From: Candidatus Bipolaricaulota bacterium
GTDB taxonomy: Bacteria; Bipolaricaulota; Bipolaricaulia; RBG-16-55-9; DRXL01
Assembly (NCBI GenBank): GCA_938091745.1
Contig: CALLJK010000011.1
Location: 62,001-126,000 of the forward strand
DNA length: 64,000 bases
Direction: 5' to 3'
Shown: positions 1-64,000 of the stretch, one piece after another
Numbering within the stretch: position 1 is the first letter of the stretch
How the letters are laid out: every line of letters begins with the position of its first letter
Notes under the pieces: generated by a model
Databases searched by the model: none
Told to the model about the DNA's origin: nothing
Seen by the model: only the letters and a program-made list of their open reading frames with translations
Made by a program: the position numbers and the translations under genes

Positions 1-105
1 GTCGGCCTTGTCTTTAAGACGCTCTTTGAGCGCGCGCGCCGCGAGAACCCCGACGGCATCGTCACTCAGTAGTTCATTGCCCAGGCCAAGAACAAGCGTC
101 TTCAC
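1..105 (-). CDS. hydrogenase maturation protease, N-terminal part (runs off the window)
   Basis: A GTG-started frame on the minus strand gives 35 residues beginning VKTLVLGLGNELLSDDAVGV and leaves the window at base 1. The LGLGN-x(3)-SDDAVG pattern is the N-terminal signature of the M52 family (HycI/HyaD/HoxW), the nickel-dependent endopeptidases that trim the C-terminal tail of [NiFe]-hydrogenase large subunits after metal insertion. It lies 9 bases after the bacterioferritin stop and is the last visible gene of the hdr-mvh operon. Its likely substrate is therefore the MvhA-like subunit encoded at 683-2146, which has a 26-residue tail after its C-terminal metal motif. Family assignment is good; the rest of the protein cannot be seen. 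Confidence 0.85.
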   Translation of the reverse strand, partial: MKTLVLGLGNELLSDDAVGVLAARALKERLKDKAD

Positions 106-114
106 AGGGCTTTT

Positions 115-591
115 TCACTTGTGGGATTTCATTTGCTCCGTCAGATAATTCTCAATCCCAATCTGTTTGATCTGGTCGAGCTGCGCTTCGAGCCAGTCGA
201 CGTGATCTTCTTCGTCGGCTAAGATAGACTCCAAGAGCGCTCGCGTCCCATTGTCCTCAACTTCAACAGCGAGCTGAATGCCCTCGTTGTACGCCTCTAC
301 GGCCATATATTCGGCCTCTACGTCGCTCTCCAACTGCGCCTTCACGTCCGGACCGATCTTGATCTCGTTGAGCTTGCTCACGATGGGAATCCCCTCAAGG
401 AAGATAATGCGCTCGATCAGTTTCTCGGCGTGCTTCATCTCGGTGATCGCCCGTTTTTCAATAGCGTCATGAAGTCGTTCGTAGCCCCAGTTGGCGCACA
501 TCTCCGAGTGCACCATATACTGATTGATTGCGGTCAACTCGTCCGCGAGCAGCGCGTTTAAGCGCTCGATAACTTTCTTGTTCCCTTTCAT
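115..591 (-). CDS. bfr: bacterioferritin (heme-binding ferritin)
   Basis: A 158-residue four-helix ferritin of the usual Bfr length. All six di-iron ligands sit at the E. coli Bfr positions: Glu18, Glu51, His54, Glu94, Glu127 and His130. Met52, the axial heme ligand that separates bacterioferritin from plain ferritin, is also present (EMKHAEK). It should form a 24-mer cage that oxidises and stores iron in the cytoplasm. It lies between the hydrogenase large subunit and the maturation protease in the same orientation, so it is probably co-transcribed with genes encoding many iron-sulfur proteins; a role in supplying iron to them is inference. The start is followed downstream by a complete frame with no disruption. 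Confidence 0.93.
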   Translation of the reverse strand: MKGNKKVIERLNALLADELTAINQYMVHSEMCANWGYERLHDAIEKRAITEMKHAEKLIERIIFLEGIPIVSKLNEIKIGPDVKAQLESDVEAEYMAVEAYNEGIQLAVEVEDNGTRALLESILADEEDHVDWLEAQLDQIKQIGIENYLTEQMKSHK

Positions 592-682
592 GGTTCCTCC
601 ATAGGCTTTCTGATGAGGCCATTATAAAGCAAGCCTCCATCTGTAGCAACTGTGCACGTGGAGGCTTGCAATCTTGGAAACT

Positions 683-2146
683 TCAATCGCGTCGGATCTC
701 ACGCACGAGATTTCTGCAGCTATCGTAGACTCGCACGATCAAGGGCATCTGCCCTGGCAGGGCGTGCGTGGCGCAGCCATGGCAGGGATCGTAGGCTCTG
801 AAGGCCATCTCCACGAGATTGAGAATCCCATCGTCGATCTTACCGCCTTTGATGACGCCGCGGGCAGCTTTATCTACAGACATCGCGATCCGCGCCGCGT
901 TGTTTTGAGTAGCGACGATGAGATTCGCTTTGGTGATCACGCCTTTCTCGTCGGTCTGATAATGATGGAAGAGCGTCCCTCTGGGGGCTTCGACAACGCC
1001 GATGCCCTCTTTCGGGGTCGCCGTAGGAATTGTACGTATATTGGGGCTGGTGATCTCTGGATCGTTCGCAAGCTCTTGCATTCGTTCAGCAGCGTAGAGC
1101 AATTCGATCAACCGTGCCCAGTGATTGGCGAGCGTGTGATGGACGGGCTTTCCGCCCAGGGTCTTATAGAATTCTTTATACGCCTCTTGGGCTTTGGGTG
1201 TGGCCATGCCCTCAGCAGCGTTGAGTCTCGCCAACGGTGCAACTGCGTAGACACCGCTCTCTGGCCCGTCGACGAAGCCCTTCCAGCCTACATCTTTCAA
1301 GTAACAGAATTTAATATAGCTCCATGGCTCGACGTGCTCGGCGACGTGCTTGAGATAGTCTTGCGCTTTGAATTTTAGAAATTCTTTGCCATTGGGGTCG
1401 ACGACGCGCAGCTGCCCGTCATAGAAATTGACTCGGTTCTGATCGTCCACCAGGCCCATATAGTATGTCTTGTGGGTGTAGGTCTCGGACGTGATCGTCT
1501 CGACGTACTGTTTATTCTTTAGCACGACGTCTTGGAAGATCTGCAAGCTGAACAGTCCGAACTTCACGGCGCGCTCCGCGCCGGCGATGAACTTCTCTTG
1601 GTCTTCTTTTGTGAGCGCTTTGGAGATGCCGCCGGGCAGCCCAAACACAGGGTGAATCACTTTCCCGCCCGCAAGCGAGATCAAATCTCTAAGCTGCTTG
1701 CGCACCGCGATCACTTCCCGGCCGATCTCCAGCCCGACTTTGCTGAGCACCCCTAAGATATTGCGCTGGGCTTTGGGAGCCGTCGGGCCGACGACAAAAT
1801 CCGGCCCGCCTAGAAAGAAGAAGTGCAGCGCATGGTCTTCGACGAAGAACGTACTGTAGACGAGCTCTCTGATCTTCTTCGCTGCTGAGGGTGGCTCGAC
1901 TTTATAGAGATCGTCGAGAGCTTTGGTAGACGCCATGTGATGGGCCGTAGGGCAGACCCCGCAGATTCTTGAAGTGATTTGGGGCATGTCTTCTGCTGGG
2001 CGGCCGACGGCGAACTTCTCAAAGCCGCGCAGTTCCGGGACTTGGAAGAATGCTTTCTCAACGTTACCCTGCTCATCTAGAAAGATGTCAATCTTGCCGT
2101 GGCCCTCTAATCTCGTGATGGGATCGATGACGACTTCGCGGGTCAT
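683..2146 (-). CDS. mvhA: [NiFe]-hydrogenase large subunit, MvhA/group 3c type
   Basis: 487 residues. The N-terminal nickel motif RICGVC (Cys62, Cys65) and the C-terminal motif DPCHGCATH (Cys455, Cys458, His461) supply the four cysteines of the Ni-Fe site. A 26-residue tail follows His461 and would be removed by the maturation protease encoded further down the operon. Together with the MvhG- and MvhD-like genes directly upstream this is the F420-non-reducing, cytoplasmic group 3c hydrogenase that donates electrons to heterodisulfide reductase. It oxidises H2 and passes electrons through the small subunit. A good ribosome site (AGGAGG) precedes the ATG. The group assignment rests on operon context and motifs; a phylogeny would confirm it. 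Confidence 0.93.
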   Translation of the reverse strand: MTREVVIDPITRLEGHGKIDIFLDEQGNVEKAFFQVPELRGFEKFAVGRPAEDMPQITSRICGVCPTAHHMASTKALDDLYKVEPPSAAKKIRELVYSTFFVEDHALHFFFLGGPDFVVGPTAPKAQRNILGVLSKVGLEIGREVIAVRKQLRDLISLAGGKVIHPVFGLPGGISKALTKEDQEKFIAGAERAVKFGLFSLQIFQDVVLKNKQYVETITSETYTHKTYYMGLVDDQNRVNFYDGQLRVVDPNGKEFLKFKAQDYLKHVAEHVEPWSYIKFCYLKDVGWKGFVDGPESGVYAVAPLARLNAAEGMATPKAQEAYKEFYKTLGGKPVHHTLANHWARLIELLYAAERMQELANDPEITSPNIRTIPTATPKEGIGVVEAPRGTLFHHYQTDEKGVITKANLIVATQNNAARIAMSVDKAARGVIKGGKIDDGILNLVEMAFRAYDPCHGCATHALPGQMPLIVRVYDSCRNLVREIRRD

Positions 2147-2161
2147 GCCTGAGCACCTCCT

Positions 2162-2215
2162 GACCTCTCCCCTAGTCTCTCCCCTTCCCTTTAGGGAAGG
2201 GGCCGGGGGTTAGGT
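2162..2215. repeat. GC-rich palindromic repeat, copy 1 (encodes the MvhG C-terminus)
   Basis: Core inverted repeat CCCCTTCCCT-tt-AGGGAAGGGG flanked by a gacctctcccc end and a gggggttagg end. It belongs to a family with copies near 3196, 14906, 15311, 20956, 28454, 29039, 48323 and 56217. Here the hydrogenase small-subunit frame reads into it and ends NLTPGPFPKGKGRD. Confidence 0.8.
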
Positions 2216-3182
2216 TTCTCACGCGCCGATGCAAGAGCGATGCTGGGAGACTGTAGCGATAGAACGTCCCCACTGGATCAACAATTTGCTCCATGATCGC
2301 CGCGATCTCCTTCTCGTCTTCAGCGTCTATGAGCGACGCGATAGCCGAGAGCGCTTTTGCTCCGTAGTCTTTCACACGGCTTGTCGGGCCAAGACACCCT
2401 GTGCAGGGCATATTCGCGCTCACGCACGGGGCGCCACAGCCGGAGCGCGTCGCTGGCCCTAAGCACAGCAGCCCTTGCGCAAGCAAGCACTTCTCAGAAT
2501 CTATCTGAATCTGATGAGGGCGCTTCAGCTCTTTGAGAGCTAATTTGTCGGGCTTGGTCGGCTTGCGCGGGCACTCCTCGCAGAGGGCTTTATCGGGCGC
2601 AAGCACTGTGCCCTTGGGAGGAAGCTTTCCCTCTAAGATAGCCATCACAGCGTTGGCGATCAGTTTCACTGGTGGCGGGCAGCCCGGCAGGTAATAATCG
2701 ACTTCGACTGTCTGATCGAGCGTCTTCACGGAATCGCGGAACGACGGCAGCGTCAGCGCATAGCCGTTGGAGCCAAGTTTGAGCTGCTCCTGCGGGACAA
2801 CCCCGTCGGGGTTCGTGACGCTGGGCGCTTCTTTGTAGACATACTCAAAGATCGCTTGGCGATCCCAGAGATTCGCCAATCCGGGTACGCCCCCCAGATG
2901 CGAGCAGCTCCCGAACGCGATCAAGAGCTGAGACTTTTTGCGCAACAGTTCAGCCATCTCTTCTTGCTCTGACGTACGGATCGCCCCGTTGACAAAGCAC
3001 GCGGCCAGCTCGCCGTCTTTCATAGCTTCGACATCAGCGCGTTTGAAATCTAAGGCCACCGGCCAGAAGGCGATGTCGACGGCCTCGACGACCTTCAAGA
3101 TATCTTCAGCTAGGTCGACGACGGCCTCCTCACAGCCCCCGCACGACGCACACCAATAGAACCCGACCTTGGGCTTGCTCAT
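2172..3182 (-). CDS. mvhG: [NiFe]-hydrogenase small subunit, MvhG type
   Basis: 336 residues with no Tat signal, so cytoplasmic. The proximal-cluster cysteines are visible in WCASCGGCEE (Cys11, Cys14, Cys17), GSCSHLGG and YLPGCPPP, and further cysteines (LCEECPRK, SEKCLLAQGLLC, MPCTGCLGP) provide additional iron-sulfur sites. It relays electrons from the Ni-Fe subunit towards the MvhD-like protein. An AAGGAGGTG ribosome site fixes the start; the gene is 17 bases after mvhD. The last 14 residues (NLTPGPFPKGKGRD) come from an inserted palindromic repeat rather than from the family, so the ancestral protein probably ended near residue 322. This tail is an oddity worth noting but is unlikely to disturb the iron-sulfur core. 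Confidence 0.92.
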   Translation of the reverse strand: MSKPKVGFYWCASCGGCEEAVVDLAEDILKVVEAVDIAFWPVALDFKRADVEAMKDGELAACFVNGAIRTSEQEEMAELLRKKSQLLIAFGSCSHLGGVPGLANLWDRQAIFEYVYKEAPSVTNPDGVVPQEQLKLGSNGYALTLPSFRDSVKTLDQTVEVDYYLPGCPPPVKLIANAVMAILEGKLPPKGTVLAPDKALCEECPRKPTKPDKLALKELKRPHQIQIDSEKCLLAQGLLCLGPATRSGCGAPCVSANMPCTGCLGPTSRVKDYGAKALSAIASLIDAEDEKEIAAIMEQIVDPVGTFYRYSLPASLLHRRVRNLTPGPFPKGKGRD

Positions 3183-3195
3183 CGCGCACCTCCTT

Positions 3196-3279
3196 GACCT
3201 AACCCCTGAGTCCCCTTCCCGCCACGGGAAGGGGAACAGCTCCCCTCTCCGTTTCGGGGAGGGGCTGGGGGAGGGGTCT
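3196..3279. repeat. GC-rich palindromic repeat, copy 2 (compound; encodes the MvhD C-terminus)
   Basis: Two adjacent palindromes: CCCCTTCCC-gccac-GGGAAGGGG and CCCCTCTCC-gtttc-GGGGAGGGG, framed by gacctaacccc and gggaggggtc. The whole unit is close to the reverse complement of copy 5 at 20956-21035. The mvhD frame reads through it and ends in ERPLPQPLPETERG and about ten more repeat-encoded residues. Confidence 0.8.
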
Positions 3280-3687
3280 TTCTAGCTGCAACGGCCCAAG
3301 CTTGCGGATCTGCTCAGCCATCTCGTTCATCACTTTTTGCACGCGATCCCCTTCAGACGCCGAGATCCATTCGAGCCGCACACGCTCCGGTTCAATCCCC
3401 ATCTCGGTGAGCACGCGCTTGAGAAGCGTGTATCGGCGCAGGGCTTTATAGTTGCCCGCTTGGTAGTGACAATCCCCTGGATGGCACCCGCCAATCAAGA
3501 CGCCGTCAGCGCCATCAGCGAGGGCTTTGAGCACAAACTGCGGGTCCATTCTCCCAGAGCACATCACCCGGATGATGCGCCCGTTGGGCGCGTAGGTCAT
3601 CCGCGAGATGCCGGCTAAGTCCGCGGCCGTGTAGGTGCACCACGTGCAGAAGAACGCGACAATGCGAGGCTCCCATTGCTCAGACAT
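3199..3687 (-). CDS. mvhD: MvhD-type [2Fe-2S] electron-transfer subunit linking hydrogenase to HdrA
   Basis: 162 residues; the conserved family portion is about the first 135. Five cysteines (Cys14, Cys17, Cys43, Cys68, Cys73 in FFCTWC, MCSGR and GGCHPGDCHY) match the MvhD/VhuD pattern that binds one [2Fe-2S] cluster and wires MvhAG to HdrA. The gene overlaps the end of hdrA by 8 bases, which suggests translational coupling and equal production. The final stretch of about 25 residues is encoded by a palindromic repeat, giving a Pro/Gly/Arg-rich tail foreign to the family. Family assignment is strong; whether the tail is kept in the mature protein is unknown. Confidence 0.92.
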   Translation of the reverse strand: MSEQWEPRIVAFFCTWCTYTAADLAGISRMTYAPNGRIIRVMCSGRMDPQFVLKALADGADGVLIGGCHPGDCHYQAGNYKALRRYTLLKRVLTEMGIEPERVRLEWISASEGDRVQKVMNEMAEQIRKLGPLQLERPLPQPLPETERGAVPLPVAGRGLRG

Positions 3688-6600
3688 AGCTTAACACCCC
3701 TTCGATCTCCTGATAAATTTGTTCGTCGGTGAATAAGTGTTGCTGGGCTGCACCTGACGGGCACGCTGCAACACAGGTGCCGCAGCCCTTGCACAGGGCT
3801 TCGTTGATCACTGCGATGCCCTTGTCACTGTTGAAGCTGATCGCGCTGAACGGGCACAAGGGGATGCACGTCTTGCACCCAGAGCAGAGCTCTTCTCGGA
3901 TGAACGCAGTGTTGGGTTCGAGCTCGACAAAGCCGCGGTCAATCAACGAAAGAACTTCGGCGGCGGCTGCGCCCGCTTGCGCGACCGTGTCTTGGATATC
4001 TTTGGGGCCTTGGCACGCCCCAGCAATGAAGATGCCATCGGCAAATGTTTGCACGGGTGCAAGCTTGGGGTGACGCTCCAAGAAGAAGCCGCCCGTCCCA
4101 CACGAGATATAGAACTTCCGGCGGACTTCGTCAGCGTCAGCTTGGGGCTCCAATCCTACGGCAAGCACAACCATGTCGACGGGGATGCGGCGAATGACGC
4201 CGATGAGCGTGTCTTCGGCTCTGATAACGAGCTTACCCTCCTCGTCGGGGGTCATGGCGTGATCTGTCACCTCGGCGACTCGCCCACGGATGAAGTGAAT
4301 CCCCTCTTCGAGCATTCGGTCATAGAACTCTTCGTAGGCTTTGCCTGGCACGCGCATGTCGATGTAGAAGTTATAGACTTCGGCACCGGTGCGCTCTTTG
4401 ATCAAGTGTGCGAGCTTGAGCGAGTAGAGACAGCAGACACGTGAGCAGTAGGAGTTATAGTTTCTGTCGCGCGATCCGACGCAGTGAATGATCCCCACGG
4501 CTTTCGGTTTTCTGCCATCGCGCAGGCGGATCTCGCCCCCTGTAGGGCCAGCAGAGTTCGTCATGCGTTCGATCTCGAGAGCCGTGTAGACATTGGGATA
4601 TTTGCCATAGCCGTAGCGCGGGATGCGCCGCGCGTCGAAGGGCTTGAACCCCGTTGCTAATATAATCGAGCCCACGACGATCTCTTGAATGTGGTCCTTC
4701 ATCTCATAATTGATGGCTTTGGCTTCGCAGACGGTCGAGCAGAGCCGACAGTCACAACAGATCGCACAATCAAGACAGCGCTTCGCTTCAGCAATAGCTT
4801 GCTCTTGCGTGTAGCCCGTGTGCACCTCGTCAAAAGTCCGGCGGCGCTCAAGCGCAATGGCGGGCATCGGGATCTGCTTTTGCATTGCAACGCCGCTGGT
4901 GTCAATAGCGTACTCGGTGCGATAGGGGCCTTCGCGCTCACGCCCCGCGCGCATATCTAATTTATTGATATAGCGATCAATAGAGATAGCCGCTTTCTTG
5001 CCAGCGTACATGGCGTTGACGACGACATCAGGCCCCGTGACGCAGTCGCCGCCGGCGAAGACCCCAGGGATGTTCGTTTCGAGCGTCACCTCGTCGACTT
5101 TGAAGGTGCCCCACTTCGTCGTCTCGAGGCCAAGCTTGTCACCCAGAGATTTCAGATCGGGCACTTGCCCAATCGTTGCGATGATCGCATCGCAAGAGAG
5201 CACAAACTCTGAGCCGGGGATCGGCTCTGGAGCGGGGCGCCCCGAAGCGTCGGGTGCGCCGAGCTTCATCTTCAAGCACTCGAGAGCTGTCACGCCTGTA
5301 TCTTTGTTCCCTAAGATCGTCTTAGGAGCTGCCAAGAAGAGCATCTTGATGCCTTCTTCTTCGGCAGCCTCGATCTCTTTGGGATCGGCGGGCATCTCGG
5401 CGCGCGTGCGCCGATAGACTATCGTGACTTCTTTCGCGCCGCAGCGGAGTGCCGTGCGCGCCGCGTCGACAGCCGAGTTGCCCCCGCCGATCACCAAGAC
5501 TCTCTCTCCTAGCTTGAATGGCCCTTCGAGATTGACTTTACGTAAGAATTCGATCCCACCCCACACATTAGGCAGGTCTTCTCCCGGAACGTTGAGCCTG
5601 CGCTCGACATGCGCTCCGATCCCAATGAAGACCGCAGCGTATTGCTTGCGGAGCTCTTCGAGGGTGACTGCCTTGCCCACAGGAGTATTGGTCTTGATCT
5701 CGATCCCGATCTCTTTCAGTCTATTGATCTCTTTACTGATGACATCGCGCGGGAGCCGAAATGCGGGGATTCCGACAGAGAGCATCCCACCGGGGACGGG
5801 CTGCGCTTCGTAGATCACGGGCCAGTAGCCCCGTTGTCTCAGTTCGTACGCGCACATCAGTCCAGCAGGGCCAGAGCCAACAATCGCGATCTTCTCTGAG
5901 CGATTCACTTTGGGTTGCGGGAGCTTATAGTCTGGGAAGAGATCCGTGACAAAGCGTTTCAGCCCTGGAATATTGAGCGGGTCATCTACAGTGCCTCGCG
6001 TGCAGTTGACCGTGCACGGATGGGTGCAGATGCGCCCGCAGATCGAGGGCAAGGGGTTGTCTCTCAAAATAACGTCGAGGGCTTCTTTGAACTTGCCGTG
6101 GGCAATGAGCGTGATATAGCCCTGGGCGTTCTGGTGGATCGAGCACGCGGCTTGGCAGGGGGGCGTGCCCCGTCGCGAAATAGTGAAGACGTTGGGCACC
6201 GCTTGGGGGAATGGTCTGTAGATCGCTTTGCGCATCGCCAATCCTTCGTCGAACTCCGAGGGCACGCTCACCGGACAGACCTCCGCACAGAGCCCACATC
6301 CTGTGCACGTGTCTTCGTTGACATAGCACGCCTTGCGCCGAATTCGCACTTTAAAGTTTCTCAGATCATACGGTTCGACGGACTCGACCTCGGAGTACGT
6401 CAACAGCTCGATGTTGGGATGACTGCGCACTTGGGTCATCTTGGGGGTTAAGATACACGCAGCGCAGTCGAGGGTCGGGAAGCACTTGTCAAACTGTGCC
6501 ATGTGCCCGCCAATGGTCGGCTCGCGCTCGACGAGATAGACTTTCTTGCCGGCATCGGCGATCTTGAGAGCGGCTTCGATGCCCGCGATCCCGCCCCCGA

Positions 6601-7060
6601 CAATCAAGACGTGCGGATGGACAGGCACGCGCTTCTTCTCCAAAGGTTCATGGAACGCGACACGGCGCACCGCCGCAGCGATGAGCGCTTTGGCTTTTTC
6701 AGTCGCTTTATGTCCATCGGCGGTCACCCAGCTCACGTGCTCGCGAATATTAGCCATATGGAAGAAGAACGGGTTCTGTCCGCCTTCAGCTGTCGCTCTC
6801 CGAAACGTTGCTTCGTGCATCAGCGGCGAGCACGACGCCACGACGACGCGATTGATCTTCCCCTCACGCAAGTCTTGCTGAATCAGCTCTTGCCCCGGAT
6901 CAGAACACATGAACTTATACTCACGAGCGACGGTGACGAACGGCAGCGTCTTGGCGAACTCCACAACCTCAGAGACATTCACTTTCGCGGCGATATTGAC
7001 GCCGCAGTGACAGACATAGACGCCGATCTTGGGCGCGCCATTGGTAGTCGGTTCAGGCAT
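3680..7060 (-). CDS. hdrA: HdrA with an inserted GltD/NfnB-like NAD(P)-FAD domain
   Basis: 1126 residues, far longer than ordinary HdrA (about 650). Order: HdrA N-terminal domain (about 10-140, with VYVCHCGVNI), FAD site (HVLIVGGGIAGIE, near 150), a first [4Fe-4S] motif (CTGCGLCAEVC, near 252), then about 460 foreign residues with the Fer4_20 cysteines of glutamate-synthase small subunits (PPCQAAC, ICGRICTHPC), an FAD motif (IAIVGSGPAGL) and an NAD(P) motif (VLVIGGGNSAVDAA), then the AKRCLDC exit motif. HdrA resumes at CDCRLCSTVC and ends with two more [4Fe-4S] motifs. HdrA is the flavin-bifurcating subunit of MvhADG-HdrABC; the insert resembles NfnB/GltD, which bind NAD(P)H. The ATG at 7060 has AGGAGG 11 bases upstream and overlaps hdrB by 8 bases; a GTG at 7072 lies inside that ribosome site. 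Confidence 0.92.
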   Translation of the reverse strand: MPEPTTNGAPKIGVYVCHCGVNIAAKVNVSEVVEFAKTLPFVTVAREYKFMCSDPGQELIQQDLREGKINRVVVASCSPLMHEATFRRATAEGGQNPFFFHMANIREHVSWVTADGHKATEKAKALIAAAVRRVAFHEPLEKKRVPVHPHVLIVGGGIAGIEAALKIADAGKKVYLVEREPTIGGHMAQFDKCFPTLDCAACILTPKMTQVRSHPNIELLTYSEVESVEPYDLRNFKVRIRRKACYVNEDTCTGCGLCAEVCPVSVPSEFDEGLAMRKAIYRPFPQAVPNVFTISRRGTPPCQAACSIHQNAQGYITLIAHGKFKEALDVILRDNPLPSICGRICTHPCTVNCTRGTVDDPLNIPGLKRFVTDLFPDYKLPQPKVNRSEKIAIVGSGPAGLMCAYELRQRGYWPVIYEAQPVPGGMLSVGIPAFRLPRDVISKEINRLKEIGIEIKTNTPVGKAVTLEELRKQYAAVFIGIGAHVERRLNVPGEDLPNVWGGIEFLRKVNLEGPFKLGERVLVIGGGNSAVDAARTALRCGAKEVTIVYRRTRAEMPADPKEIEAAEEEGIKMLFLAAPKTILGNKDTGVTALECLKMKLGAPDASGRPAPEPIPGSEFVLSCDAIIATIGQVPDLKSLGDKLGLETTKWGTFKVDEVTLETNIPGVFAGGDCVTGPDVVVNAMYAGKKAAISIDRYINKLDMRAGREREGPYRTEYAIDTSGVAMQKQIPMPAIALERRRTFDEVHTGYTQEQAIAEAKRCLDCAICCDCRLCSTVCEAKAINYEMKDHIQEIVVGSIILATGFKPFDARRIPRYGYGKYPNVYTALEIERMTNSAGPTGGEIRLRDGRKPKAVGIIHCVGSRDRNYNSYCSRVCCLYSLKLAHLIKERTGAEVYNFYIDMRVPGKAYEEFYDRMLEEGIHFIRGRVAEVTDHAMTPDEEGKLVIRAEDTLIGVIRRIPVDMVVLAVGLEPQADADEVRRKFYISCGTGGFFLERHPKLAPVQTFADGIFIAGACQGPKDIQDTVAQAGAAAAEVLSLIDRGFVELEPNTAFIREELCSGCKTCIPLCPFSAISFNSDKGIAVINEALCKGCGTCVAACPSGAAQQHLFTDEQIYQEIEGVLSYV

Positions 7061-7943
7061 GGACACGCGCACCTCCTCTCGCAGCGGGAAGAGTGAAGGG
7101 GACTAAGAGCCGATGCATTCCAAGCTGGCGCTCCGGCACCCCGAGGGCTAGCCCTAACAGTTGAGTGAAATACACAACTGGTATTTCCAGGCGCTCCTTG
7201 AACTGTCGGCTCATCTTGTCTTGGTAGCACTCTAGATTAAATTGGCAGAGTGGGCACGCGGTCGCGACGACGTCCGCGCCGCGCTTGAGCGCTTCTTTCA
7301 GTAAGATATAGCTGAGCGGTACGCCGACTTCAGGAAGCGTGCCCATGAGGCTGCCACCGCAGCAGCGCGTCTTCAAGGGCCAGTCGACCGTCTCTGCTCC
7401 CAGTGTCCTCATTAAGTGATCCATCGTCTTGGGATTAACTTGATCATCGAAGGCTGCATAGGGGCGCACGATCTGGCAGCCGTAATAGCACGCGACCTTC
7501 AGCCCTCTCAAGGGCTGGCGGACTTTGCTGGAGATCTGCTGCACCCCAATCTCGTGAATGAGAATATCCAAGGGGTGGCGCACGTGGACCTGGCGTGCAT
7601 AGCTCAAGCGTGCTGCTTGCAAAGCACCGTCAATCGTGCGGCTCACTTCGGAGTACTCTTCTAAGTAATGCTGGGTCTTGGAAAGCACTAGATAGCAGCC
7701 GCTGCACGGAGCCATGAGCGTCGGGTGATCTGGGGCTTGGCGCTCGGCGAGCGCGAGATTCCGCGCGGCCAGCGCAAAGGATTTCATCTCGTCTACGGCC
7801 ATATACGCTGTGGCGCCGCAGCAGTTCCAATCTTCGAGTTCCTCGATCTCGATATCGAGTGCTCGGAAGGAGGCGAGCACCGACTCTTCGTAAGCGCGAT
7901 TGGTGCCCTTGAGCGAGCACCCGGGATAGTAGAGATATTTCAT
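7053..7943 (-). CDS. hdrB: heterodisulfide reductase subunit B-like protein (CCG domains)
   Basis: 296 residues with two CCG domains: Cys9, Cys41-Cys42, Cys80, Cys83 and Cys152, Cys156, Cys194-Cys195, Cys230, Cys233. In methanogen HdrB these hold the pair of noncubane [4Fe-4S] clusters that cleave a disulfide. In bacteria the physiological substrate of such HdrB proteins is generally not CoM-CoB heterodisulfide; it could be another disulfide or carrier, and the sequence does not tell. It overlaps hdrC by the ATGA arrangement and hdrA by 8 bases, so the three Hdr subunits are translationally coupled. Length and cysteine spacing are normal for the family. Confidence 0.93.
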   Translation of the reverse strand: MKYLYYPGCSLKGTNRAYEESVLASFRALDIEIEELEDWNCCGATAYMAVDEMKSFALAARNLALAERQAPDHPTLMAPCSGCYLVLSKTQHYLEEYSEVSRTIDGALQAARLSYARQVHVRHPLDILIHEIGVQQISSKVRQPLRGLKVACYYGCQIVRPYAAFDDQVNPKTMDHLMRTLGAETVDWPLKTRCCGGSLMGTLPEVGVPLSYILLKEALKRGADVVATACPLCQFNLECYQDKMSRQFKERLEIPVVYFTQLLGLALGVPERQLGMHRLLVPFTLPAARGGARVHA

Positions 7944-8581
7944 GTGTGGGCCACCTCTCTGCGCACATCGCGCGCGAGCTTATCGACGAACGCCGTCGCT
8001 TTAGCGGCGTCCACTGCGCGCAAGATTTGGTCAATCTGCTGGCGGTTCTTGACGGATTCCGCGTGTAGGCTGAACCGTCCTGTTCGAAGGAGTTTGAGCC
8101 CTAGCAAGGCTTGGTCCAAGATCTTCAAGGGGTTGGTCTTAGCGTAGAGTCGCAGCACTAAGCGACTTTCGGTGCTGCGCCCACGCTTGCGCACCGCCTT
8201 GAAGAACTCACGAGCGAGCACAGAGACGGGGAAGCGCTTGGGGTCAACCCCCTCTTGGATGGCGCGCTGCTTCAGCTCGGCCATGAAGTCCGTGATCTTG
8301 ATCTTTCGCGGGCACTCGACCGCGCAGGCATAGCACGACGCGCACAGCCAAATTGTGAAGCTGTGCAGGACTTCGTCCTTGAAGCCGGCTCGGGTCATGG
8401 CGATGATCTTGCGGGGTGAGTAGTCCATATACATCGCCAAGGGGCAGGTGCCGCTACAGGTGCCGCACTGGATGCACGCGAAGAGGGCACGCCCACCGGG
8501 CATGGAGGCGACCTCCTCAGGAAAACGCAAGTCCAGCTCCGCTTCATATCGGAACCGTGGCCACGATTGCCATTCTTTCAT
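7940..8581 (-). CDS. hdrC: heterodisulfide reductase subunit C-like iron-sulfur protein
   Basis: 213 residues. Two classical [4Fe-4S] motifs are visible: Cys36-Cys39-Cys42-Cys46 (CIQCGTCSGTC) and Cys80-Cys83-Cys86-Cys90 (CASCYACAVEC). HdrC carries electrons between HdrA and the catalytic HdrB. It is the first gene of the operon, has a clear AGGAGG site before the ATG, and its stop overlaps the hdrB start by four bases. The C-terminal 90 residues are helical and basic, slightly longer than minimal methanogen HdrC. No membrane segment is seen, so the complex should be soluble. Confidence 0.93.
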   Translation of the reverse strand: MKEWQSWPRFRYEAELDLRFPEEVASMPGGRALFACIQCGTCSGTCPLAMYMDYSPRKIIAMTRAGFKDEVLHSFTIWLCASCYACAVECPRKIKITDFMAELKQRAIQEGVDPKRFPVSVLAREFFKAVRKRGRSTESRLVLRLYAKTNPLKILDQALLGLKLLRTGRFSLHAESVKNRQQIDQILRAVDAAKATAFVDKLARDVRREVAHT

Positions 8582-8673
8582 CAGTGGCCTCCTTTCGATG
8601 CCAGCAACTCTATAGAGCTATATAGGAATTTTCTCCTGTTAAGTATTCTAAAGCTTTCCTAGAGGAGGAGTCT

Positions 8674-8787
8674 ATGATTCTTAGCAGGCCCCTTCCTGAC
8701 CTTCAGCAAAAGCCTGATCAAGATCACCCTGCCAGGCGTCTCCGGTCATTGGCGCCTGAGTGCGATATCGCTTATAGTACTCTATAG
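8674..8787 (+). CDS. possible 37-residue leader peptide upstream of the malic enzyme
   Basis: A small frame with a strong GAGGAGG ribosome site 6-7 bases before the ATG; it encodes [20 protein letters not shown] and 17 more residues, Pro/Asp/Arg-rich, with no recognised domain. It ends 19 bases before the malic enzyme start and overlaps the candidate promoter at 8749-8778. It may be a leader peptide, a small protein or chance. It sits in the 225-base divergent region between hdrC and the malic enzyme gene, which has no other gene. Confidence 0.3.
8749..8778 (+). promoter_or_regulatory. sigma70-type promoter for the malic enzyme gene
   Basis: TTGGCG (8749-8754), an 18-base spacer, then TATAGT (8773-8778). 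The predicted start of transcription is about 20 bases before the gene's AAAGGAG ribosome site and ATG. Confidence 0.5.
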
Positions 8788-8806
8788 ATTCAGAAAGGAG
8801 TCACGT

Positions 8807-11068
8807 ATGGGATTGAGGGAAGATGCCTTAGAATACCATAGCAAGCAACCACCAGGCAAGTGGGAGATCACCCCGACCAAGCCCTGTCTCACCCAGCGCG
8901 ATCTCTCGTTAGCATATACGCCCGGGGTTGCCGAGCCTTGTCTGGAGATCCAGAAGAACCCAGAGGACGCATACACGTACACGACCAAGGGGAACCTGGT
9001 CGCCGTAATCACCAATGGCACGGCCGTCTTGGGATTAGGCAATATCGGCGCTCTCGCAGGCAAGCCCGTCATGGAGGGCAAAGCCCTGCTCTTCAAGCGC
9101 TTCGCCGACATTGATGCGATTGATTTAGAAGTGAACACAGAAGACCCAGAATTATTTATTCAGATTGTTAAGCTCCTGGAGCCAACCTTTGGCGGCGTCA
9201 ATCTGGAAGACATCAAAGCACCAGAGTGTTTTTATATCGAAGAGACTCTGAAAAAACAGATGAATATCCCGGTCTTTCATGATGATCAGCATGGCACGGC
9301 GATTATCTCCGGGGCAGCGTTGCTCAACGCATTAGAATTAGTCGATAAAAAGATCTCAGAGGTGAAGATCGTCTTCAGCGGGGCGGGGGCTGCAGCTATT
9401 GCCACAGCCAAGTTCTATGTGCTCTTGGGTGCCAAGAGAGAGAATATCATTATGTGCGACACCCACGGGGTAATCTATCAAGGCCGCGAGGAAGGCATGA
9501 ACCCGTATAAGCAAGAGTTTGCCGCCAAGACCAAAGCGCGCACCCTCGCTGAGGCTCTCGTAGACGCCGATGTCTTCGTGGGGCTGTCGGGGCCAAATAC
9601 AGTTACAAAAGAGATGGTCAAGAAGATGGCCAAAAGCCCAATTATCTTTGCCATGGCCAACCCCAACCCCGAAATCCCCTATCCCGACGCGAAAGCCGCT
9701 CGCCCCGATGCCCTCGTCGCCACCGGGCGCAGCGACTTCCCCAACCAAGTCAATAACGTCTTAGGGTTTCCGTTCATCTTCCGTGGGGCGCTCGACGTGC
9801 GCGCTACTCAGATCAACGAAGCGATGAAAGTTGCTGCCGCCAAGGCCCTCGCGGCGCTGGCAAAAGAGGACGTCCCCGACTCGGTCGTCAAAGCGTATGG
9901 ACTAGAGTCGTTGCACTTTGGGCCGGATTATCTCATTCCCAAGCCGTTAGACCCACGGGTGCTCTTGTGGGAGGCCCCAGCGGTCGCTCAAGCGGCTATG
10001 GAGACCGGCGTAGCGCGAGTGAAGCTCGATCTCAACAAATATCGGGAGCAACTGGAAGCGCGCTTAGGGAAATCTCGCGAGATGATGCGGATTATCATCA
10101 ACAAGGCGCGGGCGAACCCCAAGCGCATCGTTCTCGCAGAAGGTGAGCACGAGAAGATGATCCGCGCCGCGTATCAGTTGGTCTTCGAGCGCATCGCCAA
10201 GCCCATTCTCTTGGGAGATGCGCAAAAGATCCGCGAGCGCGCCCAGCAATTACAGATCAATCTCAACGGCATCGACGTGATAGACCCGCGCACCGATGCG
10301 CGCCGGGAACGCTATGCGCAGAGACTCTATGAACTGCGCTGCCGCAAAGGCGTGGCGCTGAATGAAGCCCATGAGCTGATCACCAGGCCCAATTACTTTG
10401 CAGCGATTATGGTCGAGATGGGCGACGCTGACGGGATGATCGCGGGCTTGGGCTTCCATTATCCTGAGGGGCTGCGCCCGATCCTACAGATCATTAAGAC
10501 GCGCCCTGATTGCAAGACCATCGCTGGGGCATACCTTGTCACGGTAAAGAATAGAGTTTTGCTTTTTGCTGACGCGACGGTGAATGTCGAGACGGACGCT
10601 GAGAAGCTTGCGGAGATCGCGATCCTGACAGCGCGCTTGGCCAAGGACTTCAACATCGAGCCGCGCATCGCGATGCTCTCCTACTCTGATTTTGGCAGCG
10701 TGCGCCATGCCCGCACGGAGCGCGTCCGCCAAGCCGTGGAGATCGTGCGTCAGCGCGCGCCTGAGCTTATCATTGACGGTGAGATGCAGGCCGACACCGC
10801 GCTCATCCCCGAGATCCTCAACGGGGGGTATCCGTTCAATCGCTTGAAAGAGCCGGCGAACGTCTTGATCTTCCCCAACTTGGAGTCGGGGAACATCAGC
10901 TACAAATTAGTGCAGTGTCTGGCCAACGCTGAGGTCATCGGCCCCATTCTGATCGGGACGCGCAAGCCAGCTTATGTGTTGCAGCGCTATCACGAAGTGA
11001 AGGACATCGTGAATCTCGCTGCGATGGCTGTCGTTGAGGCGCAGAAGCTCGAAGGGGCTGTCAAGTAG
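8807..11068 (+). CDS. maeB: NADP-type malic enzyme with C-terminal phosphotransacetylase-like domain
   Basis: 753 residues, the normal length for the large bacterial MaeB type. The N-terminal malic domain (about 1-160; [14 protein letters not shown] and the FHDDQHGTA metal-site region) and the nucleotide-binding domain (about 165-400; [13 protein letters not shown]) convert malate to pyruvate and CO2 with reduction of NAD(P). The C-terminal 330 residues resemble phosphate acetyltransferase; in this family that domain is usually catalytically silent and gives control by acetyl-CoA. The AAAGGAG site and ATG are clear. A hairpin terminator follows directly, so it is a single-gene unit. It would link C4 acids to pyruvate and supply reducing power. 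Cofactor preference cannot be read safely from the sequence. Confidence 0.93.
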
Positions 11069-11085
11069 CAGTGTGCTAAGAGAAA

Positions 11086-11135
11086 AGCAGGGGCACAGGG
11101 CCGTGCGCCCCTGCTCTTTTTTCTTTCTTTTTTCT
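11086..11135. terminator. rho-independent terminator between maeB and panB
   Basis: Stem AGCAGGGGC / GCCCCTGCT with a 12-base loop, followed by a T-rich tract (ctttttt ctttctttttt). Convergent genes end on both sides and the opposite strand also ends in a short T run, so it may serve both. Confidence 0.85.
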
Positions 11136-11140
11136 TTTTC

Positions 11141-12016
11141 TTATTTCTTCTTCAAAGCTTTGATGAGCTTCTCCAGCTCTCCTTCGGCCATGTTGTAAAA
11201 GTGCTCCGGCTGCGGGAATTTTTCAGCCTTCACTTCCTCCCGATAGCGCGAGAATGCCTCTAACAAGATCGGGCTCACGTTTGCATAGCGCTTCACGAAC
11301 TTGGGCGTGAAGCGCTCGAACATCCCGATCATATCGTGAACGATCATGAGCTGCCCGTCCACGTCTTTGCCGCTCCCTAACCCGTAGACGGGGATCTTGA
11401 CGCGCTCGTGAATGATCTTTGCTACCGGAGCGGGGATGCACTCTAACAGAATCGCGAACGCTCCGGCTTCTTCTAGCGCTTCCGCGTCAGCGATCAATCT
11501 CTTAGCTGTTTCGGCGTCGCGCCCTTGGGCCTTGTAGCCGCCCAATTGCGTGTAAGATTGCGGGGTCAGCCCGATGTGCCCCATCACGGGGATGCCCGCG
11601 TCGGTGATCGCCCTGATCACCGGGGCCATGCGCGCCCCACCCTCTAATTTCACAGCGTCGGTGCCGCATTCGGCCATAAAGCGTCCGGCGTTTCTGATCG
11701 CTTCTTCTTTCGAGATTTGATAGCTCATATACGGCATATCCCCGATGACGAACGCGTACTTGACGGCACGACAGACGGCTGCCGTAAACGTGATCATCAC
11801 GTCCATCGTGACGGGGAGCGTTGTCTGATAGCCGAGCATGGTCATGCCCAAGGAGTCTCCGACTAGGATCATTTCGATTCCGGCGCGGTCCATCAAGAGC
11901 GCTGTGGGATAGTCATAGCACGTGAGCCAGCTGACAGGCTCTTTGTTGGCCTTCATCTCGTAGAGCTTTGGGATGGTGATCTTTTGGCGTTCGGCTTGTT
12001 GGGCTTTGGGTGCCAT
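11141..12016 (-). CDS. panB: 3-methyl-2-oxobutanoate hydroxymethyltransferase
   Basis: 291 residues, a TIM-barrel of normal PanB length. It transfers a hydroxymethyl group from methylene-tetrahydrofolate to alpha-ketoisovalerate, giving ketopantoate for pantothenate and CoA synthesis. Visible signatures are LTCYDYPTALLMDRAG, LVGDSLGMTMLGY (metal-binding Asp), VIGDMPYMSY, VKLEGG and GHIGLTPQS. The segment usually read as IGIGAG is VYGLGSGKDVDGQ here, a modest variation. A strong GAGGAGG site precedes the ATG. It stands alone, convergent with maeB and divergent from hicBA; other pantothenate genes are not in the window. Confidence 0.93.
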   Translation of the reverse strand: MAPKAQQAERQKITIPKLYEMKANKEPVSWLTCYDYPTALLMDRAGIEMILVGDSLGMTMLGYQTTLPVTMDVMITFTAAVCRAVKYAFVIGDMPYMSYQISKEEAIRNAGRFMAECGTDAVKLEGGARMAPVIRAITDAGIPVMGHIGLTPQSYTQLGGYKAQGRDAETAKRLIADAEALEEAGAFAILLECIPAPVAKIIHERVKIPVYGLGSGKDVDGQLMIVHDMIGMFERFTPKFVKRYANVSPILLEAFSRYREEVKAEKFPQPEHFYNMAEGELEKLIKALKKK

Positions 12017-12050
12017 TTATATCTCCTCCTCTGTATAGATAGTAGTTGGT

Positions 12051-12079
12051 TTGGCTCGTTGGGAGCTACGCGCTATAAT
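12051..12079 (+). promoter_or_regulatory. promoter placing the hicB start codon at or near +1 (leaderless)
   Basis: TTGGCT (12051-12056), 17-base spacer, TATAAT (12074-12079), then only six bases before the hicB ATG at 12086. No ribosome site can fit, so the transcript should be leaderless or nearly so. Confidence 0.7.
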
Positions 12080-12085
12080 TGAGTT

Positions 12086-12340
12086 ATGGCGAGTAAGAGA
12101 CGCGAACGTGTTAAATATCTGGTCACTCTGCGCGAGGCAGAGGAAGGTGGGTATACTGTCGAAGTTCCGGCCCTGCCCGGCTGCATCTCTGAAGGGGATA
12201 GCTACGAAGAAGCGCTCGCTAACATCCGTGACGCTATTACGGCCTACCTTGCAGAGCTGGGTGACGAGTTGAACCCTCGGGCGCGCGTGATAATCACCGA
12301 AGTCGAGGTGGAAGTGCCAGCGCCTGCCGCGCATGTCTAA
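12086..12340 (+). CDS. hicB: HicB-family antitoxin, pair 1
   Basis: 84 residues of the partial RNase H-like HicB fold: YLVTLREAEEGGYTVEVPAL, LPGCISEGDSYEEALANIRDA and an acidic, valine-rich end. It should bind and neutralise the HicA toxin encoded immediately downstream, whose start it overlaps by 8 bases. There is no separate DNA-binding domain. The gene begins six bases after a good -10 box. Of the three hicBA-like pairs in the window this is the only one where both genes look intact. Confidence 0.85.
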   Translation: MASKRRERVKYLVTLREAEEGGYTVEVPALPGCISEGDSYEEALANIRDAITAYLAELGDELNPRARVIITEVEVEVPAPAAHV

Positions 12341-12557
12341 GAAGCTGCCGCACGTTTCAGGGCAGCGCGCCGCACAAGCTTTCGCACGGGCGCGATGGAC
12401 CATACGAGAAAAGGGTTCCCATATCATCTTGACCAAAGCGGGCGTCCGATATAATCTCTCCGTGCCTAACCATCGTTCGCTCAAGAAGGGAACGCTGCGC
12501 AGTCTGATTCGCAAGGCTGGCTTGACAGTCGCAGAGTTCATTCAGCTGCTCTCCTGA
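12333..12557 (+). CDS. hicA: HicA-family mRNA interferase toxin, pair 1
   Basis: 74 residues with the compact dsRBD-like HicA fold. The catalytic histidine lies in KGSHIILTK, followed by the usual VPNHRSLKKGTLRSLIRKAG and a VAEFIQLL end. HicA cleaves mRNA until bound by HicB. Antitoxin first, toxin second with an 8-base overlap is common for this family. Intact length and all signature residues suggest it is functional. The pair sits alone between panB and a minus-strand gene, with no mobile-element sign. Confidence 0.87.
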   Translation: MSKKLPHVSGQRAAQAFARARWTIREKGSHIILTKAGVRYNLSVPNHRSLKKGTLRSLIRKAGLTVAEFIQLLS

Positions 12558-12601
12558 GCTGCGCTTGTTCTGTTTGTTATAGCCTTCAACGATAGTCTAA
12601 A

Positions 12602-13552
12602 TCACGGCTTTGGGATTGCCAAGTCTTTCGTCCCCGGCTTGGACATTATAGCTTCGGGATAGTTCTCTTGGATCAGCTCGTGAATGATCTGGGCGTATTT
12701 GACTTTTTCGCGGGCCATCTCAGCTAAGAGCTGTGGGCTTGTCCAGGGCTTATAGAGCGCCCCCGGCCCAGCGGCGCACGCCGGCCCATGCTCGATCTTA
12801 AAGTAACACGGCGCACAAACTCTCACCATCTCTGGCGCGTCGTAAAATCTCAGATATCCCCCGAACGACTCGGTCAGGACGACGTGCAGATCCATCGGGA
12901 TATCTATGGCTTTGCGAATGGAAGCGAGCTGGGGCAGAGACAAATCAGCGATAGGGTTGAACGTCCCCGCGCCAAGCATCTGCAAGACCTTGCCCCCGGC
13001 AGCATTGGCGTGCCCAGCGTAGATCGAGACTTTAAACGTGACGTCTTTGGGAATGTCGCCCTTCTGTTTGAGTTCGTTCAGAAGCCAGAGTAGTCCTTCG
13101 TCAATCACTAAGAACCCCCGAAAGCCCAGCTCAATAGCTCTCATAATATCAGAGATCACATAGCGCAATTGATCGGAACCGCGGAATCTCAGACCAGAAA
13201 ACGCCCCTTCGGGCGTGACGAGTTGTCTTCCCGTGTCCCACGCCGAGCGCGGCCCTGGGGTGAGAATCACTTCGAGTTTCGCTTGTGCGGCGAGCTTGGC
13301 GAACTCTTTCAGCTCTTTTCTGTCTAAGAGTGTTGCGCCCATCACGACTGAAATAATTCGGTGAATGGGCATCTTACGCTTCTCGCTCTCGTCAATGAGC
13401 GCTTCGAGAACGCTCAGGCGCTCGACTCCCGAAATCTCCATACGATACTGCGCACCATCGGGAAAGCGTTTCTCGCTGGTGGGCAGATCATACGCATCGC
13501 GTCCAGGAATGCCCACACGTTCCATCGCCTTGGCGACCTGTTGCATTTTCAT
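12602..13552 (-). CDS. TIM-barrel-like protein, possibly related to U32 peptidase-type proteins
   Basis: 316 residues from an ATG with GAGGAGG eight bases upstream; an upstream ATG at 13645 would add 31 residues but lacks that support. Alternating strands and helices (RIISVVMGATLL, LEVILTPGPRSAWD, GFRGFLVIDEGLL, TFKVSIYAGHANAAGG, MDLHVVLTESFGGYLRF) suggest a TIM barrel. A cysteine-bearing segment (VCAPCYFKIEHGPACAAG) near residue 265 could bind metal. I recall similar proteins being labelled U32-peptidase-like, but the diagnostic U32 motif is not clear. It lies divergent from the thiolase-like cluster. No function is claimed. Confidence 0.5.
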   Translation of the reverse strand: MKMQQVAKAMERVGIPGRDAYDLPTSEKRFPDGAQYRMEISGVERLSVLEALIDESEKRKMPIHRIISVVMGATLLDRKELKEFAKLAAQAKLEVILTPGPRSAWDTGRQLVTPEGAFSGLRFRGSDQLRYVISDIMRAIELGFRGFLVIDEGLLWLLNELKQKGDIPKDVTFKVSIYAGHANAAGGKVLQMLGAGTFNPIADLSLPQLASIRKAIDIPMDLHVVLTESFGGYLRFYDAPEMVRVCAPCYFKIEHGPACAAGPGALYKPWTSPQLLAEMAREKVKYAQIIHELIQENYPEAIMSKPGTKDLAIPKP

Positions 13553-13676
13553 AAGAAAAACCTCCTCATCTCTCGGTTTTGATTGTAGGGCTTTATCTTG
13601 GGGCGCACCATGACCCAGCGCAGCTTCCAAGATGATCATGAGCATTGTCTCCAGTCGCGTCTTTGTTTATTCTCGG

Positions 13677-13707
13677 TTGGTAATTGAGGGCGTGACTTCG
13701 TTATAAT
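13677..13707 (+). promoter_or_regulatory. probable promoter of the thiolase/DUF35 cluster
   Basis: TATAAT at 13702-13707 with TTGGTA at 13677-13682 (19-base spacer, a little long). Transcription would start about 25 bases before the GAAGGAGG ribosome site of the first thiolase-like gene. Confidence 0.4.
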
Positions 13708-13739
13708 AAATAGCCGAAAAACGCACGAAGGAGGCACCC

Positions 13740-14906
13740 ATGCGAGATGTGGCCGTTCTGGGGGTCGGCGCGACGGCCTTTGCGAGCCAGACCCCGGAGG
13801 TCAACTGGAAGGAGCTCATCTACGACGCGGCGGTCAAAGCTTATGCCGAAGCGGGGATAGATCCCCGGCGCGACGTAGATAGCTTCGTGACGTGCGCGGA
13901 AGACTACTGGGAGGGCTTCTCGATCTTCGACGAGTTCACTCCTGACCAGTTAGGCGCGGCCCTGCGCCCGATGATGACGGTCTGCGGCGACGGCTTACAG
14001 GGGCTGGCAAACGCGTACATGCAGATCAAGACGGGACTGTTCAACATCGTCGTGGTCGAAGCTCACAGCAAGATCTCGGAGCTCTTAACATACGAACATA
14101 TTGTTGAGGCGGCGTTTGATCCCGTCTATGAGCGTCCGCTCTCGGCGGAGCGCGAGGCGCATCCCTATTATGTCGCAGGCTTGGAGATGAATCTCTATCT
14201 GCGCGCGACGGGGACAACAGAAGAGCAGTGTGCCTTCGTCGCGGTGCAGAACCGCCGGCAAGCTCTCAACAATCCCTTGGCCCCTTACGGGGCGCGCATT
14301 GGGCTACAAGAGATTTTTAATTCGGGCTATGCATTCACTCCGTTAAAAAGATGGGAGATCGCCTCGCGAGCAGACGGGTGTATCGTCTTTGTGCTGGCTG
14401 CAGGGGAGATCGCGCGACGACTCTCTAAAAAGCCGTTAGTCTATCTAGAGGGGATCGGCTGGTCGTCGGAATCCCCGTGGATTGCAGCGCGAAGCGCCGA
14501 CGCGGGCTATGCTCGACGTGCAGCGCAGATCGCCTATCGTCACGCGGGGATCACCGATCCCAGAAGACAGATTGACGTCATTGAGGTCGAAGATCGCTTT
14601 GCGTTTAAAGAGCTTCAGCATCTGGAAGCCTTGGGCTTTGCGCGTCCTGGGGAGGCGGGATGGCTCGCGCAGTCAGGGGCTTTAGGGCTTGAGGGCGAGC
14701 TCAAAGTGAATCTTAGCGGGGGCTCGCTGGGCTGTGGCGACTTAATCGAAGCGTCTGGGCTGCAGCGCGCTTTAGAGATCGTGTTGCAGCTGCGTGGTGA
14801 AGCTGGAGCACGGCAAGTGCCCAATGCTCGTGTCGGTGTTGCGCAGTCGTGGCGTGGGATTCCGCATGGGACAGGTGCGGTCGCTGTGTTTGCACGGAGA
14901 GATTAG
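13740..14906 (+). CDS. thiolase-like protein (archaeal/SCP-x type), first of two
   Basis: 388 residues with the thiolase fold. Cys82 in MMTVCGDGLQGLA is where the family's acyl-accepting cysteine lies, but the normal CAS/CSG context is altered. The C-terminal loop reads LSGGSLGCGDLIEASGLQRA, so the usual catalytic His of GHPxGATG is missing or replaced. It is thus an atypical member of the thiolase/lipid-transfer family that pairs with DUF35 proteins, and two DUF35 genes lie downstream. Known relatives act as two-component thiolases (archaeal acetoacetyl-CoA thiolase, BbsAB) or as retro-aldolases (Ltp2-DUF35); which applies here is open. Ribosome site GAAGGAGG. Confidence 0.82.
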   Translation: MRDVAVLGVGATAFASQTPEVNWKELIYDAAVKAYAEAGIDPRRDVDSFVTCAEDYWEGFSIFDEFTPDQLGAALRPMMTVCGDGLQGLANAYMQIKTGLFNIVVVEAHSKISELLTYEHIVEAAFDPVYERPLSAEREAHPYYVAGLEMNLYLRATGTTEEQCAFVAVQNRRQALNNPLAPYGARIGLQEIFNSGYAFTPLKRWEIASRADGCIVFVLAAGEIARRLSKKPLVYLEGIGWSSESPWIAARSADAGYARRAAQIAYRHAGITDPRRQIDVIEVEDRFAFKELQHLEALGFARPGEAGWLAQSGALGLEGELKVNLSGGSLGCGDLIEASGLQRALEIVLQLRGEAGARQVPNARVGVAQSWRGIPHGTGAVAVFARRD

Positions 14907-14955
14907 ACCTAACCCCCTAGCCCCCCTTCCCTAAAGAGGAAGGGGGAAAAGTGAG
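14906..14955. repeat. GC-rich palindromic repeat, copy 3
   Basis: gacctaacccc end, then CCCCCTTCCCT-aaag-AGGAAGGGGG. It begins at the last base of the thiolase-like gene's TAG stop and ends 8 bases before the DUF559 start. With copy 4 it brackets the DUF559 gene. Confidence 0.75.
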
Positions 14956-14963
14956 GTGGCATA

Positions 14964-15356
14964 GTGGCTGGAATCATCACGGGGCAGAAGATAGAACAGT
15001 CTAAGGCACTCCGTGCTCGGCAGCTTCGTCGCCAGATGACTCCTGCAGAACAAATCCTGTGGCAGGCATTACGTGCTAATCGCTTGCAGGGATGGCATTT
15101 TCGTCGCCAACAGGTCATTTTCTATTGCCATGCTGCTCGGTTGATCGTAGAGATAGATGGTGACATTCACGAGCAGCAACTTGTATACGATGAGGATCGT
15201 GACAGGGTCTTAACAGCACGTGGCTTACGGATTTTGCGATTTAGGAACAGCGAAATTCTGCAAAACTTAGAGCAGGTGCTGGCTCATATTGCCGAGGCAT
15301 GCCGTGAATCTCTCTCCCCTCCCTCTTTAGGGGAGGGGCCGGGGGAGAGGTCTTGA
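14964..15356 (+). CDS. DUF559 (endonuclease-like fold) protein, internally shortened
   Basis: 130 residues. Signatures: LRARQLRRQMTPAEQILWQA, WHFRRQQ, ARLIVEIDGDIH and RGLRILRFRNSEIL, all typical of DUF559, a Vsr-like PD-(D/E)XK-fold family. Normally FRRQ is followed by about eight residues including a conserved Asp before FYCH; here the frame goes directly FRRQQVIFYCH, so that segment seems deleted. The likely catalytic EIDG remains. The last 14 residues (SLSPPSLGEGPGERS) are encoded by repeat copy 4. It splits the thiolase-like pair and is not a logical part of that pathway, so it probably arrived with its flanking repeats. GTG at 14964. Confidence 0.75.
   Translation: MAGIITGQKIEQSKALRARQLRRQMTPAEQILWQALRANRLQGWHFRRQQVIFYCHAARLIVEIDGDIHEQQLVYDEDRDRVLTARGLRILRFRNSEILQNLEQVLAHIAEACRESLSPPSLGEGPGERS
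15311..15353. repeat. GC-rich palindromic repeat, copy 4
   Basis: CCCCTCCCTC-ttta-GGGGAGGGG core with a gggggagaggtc end. It supplies the DUF559 C-terminus and stops 18 bases before the second thiolase-like gene. Confidence 0.75.
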
Positions 15357-15370
15357 AAGAAAGGAGTCTT

Positions 15371-16552
15371 ATGAATCTTACAAAGATTCGCAAAGACGTC
15401 GCAGTTGTCGGCGCGGGGATGACCGTCTTCGCGCGCAGACTCCAAGAGACGGGCAAGGAGATGAGCTGGGAAGCCGCCAAGATGGCCCTCGACGAAGCCG
15501 GGCTCACACTGAAAGACATTGACGCGGTGATCTTAGGCTCAGCCCCCGATGCGTTCGACGGGGTGCACAAGAAGGGCGATTGGCTGCTCGATGGCGCTGG
15601 GGGCACGAACAAACCGTTCATGCGCGTCTACACCGGCGGCGGCACGGCTGTCTTCGCGCCTATCGCGGGGTGGTGGCACGTCGCTTCGGGGATGTTCAAG
15701 AGAGTGCTCGTCGTCTGTGAGGAGAAGATGTCTTCGGTCCAACCCCACGCGCAGAGCGCGTTCGCGCACATCTGGGACCCCATCTTAGATAGACCCTTAA
15801 AGCCCAACTTGGTCTGGATCTTTGCGATGGAGATGCAGCGCTATATGCACAAATATAACGTGCGCTACGAAGACATCGCGCTCGTCGCCGTGAAAAACAA
15901 GCGCAATGCTGTGGGCCATCCGTGCGCGCAGCTGGCCGATCCCAATATTACTTTGGATGACGTGATCAACTCCGAGCCGATGGCCCTGCCCGTGCGCAGG
16001 CTCGATATTAGCCCGCCCTCAGACGGCGCCTCAGCGATTGTGCTCGTCAGCGAGGACGTCGCGTATGAGCACACGGATACGCCCGTCTGGATTGACGGCG
16101 TCGGTTGGTGTATCGATACGACGATGTGGACGAACAGAGATTTAGCGTTCCCAAAGTTTGTGGCGCGGGCAGCGAAGATGGCCTACGAGATGGCCGGGAT
16201 CAAAAACCCCAGAAAAGAGATAGACTTCGCCGAGCCGTATGACCCGTTTGACTACAAAGAGCTGCAACACTTAGAGGGGCTCTTGCTTGCCGATCCCGGG
16301 GAGGCGGCGATCATGACCCGTGAAGGCAAGACCCAAAGAGATGGGGAATTTCCCGTCTGTCCCAGCGGCGGGCTCTTGGGGGTGGGAAACCCTATCGCGG
16401 CGACGTTAGGGATCAAGATTGGAGAAGTCTACTGGCAGCTGGCACGGAAAGCTGGCCCACGCCAAGTGAAAAAAGACGTGCGCACGGGGGTCACCCAAGC
16501 GTGGGGCGATCTGATGCAATTCAGTGCAGTGATTGTGATGAGGAGGCGCTAA
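15371..16552 (+). CDS. thiolase-like protein lacking the nucleophilic cysteine, second of two
   Basis: 393 residues from an ATG preceded by AAAGGAG. The thiolase fold is evident, but the position of the active-site cysteine reads VYTGGGTAVFAPIAG (Gly near 89-91), and the C-terminal loop is PSGGLLGVGNPIAATLG, so Asn replaces the histidine. GGG/GGA loops of this kind occur in the SCP-x/Ltp and BbsB-like subfamily whose members work with DUF35 partners, some as aldolases or as non-catalytic subunits. It is likely to pair with one of the two DUF35 proteins directly downstream (2-base gap to the first). Condensing thiolase chemistry by this subunit alone seems unlikely. Substrate unknown. Confidence 0.83.
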   Translation: MNLTKIRKDVAVVGAGMTVFARRLQETGKEMSWEAAKMALDEAGLTLKDIDAVILGSAPDAFDGVHKKGDWLLDGAGGTNKPFMRVYTGGGTAVFAPIAGWWHVASGMFKRVLVVCEEKMSSVQPHAQSAFAHIWDPILDRPLKPNLVWIFAMEMQRYMHKYNVRYEDIALVAVKNKRNAVGHPCAQLADPNITLDDVINSEPMALPVRRLDISPPSDGASAIVLVSEDVAYEHTDTPVWIDGVGWCIDTTMWTNRDLAFPKFVARAAKMAYEMAGIKNPRKEIDFAEPYDPFDYKELQHLEGLLLADPGEAAIMTREGKTQRDGEFPVCPSGGLLGVGNPIAATLGIKIGEVYWQLARKAGPRQVKKDVRTGVTQAWGDLMQFSAVIVMRRR

Positions 16553-16554
16553 CT

Positions 16555-17076
16555 ATGAGCAAATCTCAAAAATTTGGGCCGCCGCTCAACCCCAGAGGAC
16601 GGCGCTTAGAAGCGAAAGAGCTCGAGAGCATCACGCATGTTCGCGCTAAAACTCCCGCGAAGTACGCGTGGGCCGCAGGCACAGCGATGAGTCGCTTCTT
16701 AGAAGAGCTCAAGAACGGAAAGATCATCGGGCGCAAGTGCGCTCGGTGCAATCGAGTGCTCGTGCCGCCGCGGATGTTCTGTGAGCGGTGCTTTGCGCCC
16801 ACAACGGAGTGGGTCTACTTGCCGGGCACCGGGGTCGTGGAGACGTTCTCGATCTCGTACATCGACACGAACGCGAATCGCATTAAAGAGCCAATCTTGG
16901 TAGGGACAATCGCGTTTGACGGTGCGCCGCCCCATTGTGGGATCATGCACTACTTTGGCGAAGTGAAGCCCGAAGAGTTGAAGATCGGGATGCCGGTCGA
17001 GCCGGTGTGGAAGCCCAAAGAAGAGCGCGTCGGCTCGGTCTTGGATATCAAATACTTCCGGCCACGCCAAAAGTGA
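16555..17076 (+). CDS. DUF35 zinc-ribbon/OB-fold acyl-CoA partner protein, first of two
   Basis: 173 residues: N-terminal helices, a rubredoxin-like zinc ribbon with Cys62, Cys65, Cys76 and Cys79 (KCARCNRVLVPPRMFCERC), then an OB-fold ending LDIKYFRPRQK. In archaeal thiolase/HMG-CoA synthase complexes and in the Ltp-DUF35 aldolases this family holds the CoA moiety and passes intermediates to the thiolase-fold partner. The ATG follows a GAGGAGG site and is 2 bases after the thiolase-like stop, so the two are surely co-translated. The N-terminal extension of about 30 residues is longer than minimal DUF35. Confidence 0.88.
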   Translation: MSKSQKFGPPLNPRGRRLEAKELESITHVRAKTPAKYAWAAGTAMSRFLEELKNGKIIGRKCARCNRVLVPPRMFCERCFAPTTEWVYLPGTGVVETFSISYIDTNANRIKEPILVGTIAFDGAPPHCGIMHYFGEVKPEELKIGMPVEPVWKPKEERVGSVLDIKYFRPRQK

Positions 17077-17083
17077 GGAAGCT

Positions 17084-17557
17084 ATGATTGAGAGAATCGA
17101 GAAAGCGACGGAAATTCGTCATTGGCTGGGCGACATGGAGGCTGATCACTATTACTATAGCTCCGGGATTGCCGGGGAAAGATTCTTTGTCGCCCTACGC
17201 GATGAGGGCAAGATCCTAGGCTCACACTGCGCCGCATGCAATCTCACATATGTGCCCCCAAGAATTTATTGTGAGCACTGCTTTGCTGAGCTCACAGAGT
17301 ATAAAGAGATGGGTAAGCGCGGCTGCGTCGTGACATTCACGGTCGCGCACTATGACAAAGCCGGCCATCGCCTAGATCCGCCGGAGATCTTCGCGCTTAT
17401 TAGTTTTGGCCCATGCACGACGCCCTTGCTGCACAGGCTCGGCGAGATCGAGCCAGAGAAAATCTGTGTCGGCTTGGAAGTCGAAGCCGTCTTGAAGCCG
17501 AAAAAAGATCGGGAGGGGAAGATCACGGATATTCTGTATTTTAAGCCGGCAAAGTAA
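17084..17557 (+). CDS. DUF35 zinc-ribbon/OB-fold acyl-CoA partner protein, second of two
   Basis: 157 residues with the same layout as its upstream neighbour: zinc ribbon Cys49, Cys52, Cys63, Cys66 (HCAACNLTYVPPRIYCEHC) and an OB-fold ending TDILYFKPAK. The two DUF35 proteins are clearly related but diverged, matching the divergence of the two thiolase-like proteins, so each may have its own partner or all four may form one complex. A weak GAGGAAG ribosome site overlaps the upstream gene's stop. The gene ends the plus-strand run; a minus-strand gene starts 30 bases on. Confidence 0.88.
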   Translation: MIERIEKATEIRHWLGDMEADHYYYSSGIAGERFFVALRDEGKILGSHCAACNLTYVPPRIYCEHCFAELTEYKEMGKRGCVVTFTVAHYDKAGHRLDPPEIFALISFGPCTTPLLHRLGEIEPEKICVGLEVEAVLKPKKDREGKITDILYFKPAK

Positions 17558-17586
17558 GGGCTGCAGAGCGCGATTTTTGAAGGTGT

Positions 17587-18159
17587 CTAGAAGATTTCGG
17601 TACGCCCGATGTGATGCACCGCGATCTTCCCCAGCTCAGCATAGAGATCGTTTCCAATATAGAAAGCTGGCTTGATCTTCTCTAAGTTGAGCACTTCGTG
17701 CTCGTCGAAAGCTTCTTGCAGATAGTGAGTAGCAACGACCTCGCCCACAAACCATTCGTGATCCCCGTAGGTGTGATGCTCAACGAGCTTGCACTCATAC
17801 GCTGCGTAGGCGTCCTTCAAGATGGGCGCGCTGATCTTTATAGGCTTTTCTGTCGCGATCTGAAATCTCTCAAACTTATTGAGCTCTCGCCCGCTCGTCC
17901 GCCCGACGGCAGCGATGAGCTTCACGCTCTCAATGGGCAGGAAATTGATCGCGAACTCCTTAGCTTCCAAGATCAAACCGTAAGAGAATCTCTTTGGGGA
18001 GATAGCGACCCCATAGAGCGGAGGCTCAAACGAGAGCGCGCAGTGCCACGCAATCGCAAGCGCGTTCTCTTGCTCCTTGGTCTTTACTGTAACGACCGTT
18101 GCCAGCTTCGGATAGTGCTGGAGAAACTTGCCTACCCCAGTGCTATATGCTTTGGGCAT
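17587..18159 (-). CDS. flavin reductase-like FMN-binding split-barrel protein (flavoredoxin-like)
   Basis: 190 residues from an ATG with an AGGGGGG site; a GTG nine codons upstream has no usable ribosome site. The flavin reductase-like split barrel is seen in PKLATVVTVKTKEQENALAI, the PPLYGVAISPKRFSYGLI loop and FAINFLP. Relatives are FMN-containing electron carriers or NAD(P)H:flavin oxidoreductases of anaerobes. The HTYGDHEWFVGEV segment is the usual subunit-interface strand. It is downstream of the methyltransferase gene (29-base gap) in the same orientation. Physiological partner unknown. Confidence 0.8.
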   Translation of the reverse strand: MPKAYSTGVGKFLQHYPKLATVVTVKTKEQENALAIAWHCALSFEPPLYGVAISPKRFSYGLILEAKEFAINFLPIESVKLIAAVGRTSGRELNKFERFQIATEKPIKISAPILKDAYAAYECKLVEHHTYGDHEWFVGEVVATHYLQEAFDEHEVLNLEKIKPAFYIGNDLYAELGKIAVHHIGRTEIF

Positions 18160-18188
18160 CTTTGATTCCCCCCTTGTGGATTTCACTC

Positions 18189-18833
18189 CTAGCGTTTCTC
18201 AGCCACGACCTCCCAATGGCTGTGTCGGCGTTCTTGATTATCGATCTTCTCTGTTCTTTCTACCAGCTCAATCTTCAGAATAGTGAATCTCTTAAGCAGA
18301 TCTTCGAGCTCTTCACGGTCGCTGTAGTGATGAAGAATTCCCGCATCGGGGCCTATGTCAGGGATGAACGTCCCCGGTTCGATCTCTTGCCCGTGGCCGT
18401 ATCGGTAACTGCGCGTGGAGGGAAACGTGAGCAGCGCCAAGCCGCCAGCCTTCAGCACCCGATAGATTTCAGCGATTGCTTTAGTCATGCTCTCTACCGT
18501 ACCGTGATGGATCACAAAGATACTGATAACAGCGTCGAAGAATCCGTCGGGATAAGCAAGGGCCGTCATATCGCTCTGCTTGAGTTCAGCTGCAAGGCCC
18601 TCTTGATTCAACCATTGGCGAGCGTATGCTAACGCTGTCTCCGAGATGTCAACGCCGTAGACGTCAAAGCCCTCTTTCGCTAAGGAGACTAGATGTCTCC
18701 CTGTGCCGCAGCCGAGATCGAGAACTCGGCGAGCGCCTCGCTCTTTCAGGAGCTGGGCAAATTCAACGACGAGCGGCTGCGGCTCCCGCTGCTGGAACTC
18801 CCCTTGCTTGAAGAGCTCATCCCATGTGGGCAT
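18189..18833 (-). CDS. class I SAM-dependent methyltransferase
   Basis: 214 residues, Rossmann-like. Motif I is RVLDLGCGTGRHLVSLAKEG (near 36-55), the acidic motif is VYGVDISETAL, and the post-motif strand is FFDAVISIFVIHHGT. This is the small Methyltransf_11/25 type acting on an unidentified small molecule or lipid. AGGAGG precedes the ATG. Its neighbours (DUF362 protein upstream, flavin reductase-like protein downstream, all on the minus strand with short gaps) suggest one transcript but do not reveal the substrate. Confidence 0.85.
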   Translation of the reverse strand: MPTWDELFKQGEFQQREPQPLVVEFAQLLKERGARRVLDLGCGTGRHLVSLAKEGFDVYGVDISETALAYARQWLNQEGLAAELKQSDMTALAYPDGFFDAVISIFVIHHGTVESMTKAIAEIYRVLKAGGLALLTFPSTRSYRYGHGQEIEPGTFIPDIGPDAGILHHYSDREELEDLLKRFTILKIELVERTEKIDNQERRHSHWEVVAEKR

Positions 18834-18850
18834 GATAGCCTCCTATATCG

Positions 18851-19858
18851 CTAGCCGCGATCTAAAACTTCTCGCACCTGCGCCGCAAAGCTTTTGCTCT
18901 CGTCGTCTGGCGCAGGGACGATCTCGATTTCGTGAGGCCCGCGCGCGCCAAGCCCTAACTCCACCGCGCGCTTGATCTGTGGATGCTCGAAGATCTTCCC
19001 CTGCGCTACTTCGGGCGTCGTCTTGTAGAGTCGTAATATTGCCACCCCGACGGCATCGAGCGCGACGCGATCCGTCGCCGCGAGCATCACCCCTGGTTTT
19101 TCCACCTGACCACGATCAGGTCCACCCGTCACAAACGCCTCGAGACCATCGAGCACGATGAGATCGGGTTTATAGAGCAGATTGATCTCGGCGATCATCT
19201 CCCGCTGATAGGGCGAGCTGTGCAGCTCCCTCATGTAGTCATAGTTGTCTTTGACAGAATAGCGCGCGACCATGCCCACGGAGTTCTTTAAGCTCAGTGT
19301 AAAATGCCCGCCGTAGCGATGGGTTTTTAAACAACATGTCTGGACGATGCTCTGGGCGTGGGTGAAGAGCTTGGGCATCTCTACGCCGCGCTTCCAGTGG
19401 CTCCCTTCGAGAGGGTGATGCTCCCACTCTTGTGGAGGCAGCTCATTGATGGGAATGGCTTCAAAGCCCAGCTCTTGAGCGAGGTCGAAGATCCCCTTGG
19501 CTTCCATCACTTGGTACGTATCGCCCATGCCGCTGCGGTCAGCTACCGTGATCTTCTTCGCTCCATACTCTTTCAGTAACTCTATCAAAGCTATGAGAGT
19601 GTCATTATGAGTCGAGCCGGGGAAGGGATGCGCACTATTGAAATTGGGCTTGAGGACGATCTCTTTGTCTTGGAACGGGTTGTTGATCTTCAGTAAACTG
19701 ACGGCCGTCCGCACGCCATGACGCCGATCTTGGGTCTTCACTAATGAGACTTTGGAGATGCGCTCTTGGGCTTGAGAGGGGAACGTTCGCTTGGAGATCA
19801 GAGCCCCGACGAAGAGGCTGCCGGTCAACGCTTGGAGGAACCGACGCCGAGTCACCAT
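18851..19858 (-). CDS. DUF362 protein with Tat signal peptide
   Basis: 335 residues. The chosen ATG gives MVTRRRFLQALTGSLFVGAL, a twin-arginine signal (RRRFLQ) with hydrophobic core, and has GGGAGG five bases upstream; the longer frame from 19948 lacks this. The body matches DUF362 (EIVLKPNFNSA, THNDTLIALIELLKEYGAKKI, CCLKTHRYGGHFTLSLKN, DLIVLDGLEAFVTGGP, LDAVGVAILR). Family members are uncharacterised and often found beside ferredoxins. Tat export implies folding before secretion, often with a cofactor; only the paired Cys of TCCLKTH is an obvious ligand candidate. Confidence 0.82.
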   Translation of the reverse strand: MVTRRRFLQALTGSLFVGALISKRTFPSQAQERISKVSLVKTQDRRHGVRTAVSLLKINNPFQDKEIVLKPNFNSAHPFPGSTHNDTLIALIELLKEYGAKKITVADRSGMGDTYQVMEAKGIFDLAQELGFEAIPINELPPQEWEHHPLEGSHWKRGVEMPKLFTHAQSIVQTCCLKTHRYGGHFTLSLKNSVGMVARYSVKDNYDYMRELHSSPYQREMIAEINLLYKPDLIVLDGLEAFVTGGPDRGQVEKPGVMLAATDRVALDAVGVAILRLYKTTPEVAQGKIFEHPQIKRAVELGLGARGPHEIEIVPAPDDESKSFAAQVREVLDRG

Positions 19859-19985
19859 GAGAGCCTCCCTTCTGCTTCTTAATCTTAGATCATTGCGAGC
19901 TTGAGGGTCAAGGGTCTTGCCACAGGCAGAAATCTTCAGTATCATCATAGATCGAGTTCAGCAAAAAATGGCAAAGGAGCTTGCG

Positions 19986-20957
19986 ATGGAGATCATCGAA
20001 TCTGGGCAGAAGGAGCTGTTGCAGCCACCCGATGTCGAAGAGTTCCGGCGTTGGCTGAGGGAGAATAAATCCCCGGCTCTGCGGGACAAAGTCATGGACG
20101 AGCACGAGGCCGTCAAGCGCTTCATCAAAGACGGCGACTATATCGGAGTCGAGCTCTACGGCACGGTGCGCTGCCCCATGTCGGTCATTCGTGAGTTGGT
20201 ACGCCAGGGGAAGAAGCATCTTCGCTTCGCGGGGCAAGGGCTGCTCGAGCTCGACTTTCCCCTCGCTGCGGGCTTAGTCGATGCCATGGATATCACATAT
20301 GTTGGCTATGAAGTTATGGGACTGTCGCATATTCTCCGGCGCGCTGCCGAGAGCGGGAGAATAAAATTAGTCGAGTGGAGCAATGCCGCGATGTCGTGGC
20401 GTTTTAAAGCTGCTGCTATGGGCGTGCCGTTCATTCCCGTTCGATCAATGTTGGGCACGGACACGCTCAAATATAGTTCAGCCAAGGTCGTCAAGGACCC
20501 ATTCACCGGCATCCACGTCACGTTGCTGCCCGCGCTCATTCTTGACGTTGGGATCATTCATGTCCATCGCGCGGACAAGTACGGCAACGCCCAGATCGAC
20601 GGGATCTCAGGGTTTGCGTTCGAGATGGCGCGCGCTTCCAAACGCTTGATTATCAGTACAGAAGAGCTTATCTCAACCGAAGAGATTCAGCGCTATCCGG
20701 AACGCACGATCATCCCGTGGTTCTTAGTTGACGCCGTCGTCGTCGCGCCCTTCGGGTCGCACCCCGGTGAGATGTGCTATTGTTACGAGCGCGACCAAGA
20801 GCACTTGGTAGAGTTTCTCAAAGCTTCCGAGACTGAAGAGACAACTCAGCAATATCTGCAGAAATACGTCTATGGCCCGAAGAACCATCAAGAGTATCTA
20901 GATCTCATCGGGCGAGATCGCTTAGAAGCTCTCAAGCGAGCCAACAAAGGGAGATGA
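19986..20957 (+). CDS. family I CoA-transferase subunit A (GctA/IpdA-like)
   Basis: 323 residues from the ATG with AAAGGAG six bases upstream. The alpha-subunit fold of family I CoA-transferases is visible: DGDYIGVELYGTVRCP, HLRFAGQGLLEL, a GLVDAMDITYVG strand and HVHRADKYGNAQIDG. The length and the N-terminal extension before VKRFIKDGD resemble glutaconate CoA-transferase and the ring-opening hydrolase IpdA. It works with the beta subunit encoded downstream. Its place beside the thiolase-like/DUF35 genes suggests it activates or deacylates an acid in the same pathway; the substrate is unknown. The stop codon lies at the edge of a palindromic repeat. Confidence 0.85.
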   Translation: MEIIESGQKELLQPPDVEEFRRWLRENKSPALRDKVMDEHEAVKRFIKDGDYIGVELYGTVRCPMSVIRELVRQGKKHLRFAGQGLLELDFPLAAGLVDAMDITYVGYEVMGLSHILRRAAESGRIKLVEWSNAAMSWRFKAAAMGVPFIPVRSMLGTDTLKYSSAKVVKDPFTGIHVTLLPALILDVGIIHVHRADKYGNAQIDGISGFAFEMARASKRLIISTEELISTEEIQRYPERTIIPWFLVDAVVVAPFGSHPGEMCYCYERDQEHLVEFLKASETEETTQQYLQKYVYGPKNHQEYLDLIGRDRLEALKRANKGR

Positions 20958-21035
20958 CCTCTCCCCCAACCCCTCCCCTAAAGAGGGAGGGGAGTTCCCC
21001 CTTCCCGTGTCGGGAAGGGGGCGAGGGGTTAGGTC
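20956..21035. repeat. GC-rich palindromic repeat, copy 5 (compound)
   Basis: Two units: CCCCTCCCCT-aaag-AGGGAGGGG and CCCCCTTCCCG-tgt-CGGGAAGGGGG, ending gaggggttaggtc. It fills the gap between the two CoA-transferase genes and is nearly the reverse complement of copy 2 at 3196-3279. Confidence 0.8.
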
Positions 21036-21048
21036 AGGAGGTGAAGCA

Positions 21049-21813
21049 ATGAGTACAGACTACAGCCCCACAGAGCTCATGATCTGTATCGCCGCGCGCT
21101 TGATGAAAGAGGCACGCACAGCGTTCATCGGCACGGGCATCCCCATGTTAGCTGCTGCTCTGGCGAAAAAGCTCTACAACCCTGATCTCATTGCGATCTT
21201 CGAATTTGGCGGCATCGGCGCTTCGCTCGAAGATCTACCCAGAGCCGTTGGCGAGGCCCGCACCTTCTATCGTGCCATGGTCGCCACAGGGATCTGCGAC
21301 GTGATGGAGACCGCCCAGCGTGGGCTTATTGAATACGGCTTTCTGGGCGGGGCCCAAATAGACCCCTACGGGAACTTAAACACAACCGTGATCGGCCCGC
21401 ATGACAAGCCCAAGGTGCGTCTTCCCGGCAGCGGCGGAGCTAATGACGTTGGCTCGCTGTGCTGGCGCACGATCGCGATCATGAAGCACGAGAAGAAGCG
21501 CTTTGTCGAGAAGGTTGATTTTATCACAACACCGGGGTATCTGGACGGTCCTGGAGCGCGGGAGCGTGCGGGTCTGCCCGCCGAGACTGGGCCTTATCGT
21601 GTCGTCACAGATTTGGCTCTCTTGGGCTATGACGAAGAGACAAAGCGCATGATGCTTCTTGCGACCCATCCGGGTGTGACTGTTGAGAAAGTCCTTGAGA
21701 ACACGGGCTTTGAGTTGATCATTCCCAAGAAGGTCGCGCAGAACGAGCCGCCCTCAGCAGATGAGCTGAGGGTCCTGCGCACCGAAGTCGACCCGGGGAG
21801 ATTGTATATCTGA
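21049..21813 (+). CDS. family I CoA-transferase subunit B (GctB/IpdB-like)
   Basis: 254 residues; the ATG follows an AGGAGG site just after the repeat. The beta-subunit fold is clear: FIGTGIPMLAAALAKKLYNP, FEFGGIGASLEDLP (its Glu is where family I enzymes form the glutamyl-CoA thioester or, in IpdB-like hydrolases, an altered site), GFLGGAQIDPYGNLN, LPGSGGANDVGSLCWRT and LLATHPGVTVEKVLENTG. With the upstream subunit it should form the active heterodimer. Whether it is a transferase or an IpdAB-like hydrolase cannot be decided without structural alignment. Confidence 0.86.
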   Translation: MSTDYSPTELMICIAARLMKEARTAFIGTGIPMLAAALAKKLYNPDLIAIFEFGGIGASLEDLPRAVGEARTFYRAMVATGICDVMETAQRGLIEYGFLGGAQIDPYGNLNTTVIGPHDKPKVRLPGSGGANDVGSLCWRTIAIMKHEKKRFVEKVDFITTPGYLDGPGARERAGLPAETGPYRVVTDLALLGYDEETKRMMLLATHPGVTVEKVLENTGFELIIPKKVAQNEPPSADELRVLRTEVDPGRLYI

Positions 21814-21824
21814 AGGGGATCACA

Positions 21825-22736
21825 GTGAAGCTTCGACAGATTATAAGCATAGCAGCGCTTACAGGTGCACTGCTGTGGGGAGGGGTCAGCTCTCAATCCC
21901 TCCTAGAGTGGAACGTCATTCTCATCTCATGGGATGGGGCGCAGCGAGCGCATCTCGAAGAACTGCGCGAGCACGGGGTCTTGCCCAACTTGGAAGCTTT
22001 GGCGGCTGCGGGAGCTGCGCTGCCTATGGAGATCCGTGGCCATGCGACCGATACCAAAGCTGGGCACGCTGAGATGCTCTCCGGCTACGGGCCGCAGGTC
22101 ACAGGAATCTTCAGCAACAGATATTATCAAGCTATCCCGGAGGGCTTGACGATCTTCGAGCGCCTCAAAGCGCGCTTTGGCCAGCAGAGCTCTACAGTCG
22201 CCATCGCCGGGAAGCGCTCCAATATCATTGAGATCCTCGAGAACGCCCTCGCTGAGATAGATCTTGCTCTCATTCGCTCTGCTCATGCTGCGCTCAATGG
22301 TCCTGTTATGTTGCGAGCGCTCAGATCCCTTAAAGATCGCGCATTCTTCGCGTTCTTTCACTTCAGCGATCCGGATCACGCGGGGCATACCTACGGTGAG
22401 AACTCACAAGAATACTCTGAGGCGATCACGCTTTGTGACCTATGGCTAGGGAGGATCGTTGCTACGCTTCAAGAGCTCGGGATTTTCGATAAGACGCTCA
22501 TTTACGTCACGACGGATCACGGCTTCGATGAGGGCCGCAAGACCCATAGCAACGCCCCAGAGATTTGGCTGGTCACGAACGATCCTGCCGTAGCGTCGCC
22601 AGAAGAGGGAATAGCCTTGCAAGGGGACATCGTGCCGACGATTCTCGAGCGCCTGGGCTTCGAGTTGGGTGCTCTAGAGCCGTCGCTGCCAGGGCGATCC
22701 TTGCTCAAGAAAGCTGTGGGAGCCAGTCGCCCCTGA
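21825..22736 (+). CDS. secreted alkaline-phosphatase-superfamily metalloenzyme
   Basis: 303 residues from a GTG with an AAGGGG site, 11 bases after the CoA-transferase gene. Signal peptide MKLRQIISIAALTGALLWGG. Superfamily metal ligands are visible in VILISWDGAQ, HFSDPDHAGHTYG and VTTDHGFDEG, and a nucleophilic Thr is likely in GHATDTKAGHAEML. Members hydrolyse phosphate mono- or diesters outside the cytoplasm using two divalent metals. It is shorter than E. coli PhoA and closer to phosphodiesterase/phosphopentomutase-like members. Substrate unknown. It may be co-transcribed with the CoA-transferase genes only by proximity. Confidence 0.83.
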   Translation: MKLRQIISIAALTGALLWGGVSSQSLLEWNVILISWDGAQRAHLEELREHGVLPNLEALAAAGAALPMEIRGHATDTKAGHAEMLSGYGPQVTGIFSNRYYQAIPEGLTIFERLKARFGQQSSTVAIAGKRSNIIEILENALAEIDLALIRSAHAALNGPVMLRALRSLKDRAFFAFFHFSDPDHAGHTYGENSQEYSEAITLCDLWLGRIVATLQELGIFDKTLIYVTTDHGFDEGRKTHSNAPEIWLVTNDPAVASPEEGIALQGDIVPTILERLGFELGALEPSLPGRSLLKKAVGASRP

Positions 22737-22780
22737 CCCCCACAGCCTCTGTCTCAGCATGGCGGCTTCGCTAACAGAAT

Positions 22781-22800
22781 GCCCCTATTATCGTAGGGGC
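22781..22800. terminator. hairpin after the phosphatase-like gene (possible terminator)
   Basis: GCCCCTA-ttatcg-TAGGGGC, seven perfect pairs, 45 bases after the stop. There is no T-run, so termination is uncertain. Confidence 0.35.
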
Positions 22801-22823
22801 GCGCGGCGGCTAAGCCGTCTGAG

Positions 22824-22853
22824 TTGAAAATCGGTCAAATTCTGTGTTATAGT
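22824..22853 (+). promoter_or_regulatory. promoter of the decayed hicBA pair 2
   Basis: TTGAAA (22824-22829), 18-base spacer, TATAGT (22848-22853). Eight bases later, where the other leaderless genes have ATG, this one has ATA. Confidence 0.6.
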
Positions 22854-22861
22854 GGGACGTT

Positions 22862-23092
22862 ATAGCTCAGTCAAAGCTCCCCAAGGTTGAGATCGAGGTA
22901 CACTACGACGAAGGCTGCTGGCAAGCTGCGGGGATCCGTCACGCTATCTTCACGACGGGTCAAACCCTCGACGAGTTATGGGCAAACCTTCGTGAAGCGA
23001 CTTCATTATATTTGGACGTACCCACTGACTGCCTCCCCGAGATCATACTGAGGATCTCCCAAGATGCGACTGCCGCAGCTACGAGCCGCTGA
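22862..23092 (+). pseudogene. HicB-like antitoxin, pair 2, start codon apparently lost (ATA)
   Basis: The frame following the promoter encodes IAQSKLPKVEIEVHYDEG, then CWQAAGIRHAIFTTGQTLDE and LWANLREATSLYLD, a clear HicB-like sequence ending at TGA 23090-23092. Between the in-frame TAG upstream and the conserved region there is no ATG, GTG or TTG; the codon in the expected place is ATA, one base from ATG. The body of 77 codons is undamaged. Either the start mutated and the gene is silent, or initiation occurs weakly at ATA. The adjacent toxin is also altered, which favours decay. Confidence 0.65.
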
Positions 23093-23270
23093 GGTTCTGC
23101 GTTTGCTAGAGCAGTTGGGGTACGAACGGATTGGCTCATCTGGAGGTCATATCAAGATGCGTCGTAAGGGTGTTGCTAAGCCTGATGACATCGTTATAGT
23201 GCCTATGCACAAGGGCTCGTTGGGCACGTTTGGGCTCAGATCTGCCGCTCCAGTCGGCTTTCTAATGTGA
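23064..23270 (+). pseudogene. HicA-like toxin, pair 2, C-terminus replaced
   Basis: The first about 52 residues fit HicA: LPQLRAAEVLRLLEQLGYER, SSGGHIKMRRKG (catalytic His) and DIVIVPMHKGSLG. A normal HicA would continue GTLRSILRQAG plus a short helix; here it reads GTFGLRSAAPVGFLM and stops, having run into the 3-prime end of the oppositely oriented gene at 23236-23520. The gene therefore seems truncated by deletion or rearrangement at its 3-prime end. It overlaps the hicB-like frame by 29 bases. Residual activity is possible but unlikely, given the missing helix. Confidence 0.65.
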
Positions 23271-23520
23271 TCTCCACCCCAAGACGCTTCACTGCTTCAC
23301 AGATCTCGTGGAAGCGCGGGTCAGCTTGCAAAAGCTCCCAAGTTCGCTCGTCTTCGGTGTCTATGTTGCACTGCCAGATATTCGGGCGCGCAGTCCGGTA
23401 GAGCGCGAGGTCATAAACCCCGTCGATCTCGAAGGCGATCTGTCGCGCCCGCTGCATCAGAGCGAGGAGGCGCTCTTCAGCGAGCGTCTCCGGCTTCATC
23501 ACCTGGAACGTCAGGATCAT
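23236..23520 (-). CDS. small protein of unknown function
   Basis: 94 residues, start supported by a GGGGGGA site. Sequence alternates strands and helices (MILTFQVMKPETLAEERLLA, ARQIAFEIDGVYDLALYR, NIWQCNIDTEDERTWELLQA), which suggests a small alpha/beta fold of the dimeric ferredoxin-like kind, but I do not recognise a family. Its 3-prime end overlaps the truncated hicA-like gene by 35 bases, so the junction between the two marks a rearrangement. It lies downstream of secreted-protein genes on the same strand. Confidence 0.5.
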   Translation of the reverse strand: MILTFQVMKPETLAEERLLALMQRARQIAFEIDGVYDLALYRTARPNIWQCNIDTEDERTWELLQADPRFHEICEAVKRLGVEITLESRLERQI

Positions 23521-23593
23521 CTTGTCCCCCCTCTCGCTCTCAGCCAGAGCGGAGGGGAAAGCCTTCGCTCTCCCCTCTGCCCTCCTTCTCCGC

Positions 23594-24277
23594 TTACTGC
23601 AGCAAGGCTGCTACCAGATTGAGCAAGACTGTTTGAGCGAACTCGACCTGCAGCGCTGGATCAATCATGCTCATCACTCGGGCCAGCTCCCGATGGGGCA
23701 ACCCCATGAAGGCATGGATATCTCTCATGTCTATCTGGCCGTCCCCATTCAGGTCGCCTGCTAAGACCAAATGGAAGTCTCTCTCATTCTTAGGGTCAAT
23801 CTTCGCATCGATCTCGTTATTGGGGTCGTAGATGGCAGCGACATGATAGTACCCTTGCTTCAGCGGGCCGCTGCCCAGCTGGTACTCCCGCATCAGCTCG
23901 ATGGCCCCCAGGCGCGTGCCGCCCGCCTGCCGACCAAGGATCGGGCCATCATCGTAGCTTCTGGCCGCGAAGAGCTGGACCCCCTCACGAGGGAAGGCCC
24001 AGAAAATGTCCCCGTCCTCAAGTGACCGAGCAGCACCAATAGAGGGAATTCCGTTTATGGGGGCCAGTAGCTCCGGTGGAGGTGGTGGCGGGATGATAGA
24101 TACATGGGGCAGGAGCTGATTGACCCCATCAACGATTTGAGCCGGGGTGATCTTGGGAAGTGGCTCAGGCGGCGGAGGGGGCTCCGGCGGCCCAGCTAGC
24201 ATAACCGTTCCAATTGCCAGCAGCCCCAGAATGAGGGCTGCGCCGACGACCGCTACGGCTTTGTTGATTTTGCGCAT
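23594..24277 (-). CDS. secreted proline-rich protein with a dockerin-type calcium loop
   Basis: 227 residues. Signal or anchor segment AVAVVGAALILGLLAIGTVM, then a Pro-rich linker (PPEPPPPPEPLPK and a second PPPPPPE stretch), a central beta-rich part (GDIFWAFPREGVQLFAARSY), and a C-terminal EF-hand-like loop AGDLNGDGQIDMRDIHAFMG that matches dockerin calcium loops (D-x-N-x-D-G-x-I-D). A strong AAAAGGAGGG site fixes the start. It is probably attached to the cell surface or secreted. It follows the frameshifted secreted-protein gene in the same orientation. Function unknown. Confidence 0.65.
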   Translation of the reverse strand: MRKINKAVAVVGAALILGLLAIGTVMLAGPPEPPPPPEPLPKITPAQIVDGVNQLLPHVSIIPPPPPPELLAPINGIPSIGAARSLEDGDIFWAFPREGVQLFAARSYDDGPILGRQAGGTRLGAIELMREYQLGSGPLKQGYYHVAAIYDPNNEIDAKIDPKNERDFHLVLAGDLNGDGQIDMRDIHAFMGLPHRELARVMSMIDPALQVEFAQTVLLNLVAALLQ

Positions 24278-24429
24278 CTGCTATCCCTCCTTTTCAGGGT
24301 TGTGCGCATATCTTTGAGTGTTAGCGGGGAGGGGCATCCGAGCTGTACGCTTAGGCGCCCCCTCGAACCGCGCCCTCTCCCAGGACGTTTGGGATAGCGG
24401 GCAGGGCGACCTCGCCCTACACTCTTCTC

Positions 24430-25378
24430 TCACTGGAGATAGATGCTCCTTACGGCGATGTTGTTGGCCTCATCGCCCTCACGGTTGATCCTGTCCTCCG
24501 GGTCCACGATCACGGTCACGAGGTACATCCCCGGCTGGGTCACTGTTGCCATAGCCAAGATTGGCTGAGACGCTCCTGCCGCCAGCCCAGCGATCTCCTG
24601 CTGGTGGATGAGCCGTCCGTTGAGCAGGACCTGCACGGTAAACGGCACCTTCACATCTTTTTGGCCGATGTTGGCGATGGTCGCCGACACGGAGATGTCC
24701 CACCATGCCGGGCAGGGAGGGGCAGTGCACGGGGAGCTGAACTTGCGGGCAGTAACTGAGAGATGCTGCACGGTCAGGTCGCAGCACCCTGGCCCAGCAG
24801 TGATCCCACGGTCGGGAAGCCCATTCCGCATAAGGGCCAGGAGCATCGGACCAGACCTCCTCAGGTTCAGGCCCATCCCAGCGCGCCAGGAGGAAGGCCA
24901 CGATCTCCTTCTGCGGAGTGGTCATAGCCATGAACCACCCCATCTCCAGCCCTGGGGGCGGCTGAATCTGGAGCCCCTGGGTATGGCCCAGCCAGAAGAA
25001 GTATTTCCCTGTGGGGAACTCCCCCTTGCCCCCCAGCGAGAGGGTCTCCTGCGCCCGCAGGCTCCCGATCGGGGAGAGCTCAAAACCATTGCCCTTCCTG
25101 ACACAAACAATGCCCAAGATGATCGCGATGGTGCTGCCGCACTCTTGGACGGAGCCGAGCTCATTCCAGACGGAATCATCGTCCAGCAACCGGCACGTCT
25201 TCAGGATGGGGTTGACGAGATCCACCAACGGTGCGAACCCCGGGTCGCCTTTGACGATGACCTGGTATTGCAGGGGAGGTTGCTGTTGCTGCGTCCCGCC
25301 CAAGGCTCCCGAAAAGGCTCCGACCAACAAGCACAGGGCCACAAGCCCCGCCGTCCGATACGCTCTGCTGCTGAACAT
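24430..25378 (-). pseudogene. secreted protein with C-terminal CARDB-like domain, frameshifted
   Basis: Frame 1 starts at 25378 (AAAGGAGGAAT site) with signal peptide AGLVALCLLVGAFSGALG and gives sensible sequence up to about FLLARWDGPEPEEV (near 24850), after which it becomes an implausible Arg/Pro-rich tail. From the same place a second frame continues sensibly to base 24430: CCDLTVQHLSVTARKF, WDISVSATIANIGQKDVKVP, FTVQVLLNGRLIHQQEIAGL, VIVDPEDRINREGDEANN, a CARDB-type beta-sandwich. One single-base change near 24790-24880 would join them into a protein of about 315 residues. It may be a true inactivating mutation, programmed shift or sequencing error. Confidence 0.75.
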
Positions 25379-25496
25379 TGGCGATTCCTCCTTTGGCCCT
25401 CTTGGGCCAGGATACTTTCAGTATAAACCCCGAGCGTGAAAAAAACGTGAAATGATGGGATTGACGAAGATTTCGGCAAAAATGGGCAAGAGCGCC

Positions 25497-25534
25497 TTGA
25501 AAGAGCACGATGGTGATGTTATAATGTTACCATC
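25497..25534 (+). promoter_or_regulatory. promoter with overlapping palindromic operator for the vapBC-like pair
   Basis: TTGAAA (25497-25502), 17-base spacer, TATAAT (25520-25525): a near-consensus promoter. The -10 box lies inside an inverted repeat GATGGT (25509-25514) / ACCATC (25529-25534). A ribbon-helix-helix antitoxin binding there would block RNA polymerase, the usual autoregulation of these operons. Confidence 0.65.
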
Positions 25535-25549
25535 ATGAGGTGATGCCAA

Positions 25550-25798
25550 ATGGCATTTGTGCGGACCCAAGTCTATCTTGCGCCGGAGCAACATAACTTC
25601 CTCAAAGAAGAAGCAAAACGTCAAGGGGTCTCTATAGCTGAGCTGCTCCGACGCATTCTTGATAGTTACGTGCAGCAAAACCGCCCCAAAGAGGATTTTG
25701 CCAGGATCGTCGCTTTGGGCCGGAGCGGCCTCAGCGACGTCTCAGAGAAACACGATGAGTACCTCGCTAAGGCGCTCTCCCACGAACATGTTCGTTGA
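25550..25798 (+). CDS. ribbon-helix-helix antitoxin, VapB-like
   Basis: 82 residues. The N-terminal strand and two helices (VRTQVYLAPEQHNFLKEEAK, GVSIAELLRRILDSYV) are a typical RHH/CopG DNA-binding unit; the acidic, flexible C-terminal half (FARIVALGRSGLSDVSEKHD) would wrap the toxin. It overlaps the PIN gene by 11 bases. A GAGGTGAT ribosome site precedes the ATG, and the promoter above it contains a palindrome centred on the -10 box. The pair is probably a working type II toxin-antitoxin module. Confidence 0.82.
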   Translation: MAFVRTQVYLAPEQHNFLKEEAKRQGVSIAELLRRILDSYVQQNRPKEDFARIVALGRSGLSDVSEKHDEYLAKALSHEHVR

Positions 25799-26204
25799 CA
25801 CTTCGGCGTTCTATGCCTTGGCCGACCAGAGCGATCGCAACCATAAGCTCGCAAGAGATTATTATGAGACGATCATCGGAAAGAAGCGGCTCCTCACGAC
25901 AGATCATATACTTGTAGAATGCTGGTTCTTGATCGCTAGCAAGCTCGGGAGAGACAAGGCGCTCGCTTTCTGGGACGGCTTAAGATCTGGGATCGTTTCT
26001 ATAGTGCCCGTGCAGAACACTGATCTTGAGAACGCCCACAAGATTTTGGCAGAATTCACAGATCAAGACTTCTCACTTGTGGACGCGACAAGCTTCGCCG
26101 TGATGGAACGGCTGGGAGAGCATGAAGCCTTCGCATTCGATGAACACTTTCGGGTCTATCGATTTGGCACGGGACGGAAGCGGGCTTTTAAAGTTTTCCC
26201 TTAA
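25788..26204 (+). CDS. PIN-domain ribonuclease toxin, VapC-like
   Basis: 138 residues. PIN acidic residues are present: Asp4 (MFVDTSAFYAL), Glu in HILVECWFL, Asp in FSLVDATSFAVM and Asp in AFAFDEHFRVYRFG. VapC toxins are magnesium-dependent RNases that cut tRNA or rRNA. The gene overlaps its antitoxin and ends 5 bases before the convergent regulator gene. Length and all four acidic positions are normal, so activity is expected. Confidence 0.85.
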   Translation: MFVDTSAFYALADQSDRNHKLARDYYETIIGKKRLLTTDHILVECWFLIASKLGRDKALAFWDGLRSGIVSIVPVQNTDLENAHKILAEFTDQDFSLVDATSFAVMERLGEHEAFAFDEHFRVYRFGTGRKRAFKVFP

Positions 26205-26209
26205 GTAAG

Positions 26210-29200
26210 CTACGCGTGCCCCGCAAAGGCTTGCAGAATCTGTCGGTTAATCGGGACGTTCTGCAAAAAGCTCGCCCGCAGCGCTTCTTCGGTGATCTGC
26301 CCGGCTACACGGCAGACTTCGTCATAGGCTTTCTGTAGATAGATTTTGGCTTCGTCGGTGCGTCCGTTCGCTTGAAGAATTTGATAATGCGTGAAGTAGA
26401 AGCGCTGCGCTTGGGTGATCATCCCGTGCTGAGCTTCGAGCACCTGCATGGCGCGCGTGGAGCATTCCAACGCTAAACTCAGATCCCCAAGCCCAAGATG
26501 CGCCCGGCCCTTCTCCGAGAGCGTCCCGACTTCGAGCCCTTTTAGGCCCGCTTCGCCCAGCATACTCACCACACGATCGAGATAGCCGAGCGCTTCGGTA
26601 TAGTGCCCTTGCTCGTTCTGGAGTGTCCCCAAATTTAAGAGAATGACCCCTAAGCCCCGCCGGTCCCTCACTTCGCTCATCAATTTATAAGCGTGCTCGT
26701 AGCACTCCTGAGCACGCTCCCATTGACCAAGATCGCAGAAAACCAAGCCAAGATTGTTGAGCGCCGCTGCTTGTCCCCGTAGGTCAGCGACCGCTTGAAA
26801 CTCCGCGAGTGCTCTTTCTAAGCTCTCTTGGGCTTGTGCGTACTCTCCCAGAAAGAGCTGGATGATCGCGCTATTTCTCAGGGCATAGGCCCGGCGGTGC
26901 TCATCACCCAGGGAGGCCCACAGTTCCCCCGCGCGCCGGAAATACTCTAACGCCTCGCTGTGCTCGCCCAGTTGGGCATGAACGTCTCCAATATTGTAGA
27001 GCACTCTCGCTGTGACTGAAACATCAGAGAGTTTTTGGCTGATCTCTAATGCTTCTCTAAGGGCTTTCTGGGCGGCTTCACGCCGATCTGCGGCCAGCTC
27101 AAGCCACGCTCTCTTCTTGTAGGCTTGGCACAGCAAGACTTGCTCTCCCAGCTCTTGGGCGAGCGCGATCATCTCCTCTATAACAGCGTGCAGCTTGTTG
27201 AGGGCTGGCTTGATGTCGTAGATCGTGGGGAAGAGATCGGTGTAGCAATCTAACAGCTCGAGCTTGGCCTTGCGTAGGCGCGCAGCGCGTTGGGTTCCGA
27301 GCTTGGAAAAGAGTCCAAGAGCCCTTTCTGTGAGCGCCAGGGCCTCACTGTATGCGTAAGCCCGCTGGGCCCGTCGGGCCGCTGGCAGCATATATGTGAG
27401 CGCTTTCTCCCACAACTGCGCGCGCTCGCAGTGCTCGGCAAGCTCTCGCGAGAACTCTTCCACACGATCGGCATAGATCTTCTCTAGAGCTTCAGCGATC
27501 TTTTTGTGCCCCACTCTCTTTCGGTCGGTGCCCAGCCCATCGTAGACAACTTGGCGCACAAGCTCGTGTGAGAAGCGATAGCACCCCTCATGCTCGACGA
27601 TCAACCCCAGACGGCGCAGGTCATCGAGCCGGTCGAGCAGGGCTTCTTCGGGTTGGCGTAAGACCCCCTGTAAGAGCGATAGTTCACATGATCGTCCGGC
27701 TATCGCTGCTAGACTGAGCACGCAGTATGCTCGCCGAGGCACGCGCCGGAGCAGAGTCCCTATGAGCTCTTTCAAGCTCCCCGGCACGTGCACCGCGCTG
27801 ATCTCTCCTGCTGTGAGCTTCCAGCGCCCATTGGGGTCGTGCTTCAGCGTGCCGCTGGCTATGAATGAGCGTATCAGCTCTCTCACAAAGAGCGGGTTGC
27901 CCTCGGTCTCAGCGTAGAGCGTCTCAAGAACTGCGCTGTCATACTGATGCAAGAGCTGGTTCAGTAATAAGTCTGTTTCGTCTCGCGACAGCGGGGGAAG
28001 CACAAGCGTCTGCGCAAGATCCCTGGGGAGCCTATCGAGCCACTTGCGCAATGAGCTGCCCTCTTGGGCTTCTTCAGCGCGATATGTCCCGATAAAGAAG
28101 ATTCGCTGATCTTTCAGATGTGCGATGAGATGGGTCAGATACTCAAGAGTCGCGCCATCGGCCCAGTGCAAGTCGTCGAGGAAGAGAACGACTGGGCGCT
28201 CGCGGGCGAGCAGTTCAAAGAGCCCTGTGAGCGCAGCGAACCAGCGAGATTTTCCTTGGGGTGCGGGGGGATTGAGCTTGAGATCGGGAAATCTCTCGTG
28301 AAGTTCAGGAATGGACCGAGCCAGCTCGCTGCGCCAAAGGGCGGGGAGCTGCGCCAGGCTCTCGTACGAGACGGCCTTCAGCCCATGGCGGACGGCTTGG
28401 AAGATGGGATCGTAAGGCGGCGCATCAGCGTAGGCTGTACCACGGAGAATGATTCCCCCTCCCTCTTTAGGGGAGGGGCCAAGGGGAGAGGTCTCTAAGA
28501 AATGCTCGACAAAGCGCGTCTTACCCACACCGACCTCGCCCCCGATCAGAAGAGCTTGGCCTGCGCCATCACAAGCTTTCCGCCAAAGATTTTTCAGGAG
28601 CTCACATTCGCGCTCGCGGCCCACAAAGGGCGTCTCGGCGGGCAGCTCAGCGACATGAACGTGAATAGGTTCTGGAGAGGCACCGCGCAGGATTTTTTCG
28701 TAGAGTGCCTGGGTTTCCGGCAGGGGAGGGACGTGCAACTCTCTCTGAAGGACCTCACAGTATTCTCTGTACTGGCGTAAAGCTGCCGTGCGGTCTCCGC
28801 TCAGAGCATAAAGTGTCATCAACTCTCGATGCGCCCGCTCGTGCCACGGCACAGCGTGCAGGACCTTCGTCCAGACAGAGATCGCTTTCTGGAATTCGTG
28901 CTGTGCTTGGTAGATCTCGGCGAGCTGCTCGAGGGCGTCCAAGTAGAGTGACTGGAGGCGTTCGCTTTCAGAGATAGCCCAATCTTCGTAGATGCCCATC
29001 AAGGGCGGGCCACGATAGAGCGCAATGGCTTGCTCCAAGGCCCTCACCCTGGCTTCGCCACCCCTCTCCCGTAGCTCACCTACGGGAGAGGGGCCGGGGG
29101 TGAAGGTCACAATCCGCTCAAACTCTTCAATATCGAGCCAACAGTCAGATGGGTTAAATCTCACAGCGCCGCCGGAGGAGATGAGCCATCGCTCTGCTTC

Positions 29201-29434
29201 GGGGCTGAGCATCTTTCGGAGCAGCGAGAGAGCTTTGCGCAGGTTGGCGCGCCCGTGCTTCTCTTCAGTTTCGGGCCAGAGCAGATTTGCTAAGAGAGCG
29301 CGTGGGTGCGCGTGGTCGCGATAGATGACAAGATACGCAAAGAGTTCCTTGACTTTCTGGGTTGGGAAGTCAAGGAGCTGCTCGTCACAGTGGACTTCGA
29401 GCTGCCCTAACAGCCGGATCTCTAAGCGAGCCAT
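26210..29434 (-). CDS. SARP/BTAD-type transcription regulator with AAA+ ATPase and TPR domains
   Basis: 1074 residues. Winged-helix DNA-binding domain (1-100; LEIRLLGQLEVHCDEQLLDF, NLLWPETEEKHGRANLRKAL), BTAD helical domain (about 105-255; RAHRELMTLYALSGDRTAAL), AAA ATPase (about 265-500; Walker A GGEVGVGKT, Walker B VVLFLDDLHWAD), then at least eight TPRs (about 640-1060; AALNNLGLVFCDLGQWERAQ). Such proteins act as ATP-dependent activators like the SARP and MalT/LuxR-LAL groups. The oddity is two in-frame insertions of the GC-rich repeat, at residues about 109-132 (FTPGPSPVGELRERGGEARV) and 313-327 (TSPLGPSPKEGG); both lie in loops, the second just after the Walker A helix. Target genes unknown. 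Confidence 0.85.
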   Translation of the reverse strand: MARLEIRLLGQLEVHCDEQLLDFPTQKVKELFAYLVIYRDHAHPRALLANLLWPETEEKHGRANLRKALSLLRKMLSPEAERWLISSGGAVRFNPSDCWLDIEEFERIVTFTPGPSPVGELRERGGEARVRALEQAIALYRGPPLMGIYEDWAISESERLQSLYLDALEQLAEIYQAQHEFQKAISVWTKVLHAVPWHERAHRELMTLYALSGDRTAALRQYREYCEVLQRELHVPPLPETQALYEKILRGASPEPIHVHVAELPAETPFVGRERECELLKNLWRKACDGAGQALLIGGEVGVGKTRFVEHFLETSPLGPSPKEGGGIILRGTAYADAPPYDPIFQAVRHGLKAVSYESLAQLPALWRSELARSIPELHERFPDLKLNPPAPQGKSRWFAALTGLFELLARERPVVLFLDDLHWADGATLEYLTHLIAHLKDQRIFFIGTYRAEEAQEGSSLRKWLDRLPRDLAQTLVLPPLSRDETDLLLNQLLHQYDSAVLETLYAETEGNPLFVRELIRSFIASGTLKHDPNGRWKLTAGEISAVHVPGSLKELIGTLLRRVPRRAYCVLSLAAIAGRSCELSLLQGVLRQPEEALLDRLDDLRRLGLIVEHEGCYRFSHELVRQVVYDGLGTDRKRVGHKKIAEALEKIYADRVEEFSRELAEHCERAQLWEKALTYMLPAARRAQRAYAYSEALALTERALGLFSKLGTQRAARLRKAKLELLDCYTDLFPTIYDIKPALNKLHAVIEEMIALAQELGEQVLLCQAYKKRAWLELAADRREAAQKALREALEISQKLSDVSVTARVLYNIGDVHAQLGEHSEALEYFRRAGELWASLGDEHRRAYALRNSAIIQLFLGEYAQAQESLERALAEFQAVADLRGQAAALNNLGLVFCDLGQWERAQECYEHAYKLMSEVRDRRGLGVILLNLGTLQNEQGHYTEALGYLDRVVSMLGEAGLKGLEVGTLSEKGRAHLGLGDLSLALECSTRAMQVLEAQHGMITQAQRFYFTHYQILQANGRTDEAKIYLQKAYDEVCRVAGQITEEALRASFLQNVPINRQILQAFAGHA
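28454..28495. repeat. GC-rich palindromic repeat, copy 6 (in frame inside the regulator gene)
   Basis: CCCCCTCCCTC-ttta-GGGGAGGGG, then ccaaggggagaggtc, almost identical to copy 4. It keeps the reading frame and encodes TSPLGPSPKEGG next to the Walker A helix. Confidence 0.75.
29039..29108. repeat. GC-rich palindromic repeat, copy 7 (in frame inside the regulator gene)
   Basis: About 70 bases: ggccctcaccc end, CCCCTCTCCCGTAG-ctca-CCTACGGGAGAGGGG core, gggggtgaaggtc end. It is the same subtype as copy 8 at 48323. It encodes FTPGPSPVGELRERGG in the linker between the DNA-binding and BTAD domains. Confidence 0.78.
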
Positions 29435-29509
29435 CGGCTGACCCTCGGTTTATTATACCTAAAAAGTCAGTCGAACGTTTCGTGCCAGCTGTGTATACAC
29501 TTTGAGGTG

Positions 29510-29538
29510 TTGGCAAACTTGAAGTGTTTGGGTACACT
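29510..29538 (+). promoter_or_regulatory. promoter of the DUF1566 gene
   Basis: TTGGCA (29510-29515), 17-base spacer, TACACT (29533-29538), followed 12 bases later by an AAGGGAG ribosome site. Confidence 0.6.
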
Positions 29539-29560
29539 GTGATCATCAAGGGAGATCGCT

Positions 29561-30760
29561 ATGGGGTATCGATTATCTATACTGATGCTTGCGGGGGTAC
29601 TGTCGTTATTATCTAACTCGTCAGTTACCATAGCGAGGGGGTCCGCCTTGCCTTATGTTGTTGTGGATACGGGACAAAGCGTGTGCTACGATGCCGTCCG
29701 TGAGATCACCTGTCCGCAGATGGGTAGGCCATTCTATGGACAAGATGCTCACTATAACGGCCCGCAACCAGCTTACCAAGCTCATGGCGATGGCATAATA
29801 AGCGACCAAAACACAGGCTTGATGTGGGCTTCAGCAGGCGACACGAAGATGACTTGGCAGGAAGCTGTAGCGGGTGCCTCTACATTTCGTATTGGTGGAT
29901 ATCACGACTGGCGACTGCCGACTGTTAAGGAACTCTATTCATTAATTCTGTTCAGCGGGATCGATCCCGATCCCCAGCAGGGTGGCGCTGAAGGACTGAG
30001 ACCATTCATTGACACGCGATTTTTCCCTTTTCGTTATGGTAACCCAGCTGAGGGCGAGCGGATTATTGACTCCCAGTTTGCGACAGCAACCCGATGCGTC
30101 ACCCCTGTTATGAATGGGGTTCAAGCGATGTTTGGGGTCAACTTCGCGGATGGGCGGATCAAAGCCTATCCCATTGAAGGGAAGAAATATTTTGTCATGT
30201 ATGTGCGGGGCAACCCAGCCTATGGGAAGAACGATTTTGTCGACAACGGCGACGGCACAGTAACAGACCGAGCTACTGGCCTCATGTGGATGAAAGAAGA
30301 TAGCAAGAAAGAGATGAGCTGGGAAGAGGCGCTTGCTTATTGTGAAGACCTCGAATTGGCAGGATATAACAATTGGCGATTACCCAATGCCAAAGAGTTA
30401 CAGAGCATTGTCGATTACACTCGTGCCCCGGATAAAACGGGCTCAGCAGCAATTGATCCGGTTTTCCAGGTGAGCGTGATTACGAATGAGCTGGGCCAGT
30501 TGGATTATCCATACTTCTGGACGGCGACTACGCATGCGAGCCTTCGCGGGGGAGCAAATGCTGTCTATATCGCCTTTGGTCGAGCCCTAGGATATATGCC
30601 CGACCCGCGCTCAGCTACGGGGACACGACTTATGGATATGCATGGCGCTGGTGCCCAACGCAGCGATCCCAAGATAGGTGACCCTTCTTCTTACCCGCAT
30701 GGGCGTGGCCCCCAAGGAGATGTGGTCCGCATCTATAACTACATCCGATGTGTCCGCTGA
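29561..30760 (+). CDS. secreted protein with two DUF1566 (Lcl C-terminal) domains
   Basis: 399 residues. Signal peptide (LSILMLAGVLSLLSNSSVTI). Two copies of the DUF1566 core follow: ISDQNTGLMWASAG ... TWQEAVAGAS ... HDWRLPTVKELYSLI near residues 80-135, and TDRATGLMWMKED ... SWEEALAYCEDLEL ... NNWRLPNAKELQSIV near 235-290. The domain occurs in bacterial surface proteins including Legionella Lcl and is thought to mediate extracellular binding. The gene has its own promoter and is convergent with the acyl-CoA ligase gene, 10 bases away. Ligand unknown. Confidence 0.82.
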   Translation: MGYRLSILMLAGVLSLLSNSSVTIARGSALPYVVVDTGQSVCYDAVREITCPQMGRPFYGQDAHYNGPQPAYQAHGDGIISDQNTGLMWASAGDTKMTWQEAVAGASTFRIGGYHDWRLPTVKELYSLILFSGIDPDPQQGGAEGLRPFIDTRFFPFRYGNPAEGERIIDSQFATATRCVTPVMNGVQAMFGVNFADGRIKAYPIEGKKYFVMYVRGNPAYGKNDFVDNGDGTVTDRATGLMWMKEDSKKEMSWEEALAYCEDLELAGYNNWRLPNAKELQSIVDYTRAPDKTGSAAIDPVFQVSVITNELGQLDYPYFWTATTHASLRGGANAVYIAFGRALGYMPDPRSATGTRLMDMHGAGAQRSDPKIGDPSSYPHGRGPQGDVVRIYNYIRCVR

Positions 30761-30770
30761 CGCGGTATCA

Positions 30771-32381
30771 TCACGATTCTTCATACAGATATCTCTTAAT
30801 ATCGAGCTTGGACGACTTCTCAAAGGGCTTATCTAAAATAATTAAGTCCTGCTGGCTATGCATGCGCTTGTACGGCGCTAAATCTTTGCTCTTCTCTTTG
30901 ATCGCCTCCCAGATCATCTTCTTCAGCTCTTCGGGGGAGTGCTTCTGTAAAAGCTCCGGCTTGGGGTAGACGAACGCTTTGATCACTTCGAGGCCCTTGC
31001 GCTTGCCCCCCTTGATCATGATCTCTTCGATCAACGGGATCTGCTTGAGCTCGAACTCGACCTCTTCGGGGTAGACGTTCTTGCCTCCTTCTAAGACGAT
31101 CACGTTCTTCTTGCGCCCTTTGATATAGAGCCAGCCGTCTTCGTCGAGATACCCCAGATCGCCCGTATGGAACCAGCCGTCGGGGTCTATCACTTTCTTG
31201 GTTGCTTCGGGGTTCTTATAGTAGCCCTTCATAACATTGGGCCCGCGCACGACAATCTCGCCGATGCCCTCTTCGTTTGGGTCGTCAATGCGAATCTCGA
31301 CGCCAGGGATCGCTGGGCCGACCGAGCCGATCTTGTCGTTAAACGGCGTGCTGAACGTCAGTGCCGGCGATGTCTCTGTCAGCCCATAGCCTTCGATCAT
31401 GCCAATCCCCAGACGACGTAGATTGCGCATGACCCTCGTATCTAACGGAGCCCCACCGGAGAGAAAATATTTCAGGTGATTACCGCCGACCAGGCGCCTC
31501 TTGATCTTTGTGCCCAGCAGGGTCGGCGCATAGCGCCACAAGAAGCGCGCCAGACGGTTCTCTTGAATCGTGCTTTCCAGCTTCTCATACATGGCATGAA
31601 AGAGCTTTGGTACGCCAACAAGAATGTTAATCTTATTCTCAGCCATGTACGTCAGCAGATTCTTATAGTCGTCGGTATAGATGAGCTGAGCGCCGGCGTG
31701 CAGACAGCAGACCAGTACGATGAGCCCAAAGACGTGATACCATGGTGGGATCCCCAAGACCACGTCCTCTTCTGTGAAATCGAGGCGGCTCAGGGAGTTC
31801 TTAGCGTTGCTCACGATATTGTTGTGTGAGAGCATCACGCCTTTAGCGTTGCCCGTCGTCCCTGACGTGCAGAGCATTACCGCCACTTCATCGGGGTCTG
31901 CAGGAACGCCTTCAAAGCGCTCCGCGCTGAGCCAATCGCTCACTGTGGGGACCCCCGGTAATCGGTCCATCGTGACGATATGCTGCAGCTGCTTTTGGTC
32001 TTTGACCATCTCGTAGTGCGGGGCGTCGGCGACGACCGCGCCGACGGCGTCCATATCGCGCAGAACGCGCTGGACTTCTACAGCTTGCCATGACGCGTCA
32101 ATGGGCATGGCGACCCCGCCAGCTTTGAGAATCCCTAAGAACGCCACGGCCCAGTCCGTACGGGGTTTTCCAATGATCGCGAACTTCTCACCCTTGCGAA
32201 GACCGCGCTTTTGCAGGGTCGCCGCGAACTGATCAGATCTTCTCTTGAGATCTGCAAACGAAATCTGGTCATACCCCGATCTGTCGTGCTTGGTGATCTT
32301 GAGCGCGATCTTATCACCCTGACGGCTCAACGTCCGCTCAATCAGCTCGACGAGCGTCTCCGTGCGAACAGCTGTACTCAT
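30771..32381 (-). CDS. AMP-forming acyl-CoA synthetase (long-chain fatty-acid-CoA ligase-like)
   Basis: 536 residues of the ANL superfamily. Phosphate-binding loop MLCTSGTTGNAKGVMLSH, substrate and AMP motif GYGLTETSP, hinge HTGDLGYLDEDGWLYIKGRK and the C-terminal catalytic Lys in FEKSSKLDIKRY are all present. It activates a carboxylic acid to acyl-AMP and then acyl-CoA; the sequence resembles FadD-type enzymes, but chain length cannot be read. The ATG overlaps the trxB stop (ATGA) and also has an AAGGAGG site, so the two genes form an operon. Confidence 0.88.
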   Translation of the reverse strand: MSTAVRTETLVELIERTLSRQGDKIALKITKHDRSGYDQISFADLKRRSDQFAATLQKRGLRKGEKFAIIGKPRTDWAVAFLGILKAGGVAMPIDASWQAVEVQRVLRDMDAVGAVVADAPHYEMVKDQKQLQHIVTMDRLPGVPTVSDWLSAERFEGVPADPDEVAVMLCTSGTTGNAKGVMLSHNNIVSNAKNSLSRLDFTEEDVVLGIPPWYHVFGLIVLVCCLHAGAQLIYTDDYKNLLTYMAENKINILVGVPKLFHAMYEKLESTIQENRLARFLWRYAPTLLGTKIKRRLVGGNHLKYFLSGGAPLDTRVMRNLRRLGIGMIEGYGLTETSPALTFSTPFNDKIGSVGPAIPGVEIRIDDPNEEGIGEIVVRGPNVMKGYYKNPEATKKVIDPDGWFHTGDLGYLDEDGWLYIKGRKKNVIVLEGGKNVYPEEVEFELKQIPLIEEIMIKGGKRKGLEVIKAFVYPKPELLQKHSPEELKKMIWEAIKEKSKDLAPYKRMHSQQDLIILDKPFEKSSKLDIKRYLYEES

Positions 32382-33364
32382 GAAACCCTCCTTTCAAGCT
32401 TCGCTTCGGCGAAGTCTGGCCATCGTCCGTCTTCAAGATACTGCTGGGCTTCTAAGGCTGCGATGCACCCGTCGGCCGCCGCGATCACCGCTTGGGCGTA
32501 CTCCCCAGCAAACTTTCTGACATCGCCGACGGCGAAGACCCCGGGGATCTTGGTGCGGGTGCGCTCATCCGTGAGAATATAGCCCTTCTCGTCCATCTCC
32601 AATTTCCCCTTGAGAAATTCTGTATTGGGGCGGTGCCCAATGCTCACAAAGATCCCTTGCACATCGCGCATCTCAAACAGCTTGCCCGTGGCTAAGTCTT
32701 TGAGCACGACGCCCTCGACGCGCGTGTCACCCAAGACCTCTTCGATGACAGCATTCCAGATGAAGCTAAACTTAGGGTGAGTCTTAGCTTTCTCGACCAA
32801 GAGCTGGTCTTTGGCGCGAATCGCTTTAGGATCGTCTTGGGGATGGCGCACCACCATGCGCACTGATTTCACTAATTTTAACAGAAAGAGCGCTTCGGTG
32901 AACGCCGCATCCCCGGCTCCCACAATGAGGATGTCTTTGTCGCGAAAGAAATAGCCGTCACACGTGGCGCAGTAGGAGACCCCACGGCCCAGGAGCTTAT
33001 CGGCGTTCTTGGCGGGGAGCTTCACGGGTTCTGCGCCGGTCGAGATAATGACTACGGGGGCTTCATAGAGCCCCTGATCTGTTTTCACGATTCTCTTTGC
33101 CCCGCTGATAATGAGCTCTTTCGCTTCCTCGAGTTTGATCTCGGCATTAAACCGTTGGGCTTGTTGGACCATACGCTGCATCAGTTCTGGGCCCATGATG
33201 GGCTCGGGGAATCCCGGGAAATTTTCGACTTCGGTGGTGTCGTTAAGCTGACCGCCGGGGGTCTTCTTATCCAAGACGAGCGTCTTGAGTTTTGCACGCC
33301 CTGCGTAGATTGCTGCGGTCAACCCTGCCGGTCCACCACCAATGATGATGAGATCGTAAGCCAT
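32378..33364 (-). CDS. trxB: thioredoxin reductase (NADPH)
   Basis: 328 residues, normal size. FAD site IIIGGGPAGLTAAIYAGRA, redox-active Cys132-Ala-Thr-Cys135 (YCATCDGYFF), nucleotide-binding ILIVGAGDAAFTEALFL and the C-terminal FAD-binding GVFAVGDVRKFAGEYAQAV. The enzyme reduces thioredoxin with NAD(P)H in the cytoplasm. The nucleotide motif GAGDAAFTE with MVVRHPQD nearby lacks the classical HRRxxxR, so NADH or ferredoxin-flavin type use is possible. It is the upstream gene of an operon with the acyl-CoA ligase, an unusual pairing. GGGAGGA site 13 bases before ATG. Confidence 0.92.
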   Translation of the reverse strand: MAYDLIIIGGGPAGLTAAIYAGRAKLKTLVLDKKTPGGQLNDTTEVENFPGFPEPIMGPELMQRMVQQAQRFNAEIKLEEAKELIISGAKRIVKTDQGLYEAPVVIISTGAEPVKLPAKNADKLLGRGVSYCATCDGYFFRDKDILIVGAGDAAFTEALFLLKLVKSVRMVVRHPQDDPKAIRAKDQLLVEKAKTHPKFSFIWNAVIEEVLGDTRVEGVVLKDLATGKLFEMRDVQGIFVSIGHRPNTEFLKGKLEMDEKGYILTDERTRTKIPGVFAVGDVRKFAGEYAQAVIAAADGCIAALEAQQYLEDGRWPDFAEAKLERRVS

Positions 33365-33542
33365 CTCTGCTAGCTGTCCTCCCTCGTTCGCCAGATCTTC
33401 TATGATAGCGTTTTGGGGGAGAGTGAAGCAAGTCCTTGCTAAATTTCAGAAAATCGGTAAACTATAAGGCGTGATCTGTTCGGTCTCATCGCCCGCTGGT
33501 GCGGGATGCGACCATTAATGCCCTATAAAGGAGGAACTTTTT

Positions 33543-34838
33543 ATGGCGATTAAAGCACCGGTCAAAGCACAGGGTTCCAAAACGCTCTTTCAGAAGATGG
33601 GGCAATATGTGCCTCGTGCCGTCTCGCCGTTAGCGCCGTTTATCATATCTGAAGGACGTGGCGCTCTCGTGAAAGACCTTGAAGGGAACTCACATATTGA
33701 TTTCACCGGCGGTTGGGGATGTCTCATCGTGGGGTATGCGCATCCCAAGGTCGTGCGCGCCATCCAAGAGCAAGCGCAGAAATTCACCCATACTGACTGC
33801 AGCGTGATCATGTATGACGTCTATATTGAGCTCGCGGAGCGCTTGGCCAAGCTTGCCCCCGGCCCCTCCCCTAAGAAGGTCATATTCTTTAATTCTGGGG
33901 CGGAAGCTGTCGAGAACGCTGTGAAGATCTCTCGCTCGTACACCAAACGCAAAGCCGTAGTCGTCTTCGAGGGGGCGTTCCATGGGCGGACGTATATGGC
34001 GCTCACGATGACCCACAAAGCCAAGCCCTACAAAGAGGGCTTTGCCCCGTTCTGTTCTGACGTCTATCGTATGCCTTTCCCTAATCCCTATCGCAATCCC
34101 ATGGACTTTGGGCGCTGGGAGAAACAGTTATTCAGCTTGGTCAACCCCGACGAGATCGCGTGTATCGTCTTCGAGCCCGTTCAAGGCGAAGGCGGGTTCG
34201 TCGTTCCACAAGAGGGCTTTGTGCAGTTCTTGCGCGAGCTCACGTACAAACACGGCATCGTCTTAGTCGCTGACGAGGTCCAGACGGGTATGGGGCGCAC
34301 CGGGAAGTTTTACGCCTATGAGCATTACGGCATCGAGCCTGATTTAGTTACATTAGCGAAGTCGCTCGCCGGAGGGATGCCCCTCAGCGCTGTTGTTGGG
34401 GTCCAGAAGGTGATCGATGCGCCGGGGGATAGTGCCATCGGCGGAACATATGTGGGCAATCCAGTAGCGTGTGCTGCCGCCCTGGCTGTGCTCGATATCA
34501 TTGAAGAAGAAGGCCTGCTCGACCGCGCGGTGGAGCTCGGACAGTATATGCGGGAGCGCTTCGAGCAGATGCAGCAAAAATACGAGATCGTTGGGGATGT
34601 GCGCGGTCTGGGCGCGATGGTCGGCATCGAGCTCGTCAAAGACCGCGCGACAAAGGAGCCTGCCCCGGATGAGACGATGGCTGTCATCAAAGAGTGCTTA
34701 GCCAATGGTGTGATCATCGCCAAAGCTGGACTGTACGGGAACGTCATCCGGATGCTCATCCCGTTGGTGATCAAAGAAGACGAGCTGAAGCGCGGCTTCG
34801 ATGTGATCGAGCGCGCGATTGCGAAAGTATCGCACTAA
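33543..34838 (+). CDS. class III PLP-dependent aminotransferase (GabT-like)
   Basis: 431 residues. PLP signatures: IFFNSGAEAVENAVKIS, FHGRTYMALTMTHK, IVFEPVQGEGGFVVPQ, LVADEVQTGMGRTGK and the Schiff-base Lys in TLAKSLAGGMPLSAVVG. Overall it is closest in style to 4-aminobutyrate/2-oxoglutarate aminotransferases, with related options such as ornithine or lysine aminotransferases. An AAGGAGG site precedes the ATG. The 3-prime end overlaps the convergent helicase gene by four bases. There are no pathway neighbours, so the amino donor is not known. Confidence 0.88.
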   Translation: MAIKAPVKAQGSKTLFQKMGQYVPRAVSPLAPFIISEGRGALVKDLEGNSHIDFTGGWGCLIVGYAHPKVVRAIQEQAQKFTHTDCSVIMYDVYIELAERLAKLAPGPSPKKVIFFNSGAEAVENAVKISRSYTKRKAVVVFEGAFHGRTYMALTMTHKAKPYKEGFAPFCSDVYRMPFPNPYRNPMDFGRWEKQLFSLVNPDEIACIVFEPVQGEGGFVVPQEGFVQFLRELTYKHGIVLVADEVQTGMGRTGKFYAYEHYGIEPDLVTLAKSLAGGMPLSAVVGVQKVIDAPGDSAIGGTYVGNPVACAAALAVLDIIEEEGLLDRAVELGQYMRERFEQMQQKYEIVGDVRGLGAMVGIELVKDRATKEPAPDETMAVIKECLANGVIIAKAGLYGNVIRMLIPLVIKEDELKRGFDVIERAIAKVSH

Positions 34839-36778
34839 GTTACCCCGTAGGATGTCTCGATCTCTTCTTTGGGTAGCTCCCAAATGAACCGCGAGGGCGC
34901 GTTCAGGAGCAGTTTGCCGTAGAGAGTGCGCTGATTAGTGAACGAGAGGTAGACGCGCTCTTTGGCGCGCGTCAGCCCGACGTAGCACAGTCGTCGTTCT
35001 TCCTCGAGCGTGCCCTCGCGGATGCTCCGCCCATGCGGGAGAATGTTCTCTTCGAGAGCGACAAGGAAGACAGAGTCGAACTCCAGGCCCTTAGCCGAGT
35101 GCAGGGTCATGAGCGCGACACGCTCTTGCTCCCCGGAATACGTATCGGCTTCGGCCATGAGCGCGACTTCTTCTAAGAATTCTCTCAGCCCACCGCGCTG
35201 CTCGAATTGCTTGAGATAACCCATGAATTCCTCGATATTCCCCAGGCGCTCTTCGGAGTCTAAGCCCTCAGCTTGCAGCTCTGTTAAGTATCCTGTGCGC
35301 TGCAAGATTTCGAGGACGAGCTCGCTGGGGCTATGAGTGGCGGCATAGTCGCGTAAGCTCTCTATGAGGCTATAGAACTCTTTAAGACGAACGCGCGCAC
35401 TCGTGCCCAGATCGCCGTTCTCGCTCAGATATCTAATGGCATCCCACAGGGAGCAGTGTTCTGTACGCGCATGGTTCTGTAAGAGAGCGAGTGTCTTCTC
35501 ACCGATGCCGCGCCGCGGCTTGTTCACGATTCGTACTAAGCTCAGGTCGTCAGCGGGGTTGACAAGAAAACGCAGATACGCCAAGAGATCTTTGATCTCG
35601 GCGCGTTCGTAGAATTTCAAGCCGCGCACGATCTCATAGGGGATACCTCGCTGGATTAGGGCTTCTTCGAGGACGCGCGAGAGCGTATTGATCCGATAGA
35701 GCACAGCAATATGATTGAGCGGGACGCCCTTGTCATAGTGAAGGTGCTCGATCTGCCGCGCGACGAACTCGGCTTCGTCGTGCTCATCGCTGGCACAGTA
35801 GAGATAGAGTCTTTCCCCCTCAGGGCGCTCGGCGATCAGTTCTTTGGGCTTGCGGAGCTGATTGTTGCTTATGACTGCAGAGGCCGCTCGTAGAATTCGA
35901 GCCGTCGAGCGATAATTTGACTTGAGCTGGACGACTTTGCAGTTGGGAAAGTCGTGCTCGAACTTGAAAATATTGGTCGGATCGGCCCCGCGCCAGCCGA
36001 AGATCGACTGATCGTCGTCCCCGACAACACAGATATTCTCGTACTTTTCCGCGAGCATCCGCGAGAAGATATACTGCGCATAGTTGGTGTCCTGATACTC
36101 GTCGATCACAATGAAGCGAAAGCGATCACGATAGAAATTCAGAATATCTACGCGCTCTTGGAAGAGTCGCACCGTCAGTCTGATAAGATCGGCGAAGTCC
36201 AGGGCGTTGCTCGCTTCGAGCTTACGTTGATAGTGCTTGTAGATGCGATCTAACAGTTCAAACAGATAGCTGTCGAACATGCCGACGCGGCGGCTGGCGA
36301 ACTCCTCCGGACCGATTAGCTCGTCTTTGGCGCGGTCGATGACCTCAGCGACGAAGCTCGGATTGAGGCCCTCGTCGCTATAGCCGAGATCTTTGATCGT
36401 CTGGGCGATGGCTGCGCGGGAGTCGTCCTCGTCGAGAATCGTGAAGTTCTGGGTATAGCGCCCTCCCAGATGATGGATCTGCTCGCGGAGGATCGCTGCG
36501 GCGGTCGAGTGGAACGTCCGAATCCACGGAGTTTTGCTCGTTCCCACAAGTCTTTCGACGCGGCGCCTCATCTCTTCGGCAGCTTTGTTGGTAAACGTCA
36601 CGCCCAAGATATGATGAGGCGGCACTTTATAGTGAGCCATCAGATACGCGATGCGATGCGTAATAGTTCGGGTCTTGCCCGAGCCCGCCCCAGCGATGAT
36701 GAGCAATGGGCCTTCGAAGTGAACAACAGCCTCCCGTTGATATGGGTTCAGGTCTTTTAAAATACGATCCTCCGTCAT
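34835..36778 (-). CDS. pcrA: UvrD/PcrA-family DNA helicase
   Basis: 647 residues, superfamily 1A. Q-motif NPYQREAVVH, Walker A GAGSGKT (30-36), GVTFTNKAAEEMRRRV (Ia), FIVIDEYQDTNYAQY (II), VVGDDDQSIFGWRGADPTNI (III), LKSNYRSTARIL (IV), ALMTLHSAKGLEFDSVFLV (V) and RRLCYVGLTRAKERVYL (VI) are all in order. It unwinds DNA in repair and replication-conflict resolution. It is about 80 residues shorter than B. subtilis PcrA because the C-terminal Tudor-like tail is missing. A TATAAT box preceded by TGA (extended -10) ends eight bases before the ATG, implying a leaderless message. UvrD, PcrA and Rep cannot be separated by eye. Confidence 0.92.
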   Translation of the reverse strand: MTEDRILKDLNPYQREAVVHFEGPLLIIAGAGSGKTRTITHRIAYLMAHYKVPPHHILGVTFTNKAAEEMRRRVERLVGTSKTPWIRTFHSTAAAILREQIHHLGGRYTQNFTILDEDDSRAAIAQTIKDLGYSDEGLNPSFVAEVIDRAKDELIGPEEFASRRVGMFDSYLFELLDRIYKHYQRKLEASNALDFADLIRLTVRLFQERVDILNFYRDRFRFIVIDEYQDTNYAQYIFSRMLAEKYENICVVGDDDQSIFGWRGADPTNIFKFEHDFPNCKVVQLKSNYRSTARILRAASAVISNNQLRKPKELIAERPEGERLYLYCASDEHDEAEFVARQIEHLHYDKGVPLNHIAVLYRINTLSRVLEEALIQRGIPYEIVRGLKFYERAEIKDLLAYLRFLVNPADDLSLVRIVNKPRRGIGEKTLALLQNHARTEHCSLWDAIRYLSENGDLGTSARVRLKEFYSLIESLRDYAATHSPSELVLEILQRTGYLTELQAEGLDSEERLGNIEEFMGYLKQFEQRGGLREFLEEVALMAEADTYSGEQERVALMTLHSAKGLEFDSVFLVALEENILPHGRSIREGTLEEERRLCYVGLTRAKERVYLSFTNQRTLYGKLLLNAPSRFIWELPKEEIETSYGVT

Positions 36779-36786
36779 CCCTCAGG

Positions 36787-36795
36787 ATTATATCA
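36787..36795 (-). promoter_or_regulatory. extended -10 promoter of the helicase gene
   Basis: On the minus strand TGATATAAT ends eight bases before the ATG at 36778. It overlaps the stop codon of the upstream gene. No good -35 box is seen, as is usual for extended -10 promoters. Confidence 0.45.
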
Positions 36796-37890
36796 CACGA
36801 GCTTGAGCTGATGCTCCTCGAGCTCGTGGGGGGATTGGAAGGGCTTGACGCTAATACGGAAAGTCTCAGCGCTGTTCTCGAAGCGCCAATGGGCTTGGAC
36901 GGTGCCGATGGGCTTGCCGTTCAGGTGGCTTGCGGCTACGCGGGCCGCAAGCTGAATGATCCGTTGAATCTCTGCGGGGCTCTTCTCTTTCCAATTAGCG
37001 CGCACGAGGGCCATCGGCCCACGCGGCCCCAAGAGATATAGCCGTAGATCTTCGGGAAGGAAGAAGTTTTGGAGACGGCGTTTCTCTTCATCATTGCATC
37101 CTACGACGATGGTGACGTCTGGGGGGCACTTATAGTAGAGTGGGAACTCCAAGAGCTCCAGAGCGTTGACCGTCAGCTTAGACTTCTTCTCCTCCTCTTC
37201 TTTTAAAAGGTCTCGCAGGCGCGGGCCGAAGTAGGGCACAGTGAGCTTGCAGCGTCGTGCCGCGGGAAAATCCGAGATGTCAACGCCGAGCTGGCGTGCG
37301 AGTTCGCGGATCTTGGCAGCATCAGATGCGCGAAAGCCCTTCAATTGGGATCGATCTATTAAACCCTTCTGTTCTGGGATGGTCTCGCTCAGGAGCTTCG
37401 CTGACAGAGGGCGCAGCACCAGCCCTTTCGCCCCAGCAAGCTCGGTGAGCTTTTCGATCTCTGCTCCAGTCAGCCCGCGCTCGCCCACGACCTCCCCAGT
37501 AATGATAAAATCCGCGCCGACGCGCTTCATATAGCGTAGGGCTTTCTTCAGTAAAAGCTGGCGACAATTGCTACACGTCTGCTTGAGGGGAAAGCGTTGG
37601 CTCTTCATCCCGTTGGGGCTCGGCTGATGGACTAGCCAAGCCAATTCCCGAAAGTCCTTCTTGACGTTCTGGCTACGGAATGGCGCCTTACAGACCTCAT
37701 GAGCGATATCTTTCACGGTACGATGGGTAAATCCCGTCTCCGAGAGGGGCGAGGGCAAGGCCTCGTACTCTCGGAAGAACGGCGATCTTAAGTGAAGAAT
37801 GCGGACTTCGATGTTGGGCTGTTGAAGGATGAGCTTCGTGGCAACAATACTGGCCAAGCTCCCCGAGAAGAGAGAAACCGCTTTGGCCAC
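36793..37890 (-). CDS. PP-loop ATP pyrophosphatase, tRNA-thiolation (MnmA/ThiI)-like
   Basis: 365 residues. The N-terminus MAKAVSLFSGSLASIVATKL has the PP-loop SGS-x-AS signature of enzymes that adenylate a tRNA base or a carboxylate. A CSNC motif (QTCSNCRQLLLKKALRYM) precedes FIITGEVVGERGLTG, a layout typical of a thiouridylase-like group found in thermophiles and anaerobes. The C-terminal half (VTIVVGCNDEEKRRLQNFFL, PMALVRANWKEKS) resembles the NFACT-R/DUF814-type tail often fused to this group. A separate, canonical thiI begins at 63429, so this protein probably has a different target. GTG start with GGGAGG upstream. Confidence 0.72.
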   Translation of the reverse strand: MAKAVSLFSGSLASIVATKLILQQPNIEVRILHLRSPFFREYEALPSPLSETGFTHRTVKDIAHEVCKAPFRSQNVKKDFRELAWLVHQPSPNGMKSQRFPLKQTCSNCRQLLLKKALRYMKRVGADFIITGEVVGERGLTGAEIEKLTELAGAKGLVLRPLSAKLLSETIPEQKGLIDRSQLKGFRASDAAKIRELARQLGVDISDFPAARRCKLTVPYFGPRLRDLLKEEEEKKSKLTVNALELLEFPLYYKCPPDVTIVVGCNDEEKRRLQNFFLPEDLRLYLLGPRGPMALVRANWKEKSPAEIQRIIQLAARVAASHLNGKPIGTVQAHWRFENSAETFRISVKPFQSPHELEEHQLKLV

Positions 37891-37926
37891 TCCCTATCCC
37901 TCCCCCATTCCCTGGGTTTCGTTAAT

Positions 37927-38466
37927 CTAATATACAGGCTCGAGAAGCTCGTACCGGCCGTCCTTGTGACGATGGAGGATCTGGAGCTCTTCGCTCTCCG
38001 CGTCCACAAAGATCAAAAAATCTCTGTCGGTGTTGGCCTCTAGCTGGAGGCGAGCCTCCTCGAGCGTCATGGGTTTGCGCAAATAGACCTTCGTGTAAGT
38101 GATATTGTCTTCACTTGGGGATTGAGCGTCTGCGAGGGCCTGTTGGCGGGCCTGTGCGGCCACCTGGCGGGCAAGACGCTTCTCCCGAAGCTGATCTTTA
38201 TACTTTCTCAGCTGTTGCTTGAGTTTATCGACGGCTTCGTCGATAGATGCGTACATGTCGTCGGACTCCGCCCTGGCCTTGGCCACCTTGCGCTTAATGA
38301 GATGCGCCACGATCTCGACGATCTGGCGCTCTTTCTCGACGTCCATGACGATATCAACACTGACGATGCCGTCAAAGTAGCGAGACAGGGCTTCGACTTT
38401 CTCAACAGCGTACTGATTGAGCGCTTCGCTTTCTGCCATGTGGCGCTCGGATACCCGGATCTTCAT
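37927..38466 (-). CDS. hpf: ribosome hibernation promoting factor, long form
   Basis: 179 residues. The N-terminal sigma54-modulation/S30AE domain (about 1-100; MKIRVSERHMAESEALNQYA, DMYASIDEAVDKLKQQLRKY) binds the decoding region of the 30S subunit, and the C-terminal domain (about 120-178; TYTKVYLRKPMTLEEARLQL, DRDFLIFVDAESEELQILHR) dimerises ribosomes into inactive 100S particles. This two-domain form is the common one outside enteric bacteria. The gene lies alone, with the PP-loop gene downstream. Confidence 0.93.
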   Translation of the reverse strand: MKIRVSERHMAESEALNQYAVEKVEALSRYFDGIVSVDIVMDVEKERQIVEIVAHLIKRKVAKARAESDDMYASIDEAVDKLKQQLRKYKDQLREKRLARQVAAQARQQALADAQSPSEDNITYTKVYLRKPMTLEEARLQLEANTDRDFLIFVDAESEELQILHRHKDGRYELLEPVY

Positions 38467-38639
38467 GATCTGTAAAAGAACTCAACTCCCTCAGTAAGCT
38501 TCGCTTATACTATAGCATACGAGGGCGGAAAAGTCAAGGTAGGGACGGGAAAATCTCGAATCCTCCACGCATCCCAGATCAAGAGACCAAAAATCTCCAA
38601 GCTGGAAAGTCTGAGCGGCGTGGTGTATCTTATGGTGTT

Positions 38640-39161
38640 ATGCACGAGTCGGCTCAGGGAGCGGTGCGGTTGCGTCGTGCTACGCTCGCTGATCTAGAAA
38701 GGGTCCTTGAAATTGAGCGGTTCTCGTTTTCCACGCCCTGGCCGCGGGAATACTTAGCGCAACATTTAGGCGATGATGGCTTTGTCGTACTGGAGTACCA
38801 AGGTCAGATTGTCGGGTACACAGTGATCGGGATAAAGATCCCGTCGTTTCTGGCGCGGTTAGAGCGGCGGACGCGAGCGCTCCTGACGGGGCAAGAGCCG
38901 CACGAGCTCCCCCCTGTGGGGCATATTCTCAATATCGCTGTAGATCCGGAATTTCGGCGTCAGGGCTTGGGCAAGCGCTTGCTCGAATACGCCCTCGACT
39001 ACTGTCGGTACTTAGGGGCAGAGCAAGTCGAGCTGGAAGTGCGCACAAGCAATACTGCAGCTATCCAGCTCTATCAAAAGTACGGGTTTGTGATTCGTGA
39101 GCGACTGCTCTATTATTATAGCGATGGCGAAGACGCTTTCGTTATGGTCAAGAAGCTCTGA
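38640..39161 (+). CDS. rimI: ribosomal protein S18 alanine N-acetyltransferase-like (RimI family)
   Basis: 173 residues, GNAT fold: VLEIERFSFSTPWPREYL, HILNIAVDPEFRRQGLGKRL (acetyl-CoA loop R/Q-x-x-G-x-G) and ELEVRTSNTAAIQLYQKYGF, the last being the RimI signature. An insertion of about 28 residues (FLARLERRTRALLTGQE region) sits before the acetyl-CoA motif. A weak promoter (TATCTT, 38626-38631) ends eight bases before the ATG and no ribosome site is seen, so the message may be leaderless. The 3-prime end overlaps the convergent nucleotidyltransferase gene by 46 bases. Confidence 0.85.
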   Translation: MHESAQGAVRLRRATLADLERVLEIERFSFSTPWPREYLAQHLGDDGFVVLEYQGQIVGYTVIGIKIPSFLARLERRTRALLTGQEPHELPPVGHILNIAVDPEFRRQGLGKRLLEYALDYCRYLGAEQVELEVRTSNTAAIQLYQKYGFVIRERLLYYYSDGEDAFVMVKKL

Positions 39162-39739
39162 AGATCCTCAGGGTCGTCTAGGTCCCACTGAGTTGGTTCT
39201 TCGTCGGGGGCGAGCTCGAGCTTGACGGCTTTGTCCCAATATTTCTGAATGATTTTGAGCCCGCTCTCGTCGTTGCGCAGCCGTTCGAATTCGCTGAAGA
39301 GTTCCCTGGGGATAGCTACAGGGCGCCCTGCAGACCCGCGATAGATAGGGAAGCAGAGCTTCTTTGTGTCGAGAAACGCTGTAACGACTCGTGCGATCAG
39401 GTTGTTGGTCATGAGGGGCATATCGCCCAGAAGGACAAGTGTGCCGGGGGTCTCTGGGGGGACGGCAGCCAGCCCGACTTTGAGCGATTCCGCGCGCCCA
39501 CACTCCCACTGAGCATTCAAAACGATGCGCAGTTTGGGCGAGTCTTTCAGCTCAGCGATGGCTGCCAAAGCTTTTTCAGATTCGTATCCCAAGACAAGTA
39601 TGACGGGATCGAGCGGTGCTGCGAGTGCGGTGTTTAAGACGTGATAGAGCACGGGACGCTCTCCCAGACGTATTAGTAATTTATTCTGTCTCAAGCGGCG
39701 GCTTGCGCCGGCAGCCAGCACGATTCCAGGGATAGTCAT
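39116..39739 (-). CDS. MobA-like nucleotidyltransferase (MocA/molybdopterin cytidylyltransferase-like)
   Basis: 207 residues with the NTP-transferase fold: GIVLAAGASRRLRQNKLLIR (nucleotide loop), VILVLGYESEKALAAI, GRAESLKVGLAAVP and LVLLGDMPLMTNNLI (metal-binding Asp). The layout matches MocA/MobA-like enzymes that add CMP or GMP to molybdenum cofactor; related proteins use other sugar or cofactor substrates. No other molybdenum-cofactor gene is in the window, although a molybdopterin oxidoreductase fragment may exist at 50714-50881. A TACAAT box lies 11 bases before the ATG, back to back with the strong promoter at 39786. Confidence 0.8.
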   Translation of the reverse strand: MTIPGIVLAAGASRRLRQNKLLIRLGERPVLYHVLNTALAAPLDPVILVLGYESEKALAAIAELKDSPKLRIVLNAQWECGRAESLKVGLAAVPPETPGTLVLLGDMPLMTNNLIARVVTAFLDTKKLCFPIYRGSAGRPVAIPRELFSEFERLRNDESGLKIIQKYWDKAVKLELAPDEEPTQWDLDDPEDLQSFLTITKASSPSL

Positions 39740-39785
39740 GCCTAAGCTTGATTGTAATAGAAGTCGAGAGGGGGATACAAGGGTC

Positions 39786-39815
39786 TTGACAATGAGGGGG
39801 TTTTTATGCTAAGAT
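39786..39815 (+). promoter_or_regulatory. strong sigma70-type promoter for the exported-protein pair
   Basis: Perfect TTGACA (39786-39791), 18-base spacer, TAAGAT (39810-39815). It is among the best -35/-10 pairs in the window. Transcription should begin near 39822, leaving a 5-prime untranslated region of about 170 bases. Confidence 0.75.
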
Positions 39816-39821
39816 TCCCTT

Positions 39822-39930
39822 GAACAGGAGCGTATGGGACCTTAAAAAATCGTTGGAGGGCCTATGCCCCTATGAAGGGTCCTGCGCCATACGGGGTTCT
39901 GTTCTACAACGAAGGAGGTGGGAACAGAAG
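39822..39930 (+). promoter_or_regulatory. candidate structured leader RNA with two mutually exclusive stems
   Basis: From the predicted transcript start: GAACAG (39822-39827) pairs with CTGTTC (39899-39904); CGTATGG (39831-39837) pairs with CCATACG (39887-39893); GACCTT (38-43) pairs with AAGGGTC (75-81); GGGC-ctat-GCCC forms an inner hairpin at 39858-39869. The same CTGTTC, extended to TTCTGTTC (39897-39904), pairs perfectly with GAACAGAA (39922-39929), enclosing GAAGGAGG in the loop. Closing one stem opens the other, the arrangement of riboswitches and attenuators. No known riboswitch consensus was recognised. The region up to the gene start holds no other gene. Confidence 0.5.
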
Positions 39931-39990
39931 AAGAGAGCTTCACACATTCCACACGCTCAAATCTTAAACTCTCGCGCGAGGTGATCTGCA

Positions 39991-41226
39991 GTGAAGTCTC
40001 TGAAGTGGTGTAGCATTGTGCTCGTGGTGGCGCTCTTGGTTGTGTGGGGCGGCCAAGCACAACAGTGGAACATTCAGTCTGTAGCTCAAGGGCCTGATAC
40101 CGCGAAGCAGCGGGTCGTAGAGCCGGATGTAGCTGTTGATGCAGCCGGTGTAGTCTACGTTAGCTATATTAATCAAAGAGAGAACGCGGTCATGCTCCTT
40201 CAGCTCAAGGACGGCGAGAAGGCGCTAACTGCGCTTAAGCGCGAAACGGGCCGCGTGATTGGGACGACGGTCGCAGTCAGTGATGCACTTGCCTGCGTTG
40301 GTTGGGAGGAGCTCAGCGACGAGTCTGGAGTGCATGAGGTCTGGCAGGCCTGTTGGGAGAAGCCCTTAGCGAATGACGCGGCTCCTAAGGTTGAGCCCTG
40401 GCGCTGGTCGACTGAAGGGGTTATCGCCGGTCAGGCCAACGGCGCTGGCTGGGAGGAGTTTGGCTTCAACTTCGACAATACCTTCAGCACCGATGGGAAG
40501 ACGCTCTATGCTGTCTGGACCGAGGACTATGCAGCCCTGAAGGCCGGCAAGTACAAGGATGGGGCCTTGAGCGCGTGCGGCGACTTCCCAGCATTGCCTA
40601 TCCCTGAGGCTCCTAACCGCTATCCCACTGTTTATGTTGACAACGAGGGCGGCGTCTGGGTCGCTGTCGGCGATGTCTCCTATCCGCCTGGGCCGAACGT
40701 CTGGGTCTATTACTCCACTGATCAGTGTGCTACCTGGACAAACCCTGTGGATATGACCCCGACTGGCCTCTACAGCGATATGGGTGGGATCGTGCGTCTG
40801 GGTGACAAGATCTATGTGGTCTATGATGAGGACCAGGGTGCTGCGCCTGGCACCGCAGACATCAATGTCACCACCTGCGATGTCACGCCTGCGGGGCCAG
40901 CGAACTGCATCCGCGGTATTGTCCACCAGGATGGTGGCTTCCCGCACATCGCTACTGACGGCAGGGGTCTCTACGTGGCTTCCTATGATGGCAATGCCAA
41001 CGTAGTGCGGTTCAGCTACTCCTGCGATGCCGGGGGCAAGTGGACACCACTGGATATCCCTAACAAGTGGAACAGCGGGTACAGGGACCCGGACTTCGGC
41101 GCGGTACTCTCGCGCATCAAGGTCGCAACAAGTGCAGGGTCACCTAATGTCTATGTCGTGTGGTTCTGGCGCAGTGAGGGCAAGAGCAACATCATGCTCG
41201 GCACCCTGCCCAAGCCCTGTCAATAG
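39991..41226 (+). CDS. exported sialidase-fold-like (beta-propeller) protein, first of two
   Basis: 411 residues. The GTG start is fixed by GAGGTGATC, a nine-base match to the 16S 3-prime end, four bases upstream. Signal peptide CSIVLVVALLVVWGGQAQ. The body has repeated blocks like those of sialidase/BNR beta-propellers: VEPDVAVDAAGVVYVSYINQ, YPTVYVDNEGGVWVAVGDVS, VWVYYSTDQCATWTNPVD and FPHIATDGRGLYVASYDG. No catalytic sialidase Arg triad was traced, so it is called only by fold. The strong promoter and long leader suggest a highly expressed secreted protein. A hairpin follows, then a related gene. Confidence 0.75.
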   Translation: MKSLKWCSIVLVVALLVVWGGQAQQWNIQSVAQGPDTAKQRVVEPDVAVDAAGVVYVSYINQRENAVMLLQLKDGEKALTALKRETGRVIGTTVAVSDALACVGWEELSDESGVHEVWQACWEKPLANDAAPKVEPWRWSTEGVIAGQANGAGWEEFGFNFDNTFSTDGKTLYAVWTEDYAALKAGKYKDGALSACGDFPALPIPEAPNRYPTVYVDNEGGVWVAVGDVSYPPGPNVWVYYSTDQCATWTNPVDMTPTGLYSDMGGIVRLGDKIYVVYDEDQGAAPGTADINVTTCDVTPAGPANCIRGIVHQDGGFPHIATDGRGLYVASYDGNANVVRFSYSCDAGGKWTPLDIPNKWNSGYRDPDFGAVLSRIKVATSAGSPNVYVVWFWRSEGKSNIMLGTLPKPCQ

Positions 41227-41246
41227 ACTAAAACTCATGACGGCTT

Positions 41247-41281
41247 GAGGGGCTAAGCTCATGAGGGCTTAGCCCCTCTTT
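41247..41281 (+). terminator. hairpin between the two exported-protein genes (terminator or attenuator)
   Basis: Perfect 11-base stem GAGGGGCTAAG / CTTAGCCCCTC (41247-41257, 41268-41278) followed by TTTGCTCTT. The T tract is short, so some read-through into the next gene, whose start is 19 bases on, is likely. Confidence 0.65.
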
Positions 41282-41299
41282 GCTCTTAAGGAGGTACTC

Positions 41300-42763
41300 A
41301 TGAAGTCTTTCTGGAAATGGGCAGTAGCTATGGTTCTGCCCGCTCTCTTTGTCTTCAGTAGCTTCTCTGGTGATCTTGTCCAAGGCCAAGCCCAATGGGC
41401 AACAATGACCATCGGGCAAGCCGGCGCAAAAGCCGGCAGTTGGTGGTTTTCGAGTGACTTTGCGTTCTCTGAGCGCGATCCAGCAACAGCTGACGACGAC
41501 TCTCTGTACGTTGCGAGCACGGCTCTGCTTGGCCAAGATTGGCTCGTCTTCTTGCACGTCTCCAAAGACGGTGGCGCGACGTGGACAAAATATATCGTCA
41601 AGCTAGCTGGGGATGTCGTCATCGGCGCGCGCGTCAAGGCTGCTAGCTATAAAGACGGCGATGTCGTCTGCGTCGGCTGGCAGGACTGGGAAGTCGGCGA
41701 GGGCATCCCAGAGATCGTCGCCCAATGCTTCTGGGCACCAAAGCCCACTGTAGAAAGCCTCCCCGATACCCCTCAGAATATGCCCAGCGAGGGAGCCCTC
41801 GAGCCTGCAGAGCAGGTCGCAGCCAATGACCCCTACAACTCCGATCCCTCGCCTCAAGCGATTATTCCGCTTGCGGCCGAGCCAACTAATCTGTCTAACA
41901 CTCCAGATACGAACTCTGGCGTGCACGACATCGGCACCGGAGATTACGTCGGACAGTGGGACTTGGGGATCAATCCGCACTCGCAGTGTGCCACGAACGG
42001 TTTTCCGTTGGTCTGGGCTGTCTGGTCCGAAGACTACACCCAGCTCCTCTATAGTCGCTCGACCGATGGGAAGAGCTGGGAGCCCGCACAAGCCTTCAAG
42101 AACGCAGAGGGCCAAGAGGTCTTCCCCGAAAGCTACACGCGCTTCCCTTCAACTTACGTAGATAAAGACGGCGTGATGTACGCCGCTGTAGCGCAAGCGA
42201 TCCGCCCGCCTGACGTCTTCATGAGTGCTTCGACCGACTGCGGCCAGACTTGGGGAGAACTCGCGAATCTCAGCCAAAACTCGGGGTTCTCTGATGGGCC
42301 GTTCGTCGCTGTCACTGAAGATGGGGCTCTCCATACCGTCAACGACGACGACACGACTAATCCCGATAACGCTGATATTCACCACAATCGCTGCACGCGC
42401 GAGGGCAACGCGATCACGTGCGCGGGGAGCAGCCAGCCTATCGCCAAAGACGGCGGCTTCCCGTATATCGCGACGGACGGCAAGCAAGCCCTCTATGTCT
42501 CATACTCGTCCCATCCGGGGGGCAAGCTCGGAGGAGTTGGGTTCGTCTGTTCAAGTGATGGCGGTCAAAGCTGGAGCGCTCCCGAAGAGATCCCTAATTC
42601 GACTATAGGGTCTCCAACGATTCGCTTCACGGATCTCGGTGCGCTCCACTGGCAGGAGAAGAGCGCCGTCAACGCCCAGAATACGCTCTATCTCGTCTGG
42701 GTGCAGTGGATCCGTGGGCAGGCGATTAAGCTGCAGCTGAGCAAGCGCACGCCCGCGTGCTAA
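41300..42763 (+). CDS. exported sialidase-fold-like (beta-propeller) protein, second of two
   Basis: 487 residues with an AAGGAGG site. Signal peptide (KWAVAMVLPALFVFSSFSGD, cleavage near QGQA-Q). Blocks shared with its upstream neighbour: QCATNGFPLVWAVWSEDYTQ, TRFPSTYVDKDGVMYAAVAQ, VFMSASTDCGQTWGELANLS, DGGFPYIATDGKQALYVSYS and SSDGGQSWSAPEEIP, the Asp-box/BNR pattern S-x-D-x-G-x-x-W. It is longer by a Pro/Asn-rich loop near residues 160-210. The two genes are tandem paralogues with low identity. Ligand or substrate unknown. A palindromic repeat starts 4 bases after the stop. Confidence 0.75.
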   Translation: MKSFWKWAVAMVLPALFVFSSFSGDLVQGQAQWATMTIGQAGAKAGSWWFSSDFAFSERDPATADDDSLYVASTALLGQDWLVFLHVSKDGGATWTKYIVKLAGDVVIGARVKAASYKDGDVVCVGWQDWEVGEGIPEIVAQCFWAPKPTVESLPDTPQNMPSEGALEPAEQVAANDPYNSDPSPQAIIPLAAEPTNLSNTPDTNSGVHDIGTGDYVGQWDLGINPHSQCATNGFPLVWAVWSEDYTQLLYSRSTDGKSWEPAQAFKNAEGQEVFPESYTRFPSTYVDKDGVMYAAVAQAIRPPDVFMSASTDCGQTWGELANLSQNSGFSDGPFVAVTEDGALHTVNDDDTTNPDNADIHHNRCTREGNAITCAGSSQPIAKDGGFPYIATDGKQALYVSYSSHPGGKLGGVGFVCSSDGGQSWSAPEEIPNSTIGSPTIRFTDLGALHWQEKSAVNAQNTLYLVWVQWIRGQAIKLQLSKRTPAC

Positions 42764-42766
42764 ATT

Positions 42767-42860
42767 TTGAATCACGGAAAGCACTGAAGGGGTCACGGAG
42801 CACACGGAAAGAATCTCCTTCAGTGCTTTCCGTGTCTCTTCTGTGCCTTCCGTGATTCAA
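42767..42860. repeat. long inverted repeat of CACGGAAAG type
   Basis: Outer arms TTGAATCACGGAA / TTCCGTGATTCAA and inner arms CGGAAAGCACTGAAGG / CCTTCAGTGCTTTCCG. It fills the gap between two convergent genes and supplies the stop codon of the small minus-strand gene. It looks like a small non-autonomous or palindromic intergenic element, different from the GC-rich family. Confidence 0.75.
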
Positions 42861-43123
42861 TCTCCTCGGCAGTCCGCCCCGCGCACCCATAAGTCAATAA
42901 TTCTGATCATAAGATCGTCGCTGATGGGCTGGGGGATCTCCGGCCCGACCCGGCTCTGCGCAATCCATAAATCGAGCGCAATGACGATCTCGTGATCGTC
43001 AATGACAAAGTCAGCGACGTGGAGCTTGGCGATCAAGCACGGGATAGTACGGGGCATCTCTTGGGCTGCTGCACTCACGAGAAGGCCAAGCACGATGCTG
43101 AGCAACACCCATCGAACTTTCAT
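42857..43123 (-). CDS. small secreted protein made mainly of a dockerin-like module
   Basis: 88 residues: signal peptide (VRWVLLSIVLGLLVSAAAQE) and then two helix-loop units, FVIDDHEIVIALDLWIAQSR and QPISDDLMIRIIDLWVRGAD, each with an acidic pair and a tryptophan. The pattern I-x-D-x-E-I-x-x-A-x-x-x-W is that of dockerin-like C-terminal modules; larger neighbours at 46413 and 48399 end in related but more degenerate units. The ATG overlaps the upstream protease stop (TGATG), so translation is coupled. The stop codon comes from the adjoining inverted repeat. Confidence 0.65.
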   Translation of the reverse strand: MKVRWVLLSIVLGLLVSAAAQEMPRTIPCLIAKLHVADFVIDDHEIVIALDLWIAQSRVGPEIPQPISDDLMIRIIDLWVRGADCRGD

Positions 43124-45540
43124 CACAGTTTCTCTTCTTCCTCCTTGTCGGTGGCTTCTAAGCTCTTGTGAATCTCTTCGAGGCGAGCTTCGACACGCGC
43201 GTAGATCGTCCCCTCGGGGAATTTGCCGTCGGGGCCGCGCTCGCCGGCCTTCATGCCCATCAGTATCTCCAGCCCCTCTTCAACAGTGTGGATCGCGTAG
43301 ATATGAAATCTCCCCTCCCGGACAGCGTCAATGATCTCCTGACGGAGCATTAAGTTATCCGTATTTTGCGCGGGGATGATGACCCCTTGGTCGCCGGTCA
43401 ACCCTTGGATCTTGCAGATCTTAAAGAATCCGTCGATCTTCTCGTTGACACTGCCGATGGGTTGGATCTCGCCTTTCTGATTCACAGAGCCAGTCACGGC
43501 TATACCTTGCTTCAAGGGTACACCGGCGAGTGCCGAGATGAGCGCGTACAGCTCGGCGCTCGAAGCGGAATCGCCGTCTATCTTCGAGTAGCTCTGCTCG
43601 AACGTGATGCTTGCAGAGAGACTCAGAGGGCGCGTGATCGCGAATTTTTCGCCGAGCCAACCCTTCAGAATAAGAACGCCCTTGCTGTGAATCTTCCCGG
43701 ACAGGGCTGCCTCGCGCTCAACGTTGAGCACGCCTTCCTTCCCAGTGAAGACGTTCGCTGTGATGCGTGTGGGCCGCCCAAACGAAAAATCCGTCAACTG
43801 CAAGACCGAAAGTCCGTTCACACATCCGACGCGCTGCCCTTGTGTGTCCACTAAGATATCCCCGCGTGCGATGAGCTCATGGATCTTCTCCTCGATTAAA
43901 TTGTTGCGGTAGTATTTCTCTTCGATGGCGCGCTCCACATGCTCGGCCTTGACAAAGCGTGCCCCCTCGCGCTCGGCCCAGTAGGACGCTTCGCGAACTA
44001 TCGTCATTAAGTCGCTAAACCGTGCAGAGAGCTTCTTCTGGTCTCCAGTGAGCTCCGCAGCATACTCTGCAAGACGTGCTAATGCTGTCTTATGAAAGTG
44101 CTTCAGCCCTGGACGCTCTCTCACGCGTGCGGCGACAAACGGCCCTAACTGTTTGATATATTTCTCGTCCCAGGGGAGCTCGTCATCGAAGTCGGCCTTG
44201 ACCGAGAAGAGCTTAGGGAAGTCTTCGTCAAACGTCTCGAGCATATAGTACAGCTCTGGGCTCCCAATCAAAATGACTTTCACGGAGAGCGGCACCGGCT
44301 CGGGCTTGAGGCTCTCTGTTGTTGTAAACCCCAGCATGGTAGCGGGGTCTTCGATGTGGACGCGCCCGCTGCGCAGCGCGATCTTGAGCGCCTCCCAGCT
44401 GATCTCGTACTTTAAGAGATTGTCAGCGTTTAAGACCAAATAGCCTCCGTTGGCTTCGTGCAGGGAGCCGGGTTTGATCATGGTGAAATCAGCGGTCATG
44501 ACCCCAAACTGCACGCGCCGCTCGATCTTGCCAAAGAGATTCGTATAGGTAGCATTCTCTTGCACCACGACGGGAGCCCCTTTGGTCTTGCTGTGATCTA
44601 CCAAGACATTCACTTTGTATCGAGTGAAGAGCTCGATCATGCCGGTGGGCAGGGGTACCCCTTGGCCTTCGCCCTCTTGTTGGGGGTGGTGGGAGGGCTC
44701 AGCAAACTCTTGAATGTTCTCTAGAATGTCGGCTTCGACGTCCTCGAGAAATTCGAGCACACGCGGATGCTCGTGATAACGGTTCTGTAAGCGCTGGATG
44801 AGGGGAGTGACGGTATAGAGCGCGATGTCTCTGTCAAGTTCTTCAATGGCTTTCAGGCGCTGCTCTTCAATGCTTTCGAGCTGGCTCATCGCTTCTTGGA
44901 TGATCTCTTGGAGCTCTTCACGATAGCGCGCGATCTTTTGGCGTTCCCGCTCAGGGAGATTCATGAAGGCTTCTTCGGTGAGGGGTTTGTTGTCGAGGAG
45001 AGGGGTCGCTTGGAATCCCAGAGCTGAGAGCTGAAAGAGAAAGCCGCGGCGCTGGGCCTCGCGCTCTACAGCGTTGGTTACTTTGGTGCGCAGCTCATTG
45101 AACTGCTCGTCTAAGCTTTGACGCTTCTTTCTGTACTCTTCGCTGTGATAGGCAGCGGGGATGCGCTCGCGGAGCTTCTCGATGAGCTCGTCCATGTCAC
45201 TAGCGAGCTTCCGTCCCAGTCCCTGGGGCAACAGAATATATCGAGGGCAGTAGGGATCATCGAAGTTATGCACATAGCATAGGTCTTGGGGTGGGGGTTC
45301 TTTTAAGCTCAGCTTTTGGAGGAATGCTTTCACTATAGAATTCTTCCCCGTGCCGGGGCTGCCGGCAACGTAAATATTATAGCGAAAGTCTTTGATACCG
45401 AGACCAAGTTCTAGTGCGCGCAGGGCGCGTTCTTGCCCAATGACGTCATCGAGGGGCTTGCACTCGGCTGTCGTCTCGACGCCGAAGATCTCAGGGTCAC
45501 AGCGTCGGCGAAGCTCTTCCGGCGATAAGCGAGCCGCCAT
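43123..45540 (-). CDS. Lon-family ATP-dependent protease, YcbZ/LonB-like
   Basis: 805 residues. The AAA+ part begins with VIGQERALRALELGLGIKDF and Walker A GSPGTGKNSIV (near 60-70), with a long helical insertion (about 110-300, KRQSLDEQFNELRTKV). The C-terminal S16 protease domain has the Ser in KIDGDSASSAELYALISA and the Lys in GSVNEKIDGFF. This arrangement is the Lon-related subfamily typified by E. coli YcbZ, not classical LonA. A run HHPQQEGEGQGVPLPTG near residue 290 could derive from a GC-rich repeat. The stop overlaps the start of a small secreted-protein gene. Confidence 0.9.
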   Translation of the reverse strand: MAARLSPEELRRRCDPEIFGVETTAECKPLDDVIGQERALRALELGLGIKDFRYNIYVAGSPGTGKNSIVKAFLQKLSLKEPPPQDLCYVHNFDDPYCPRYILLPQGLGRKLASDMDELIEKLRERIPAAYHSEEYRKKRQSLDEQFNELRTKVTNAVEREAQRRGFLFQLSALGFQATPLLDNKPLTEEAFMNLPERERQKIARYREELQEIIQEAMSQLESIEEQRLKAIEELDRDIALYTVTPLIQRLQNRYHEHPRVLEFLEDVEADILENIQEFAEPSHHPQQEGEGQGVPLPTGMIELFTRYKVNVLVDHSKTKGAPVVVQENATYTNLFGKIERRVQFGVMTADFTMIKPGSLHEANGGYLVLNADNLLKYEISWEALKIALRSGRVHIEDPATMLGFTTTESLKPEPVPLSVKVILIGSPELYYMLETFDEDFPKLFSVKADFDDELPWDEKYIKQLGPFVAARVRERPGLKHFHKTALARLAEYAAELTGDQKKLSARFSDLMTIVREASYWAEREGARFVKAEHVERAIEEKYYRNNLIEEKIHELIARGDILVDTQGQRVGCVNGLSVLQLTDFSFGRPTRITANVFTGKEGVLNVEREAALSGKIHSKGVLILKGWLGEKFAITRPLSLSASITFEQSYSKIDGDSASSAELYALISALAGVPLKQGIAVTGSVNQKGEIQPIGSVNEKIDGFFKICKIQGLTGDQGVIIPAQNTDNLMLRQEIIDAVREGRFHIYAIHTVEEGLEILMGMKAGERGPDGKFPEGTIYARVEARLEEIHKSLEATDKEEEEKL

Positions 45541-45624
45541 CGTCTGGAGTTCTCCCTTCTTGTGTGGGCGTGAACGCCCTGGGGCCTTTAAGAATACAAA
45601 ATACGGCTTCGGAGAGCAAGGGGG

Positions 45625-46347
45625 CTAGCGGGAGACGCGGATCTCGCTGTCTCCAACGACCGGAGCTGCCAGGCGTGGCGAGAAGCTCGTCAGCAATCCC
45701 TTCAAGGAGAACGTGCTCGTGGGGGTAGTAGTCGGGACGATCAGGTCGTAGATGACAGCGATAGTCTGACCGGGGGAGAAGCGTTGTGTCCAGAGCCATT
45801 GCAGCTCAGATTTCTTTAAGATAGCACCCCCGTTTTGGACTTCTTTTACCGTCCAGCCCTTGGGAGGGTCTTCGTCGAGCCCCAGCCCGTTGATCGTCTG
45901 ATTGATTCTCAAAACGATAATGACGCGCACGGTCTGGCCGGGAGCGACGGTGCCGCTGGGGGGCAGGGCGAGCGAGCGTCGCACGGTCACGGGAGCTTCC
46001 GTAACTTTGACGATCTTGCTGATCGAGCCTGTAGCGCCGCGATTATCTGTGACTCTTAAATTGATGCGCCACTCCCCGGCGCGGTCGAAGAGCCGTGTCG
46101 TCGTCGGGACTGTCTTTATTTCATCGAATTTCCCATCGCCGTTGAAGTCCCACTCATACTTCACTATAGAGCCGTCGGGGTCTTTCGAGCTTGACGCGTC
46201 GAACGTCACGAGGGTATTCGTATCAGGGTTTTGGGGACTGAAGCGAAAGTCGGCGCGGGGCGGGATGTTGCTCTGCGCTTCGGCGCAAGAGACCATAAGC
46301 AATCCCAGCGTCGTCAGCAGAATCAGTCTTTTGAGAGAGCTTCTCAT
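45625..46347 (-). CDS. secreted PKD-domain protein with a beta-sandwich module
   Basis: 240 residues. Signal peptide (LILLTTLGLLMVSCAEAQS; the VSC could also serve as a weak lipobox). PKD domain about 30-115: FDASSSKDPDGSIVKYEWDF and WRINLRVTDNRGATG. The second half is a beta-sandwich unit: APGQTVRVIIVLRINQTING, LGLDEDPPKGWTV, then TIAVIYDLIVP. The same unit occurs once or twice in the proteins at 46413 and 48399. There is no C-terminal dockerin-like module here. GGGAGG site before the ATG. It belongs to a run of three similar genes on the minus strand. Confidence 0.8.
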   Translation of the reverse strand: MRSSLKRLILLTTLGLLMVSCAEAQSNIPPRADFRFSPQNPDTNTLVTFDASSSKDPDGSIVKYEWDFNGDGKFDEIKTVPTTTRLFDRAGEWRINLRVTDNRGATGSISKIVKVTEAPVTVRRSLALPPSGTVAPGQTVRVIIVLRINQTINGLGLDEDPPKGWTVKEVQNGGAILKKSELQWLWTQRFSPGQTIAVIYDLIVPTTTPTSTFSLKGLLTSFSPRLAAPVVGDSEIRVSR

Positions 46348-46412
46348 CGCACAGACCTCCCGTCAACAGTTTGACAGTTCGTCAGTTCTAAGTTTTTCAG
46401 TTCAACTCTGTC

Positions 46413-48305
46413 TCATGGCAGCGGTTTGAAGACATCTTGCCCGGTCAGCCAGTAGGCGACCAGGGTCTGCAATGTCTTGATATCAATTTTACCAAAGTTC
46501 ACTTTACCGTCTGGCTTGTTCTTCACATCTTTAGGTCCTTCTTCTGGGGGTTCTCCAATCCAGAAGCGGACAGCAACTTGAATCTGCTCGAAGCTAATCG
46601 TCGTGGTATCCAGCCAGAGATTGACTTTCGGGTTAGTGGGATCGCTAACGTCCATGCGCGCGAAGATCACGGGGAACGGCAGCTTGGTGACGATCTTAAT
46701 CTCTGTCTCCCCTGTGATCGTGTGCTCGAACGCCGGCGAGGCGCTGCTGATAGAGCCTGATAATTTGATCAGTCGCGGTTCAGGATTTTCTGGCTCTGGA
46801 ATAGTTAATTCATATTCAATAGTGCGTGTGGTACCAGCCTCAAGAGTCTCTAAGAAGACCCAGAGGACTTCGCCTGGGCTCTGACGCATTTGGGCACTCT
46901 CAGCTGAGATAGGTGTGAAATTCAGATTTTGATCAAGATACTTGCTGAAGCGTTCCATTACCACTAAGCCGTTAATGCGATCCAATGCTTGGATCGTGAC
47001 CTTTACTTTAACGCGCTCGCCGGGGAGGGTCTCGTCGTTGGGCAGATTCGTATCAATAGTTCGGGTCGCAATAGCGCGCGGCGTGAAGACCTTGACGGTC
47101 TTGCTGGCACTGGCCTTCTCGCCGTCGGTGTCCGTGACAGTGAGCGTAACAGTATAGCTGCCGTCGGCGCTGTATCGATGCGTAGGATTCTGTTCTGAAG
47201 AGCTTGTCCCGTCACCGAAGTTCCATTCCCACGCGGTGATCCCAACGTCATCGGTTGAACGGTCAATGAACGTAACGGGCTCGTTAGCTTTCGGCTCTGC
47301 CGGTAGAACATCAAAATTCACTGTGGGCGGGCGATTGCGCTCTCGCACCAGCAGCGAGATTGGGCTGATCGTTGGTGTGACCAACCGGCCCCGTGCGTCC
47401 AGATAGCTCAAGATGGGCTTAAGCTGCGCTGCGCCTGTCTGAGAACTCATGACAGTGAAGCTCGCTTCCCACGTGTCTCCGGCACTGAGGCCCTCAATCT
47501 CCCACACGAGCGTCGTTGTATTATCGGGGTTCTTCGTGACGCGGTTGGGCGCGTTGAACGTCGCGAACCCGTAACTCAGAAACGCTGGCAGCACAAGCGT
47601 GATCTTGATCTGTCGCGCGACGATCTTCTTCCCCAACGCTTTGGCGATCTCCCTCGGAACCGTGTCGGTGAATTGCTCGAAGAACTGCCCCTGGGTGAGC
47701 CGAGCCAGCTCGCGCAAGAGCGTTCTGTCAGGGTTGCGCCCAGTAGCAATAGTAAATATTGTGACGCCGCTCTCGGCAGCCCGCTGGGCTTGCGAGAGGG
47801 GCGTGCGCCCGGTATTGAAGCGCCCATCGCTGACTAGGACCATTGCCCATGACGCCTCCTCGCGCCCATTAATAATGAGTGTATCTAACGCTTTGGCGAT
47901 CCCCTCGCCAACGGCGGTCTTGCCCAGGGGCTTTAAGAGCTTCAGCCCTTGCCGGACAGCTTCATGATCGAAGGTGAGCGGGACGTCCACGCGAGCGTCT
48001 GTGCCAAACGAGACCAACCCGACACGGTCTTGTGGCGAGAGGGCTTCAACAATGGCCGAGCCGATGCGTTCCATCTCGCGGACGTTGACAGTCGCTGAAC
48101 GGTCTATAACGAGAAAGAGATCGGCTGGGGCGCGCTCTCCCGCTTGGCCAGCAGAGAGACGCAGGGTGATCGTGCCCTCCTGGTTGATGAAGAGTGCCGC
48201 CGGGGAAATAGTGATTTCAAGCTGCACCGGCGGCGCGGCGACCTGAGCCAGCCCGGTCAGGGTTATGAGTCCGAGCAGGCTCGCTACGAAGAGTATTCGT
48301 CTCAT
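46413..48305 (-). CDS. secreted VWA-PKD protein with dockerin-like C-terminal module
   Basis: 630 residues. Signal peptide (ILFVASLLGLITLTGLAQ), von Willebrand A domain (about 60-220) with the metal-site motif as DRSAT at Asp68 (D-x-S-x-T rather than D-x-S-x-S) and LVSDGRFNTG, a PKD domain (about 335-410; ITAWEWNFGDGTSSSEQNPT), a beta-sandwich unit, then residues 542-630 with FPVIFARMDVSDPTNPKVNL, ISFEQIQVAVRFW and IDIKTLQTLVAYWLTG, related to dockerins but without calcium-loop aspartates. It is probably a surface adhesion or matrix protein. AAAGGAG site. A repeat lies just upstream. Confidence 0.82.
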   Translation of the reverse strand: MRRILFVASLLGLITLTGLAQVAAPPVQLEITISPAALFINQEGTITLRLSAGQAGERAPADLFLVIDRSATVNVREMERIGSAIVEALSPQDRVGLVSFGTDARVDVPLTFDHEAVRQGLKLLKPLGKTAVGEGIAKALDTLIINGREEASWAMVLVSDGRFNTGRTPLSQAQRAAESGVTIFTIATGRNPDRTLLRELARLTQGQFFEQFTDTVPREIAKALGKKIVARQIKITLVLPAFLSYGFATFNAPNRVTKNPDNTTTLVWEIEGLSAGDTWEASFTVMSSQTGAAQLKPILSYLDARGRLVTPTISPISLLVRERNRPPTVNFDVLPAEPKANEPVTFIDRSTDDVGITAWEWNFGDGTSSSEQNPTHRYSADGSYTVTLTVTDTDGEKASASKTVKVFTPRAIATRTIDTNLPNDETLPGERVKVKVTIQALDRINGLVVMERFSKYLDQNLNFTPISAESAQMRQSPGEVLWVFLETLEAGTTRTIEYELTIPEPENPEPRLIKLSGSISSASPAFEHTITGETEIKIVTKLPFPVIFARMDVSDPTNPKVNLWLDTTTISFEQIQVAVRFWIGEPPEEGPKDVKNKPDGKVNFGKIDIKTLQTLVAYWLTGQDVFKPLP

Positions 48306-48322
48306 CGTCCTGCTCCTTTGCA

Positions 48323-48393
48323 GGCCCTCACCCCGCCCTCTCGGGCACCCCTCTCCCGTCTTGACGGACGGGAGAGGGGCCGGGGTGAGGGCC
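48323..48393. repeat. GC-rich palindromic repeat, copy 8
   Basis: Nearly perfect palindrome: outer arms GGCCCTCACCCC / GGGGTGAGGGCC, inner arms CCCCTCTCCCGTC / GACGGGAGAGGGG (one G off centre). Same subtype as copy 7. It lies between two secreted-protein genes. Confidence 0.82.
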
Positions 48394-48398
48394 TTACC

Positions 48399-50531
48399 TC
48401 ATCGCGTCGCGGCCGGCAGAGGTTGATCCACCGGCGTGTCCGTGAGCCAATACGAGACTAGCGTCTGCAATGTTCGAAAGTCTATGATCTTCCCGCAAGT
48501 CCCAACAACTTCCTCGTCTTCTAGCCAGAGAGCGATGGCCGTCTGAATCTGAGCGAAGCTGATCTTGCTCGACAGCGAGACGTCGATGGCGTTCTGCTCC
48601 ACATTCAGATACGCAATAGCTACAGGGATATCCAAGCATTCGACGACGTTGACAGTGTGATCTTTTTCGACTTCGCGCTCAAAGCGCGGGGAGAAGGACT
48701 CAATCAGCCCTTGGATCACATACGGACTGATGATCTCGTCTGTGGGCACGGTCACTTCATACAGAATGCTGCGGCGCGCGCCCGCTGGGATCTTCTCTGT
48801 GAGGATCCACGTATTGGCAGCCTGCTTGAACGCGGCACTGGCGAAGCCCTCAAGGGGTCTAACTTCCCAGCGCTCGGGGAGTTTCTCTGTGAGTGTCAGA
48901 CCCAAGAGATCTTTCTCGGCTTGGACTTCGACCTTCACCCTGAAGATGTTGCCGTTCGGTGTGCGCAGATAGACTTGATAGAACGGGAGTGGTGTCAAAA
49001 TCGAGCGCATCGCCGTTCCGCCAATTGACGTATCTTCTTCAAGGGCACGGTCGACGGGCACACCTGCCAAGTGATGGGCAACGATCTGCTTGAGAGACTC
49101 AAGATCGAGCGGGGCGTCGCATGTTCCCGGCACGGGAGTATCTTCCTGCCAGAACGCCACTGCCCGCTGCATCTGATCGAACGTGATCTCCTCAGACATC
49201 CGGAGGTCGACCGTATCGGTCGCTGTATCTAAGTGCGCGATGGCGACAATCGCGGGCAGGCATCTCACGATAGAGATGCGCGAGAAGGACTCATTGGTCT
49301 CGCCCAGCACCGGGATCTCTTTGATATCGGGGACGGTGCTGGAGACGCGCCCAACAATGTCGAAATCTTGAGGCAGCGGGCCGCCGATCAATTGATCAGT
49401 CTTAGGAATAGTGACATCATAGACGATCCGGCGGGTCTCACCGCTGCGCACAATAGTGGGGAAGATCCATTGAGTCTGAGCGGCTTTGAATGTCGCTCCA
49501 CCGCTGTCAATGGGGGTGACTTCCCAGTTGGCGGGCAGGTCCTCGTCTAAGCCCAGACCGCTCATGGACGTTCTGACGGTGATCGTGACGGTCACTCTGA
49601 ATGTCGTTCCAGGGGCGGCGTGTGTCGTCGAGACCGTGCGCTTGGCAAACGCGACCTCCTTCTCGACCGTGATCGTCTTGGTCACTTGACCGATGGCGCC
49701 CTTATCGTCGGTGACGCGCAGCGTGACTTTCACCTCTCCGATCTGAGTAAACGTCCATTGGACTGTCGGCTTGTCCGTAGAGATCTCAAAGATCCCGTCA
49801 GAATTGAAGTCCCACTCGTACTTGACGATCTTGCCGTCAGCGACGGTGCTCGCCCGAGCATCGAACGTGATGGGCACGTTGACGCTGACGACCGACGGAG
49901 AGTAGGTAAAGTCTGCTTTCGGGGGTGCGCGGCGGAAGGCACTGAGAACTAACGGCTCCACAAGGCTGGGCAGCTGGAATCGCTCAGGAGCAACGGGGTC
50001 GCCGCTGAGCACCTGCCAGCCGTCTATGCCCCGAATGAACGTTGGCGTGATCGTGATCTCGAACTCATCGGACAGGCCATTGATCACGACGCCGTCGGCG
50101 CGCTCTGGCAGCCAGCGCCAGGTCATCGTTGCTATCGGCGGGTTGAACTCGTAAGTGTCAGATGGGTCGTCGCGTAAGGCGATCCGCGCCGTGGGCGGAA
50201 GCCCATCGAAGCGCAGCGTGGCCTCGCCGCCTGCGGGATTGCCCGGCTTGCTCAGAATAATTATCAAGCTCAGCTCGCGGGTGTTGGCGTCGCGGTAGAG
50301 AAAGACCAACGCTTGATTAGCGACTTCTAGGCCCGTATTGGGCTGGTCGTTGGCGAAGCGATAGAAGTCCACGGCCGAGCCCGGCTGAGTCAGCGGGGTG
50401 ATTGGGGTCGAGAACGCTCCTTGACGCGCCAGGAAGAACGAAGTCGTCTGAGCAGTCCCTTGGCTTGCTCCGGTCACAGCGATCAGGGCCAACACTATAA
50501 GCCCGCAGAGAGATTGTCGAATGACACGCAT
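48399..50531 (-). CDS. secreted PKD protein with two beta-sandwich and two dockerin-like modules
   Basis: 710 residues. Signal peptide 1-28 (LCGLIVLALIAVTGASQGTA). An N-terminal beta-rich region (30-195), a PKD domain (204-292; ADGKIVKYEWDFNSDGIFEI), then two tandem repeats of beta-sandwich plus dockerin-like module: sandwich about 300-420 (MSGLGLDEDLPANWEV) and module 425-497 (ITFDQMQRAVAFW, LDLESLKQIVAHHLAG), sandwich about 515-630 (LLGLTLTEKLPERWEV) and module 634-706 (ISFAQIQTAIALW, IDFRTLQTLVSYWLTD). Both modules contain a GTC cysteine between their two helices. AAGGAGG site. Likely a surface or matrix protein. Confidence 0.82.
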   Translation of the reverse strand: MRVIRQSLCGLIVLALIAVTGASQGTAQTTSFFLARQGAFSTPITPLTQPGSAVDFYRFANDQPNTGLEVANQALVFLYRDANTRELSLIIILSKPGNPAGGEATLRFDGLPPTARIALRDDPSDTYEFNPPIATMTWRWLPERADGVVINGLSDEFEITITPTFIRGIDGWQVLSGDPVAPERFQLPSLVEPLVLSAFRRAPPKADFTYSPSVVSVNVPITFDARASTVADGKIVKYEWDFNSDGIFEISTDKPTVQWTFTQIGEVKVTLRVTDDKGAIGQVTKTITVEKEVAFAKRTVSTTHAAPGTTFRVTVTITVRTSMSGLGLDEDLPANWEVTPIDSGGATFKAAQTQWIFPTIVRSGETRRIVYDVTIPKTDQLIGGPLPQDFDIVGRVSSTVPDIKEIPVLGETNESFSRISIVRCLPAIVAIAHLDTATDTVDLRMSEEITFDQMQRAVAFWQEDTPVPGTCDAPLDLESLKQIVAHHLAGVPVDRALEEDTSIGGTAMRSILTPLPFYQVYLRTPNGNIFRVKVEVQAEKDLLGLTLTEKLPERWEVRPLEGFASAAFKQAANTWILTEKIPAGARRSILYEVTVPTDEIISPYVIQGLIESFSPRFEREVEKDHTVNVVECLDIPVAIAYLNVEQNAIDVSLSSKISFAQIQTAIALWLEDEEVVGTCGKIIDFRTLQTLVSYWLTDTPVDQPLPAATR

Positions 50532-50713
50532 CGCGGCCTCCTTCTGTGTATCATACCTGCCTCAGTATAGCGAGCGATCCCCCCTGAGACAGTGATTCAA
50601 ATTACCCATTGCACTGACCTCCCCTTGGCTTGAGCATAGCACAGCTTTCCGCCAAAGGCAAGTAGGTGTAATGGCGATTACAGTCTAAGAAAATATGCGG
50701 GTGCTTTCGAGGT

Positions 50714-50881
50714 CTAGGGCCACCATCGCAGTGGGCGTTTGTCTGAGTGATGGGTGCGCTCTGTCCTGATATGAGATGAGAAGAAGTTGGGCCCCATGCC
50801 GTGTGACAGGAGGGTCGAGGCTTTGTTCGCGGCAATCTGGCGGGCCAGATTGACGATGGCTTCGGATGGGGCCCAACCCAT
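50714..50881 (-). pseudogene. fragment resembling a molybdopterin oxidoreductase
   Basis: A 55-codon frame begins MGWAPSEAIVNLARQIAANK and continues LLSHGMGPNFFSS. The pattern P-x-E-x-I-x-x-L-A-R-x-x-A-x-N-K ... GMGPN-x-F is that of the helix before a cofactor-contacting loop in large molybdopterin oxidoreductases. After about 35 residues the sequence loses resemblance and stops. No domain ends fit, so this is at best a remnant. It is the only gene-like trace in the 425-base stretch 50532-50956, which is otherwise empty except for the inverted repeats listed next. Confidence 0.4.
50786..50877. repeat. nested inverted repeats (12-base outer, 9-base inner)
   Basis: GTTGGGCCCCAT (50786-50797) pairs with ATGGGGCCCAAC (50866-50877), both perfect; inside lies CAATCTGGC-gg-GCCAGATTG (50833-50852). 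A 92-base transcript would fold into a long stem with an inner hairpin. It coincides with the gene fragment above, so it could be a small RNA, a mobile remnant or coincidence. Confidence 0.45.
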
Positions 50882-50956
50882 ACGATTGTAGCTTTAGTAT
50901 CGGGGATAGCTGCTGCCTTGGTCAATGAGCTCTATCAAGACAAAACCTGAAGTTTA

Positions 50957-51277
50957 TCAGAACTTGCTCAGTTCGTGATAGAGATCGACATCGCCGTTCT
51001 TGGCGATCTGTTTATCTTCGTAAGGGGTGCCTAAGCGACGATAGAACTCGTCGGCGATATTATGAAAGACGCCCGTTGTGATCGCGATGAGCCAGTAGCG
51101 CAACGCGCCGAATTGTAACTGAATGACTTTGAGAGCCAGGCGGGTGCACGAATAATTTAAGAGCCCGGCGAACGCGGCGTCGTAGTTATGGGCTTTGGCT
51201 TGGGTGACGATCTGCTGAGCGAGCTGGTCGATGAGCGGGTCTAGAGGGTGACGGTCTTGTTGGGTGATATAGGGCAT
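50957..51277 (-). CDS. DUF6899-like small protein
   Basis: 106 residues from an ATG with AGGAGG six bases upstream. The start MPYITQQDRHPLDPLIDQLA, the central LNYSCTRLALKVIQLQFGAL and the end EFYRRLGTPYEDKQIAKNGD match a widespread family of short cytoplasmic proteins without known function. The C-terminal RRxxxPYED-x-K-x-x-x-NGDV block is the most conserved part. It is a single gene, on the minus strand, next to the accessory region. Confidence 0.7.
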   Translation of the reverse strand: MPYITQQDRHPLDPLIDQLAQQIVTQAKAHNYDAAFAGLLNYSCTRLALKVIQLQFGALRYWLIAITTGVFHNIADEFYRRLGTPYEDKQIAKNGDVDLYHELSKF

Positions 51278-51377
51278 AGAGACCTCCTCAGTTAGCGATT
51301 GCTGCATAAAGATTGTAAAATACCTCGACGAGATATGCCAGCGGACTCTGAGACTATTGAGAGGGAGGAGGGGACCA

Positions 51378-51785
51378 ATGTGGAAGACTCTCTACGTTGC
51401 TACTACTCCTGAAGAGTCTAGGATGATCCTACAAACGTTGGATGAGTATCATATTCGCTATCAACTCGAGTCAGGGCCGACCCCTGATTCTGTAGCGATC
51501 CTTGTGCAGGAGAGCGACTTTGCTACTGCTGAGGCCCTTCTGCGTGAGCCGTCAGGGCCTTCTCAAACTGCTCCCCCTCGAGAAGCATCAGGGCTGCTCT
51601 GTGTGCGTTGTTCTGTGCCGTTGCGTTACAAAGGCAAAAGGTCGATTCAAGTGGGCTTTTGGGCAACTGGGTACATGGACGTCGAAGTCTATATATGCCC
51701 TCGATGCGGCCATATTGAACTCTTCGAGCCACTCTTATTCCATGACTTTATTGCACCGGATCACTCCCAAGGCGCTGATAGGTGA
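51378..51785 (+). CDS. DUF2007-like domain plus zinc ribbon protein
   Basis: 135 residues from the ATG with GGAGGGG upstream. The N-terminal half (WKTLYVATTPEESRMILQTL ... SVAILVQESDFATAEALL) has the small ferredoxin-like DUF2007/signal-transducing fold, and the C-terminal half carries two cysteine pairs, CVRC and CPRC (residues about 81-84 and 118-121), forming a zinc ribbon around a short hydrophobic hairpin. Function unknown. It is the last ordinary gene before the accessory zone. Confidence 0.65.
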   Translation: MWKTLYVATTPEESRMILQTLDEYHIRYQLESGPTPDSVAILVQESDFATAEALLREPSGPSQTAPPREASGLLCVRCSVPLRYKGKRSIQVGFWATGYMDVEVYICPRCGHIELFEPLLFHDFIAPDHSQGADR

Positions 51786-51842
51786 CCGGCTGTCGTGTTA
51801 TAATACCCCCCGTCGTACATCTCTCAAATTTTTCACGCAAGC
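51786..51842 (+). repeat. partial copy A of the thrS promoter and leader
   Basis: TGTCGTG-ttataataccccccg-TCGTACATCT and AAATTTTTCACGCAAG closely match 53972-54016 upstream of thrS (TGTCGTG-tataatacccca-TCGTACATCT, AAATCTTGCACAAGG). The -10 box (51799-51804) is preserved, but no thrS coding sequence follows. Confidence 0.7.
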
Positions 51843-51848
51843 AGATAC

Positions 51849-51878
51849 TTGAACAAGCAGCGGTCTGTGTGCTAGACT
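51849..51878 (+). promoter_or_regulatory. promoter of hicB pair 3
   Basis: TTGAAC (51849-51854), 18-base spacer, TAGACT (51873-51878), followed by a GGGGAGG ribosome site and ATG at 51900. Confidence 0.55.
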
Positions 51879-51899
51879 CGATAAGGCGGGGAGGCTTTT

Positions 51900-52145
51900 A
51901 TGAGTGAAGTGTTGATTCGCTTACAGATTGAGGCTCTTCCTGAAGGTGTCTATCTGGCTACCAGTGAGGACCTGCCTGGTTTGTTGGCTCAAGGACGCAC
52001 TGTAGCTGAGACCATCGAGATCGCCCAAGACGTTGCTCGCAAGCTCATTGAATCTTATCAAGAGCATGGCGATCCCTTGCCACCAGCCCTACGAAAGCAA
52101 CCGCCTAAACGCATTAAGTTGCGGGTGCCTCTCGGTATAGGCTGA
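51900..52145 (+). CDS. HicB-family antitoxin, pair 3
   Basis: 81 residues: LIRLQIEALPEGVYLATSED, LPGLLAQGRTVAETIEIAQD, then a basic Pro-rich end. This is the HicB partial RNase H fold without a DNA-binding domain. It is complete, has a good promoter and ribosome site, and its stop codon overlaps the start of the downstream hicA frame by one base. Because that toxin is frameshifted, the antitoxin is now probably an orphan. Confidence 0.78.
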   Translation: MSEVLIRLQIEALPEGVYLATSEDLPGLLAQGRTVAETIEIAQDVARKLIESYQEHGDPLPPALRKQPPKRIKLRVPLGIG

Positions 52146-52370
52146 TGGGACGCCTAAGTGGGTTCAGCTATCTTGATGTTATTACCAAGTTGCGTAAGGC
52201 GGGCTTTCAGTTCGACCGCTATGCCAAAGGGAGCCATGAGATCTGGTGGAATCCCCAGACGCGCGCTCGTGTGACTGTGCCGCCACCATGCTGGCGATCT
52301 GCCTGAGGGAACAGTGCGGACGATTCTTCGCCAAGCGGGTCTCAGCATTGAGGAGTTTCTTCAACTCTAA
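52145..52370 (+). pseudogene. HicA-family toxin, pair 3, frameshifted
   Basis: The frame from ATG 52145 gives a good HicA start (FSYLDVITKLRKAGFQFDRY, KGSHEIWWNPQT, RARVTVPP) but then reads PCWRSA and stops at 52306. Shifting by one base near 52286-52294 restores the rest of the family sequence, GDLPEGTVRTILRQAGLSIE and EFLQL, with a stop at 52368-52370. So an intact toxin of about 74 residues has been broken by one inserted (or two deleted) bases in the stretch ccgccaccatgct. Confidence 0.8.
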
Positions 52371-52384
52371 AGGGCAACAAGATC

Positions 52385-52861
52385 GTGGGCATCGGGATCC
52401 TGGATGCTTCGAAGCACATGTGGCTGAAGAGTGTGTTCATTTTGACACTGATTCTCCTTTGTATTAAACTAAAAAACAAAGAAGAGAGCCGTCGAAAGGC
52501 GGAAATTATGCGTGGTTTTCTTTTGGGCAAGTTTTCTAGATTTTTTCTCGGTTTAGCACTTGTAGTAGCTGCTCTGGAAGTGCTTTGCCTTATTGCTCTT
52601 CTTGTTTAGTTATCGTTTACAGCTATTCATAATTTCCAGAAGGACTTTGTAGTTTTAGGTCTCTATAAGCTACTGCTTATCTCTGCAGTGGCTTTCTTTT
52701 TGTTGTTCTGGGGGCTTGTTCTGATTTATCACAAAGTACGGGCTGATGCTGACATAGACATAAAAGGCGATATCGCTGCTGGCAGAATTACTACAGGCTC
52801 TGCAGGTTTACTACTTGTATTCTTTTCTGTTATTGCTTCATGTCGCGTTGACCAACTTTGA
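52385..52861 (+). pseudogene. membrane protein gene interrupted by an in-frame TAG
   Basis: From a GTG at 52385 the frame encodes a hydrophobic segment (SVFILTLILLCIKLKN), a basic loop, a second segment (FFLGLALVVAALEVLCLIAL) and TAG at 52607-52609. The same frame then continues for 83 codons with two more hydrophobic segments (LLLISAVAFFLLFWGLVLIY and GSAGLLLVFFSVIA) before TGA at 52859-52861. Four membrane spans in one phase around a single TAG suggest a once continuous gene. The stretch is AT-rich and uses T/A-ending codons unlike its neighbours, suggesting recent transfer. No family recognised. Confidence 0.5.
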
Positions 52862-52862
52862 G

Positions 52863-53177
52863 ATGTCTCAAAGCAGCACAGGGACCACTAGTGTCAAAAT
52901 AACAGGAATACCGGATGATTTTCAACAGCTCAGGGTCAAACTCGAGGCGCTTGAAGCCACTCAAGAGGAATTGAAACTCCTTAAACAGTACGTGGGCGCA
53001 TTAAGTGCGCAAATACAAGAGTTACGCCTCATCCTTAAACCGGTATTGATTACAGATAACATGCCGCAAGCAGAGTCTCCATGCCCTGACAATTATCATC
53101 CAGCCAATGTAGCAAGTAACCTGGAACGAGACCACGATTTCAATCAAGATGGGATTGTTTGTAAGCCTAGGGACTGA
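52863..53177 (+). CDS. coiled-coil protein with cysteine-bearing C-terminus, or detached end of the preceding gene
   Basis: 104 residues from ATG 52863; a TTG at 52815 in the same frame would add a hydrophobic stretch. The segment FQQLRVKLEALEATQEELKL to LKQYVGALSAQIQELRLILK has heptad-like spacing. The end, ERDHDFNQDGIVCKPRD, resembles the D-x-D-x-D-G-x-x-C loop of excalibur-type calcium-binding motifs. No ribosome site is visible. It follows the interrupted membrane-protein frame after a single-base frame change, so the two may be remains of one gene with an N-terminal membrane part and an extracellular coiled coil. Confidence 0.45.
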   Translation: MSQSSTGTTSVKITGIPDDFQQLRVKLEALEATQEELKLLKQYVGALSAQIQELRLILKPVLITDNMPQAESPCPDNYHPANVASNLERDHDFNQDGIVCKPRD

Positions 53178-53247
53178 CAACTACTATCCAAAGTTAGGCT
53201 TCCTTCCTCCTAGCACCCCACACCTTCAATATAGTAAAATACTCGCC

Positions 53248-53310
53248 GTAAGCTCCCGACGGACGGACTCTGGAGCACAACGGCCCTGCGACTCTGAAGG
53301 ATGTGCTCGC
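53248..53310 (+). repeat. partial copy B of the thrS 5-prime coding end
   Basis: A 63-base match to thrS bases 54034-54099 with two single-base gaps and two mismatches (shared core GAGCACAACGGCCCTGCGAC then TCTGAAGGATGTGCTCGC). It lacks a start codon, is out of frame and ends abruptly. It sits in the otherwise gene-free stretch 53178-53341. Confidence 0.85.
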
Positions 53311-53341
53311 TGTGACCTCCTTTAAAATATAAGCAAATGAG

Positions 53342-53674
53342 ATGAAACTGCCAAATCCTGAGCGTGCCTTCGTGGGCGTCGAAAAGCTTCGTAACTATTG
53401 TCTTAGCCTTGAGCATCCACGCGGGCGACATAAAGCGCGTGTCTTTGCAGCTACGCTGGGGCTTACCGCAGAACATGCTAAGCAACTGCGAGAAGCACTA
53501 CTCACTGCTGCTCGAACTCATGATGCCGTTCCCACTGAACAAGATGAATATGGGCAGCGTTTTGTGATAGACTTTGAGATGAGTGGGCCAGCCGGATCGG
53601 CAAGGATCCGCAGCAGTTGGATAGTCCGTCGTGGCGAAGACTTCGCTCGATTGACCAGTTGCTATGTGCTATGA
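53342..53674 (+). CDS. DUF6883-like protein
   Basis: 110 residues: LPNPERAFVGVEKLRNYCLS, LEHPRGRHKARVFAATLGL, then QRFVIDFEMSGPAGSARIRS and SWIVRRGEDFARLTSCYVL. This matches the DUF6883 layout (an HPxGRHKAxVF core and a C-terminal strand pair ending in a tyrosine). Function is unknown; such genes commonly stand before a DUF4926 gene, as here, and the pair is sometimes suspected to be a toxin-antitoxin-like or stress module. A TATAAG box eight bases before the ATG and no ribosome site suggest a leaderless start. Confidence 0.75.
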   Translation: MKLPNPERAFVGVEKLRNYCLSLEHPRGRHKARVFAATLGLTAEHAKQLREALLTAARTHDAVPTEQDEYGQRFVIDFEMSGPAGSARIRSSWIVRRGEDFARLTSCYVL

Positions 53675-53702
53675 TTGTGAGAGAGAAGGAAGGAGCAGGC
53701 CC

Positions 53703-53924
53703 ATGAGCGAGGCGATTCACGTTCTCGATGTAGTGGCGTTACTAGAGGATATCCCTGAGCGCAACTTGAGCCGTGGGCAGGTGGGCACTGTTGTCGAGCA
53801 GCTTGCTCCTGGGGTGTTTGAGGTCGAGTTCAGCGACAACGAGGGACGCACGTATGCGATGCTCGCTTTACGAGCAGAGCAGCTACTGGTCCTTCATCAT
53901 CAGCCAACTCAGGTTGCCCGATAG
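53703..53924 (+). CDS. DUF4926-like protein
   Basis: 73 residues from the ATG with AAGGAAGGAG upstream. The small beta-barrel pattern IHVLDVVALLEDIPERNLSR, GQVGTVVEQLAPGVFEVEFS, DNEGRTYAMLALRAEQLLVL is the DUF4926 signature (L-D-V-V-x-L-x-E-D-x-P ... G-x-V-G-T-V-V). It resembles SH3-like folds that could bind its DUF6883 neighbour. It ends 32 bases before the -35 box of the thrS promoter. Confidence 0.78.
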   Translation: MSEAIHVLDVVALLEDIPERNLSRGQVGTVVEQLAPGVFEVEFSDNEGRTYAMLALRAEQLLVLHHQPTQVAR

Positions 53925-53956
53925 TAGGTTCCATAAGATCAACGATCAGCTGATAG

Positions 53957-53985
53957 CTGACAGTGAGCTGCCTGTCGTGTATAAT
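53957..53985 (+). promoter_or_regulatory. thrS promoter
   Basis: CTGACA (53957-53962), 17-base spacer, TATAAT (53980-53985). The transcript would have a leader of about 35 bases with an AAGGAGG site; no T-box is present. Confidence 0.65.
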
Positions 53986-54027
53986 ACCCCATCGTACATC
54001 TAAATCTTGCACAAGGAGGTCGAAAGT

Positions 54028-55953
54028 ATGATCGTCAAGCTGCCCGACGGACGGATTCTCGAGCACAACGGCCCTGCGACTCTGAAGGATGTGCTCGCCA
54101 CGACGGCGAAGGAGCTTTTGAAGACCACCGTCGGCGCCAAGCTTGACGGTGAAGTCGTCGACTTTCATCGAGTGCTTCCAGCAGATGCCCAGGTCGAACT
54201 CATCCCCTTGGATTCACCCGAGGGAGCTTCGATCTATAGACATAGCTGCTCGCACATTATGGCTCAGGCTGTGCGAAGGCTTTTCCCAAGTGTGAAATTA
54301 GCCATTGGCCCAGCGATCGAAGACGGGTTTTATTATGACTTCGACGTCGAAGAGCCCTTCACCCCAAAAGACTTAGAGAAGATCGAAGCCGAGATGGAGA
54401 AGATCGTCACAGAGAATTATCCGTTTGAGCGCTTTGAAGTCTCCAAAGACGAAGCACGCCACATGCTCAAGGACGAGCCGTACAAGCTCGAACTGTTAGA
54501 AGAGATCCCCGACGAGAGAGTCTCGTTCTATCGCGACGGGGATTTTGTTGATCTATGTCGTGGCCCGCACATGCTCAGCACCGGGCAAGTGAAATATTTT
54601 AAGCTCTTGAACGTCGCTGGGGCCTACTGGCGCGGTGACGAGCGCAACAAGATGCTGCAGCGCATCTACGGGACAGCGTTCGCCACAAAAGAAGCACTAG
54701 AGCACTACTTACAGATGCTCGAAGAAGCGAAGAAGCGCGATCACCGCAAGCTTGGCAAAGAGCTCGAGATCTTCTTCTTCGATGAAGAAGTTGGGCCGGG
54801 GCTGCCCCTATGGTTGCCCAAGGGTGCGATCATCATCGAAGAGTTAGAGAAGCTCGCCAAGGAGACTGAAGCCAAGGCAGGGTATCTCCGAGTGCGCACG
54901 CCTCATATCTGTAAAGAATCTATGTATCTGAGAAGCGGGCACCTGCCGTACTATCAAGAGTCGATGTACCCGCCGATGGAACTTGAGGGCGTCAAGTATT
55001 ACTTAAAACCCATGAACTGCCCGCACCATCATAAGATCTTCGCGGCTGTGCCCAGGAGCTACCGCGATCTCCCGTTACGGCTCGCTGAGTACGGCACGTG
55101 CTATCGTTACGAAAAATCCGGCGAGCTGTTTGGGCTGATGCGCGTGCGCAGTATGCAGATGAACGACGCGCATATCTACTGCACGCTCGATCAATTCGAA
55201 GAAGAGTTTCTCGCGGTCTGTCGGATGTATCTCAATTACTTTAAGCTCTTCGGGATCGAAAAGTATCTGATGCGCTTTAGCACGCACGACCCCAAAGAGC
55301 TGGGCAAAAAGTACGTCAACGAACCCGAACTGTGGAAGCAAACAGAAGATATGGTGCGTCGGGCGCTCCAGAACGGCGGGATTAACTATATAGAAGTCCC
55401 CGGCGAAGCCGCGTTCTACGGCCCTAAGATCGATGTGCAGGTCTGGAGCACCATCGGGCGCGAGTTCACGTTAGCGACGAATCAAGTCGACTTCGCTGTG
55501 CCGCGGCGCTTCGGGTTAGTCTACAAGAACGCCCAGGGACAAGATGAGACGCCCATCTGTATCCATCGCGCTCCATTAAGCACCCACGAACGCTTGATCG
55601 GCTTCTTGATCGAGCATTATGCCGGGGCGTTTCCGGTGTGGCTCTCTCCGGTACAAGCTGTCGTGCTGCCCATCACGGATAGACAGCACGAGTATGCGCA
55701 AAAAGTCTTACAGAGACTGAAAGACGCCAACATCCGTGCCGAGCTTGACAGCAGTAGCCACACGCTGAACTATCGCATCCGGCACCATCAGGCTCAGAAA
55801 GTCCCGTATATGCTGATTGTCGGTGAGCGCGAAGCGCAGAACGATCAAGCTGCGGTGCGCTTGCGCACGGGGAAGGACCTGGGGCCGAAGCCTCTGGGCG
55901 AAGTTATCACTATGATTCAAGAGAAGATCGCCACGCGGTCCTTGGAGTTATAA
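54028..55953 (+). CDS. thrS: threonyl-tRNA synthetase
   Basis: 641 residues, normal length; the ATG has AAGGAGG upstream (a TTG seven codons earlier lies at that site). TGS domain (1-60), the second additional editing domain (about 65-225; SCSHIMAQAVRRLFPSVKLA, DLCRGPHMLSTGQVK), the class II catalytic core (motif 1 region SMYLRSGHLPYYQESMYPPM, the zinc cysteine in KPMNCPHHHKIF, motif 2 CYRYEKSGELFGLMRVRS, motif 3 ICIHRAPLSTHERLIGF) and the anticodon-binding domain (about 535-641). It charges tRNA-Thr in the cytoplasm. The 5-prime end is also found as fragments upstream at 53248. Confidence 0.96.
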   Translation: MIVKLPDGRILEHNGPATLKDVLATTAKELLKTTVGAKLDGEVVDFHRVLPADAQVELIPLDSPEGASIYRHSCSHIMAQAVRRLFPSVKLAIGPAIEDGFYYDFDVEEPFTPKDLEKIEAEMEKIVTENYPFERFEVSKDEARHMLKDEPYKLELLEEIPDERVSFYRDGDFVDLCRGPHMLSTGQVKYFKLLNVAGAYWRGDERNKMLQRIYGTAFATKEALEHYLQMLEEAKKRDHRKLGKELEIFFFDEEVGPGLPLWLPKGAIIIEELEKLAKETEAKAGYLRVRTPHICKESMYLRSGHLPYYQESMYPPMELEGVKYYLKPMNCPHHHKIFAAVPRSYRDLPLRLAEYGTCYRYEKSGELFGLMRVRSMQMNDAHIYCTLDQFEEEFLAVCRMYLNYFKLFGIEKYLMRFSTHDPKELGKKYVNEPELWKQTEDMVRRALQNGGINYIEVPGEAAFYGPKIDVQVWSTIGREFTLATNQVDFAVPRRFGLVYKNAQGQDETPICIHRAPLSTHERLIGFLIEHYAGAFPVWLSPVQAVVLPITDRQHEYAQKVLQRLKDANIRAELDSSSHTLNYRIRHHQAQKVPYMLIVGEREAQNDQAAVRLRTGKDLGPKPLGEVITMIQEKIATRSLEL

Positions 55954-55967
55954 GTGAGAAAGGAGGG

Positions 55968-55994
55968 CCCGGCAGGAAGGGGCTTCCTGCCGGG
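55968..55994 (+). terminator. hairpin after thrS
   Basis: Perfect 11-base stem CCCGGCAGGAA-ggggc-TTCCTGCCGGG, 15 bases after the stop. It is followed by gtgggcc rather than T residues, so it may stabilise the 3-prime end rather than terminate. It lies in the 313-base gap 55954-56266. Confidence 0.5.
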
Positions 55995-56014
55995 TGGGCC
56001 TGCATCCTCCGGGC

Positions 56015-56134
56015 CTAGCGGAGGGTCAGCTGAATCACGGAGAAGAATGAAGCTAACGCTGTTATTATCGTTAAGAGCGCTGAACTTCCTAAGATAATCT
56101 GCTGCGATCGTGAGAGTATCTTCATGGTTCGCAT
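56015..56134 (-). CDS. possible 39-residue single-span membrane peptide
   Basis: MRTMKILSRSQQ then IILGSSALLTIITALASFFS and VIQLTLR: a basic N-terminus and one hydrophobic helix. An internal ATG at 56125 has AGGGGG ten bases upstream and may be the true start (36 residues). No family is known. It occupies the gap between thrS and the VWA protein gene, so it could be a genuine small protein or chance. Confidence 0.35.
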   Translation of the reverse strand: MRTMKILSRSQQIILGSSALLTIITALASFFSVIQLTLR

Positions 56135-56216
56135 TCCCCCTTGTGCTGGGCTCAGCATAGCACAACGAGGGTGCAGAGTCTGTGCAGGCAAAGTGAAAAT
56201 TTCGTGGAAAGAAAAA

Positions 56217-56263
56217 TCCCTCTCCCATAGCTCAGCTACGGGAGAGGGGTTGGGGTGAGGGCC
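56217..56263. repeat. GC-rich palindromic repeat, copy 9
   Basis: CCCTCTCCCATAG-ctcag-CTACGGGAGAGGG with a ggttggggtgagggcc end; a half-length form of copies 7 and 8. It ends 3 bases before the VWA protein's stop codon. Confidence 0.78.
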
Positions 56264-56266
56264 AAT

Positions 56267-58537
56267 TTAGCGTAACAGCACGAACTTGCTTAGGAGTCGA
56301 GTCTGTTGCCCATTGGGTCCCGTAATAGTGAGCACGTACCAATAGAACCCATTTGCTGGAGTCCGTGGCCAGCGCAGGAGCAGCGTTGGCCCAGCGCTCT
56401 CTTGGGTTGTGATCTGGCGCCCATCTAAGCCGTACACAGTCACTTTCAGAGAGCACCCGTAGCAGTTCTGCACGCTCCAGCGCAACTCTTGGGGCGCGAA
56501 GTGCACACTGTGCTCGAGAGCTTTCAGCTCGATGAACTCTTGAGGTTTAACGAGCCGGAAGCGGTTGCGCCGTATTGCGAGCTTTAACGCCGCGCGCATC
56601 TGCGAGGAGACCTTATCAATGCGCGCGATGGCCCCGTTCAGTAGGGCACGCCACTGCGCAAACGCTAGGAGCAGCTTATCGCGGGCGCTGCGGATCAGCT
56701 CTGCTGGGGACAGCGCCTCGATGGGGCCGACTTCGACAGCAAGCCCTCCGAATCCTGACAGCGCATCCTCGGCTTCGGCGAGCAGATCAAGCGCATCGGT
56801 GATGAGGGTCTCGATCTCGTCGAGCTGGTCGCCGGAGTTTTCGGCGAACTCAATGAACGCGTCAATAGATTTGTGAATGCGATTGGCGCGCTCGGTGCTT
56901 ATTGTATTGGTCTCAACGAAGGCGTCCACCTGGGCGCGCACTCCCTCGGCCCGCCCTGCTAAGGACTCCATCAAGAAGCGGGTATCAGCCAGAGAGACAA
57001 GCAGCTCGTTGACGGTCTCTCGGGTCTGGCTGATGAGTTGGCGAGCCCGTTCGCGTGCGCCGAAGCTGTCAACCAAGTTGAGAGCTAAGCGCAGGTCCTC
57101 GAGGGGCTTGGAGAGACTCAGTGTGCGCCCATGCTCGATGATGTCGCGCTTCATCGCGCCCAGCTCATCGCGGCCTCCCGGCGTGATCTTTCTAGCTTCG
57201 ACGGAGACGGTGCACGACGCGCTTGCGCCTTCGGGGTCTTTGACGGTCAGTTTGACGGAGTACGTGCCTTCTTTGTCAACTTTGAACGACGTGACAGCAG
57301 CCGTGGGATCGGCGATCACGGCTTGGCTATCGGTGGGTTTGGTGACGAATGCCCACTGATATGTCAAAGCTCGCCCTTCAGGGTCGGACGAGCCGGAGCC
57401 ATCAAGAGTGACTGTTTGACCAACGAGCACTTCTGCCGGGACAGTCCCGCAATTGGCTGTGGGCGGCTGATTGGGTGGTGGAGGCGGTGGGGCTTGAGTG
57501 ACTGTGATTGTCTGCTGAGCTGTTACCGTTGCTCCAGCGTTATCGGTGACGGTCAGCTTGATCGTGACGCTCCCCGGTGTTGTCGGACAAGTGAAGCTCA
57601 CGGTAGGGCCGACAGCATCAGGGGTCCCGTCTCCATTGAAGTCCCATTCGTATTTTGTTATCTGGCCATCAGGGTCATACGATCCAGAGCCATCGAGTGT
57701 AATTGTCTGTCCGGTGTTGCATCTGTATGGTTCGGTATCGGGCTGTCCGTCGGGGATCGGGCCGGGGTCGGCCACAGGGGATTGGTTAAGCGTCGCGATG
57801 AGTTTCTGTTTGAGCGCGTTCTCCAGATCTGCGAAAGTCCTGACGACGACCACGAAGCCGCTTTGATGACCAGGTGGGAAAGGAGGCGCTATAACGCCCG
57901 GTTGTGGCCAAACCAACTGTAATAGAAAGTCTCTAAATTCAGGTTCTTGCTCGACACTACCGATGCCCTCAGCATCGAGCTGGTCGAGCCCGGCTCTCAC
58001 GGCCTCGTCGCGAGCTTCTATTGTTTGTCTTCTAGCTTCTGAAGGGGGAGAAGGGAGATTGGGCTGGCCGTCGGAGATGACGTTGAAGACCTGGCGAGCT
58101 CCGGGGCGGGCCTTGTTGCCGGTAATGAGCGAAGCAGCAAGGCGAATCCCAGAAACCATGGGCGTGAAACCGCCGCCCTTAATAATCGCTCGCACCCGAG
58201 CCGCAACCTCACCAATATTTTGCGCCGTGATGACTGTCATGGGGACTTCGACGCGGGCTCCTGGTGTCCTCGTTGTTGGATCTGTCACATTTCCAGAAAA
58301 CTGCACGAGCCCAAATTCAACCGTGCCGTTTTGAGGCACGACGGCTGGGTCAGAAATAGCGTTCGCAATGCCGTTGATCATGGTGAGAAAATCTGCATTG
58401 GAAATGCTGCCCGAGCCGTCCATGATGATCACAAGCTGTGTTTTGACGAGTATTGGCGTTTGGGCACTCGGCAGACTCACAAACAGACAGAGCAGTCCTA
58501 TGCTCAACAGAAGAACTTTTGCGATCATGCGACCCAT
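56267..58537 (-). CDS. secreted VWA protein with two PKD domains and a C-terminal beta-sandwich sorting-like domain
   Basis: 756 residues from an ATG with GAAGGAGG upstream (an earlier ATG overlaps that site). Signal peptide (LLLSIGLLCLFVSLPSAQ), VWA domain with a perfect MIDAS motif IIMDGSGSIS and VFNVISDGQPN (about 30-245), two PKD domains (about 255-350, ITKYEWDFNGDGTPDAVGPT; about 362-450), a helical stretch about 460-680 (AEGVRAQVDAFVETNTISTE, LDEIETLITDALDLLAEAED), then a C-terminal sandwich VTVYGLDGRQITTQES ... GFYWYVLTITGPNGQQTRLL that resembles FlgD-like or type 9 secretion sorting domains. Probably a cell-surface protein. Confidence 0.83.
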   Translation of the reverse strand: MGRMIAKVLLLSIGLLCLFVSLPSAQTPILVKTQLVIIMDGSGSISNADFLTMINGIANAISDPAVVPQNGTVEFGLVQFSGNVTDPTTRTPGARVEVPMTVITAQNIGEVAARVRAIIKGGGFTPMVSGIRLAASLITGNKARPGARQVFNVISDGQPNLPSPPSEARRQTIEARDEAVRAGLDQLDAEGIGSVEQEPEFRDFLLQLVWPQPGVIAPPFPPGHQSGFVVVVRTFADLENALKQKLIATLNQSPVADPGPIPDGQPDTEPYRCNTGQTITLDGSGSYDPDGQITKYEWDFNGDGTPDAVGPTVSFTCPTTPGSVTIKLTVTDNAGATVTAQQTITVTQAPPPPPPNQPPTANCGTVPAEVLVGQTVTLDGSGSSDPEGRALTYQWAFVTKPTDSQAVIADPTAAVTSFKVDKEGTYSVKLTVKDPEGASASCTVSVEARKITPGGRDELGAMKRDIIEHGRTLSLSKPLEDLRLALNLVDSFGARERARQLISQTRETVNELLVSLADTRFLMESLAGRAEGVRAQVDAFVETNTISTERANRIHKSIDAFIEFAENSGDQLDEIETLITDALDLLAEAEDALSGFGGLAVEVGPIEALSPAELIRSARDKLLLAFAQWRALLNGAIARIDKVSSQMRAALKLAIRRNRFRLVKPQEFIELKALEHSVHFAPQELRWSVQNCYGCSLKVTVYGLDGRQITTQESAGPTLLLRWPRTPANGFYWYVLTITGPNGQQTRLLSKFVLLR

Positions 58538-58622
58538 AGAGAAAGCCTCCTTCATTGATCACGCTCTGAGAGCATTATAGCATAAGACCCTGCATTGACA
58601 ATGTAACTCATATCACGTTGGA

Positions 58623-59789
58623 TTAAGCTGTCGAGCGACGGAGCACTTCGGCTTTGTCCATGCGTTCCCAAGGGACATTGAGGTCGCTCCGCCCCATGTG
58701 TCCATAGGCGGCCAGCGGCGTGTAGATGGGGCGGCGCAGATCTAATTGCTCGATGATCGCTGCGGGGCGAAAGTCAAAATATCTTTCGATGAGCTTGACA
58801 ATCTCGCCGTTGGGGATCTTCGCGCTGCCAAACGTATCGACTGTGATAGCGAGGGGACGAGCTTGGCCAATCGCGTAGGCGACTTGGACTTCACACTCGG
58901 TCGCGAGCCCCGCAGCGACGATATTTTTCGCAACATATCGAGCATAGTAGCTTGCGGAGCGATCGACTTTTGTGGGGTCTTTCCCCGAAAAAGCGCCACC
59001 GCCGTGGCTGCCATAGCCCCCATACGTATCGACTTCGATCTTGCGCCCGGTCATGCCCGTATCGCCGCAGGGGCCGCCAACCTCGAAGCGCCCTGAGGGA
59101 TTGACCAAAATAACGGTCTTGGAGTCGAGCCATCGGCCGATCACGGGTCGGATAATCAGTTCTGTCAGATCACGTCGGATCTGCTCTTGAGAGACGTCTC
59201 CATCATGCTGGGCCGAGAGCACAACCGTGTGCGCCCGCACGGGATGGCCCTTCTCGTCATATTCGATAGTCACTTGAGATTTGCCGTCAGGGCGCAGATA
59301 GGGGAGTTTCCTGCTGCGGCGCAGCTCGGCGAGCTGGCGCACTAGAGCGTGAGCGAGCATGATGGGCAGCGGCATCAGCTCTGGGGTCTCTTGGCACGCG
59401 TACCCGTACATGATCCCTTGATCGCCCGCGCCGATGGCGTCATAGGGGTCTTCGGAAGATTTTTTGATAACAGCTTGAGCGATATCGGGCGATTGCTCGT
59501 GAATCGAGACGAGCACCCCACAATGATCGGCGTCGAAGCCGTATTCGGGTTTATCATAGCCGATCTTTCTGATAGTGTCGCGGGCGATCTTGGCGTAGTC
59601 GACGCGCGCTGTTGTCGTGATCTCCCCAGCAATGAAGACCAAGCCGTTTGTGGTGAACGTCTCGCACGCGACGCGGGCATACGGATCTTGCGAGAGTATG
59701 GCATCTAAGATGGCGTCGGAGATCATGTCGCACATCTTATCCGGGTGCCCTTCCGCTACAGACTCAGATGTAAAGAGATAACTGCTCAT
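58623..59789 (-). CDS. metK: S-adenosylmethionine synthetase
   Basis: 388 residues, normal length. Signatures: [20 protein letters not shown], the hexapeptide [42 protein letters not shown] and the P-loop-like [19 protein letters not shown]. It makes SAM from methionine and ATP in the cytoplasm, here also serving the methyltransferase genes of the genome. AAGGAG site; an extended -10 promoter (TGCTATAAT) lies 32 bases upstream, back to back with the uppP promoter. Confidence 0.96.
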
Positions 59790-59821
59790 GGGACTCCTTA
59801 GGTCAGAGCGTTCTTGTCTGC

Positions 59822-59830
59822 ATTATAGCA
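59822..59830 (-). promoter_or_regulatory. extended -10 promoter of metK
   Basis: On the minus strand TGCTATAAT (TGn plus a perfect -10), 32 bases before the metK ATG. There is no clear -35 box. It overlaps the region of the divergent uppP promoter. Confidence 0.5.
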
Positions 59831-59836
59831 CGTCGC

Positions 59837-59865
59837 TTGAGCGCAAGCTAGTCTCTGAGTAAGAT
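59837..59865 (+). promoter_or_regulatory. promoter giving a leaderless uppP message
   Basis: TTGAGC (59837-59842), 17-base spacer, TAAGAT (59860-59865), then five bases to the ATG at 59871. No ribosome site. Confidence 0.6.
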
Positions 59866-59870
59866 AAGCG

Positions 59871-60659
59871 ATGCTGCCGTTTGTACTCTTGGGGCTCTTG
59901 CAGGGGCTGACGGAATTTCTGCCCATCAGCAGCTCGGGACATCTCGCGCTGGCAGAACAGCTCTTTGGGATTCACAAGCCTGGGATCGTCTTCGATATCT
60001 TCGTGCACTTTGGGACTTTGCTCTCGGTGTTGTGGGTCTTTCGGGAGAGAATCTTCCGCTTGGTGCGTGCGCCCGCGCGCGGGGGAGAAGACTTAAGAGT
60101 TTTAGGGATGCTTATTGTAGGATCTCTCCCCACGGGAGCTTTGGGAGTGGCTCTGAACTCTGTCGCTGAAGCAGCATTTGCGCGGAGCTGGGCCGTGGGG
60201 CTGGGGCTGCTTCTTACAGCGGGCGTGCTCTTCTTTGTCGAGCGTTTGAGCAGACCAAAAGCAAAGTCGCTCGAACAGCTGAGCTGGCGCGAGGCACTGT
60301 GGGTGGGGCTGGCGCAGGGGATCGCGGTGTTGCCGGGGATCTCGCGCAGCGGGAGCACCATCGCTATGGGGCTCTTCTGCGGATTGCGCCGCACCGACGC
60401 AGCTGAATTCTCGTTTTTGCTCTTCATCCCTGCTATTACTGGCGCAACGCTCTTAAAGCTCGGTGAAGCAGTAGCTGATCCATCGGCGCACAGTGCCCTG
60501 TGGGGAAGCTATCTTGCTGGGACAGCTGTAGCGTTTCTCTCGGGCGTGATCGCGATTCGCTTTTTGATGCGATTCTTGCGCGAGCGTCGCCTGACGCCGT
60601 TTGCACTCTATTGTGGGATCACAGGGCTTCTTGCTGTGTTATGGGGCATAGCGAGGTAA
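59871..60659 (+). CDS. uppP: undecaprenyl-diphosphatase
   Basis: 262 residues, a multi-span membrane protein of the UppP/BacA type. The two conserved catalytic regions are present: LLQGLTEFLPISSSGHLALA near the N-terminus and GIAVLPGISRSGSTIAMGLF near residue 160. It dephosphorylates undecaprenyl diphosphate so the lipid carrier can be reused for peptidoglycan and O-antigen synthesis, and confers bacitracin tolerance. The ATG is five bases after a -10 box. The last 21 bases overlap the convergent gatA gene. Confidence 0.94.
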   Translation: MLPFVLLGLLQGLTEFLPISSSGHLALAEQLFGIHKPGIVFDIFVHFGTLLSVLWVFRERIFRLVRAPARGGEDLRVLGMLIVGSLPTGALGVALNSVAEAAFARSWAVGLGLLLTAGVLFFVERLSRPKAKSLEQLSWREALWVGLAQGIAVLPGISRSGSTIAMGLFCGLRRTDAAEFSFLLFIPAITGATLLKLGEAVADPSAHSALWGSYLAGTAVAFLSGVIAIRFLMRFLRERRLTPFALYCGITGLLAVLWGIAR

Positions 60660-62057
60660 AGCGCGTTCGAAGGCGTGCGCGACGCGCAAGAGCTTTCTCT
60701 CTTGAAATCTATCGGCGATGAGCTGTATCCCAAAGGGCAAGCCCTCCACTGTGCCTCCGGGAATAGAGATAGCTGGGGTGCCCGCGAGGCTTGCGGGCAC
60801 GGTAAAAATATCTGAAAGATACATTGCTAACGGATCTTTAAGGCGCTCGCCCAGCTGAAACGCCGGCGTCGGCGATGTCGGCGAGATAATAATATCTACG
60901 CTCTGGAAAGCGTTCTCAAAATCTTGTCGGATGAGGGCCCGAACTCTCTGCGCCTTCCCATACCACGCTTCGTAGTATCCCGCGCTGAGCGCATACGTGC
61001 CAATCATGATTCTGCGCTTGACTTCGGGGCCAAAGCCCTGGTCACGGCTCTCGGAAAACATCGTTTCGACGGAGCTGTCGCTCGCACGCTTGGTGTAGCG
61101 CACCCCGTCAAAGCGCGCCAGATTCGCGCTCGCCTCCGAGGACGAGATCAGATAATATGTCGGAATCGCGTATTCTGTGTGAGGCAACGAGAGCTCCACG
61201 ATCTCTGCGCCCAGCTCGCGAAACGTCTTGACCCATGACTCGAGGCACGCTTGGGCTTGGCCCGACAGATCACTTATATACTCTTTGGGCACGCCCACGC
61301 GAAATCCCTTGATCTCTTGATCGAGTTCTTGGGTGTAGTCTTCGCTGGGACGGGCTACACTGGTCGAGTCGTTGGGGTCATGCCCGGCGATATAATTTAA
61401 TAGGATTGCACAGTCGCGCACGTCCTTGGTCATCGGGCCGATCTGATCGAGCGAGCTTGCAAAAGCTACTAAGCCGTAGCGCGAGACAAGCCCATATGTC
61501 GGCTTCAGCCCGACGATCCCACAAAACGATGCGGGCTGACGGATTGAGCCTCCTGTGTCGGAGCCCAAGGCGCAGATCGCCTCATGGGCGGCGACGGCGG
61601 CTGCTGAGCCCCCGGAAGAGCCGCCAGGGACGCGCTCAGGGTCATGGGGGTTGCGTGTGGCGAAGAACGCGCTATTTTCAGTCGATGAGCCCATGGCGAA
61701 TTCGTCTAAGTTTGTCTTGCCTAGGATCGTCGCCCCGGCGTCTTTGAGCCTCTTTATGACTGTCGCATCGAAGATCGGCTGGAAATTCTCTAAGAATCGC
61801 GAAGCACAAGTCGTCTTGAGGTCTCTCGTCACGATATTGTCTTTGACCGCAATGGGGAGGCCTCGTAAAGGCTTCTCGCTCAAGCGCTCGCATTCTTCCA
61901 GAAGGCGTTCTTGAGGGGTCAACGAGATATACGCTCGGATCTGGGGCTCTTTCTCAGCGATAGCACGATAGAGATCTCTGATGACGTCACGAGCATGGAT
62001 CTCGCCTTGCTCGATGAGGGCCAGCAGCTCGTGTAGGGGTCTTTCGTTGAGATTCAT
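60639..62057 (-). CDS. gatA: glutamyl-tRNA(Gln)/aspartyl-tRNA(Asn) amidotransferase subunit A
   Basis: 472 residues. The amidase catalytic triad is in place: Lys72 (GLPIAVKDNIVTRD), the cis-Ser of GGSSGGSAAAVAAHEA (near 146) and the nucleophile Ser170 (GSDTGGSIRQPASF), followed by CGIVGLKPTYGLVSRYGL. GatA releases ammonia from glutamine for the transamidation of misacylated tRNA by GatCAB, so the organism probably lacks GlnRS and/or AsnRS. gatB and gatC are not next to it. Overlap with uppP is 21 bases. No ribosome site is seen before the ATG. Confidence 0.94.
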   Translation of the reverse strand: MNLNERPLHELLALIEQGEIHARDVIRDLYRAIAEKEPQIRAYISLTPQERLLEECERLSEKPLRGLPIAVKDNIVTRDLKTTCASRFLENFQPIFDATVIKRLKDAGATILGKTNLDEFAMGSSTENSAFFATRNPHDPERVPGGSSGGSAAAVAAHEAICALGSDTGGSIRQPASFCGIVGLKPTYGLVSRYGLVAFASSLDQIGPMTKDVRDCAILLNYIAGHDPNDSTSVARPSEDYTQELDQEIKGFRVGVPKEYISDLSGQAQACLESWVKTFRELGAEIVELSLPHTEYAIPTYYLISSSEASANLARFDGVRYTKRASDSSVETMFSESRDQGFGPEVKRRIMIGTYALSAGYYEAWYGKAQRVRALIRQDFENAFQSVDIIISPTSPTPAFQLGERLKDPLAMYLSDIFTVPASLAGTPAISIPGGTVEGLPFGIQLIADRFQERKLLRVAHAFERALPRYAP

Positions 62058-62124
62058 AACGAAAAAAGCTCCCAGTTCTTCTTACAACTGAGAACTCAGA
62101 ACTTATAACTGTTGAACTGTGTCG

Positions 62125-62209
62125 TGCCGAGGGAGGGATTTGAACCCTCACGGGATTAACTCCCCTACGGTCCTGAGCCGTAGGCGTCTGCCAATTCCGC
62201 CACCCCGGC
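62125..62209 (-). tRNA. tRNA-Leu (anticodon CAG)
   Basis: 85 bases on the minus strand. Acceptor GCCGGGG pairs with CCTCGGC (one G-U), anticodon loop CTCAGGA between CTACGG and CCGTAG, a class II variable arm (GGGAGTTAATCCC region) and T loop GGTTCAAATCC. Discriminator A; CCA is not encoded. Confidence 0.96.
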
Positions 62210-62298
62210 AAGCTAGGAGCTTGTGCCTCACCTTCGCCAGCCGAGAGCTGGCGAAGACAATCAACCAAAGACCGACGCATTATTCTAGCGCGCACGAC

Positions 62299-62328
62299 TT
62301 GGCTTGTCAACCGATTTCAAGCTATACT
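62299..62328 (+). promoter_or_regulatory. promoter giving a leaderless message for the diacylglycerol kinase-like gene
   Basis: TTGGCT (62299-62304), 18-base spacer, TATACT (62323-62328), then six bases to the ATG at 62335. Confidence 0.6.
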
Positions 62329-62334
62329 AATCCC

Positions 62335-63234
62335 ATGAGCGATGAATGTTTTATCATCGTGAATCTCTTGGCAGGGCGGGGGCGGTGCCGGCGACTCTGG
62401 CCAGCTATTGAGCACGCCTTGAGGCGCTCTCGGCTCTCTTTTCGCTATGTATTTACAGAAGCCCCTGGAGCAGCTATCGCTATCGCCCAGCGCGCCGCAC
62501 GAGATTTCTCTACTGTCGTCGCCGTCGGGGGAGATGGCACCATCCACGAAGTGGCCACTGGCCTCATGGGCACTCAAGCCAAACTTGGGCTCATCCCCGC
62601 AGGTACGGGGAATGACTTTGTCAAGATGCTCAGCATTCCTCCCAAGGACCCCATACAAGCCATCCCCATTCTGGAGCGGGGGCAGACGAGGCGCGTAGAC
62701 GTCGGCCGTGTTGGGGAACACTACTTTGTTAATGGGCTTGGGGTTGGACTAGACGGGGCAGTCGCCTGGCGAGTCTTTCGGAGCTGGCGTTGGCCGGGGC
62801 TTGCTCCCTGGATCTATCTCTATGCCGCCGTGCGGGAAGCCCTCTTCTTCCGGAGCGGTGAGCTTGCAGTCCGTGCCCCAGAGTGGGAGCACGCTGGCAC
62901 GGTAATGATGCTGGGCGTGTGTAATGGGCGGTACCTTGCTGGTGATTTCCGCCTTGCTCCGTATGCCGAGGTCGATGATGGGCTCTTTGATATCTATCTG
63001 ATCGCAGACATGGCCCCGCTCAGGAGAATCTTGCAGATTCCCAAGGCGCGCCGCGGGGAGCATATCTCTCTGCCGGAGGTGCAGATCAAGCGCGCGCCAT
63101 GGGTGGAGATCGTCTCAGAGAGCTCACTCATGGGGCATCTTGACGGGGAGCCTATAGAATTTCCCCCAGGGAAGCTGCGAATTGAACTCTTGCCCCAGGC
63201 GTTGGAAGTGATCGTGGGGGCCAGCTTCGCTTAA
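62335..63234 (+). CDS. diacylglycerol/lipid kinase (DAGK catalytic family, YegS/DgkB-like)
   Basis: 299 residues. N-terminal nucleotide-binding domain: IVNLLAGRGRCRRLWPAIEH, VVAVGGDGTIHEVATGLMG (the GGDGT motif) and LGLIPAGTGNDFVKML; C-terminal beta-sandwich: HYFVNGLGVGLDGAVAWRV, LGVCNGRYLAGDFRLAPYAE and VDDGLFDIYLI. These enzymes phosphorylate diacylglycerol or a related lipid with ATP. The alternative family member is a sphingosine/NAD kinase-like protein, less likely. The ATG is six bases after a -10 box and no ribosome site exists, so the mRNA is probably leaderless. Single gene between two tRNA genes. Confidence 0.9.
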   Translation: MSDECFIIVNLLAGRGRCRRLWPAIEHALRRSRLSFRYVFTEAPGAAIAIAQRAARDFSTVVAVGGDGTIHEVATGLMGTQAKLGLIPAGTGNDFVKMLSIPPKDPIQAIPILERGQTRRVDVGRVGEHYFVNGLGVGLDGAVAWRVFRSWRWPGLAPWIYLYAAVREALFFRSGELAVRAPEWEHAGTVMMLGVCNGRYLAGDFRLAPYAEVDDGLFDIYLIADMAPLRRILQIPKARRGEHISLPEVQIKRAPWVEIVSESSLMGHLDGEPIEFPPGKLRIELLPQALEVIVGASFA

Positions 63235-63286
63235 CATTCATCTTCGCCATGGCGAAGGCGAATAGTCCAGACGAAGTCTGGTGGAG

Positions 63287-63361
63287 TGGAGCGGGCGACG
63301 GGATTCGAACCCGCGACACCCGGCTTGGGAAGCCGGTACTCTACCCCTGAGCTACGCCCGC
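63287..63361 (-). tRNA. tRNA-Gly (anticodon CCC)
   Basis: Minus strand, 72-base body at 63290-63361 plus encoded CCA at 63287-63289. Acceptor GCGGGCG / CGCCCGC, D arm TAGCTCAGGGGTAGAG, anticodon stem CCGGC / GCCGG with loop TTCCCAA, T arm GCGGGTTCGAATCCCGT; discriminator T. Confidence 0.96.
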
Positions 63362-63390
63362 ATAGTAATTCTATTATAGACTTCCCGAGG

Positions 63391-63419
63391 TTGCTTGTCA
63401 ATACCCCCGCCTTTACAAT
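63391..63419 (+). promoter_or_regulatory. promoter giving a near-leaderless thiI message
   Basis: TTGCTT (63391-63396), 17-base spacer, TACAAT (63414-63419), then nine bases to the ATG at 63429. Confidence 0.55.
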
Positions 63420-63428
63420 GATAAACCC

Positions 63429-64000
63429 ATGCGCATACTCATTCGGTTCTCCGGGGAGATCACGGTGAAGAAGCGCCGCACGCGCGCTCGCTTCTTGGAG
63501 CGCTTAGCTGTTAATCTCCAAGACGCGCTCCGGACAACGGAGATGCCCTTTGCCTTCTCTGACGAGGGCAATCGGTTCCTCGTCGAGTCGGACTCCCCTC
63601 ACGCTTTAGCGCTCTTATCTAGAGTCTTTGGGGTGCAGACGCTCTCGGTCGTCGAGCGCCGCTCGTTTGAAACCCTCGAAGATATTCTCAGAGCTGGAAC
63701 AGAGCTCTATAGCTCTATCGTAGCGAAAAAGCGCTTTGCCGTGCGCGCGCGGCGTCTCGTGCAGGGGCAGCATCTCCCGTTCTCGTCTTTGGAGATCGAG
63801 CGCGAGCTGGGAGCAGCGCTGCGCCCCTATGCCGACAGAGTCGACTTAGAAGACCCAGACGTCACTGTCTTTGTCGAAGTCCGTTCGCACGAAGCCGACT
63901 TCTTCACGGAGAAGCATGCTGGGCCAGGAGGATTGCCCGTGGGCACCGCTGGCAGAAGCATCGCGTTGCTCTCAGGGGGATTTGATTCAGCCGTTGCGAG
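63429..64000 (+). CDS. thiI: tRNA 4-thiouridine synthetase ThiI, N-terminal part (runs off the window)
   Basis: 190 codons are visible before the window ends. The N-terminal ferredoxin-like and THUMP domains (MRILIRFSGEITVKKRRTRA, FGVQTLSVVERRSFETLEDI, RFAVRARRLVQGQHLPFSSL) are followed by the beginning of the PP-loop domain, SIALLSGGFDSAVA. ThiI adenylates U8 of tRNA and transfers sulfur to make 4-thiouridine; in many bacteria it also supplies sulfur for thiamine. Whether a C-terminal rhodanese domain is present cannot be seen. The ATG follows a -10 box by nine bases with no ribosome site. Confidence 0.9.
   Translation, partial: MRILIRFSGEITVKKRRTRARFLERLAVNLQDALRTTEMPFAFSDEGNRFLVESDSPHALALLSRVFGVQTLSVVERRSFETLEDILRAGTELYSSIVAKKRFAVRARRLVQGQHLPFSSLEIERELGAALRPYADRVDLEDPDVTVFVEVRSHEADFFTEKHAGPGGLPVGTAGRSIALLSGGFDSAVA

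What the first reader, a model, noticed from the sequence alone, without database searches (positions are those of the whole stretch)
3680..7060. HdrA with a whole GltD/NfnB-like domain inserted in its ferredoxin region
The sequence shows HdrA interrupted between its first [4Fe-4S] motif (CTGCGLCAEVC) and the next (CDCRLCSTVC) by about 460 residues with the Fer4_20 cysteines, an FAD motif and an NAD(P) motif of glutamate-synthase small subunits. From known families, HdrA bifurcates electrons between a disulfide reductase and ferredoxin, and NfnB/GltD bind NAD(P)H. The inference is a single enzyme coupling H2, ferredoxin, NAD(P) and a disulfide-type acceptor, a three- or four-way electron hub. 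Related fusions may exist in other deep-branching anaerobes; I cannot check.
Basis: partly seen in the sequence, partly recalled or inferred. Interest (0 to 1): 0.72.

Follow-up and report, generated by a model that had tools for sequence, protein, structure and literature searches.

The report
HdrA with built-in NAD(P)H module
A hydrogen-using bacterial enzyme subunit (HdrA) really does carry a complete NAD(P)H-handling module spliced into it; this design has been published for a few archaea and for Moorella, but it is far more widespread in bacteria than reported, and the module seems to have been exchanged between different HdrA backbones.

Summary
The gene at 3680-7072 (-) encodes an 1130-aa HdrA interrupted, between the two [4Fe-4S] motifs of its inserted ferredoxin domain, by about 460 residues of a GltD/NfnB-type FAD/NAD(P)H module. 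It lies in hdrC-hdrB-hdrA-mvhD-mvhG-mvhA. It is not an assembly chimera: close relatives share the fusion and, where contigs allow, the operon, at 96-59% identity, and all 80 loci retained from a genome scan carry it. The idea is not new. The insertion is published for Moorella HdrA, for ANME-1 HdrA9-11, and as archaeal 'type III HdrA', including a Bathyarchaeota cluster with mvhADG and much the same mechanistic proposal. What I add: (i) wide bacterial distribution; (ii) the module is a circularly permuted GltD whose last cluster-ligand cysteine (C769) lies three residues before C772 of HdrA ferredoxin motif II, so the clusters should be adjacent; (iii) insert and backbone trees reject each other, so the module moved between single and tandem HdrA backbones at one fixed site. 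Most likely this is an H2 / NAD(P)(H) / disulfide-type enzyme in which NAD(P)(H) replaces free ferredoxin at HdrA's low-potential port: a three-way, not four-way, hub. Nothing biochemical was tested.

The parts
3680..7072 (-). hdrA with inserted GltD/NfnB module, 1130 aa (alternative ATG start at 7060)
4793..6172 (-). inserted GltD/NfnB-type FAD/NAD(P)H module, residues about 301-760
   Evidence: 9bov, StnC 8oh5, NfnB 5jca and 4ylf; Pfam Fer4_20 and Pyr_redox_2
6275..6307 (-). HdrA inserted-ferredoxin motif I, C256xxC259xxC262xxxC266
   Evidence: alignment to 5odc; present in 82 of 82 rows with residues there
5861..5881 (-). insert FAD fingerprint VGSGPAG, residues 398-404
5456..5488 (-). insert NAD(P) fingerprint GGGNSAVDAAR, residues 529-539
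5387..5416 (-). YRRTRAEMPA, residues 553-562, as in NADP(H)-binding NfnB/GltD
4766..4852 (-). circularly permuted N-terminal segment of the GltD fold (residues 741-769, ends in RC766LDC769)
   Evidence: NfnB residues 7-47 align to the insert's C-terminal end
4727..4759 (-). HdrA inserted-ferredoxin motif II, C772xxC775xxC778xxxC782
   Evidence: all 77 sequences with residues there
7053..7943 (-). hdrB, two CCG domains
7940..8581 (-). hdrC
3199..3687 (-). mvhD (FlpD)
2172..3182 (-). mvhG, hydrogenase small subunit
683..2146 (-). mvhA, NiFe hydrogenase large subunit with RxCGxC and DPCxxCxxH

Best explanation
This is a Bipolaricaulota member of the GltD-inserted ('type III') HdrA family in an HdrABC-MvhADG complex. 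[quoted passage not shown] The HdrA FAD (K886, E835) splits or joins electrons between HdrC-HdrB (an unidentified disulfide-type partner) and the inserted ferredoxin domain. That ferredoxin domain, which in methanogens hands electrons to free ferredoxin, is here wired to NAD(P)(H) through two [4Fe-4S] clusters and the FAD of a circularly permuted GltD module. Net reaction, reversible and set by H2 pressure: 2 H2 + disulfide + NAD(P)+ <-> dithiol + NAD(P)H + H+. Shown here: architecture, predicted fold, conservation, cofactor motifs, operon. Inferred: electron path, direction, nucleotide specificity, and replacement of ferredoxin. The module was exchanged between HdrA backbones at this fixed site (shown by trees for at least two cases).
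For: Domain matches and folds. The operon hdrCBA-mvhDGA is conserved in relatives. HdrA bifurcation residues K409/E356 of M. thermolithotrophicus correspond to K886/E835, each present in all 73 aligned sequences with residues there; their role is from PMC12054007. Insert NAD(P) sites are intact in nearly all sequences: YRR in 77 of 78. C766 and C769 are cysteines in 77 of 78 and motif II cysteines in 77 of 77; C769 and C772 are three residues apart, which should force cluster proximity. Precedent: for the Moorella complex, whose HdrA has the same GltD insertion (PMC9430772), recombinant HdrA was shown to be the site of NADH oxidation (Mock 2014 as cited in PMC8760232). A type III model shows GltD covering the ferredoxin site (PMC12054007). 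Exchange of the module: the insert tree joins the window clade and Acidobacteriota tandem HdrA (100/99) and rejects the eight single-HdrA rows nearest the window as one clade (p-AU 0.0015); the backbone rejects that union (p 4.8e-8) and L092+L023 (p 5.8e-44), although their inserts are sisters at 100/99.
Against: No biochemistry. Coordinates of the model could not be read, so cluster distances are not measured, and the HdrA dimer and whole complex were not modelled. Ferredoxin might still dock elsewhere. Nucleotide specificity is unresolved: the motif resembles NADP(H)-specific NfnB, but the Moorella complex was assayed with NADH. The natural disulfide is unknown (no DsrC hit in the 91.5% complete genome). 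The genome also has a group 3b-like hydrogenase that could link H2 and NAD(P) by itself.
Confidence: 0.62

Rival explanations
1. Four-way hub: NAD(P)H, ferredoxin, H2 and disulfide all react, with the insert FAD as a second bifurcating flavin like NfnB.
For: The Arg that holds N5 of the bifurcating FAD in P. furiosus NfnB (R201) corresponds to R439 and is present in all 81 sequences with residues there. PMC9012536 suggested two bifurcation sites for the ANME-1 fusions.
Against: The same Arg is present in StnC, whose GltD flavin is non-bifurcating (PMC10482914). The operon has no NfnA partner, and no NfnA-type hit in the genome passes the family cut-off. The insert sits on the ferredoxin-docking domain.
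Confidence: 0.15
2. Simple H2:NAD(P)+ oxidoreductase or electron-entry module without energy coupling: the HdrA FAD does not bifurcate and HdrBC is structural or uses another acceptor.
For: Non-bifurcating HdrA complexes exist (stated in PMC9430772). No disulfide substrate is identified; DsrC gave no hit.
Against: Both diagnostic residues for a bifurcating HdrA FAD are conserved. HdrB keeps both CCG domains and HdrC its ferredoxin motifs.
Confidence: 0.18
3. Redundant or decaying insertion with no nicotinamide function.
For: One relative (L022/L066) has lost the NAD(P) fingerprint while keeping the insert, and carries separate NfnA and NfnB genes in the operon.
Against: In the window and nearly all others the FAD, NAD(P) and cysteine motifs are intact over divergences down to about 45% identity.
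Confidence: 0.03
4. Assembly chimera or annotation artefact.
For: None found.
Against: Same fusion in related genomes and in 80 loci from other assemblies; uniform GC.
Confidence: 0.005

Closest known systems
Type III HdrA of methane-metabolizing archaea (A9/A10; ANME-1 and Bathyarchaeota; PMC12054007), including ANME-1 HdrA9-11 (PMC9012536)
   Same: GltD/NfnB insertion in the inserted ferredoxin domain; HdrA K/E residues kept; the Bathyarchaeota cluster includes mvhADG; the proposed mechanism (nicotinamide in place of ferredoxin) is essentially the same.
   Different: Bacterial host (Bipolaricaulota). The NAD(P) fingerprint here is GxGxxA, whereas PMC12054007 reports GxGxxG and infers NAD+. 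The insert is about 45-50% identical to the Bathyarchaeota inserts found here.
HdrA of the Moorella thermoacetica MetFV-HdrABC-MvhD complex (PMC9430772; Mock 2014 as cited in PMC8760232 and PMC5861303)
   Same: GltD domain interrupting the HdrA TrxR/ferredoxin unit; HdrA is the site of NADH oxidation; MvhD present.
   Different: Moorella HdrA is a tandem of two HdrA-type units and is linked to methylene-THF reductase, not to MvhAG; here there is one HdrA and a NiFe hydrogenase.
HdrABC-MvhADG of methanogens (5odc)
   Same: All six subunits and HdrA domain order; model matches 5odc with target TM 0.88.
   Different: No nicotinamide module; ferredoxin is the low-potential acceptor.
StnC / Nfn-ABC GltD modules (8oh5, 9bov, 9n5u)
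   Same: Closest solved relatives of the insert, with the same permuted arrangement ending in RCLxC; in StnC used to pass NADPH electrons into another module (PMC10482914).
   Different: There joined to NuoG-like domains (described for StnC), not HdrA.

Membership tests
HdrA | HdrA N-terminal, TrxR-like and C-terminal ferredoxin domains; E356 and K409 equivalents | tested here: met
   (K886, E835)
HdrA | Two [4Fe-4S] motifs of the inserted ferredoxin domain intact | tested here: met
Type III (GltD-inserted) HdrA | GltD domain inserted in the inserted ferredoxin domain of a single HdrA | tested here: met
Type III (GltD-inserted) HdrA | GXGXXG nucleotide motif (reported property in PMC12054007, used there to infer NAD+, not to define the type) | tested here: not met
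   Window has GGGNSA (GxGxxA); among rows with residues there only L083 (Bathyarchaeota) reads GGGNVG. The type is defined by the insertion; the published motif may refer to the FAD site or to a subset, so membership is not withdrawn.
HdrABC-MvhADG electron-bifurcating complex | hdrA, hdrB, hdrC, mvhA, mvhD, mvhG together | tested here: met
HdrABC-MvhADG electron-bifurcating complex | H2-dependent reduction of heterodisulfide coupled to ferredoxin | not testable with these tools
   needs assay; CoM-S-S-CoB is not expected in this bacterium (own knowledge)
NfnAB (bifurcating transhydrogenase) | NfnA partner with [2Fe-2S] and a-FAD | tested here: not met
   not in the operon; no hit over the family cut-off in the genome
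NfnB/GltD domain | Fer4_20 plus FAD and NAD(P) Rossmann folds | tested here: met
   circularly permuted

The most novel reading that the evidence does not exclude
The NAD(P)H module is an exchangeable cassette: a circularly permuted GltD whose two ends meet, spliced into one fixed socket in HdrA and swapped as a block (about residues 250-770) between single and tandem HdrA backbones across many bacterial and archaeal phyla, converting ferredoxin-linked Hdr complexes into nicotinamide-linked ones.
Probability: 0.55. Interest if true: 0.6.

Novelty: new member of a known kind. Interest (0 to 1): 0.45.

Why it matters
HdrA complexes set how anaerobes spend H2, formate and methylene-THF electrons. 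If GltD-inserted HdrA is as common in bacteria as these data indicate, many 'HdrABC-MvhADG' annotations that imply H2-driven ferredoxin reduction may be wrong about the product, which would change inferred energy budgets for Bipolaricaulota, Acidobacteriota, Dehalococcoidia and WOR-3. The exchange of the module between backbones also gives a concrete case of plug-in evolution of electron-bifurcating enzymes, and natural variants (NAD(P) site lost; cysteines lost; tandem with or without insert) offer ready tests.

Tried and rejected
Assembly chimera: rejected. Recent foreign insert: no support, GC and GC3 match the flanks. Insert as a plain NfnB: rejected, its N-terminal segment is at the C-terminal end and its closest solved kin are Nfn-ABC and StnC modules. 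DsrC as HdrB partner: no hit in the genome. The first insert tree held three wrong-strand outgroup rows (L017, L018, L021); it was discarded and rebuilt. The AU tests were set up after seeing identity patterns, so their p-values are somewhat optimistic. A literature search limited to open-access papers cannot exclude further descriptions (for example the Appel 2021 review, which is cited by others but was not read).
Full report
WHAT IS THERE. The minus strand carries a compact operon, hdrC 7940-8581, hdrB 7053-7943, hdrA 3680-7072, mvhD 3199-3687, mvhG 2172-3182, mvhA 683-2146. The 1130-aa HdrA matches methanogen HdrA (5odc) over residues 14-300 and 763-1126. Between them lies a stretch that matches NfnB/GltD-type chains, best Nfn-ABC 9bov, then 9n5u, StnC 8oh5 and NfnB 5jca/4ylf. 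The insertion point is inside the inserted ferredoxin domain of HdrA, between [4Fe-4S] motif I (C256-C266) and motif II (C772-C782). AlphaFold2 on an alignment of 36 fusions gives pLDDT 85.3, pTM 0.75. Foldseek aligns the model with 5odc over 1122 columns (target TM 0.88) and the insert with 9bov at 2.7 A over 485 columns. So the predicted HdrA fold closes around a complete GltD fold.

NOT AN ARTEFACT. The fusion is present in related genomes of the same genus, family and order at 96 to 59% identity, with the operon order conserved where contigs reach. A scan of the GTDB species genomes with the 5' junction gave 337 relatives from only two peptide patterns. Because the query includes HdrA residues, not all 337 are proven fusions, but all 80 retained loci carry HdrA and NfnB-insert matches in one reading frame. 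By record title they include Bipolaricaulota/Acetothermia, Fraserbacteria, Acidobacteriota, Hydrogenedentota, Caldisericaceae, Calditrichota, Chloroflexota (mainly Dehalococcoidia), Bathyarchaeota, WOR-3/Stahlbacteria, TA06, Latescibacteria, Atribacteria, Spirochaetales, Bacillota, Planctomycetota and Proteobacteria; MAG titles can be wrong. GC and GC3 of the insert equal the flanks. The window's own genome is a 1.74-Mb, 91.5%-complete Bipolaricaulota-type MAG (phylum inferred from near-identical named relatives).

ANATOMY OF THE INSERT. In NfnB and GltD the segment R-x-F-x-E-V ... RCLxC is N-terminal. phmmer aligns NfnB residues 7-47 to the C-terminal end of the insert (about 732-771) and the rest of NfnB to its front part. 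The insert is therefore a circularly permuted GltD, as in StnC and Nfn-ABC, so both ends lie in the Fer4_20 domain and should meet in space. That suits splicing into a loop of another domain. By analogy with dihydropyrimidine dehydrogenase (own knowledge of that structure), C766 and C769 should ligate the outer of the two GltD clusters. C769 lies three residues before C772, the first ligand of HdrA ferredoxin motif II. Where residues are present, C766 and C769 are cysteines in 77 of 78 sequences and the four motif II cysteines in 77 of 77; the exception L062 has lost C766 and C769. This should force the GltD and HdrA-ferredoxin clusters to be neighbours.

COFACTOR SITES. HdrA E356 and K409, the markers of a bifurcating HdrA flavin (PMC12054007, PMC9430772), correspond to E835 and K886, each found in all 73 aligned sequences with residues there. 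The insert FAD fingerprint is intact, and the NAD(P) site reads GGGNxAxDxAR ... YRRxxxEMPA, like NADP(H)-binding NfnB, in almost every sequence. PMC12054007 states GXGXXG for archaeal type III and infers NAD+; in the Bathyarchaeota loci here five of six read GxGxxA, and only L083 reads GGGNVG. The Moorella enzyme was assayed with NADH (PMC8760232, PMC5861303). Nucleotide specificity is therefore open. The Arg that holds flavin N5 in P. furiosus NfnB (R201) is R439, but StnC has it too and does not bifurcate at that flavin (PMC10482914), so it is not diagnostic.

TWO BACKBONES, ONE SOCKET. The same insert at the same point occurs in single HdrA (about 1110 aa) and in the first unit of tandem HdrA-HdrA proteins (about 1490 aa). 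Tandem forms sit next to MetF in several loci (L082, L084, L089, L096, L108, L109), like Moorella, or next to hydrogenase-like genes in Acidobacteriota. The window's own genome has a tandem HdrA without insert next to MetF and Fhs (L028); its relative L023 has a tandem with insert in the same setting.

THE MODULE MOVED. Acidobacteriota tandem proteins are about 71% identical to the window in the insert but 57% and 39% in the two backbone parts (L042). In contrast L043, a single HdrA, is 78, 66 and 75% (N part, insert, C part). Trees: on the backbone the Acidobacteriota tandems group with the other tandems (100/99); on the insert they are sister to the window clade (100/99). AU tests reject the insert clade on the backbone (p 4.8e-8) and the backbone grouping on the insert (p 0.0015 for the single-HdrA group, 6e-55 for all tandems). 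A second case, L092 (single) with L023 (tandem), is joined 100/99 by the insert and rejected by the backbone (p 5.8e-44). Insert-bearing backbones are not one clade (p 2e-46) and at least three gains or losses are needed. Sliding identity places the exchanged block at about residues 250-770. Groups were named after seeing identity patterns, so p-values are somewhat optimistic, but the effect is large.

MECHANISM. [quoted passage not shown] Here the last exit is plugged by the GltD module, so the low-potential branch most likely ends at NAD(P)(H). At low H2 pressure NADP+ reduction by H2 is uphill and could be driven by the disulfide branch; the reverse would make H2 from NAD(P)H and a dithiol (thermodynamic reasoning, inference). 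The thiol partner is unknown; DsrC gave no hit. A group 3b-like hydrogenase on the same contig offers an uncoupled H2/NAD(P) link, so the Hdr complex would have to earn its keep by coupling.

A NATURAL VARIANT. L022/L066, a second copy in a Bipolaricaulota relative, keeps the insert, its cysteines and FAD motif but has lost the NAD(P) fingerprint (LGDDDRALD, no YRR); its operon contains separate NfnA- and NfnB-type genes plus mvhG and mvhA. This suggests the nicotinamide port was handed to another protein.

NOVELTY. The architecture is published: Moorella HdrA (PMC9430772), ANME-1 HdrA9-11 (PMC9012536) and archaeal type III HdrA, nine sequences, including a Bathyarchaeota cluster with mvhADG and the nicotinamide-for-ferredoxin proposal (PMC12054007). 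In the open-access papers searched I found no report of the wide bacterial spread, the circular permutation and ligand adjacency, or the exchange of the module between backbones. The window protein itself is a new member of a known kind.

Noticed in passing
window 8807-11068 (+): Malic enzyme-phosphotransacetylase fusion (best NCBIfam: NADP-dependent malic enzyme), divergent from hdrC; the pairing is conserved in L025, L026, L032, L033. Circumstantial hint that the nucleotide is NADP(H).
   Followed up: partly
L022 7986-13580 (same locus as L066): Fusion paralogue with degenerate NAD(P) site and separate NfnA and NfnB genes in the same operon.
   Followed up: partly
L023 6276-10784 and L028 6986-10162: Tandem HdrA-HdrA beside MetF and Fhs, with the insert (L023) and without it (L028, the window's own genome).
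   Followed up: partly
L029 4890-6545 and 8598-11594: In the window's genome GltD-type modules are also joined to a pyruvate oxidoreductase delta (PorD-like) part and to indolepyruvate oxidoreductase alpha, so nicotinamide modules on ferredoxin enzymes are a habit of this organism.
   Followed up: no
L121 31-4499 (G000 contig C11, outside the window): Group 3b-like NiFe hydrogenase operon with FNR-like subunit about 20 kb from the window edge.
   Followed up: no
L062: Acidobacteriota tandem fusion in which both permuted cluster cysteines (C766, C769) are replaced (KRALASG); a possible natural wire-cut.
   Followed up: no
window 115-591 (-): Ferritin-like protein downstream of mvhA, kept in L032, L033, L034.
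   Followed up: no
window 26210-29434 (-): 1074-aa protein resembling SARP/AfsR-type regulators and the TOMM kinase/cyclase region with TPR repeats.
   Followed up: no
L083 (Bathyarchaeota): Only fusion seen with GGGNVG in the NAD(P) fingerprint; the published GXGXXG statement for type III HdrA does not hold for most sequences here.
   Followed up: partly
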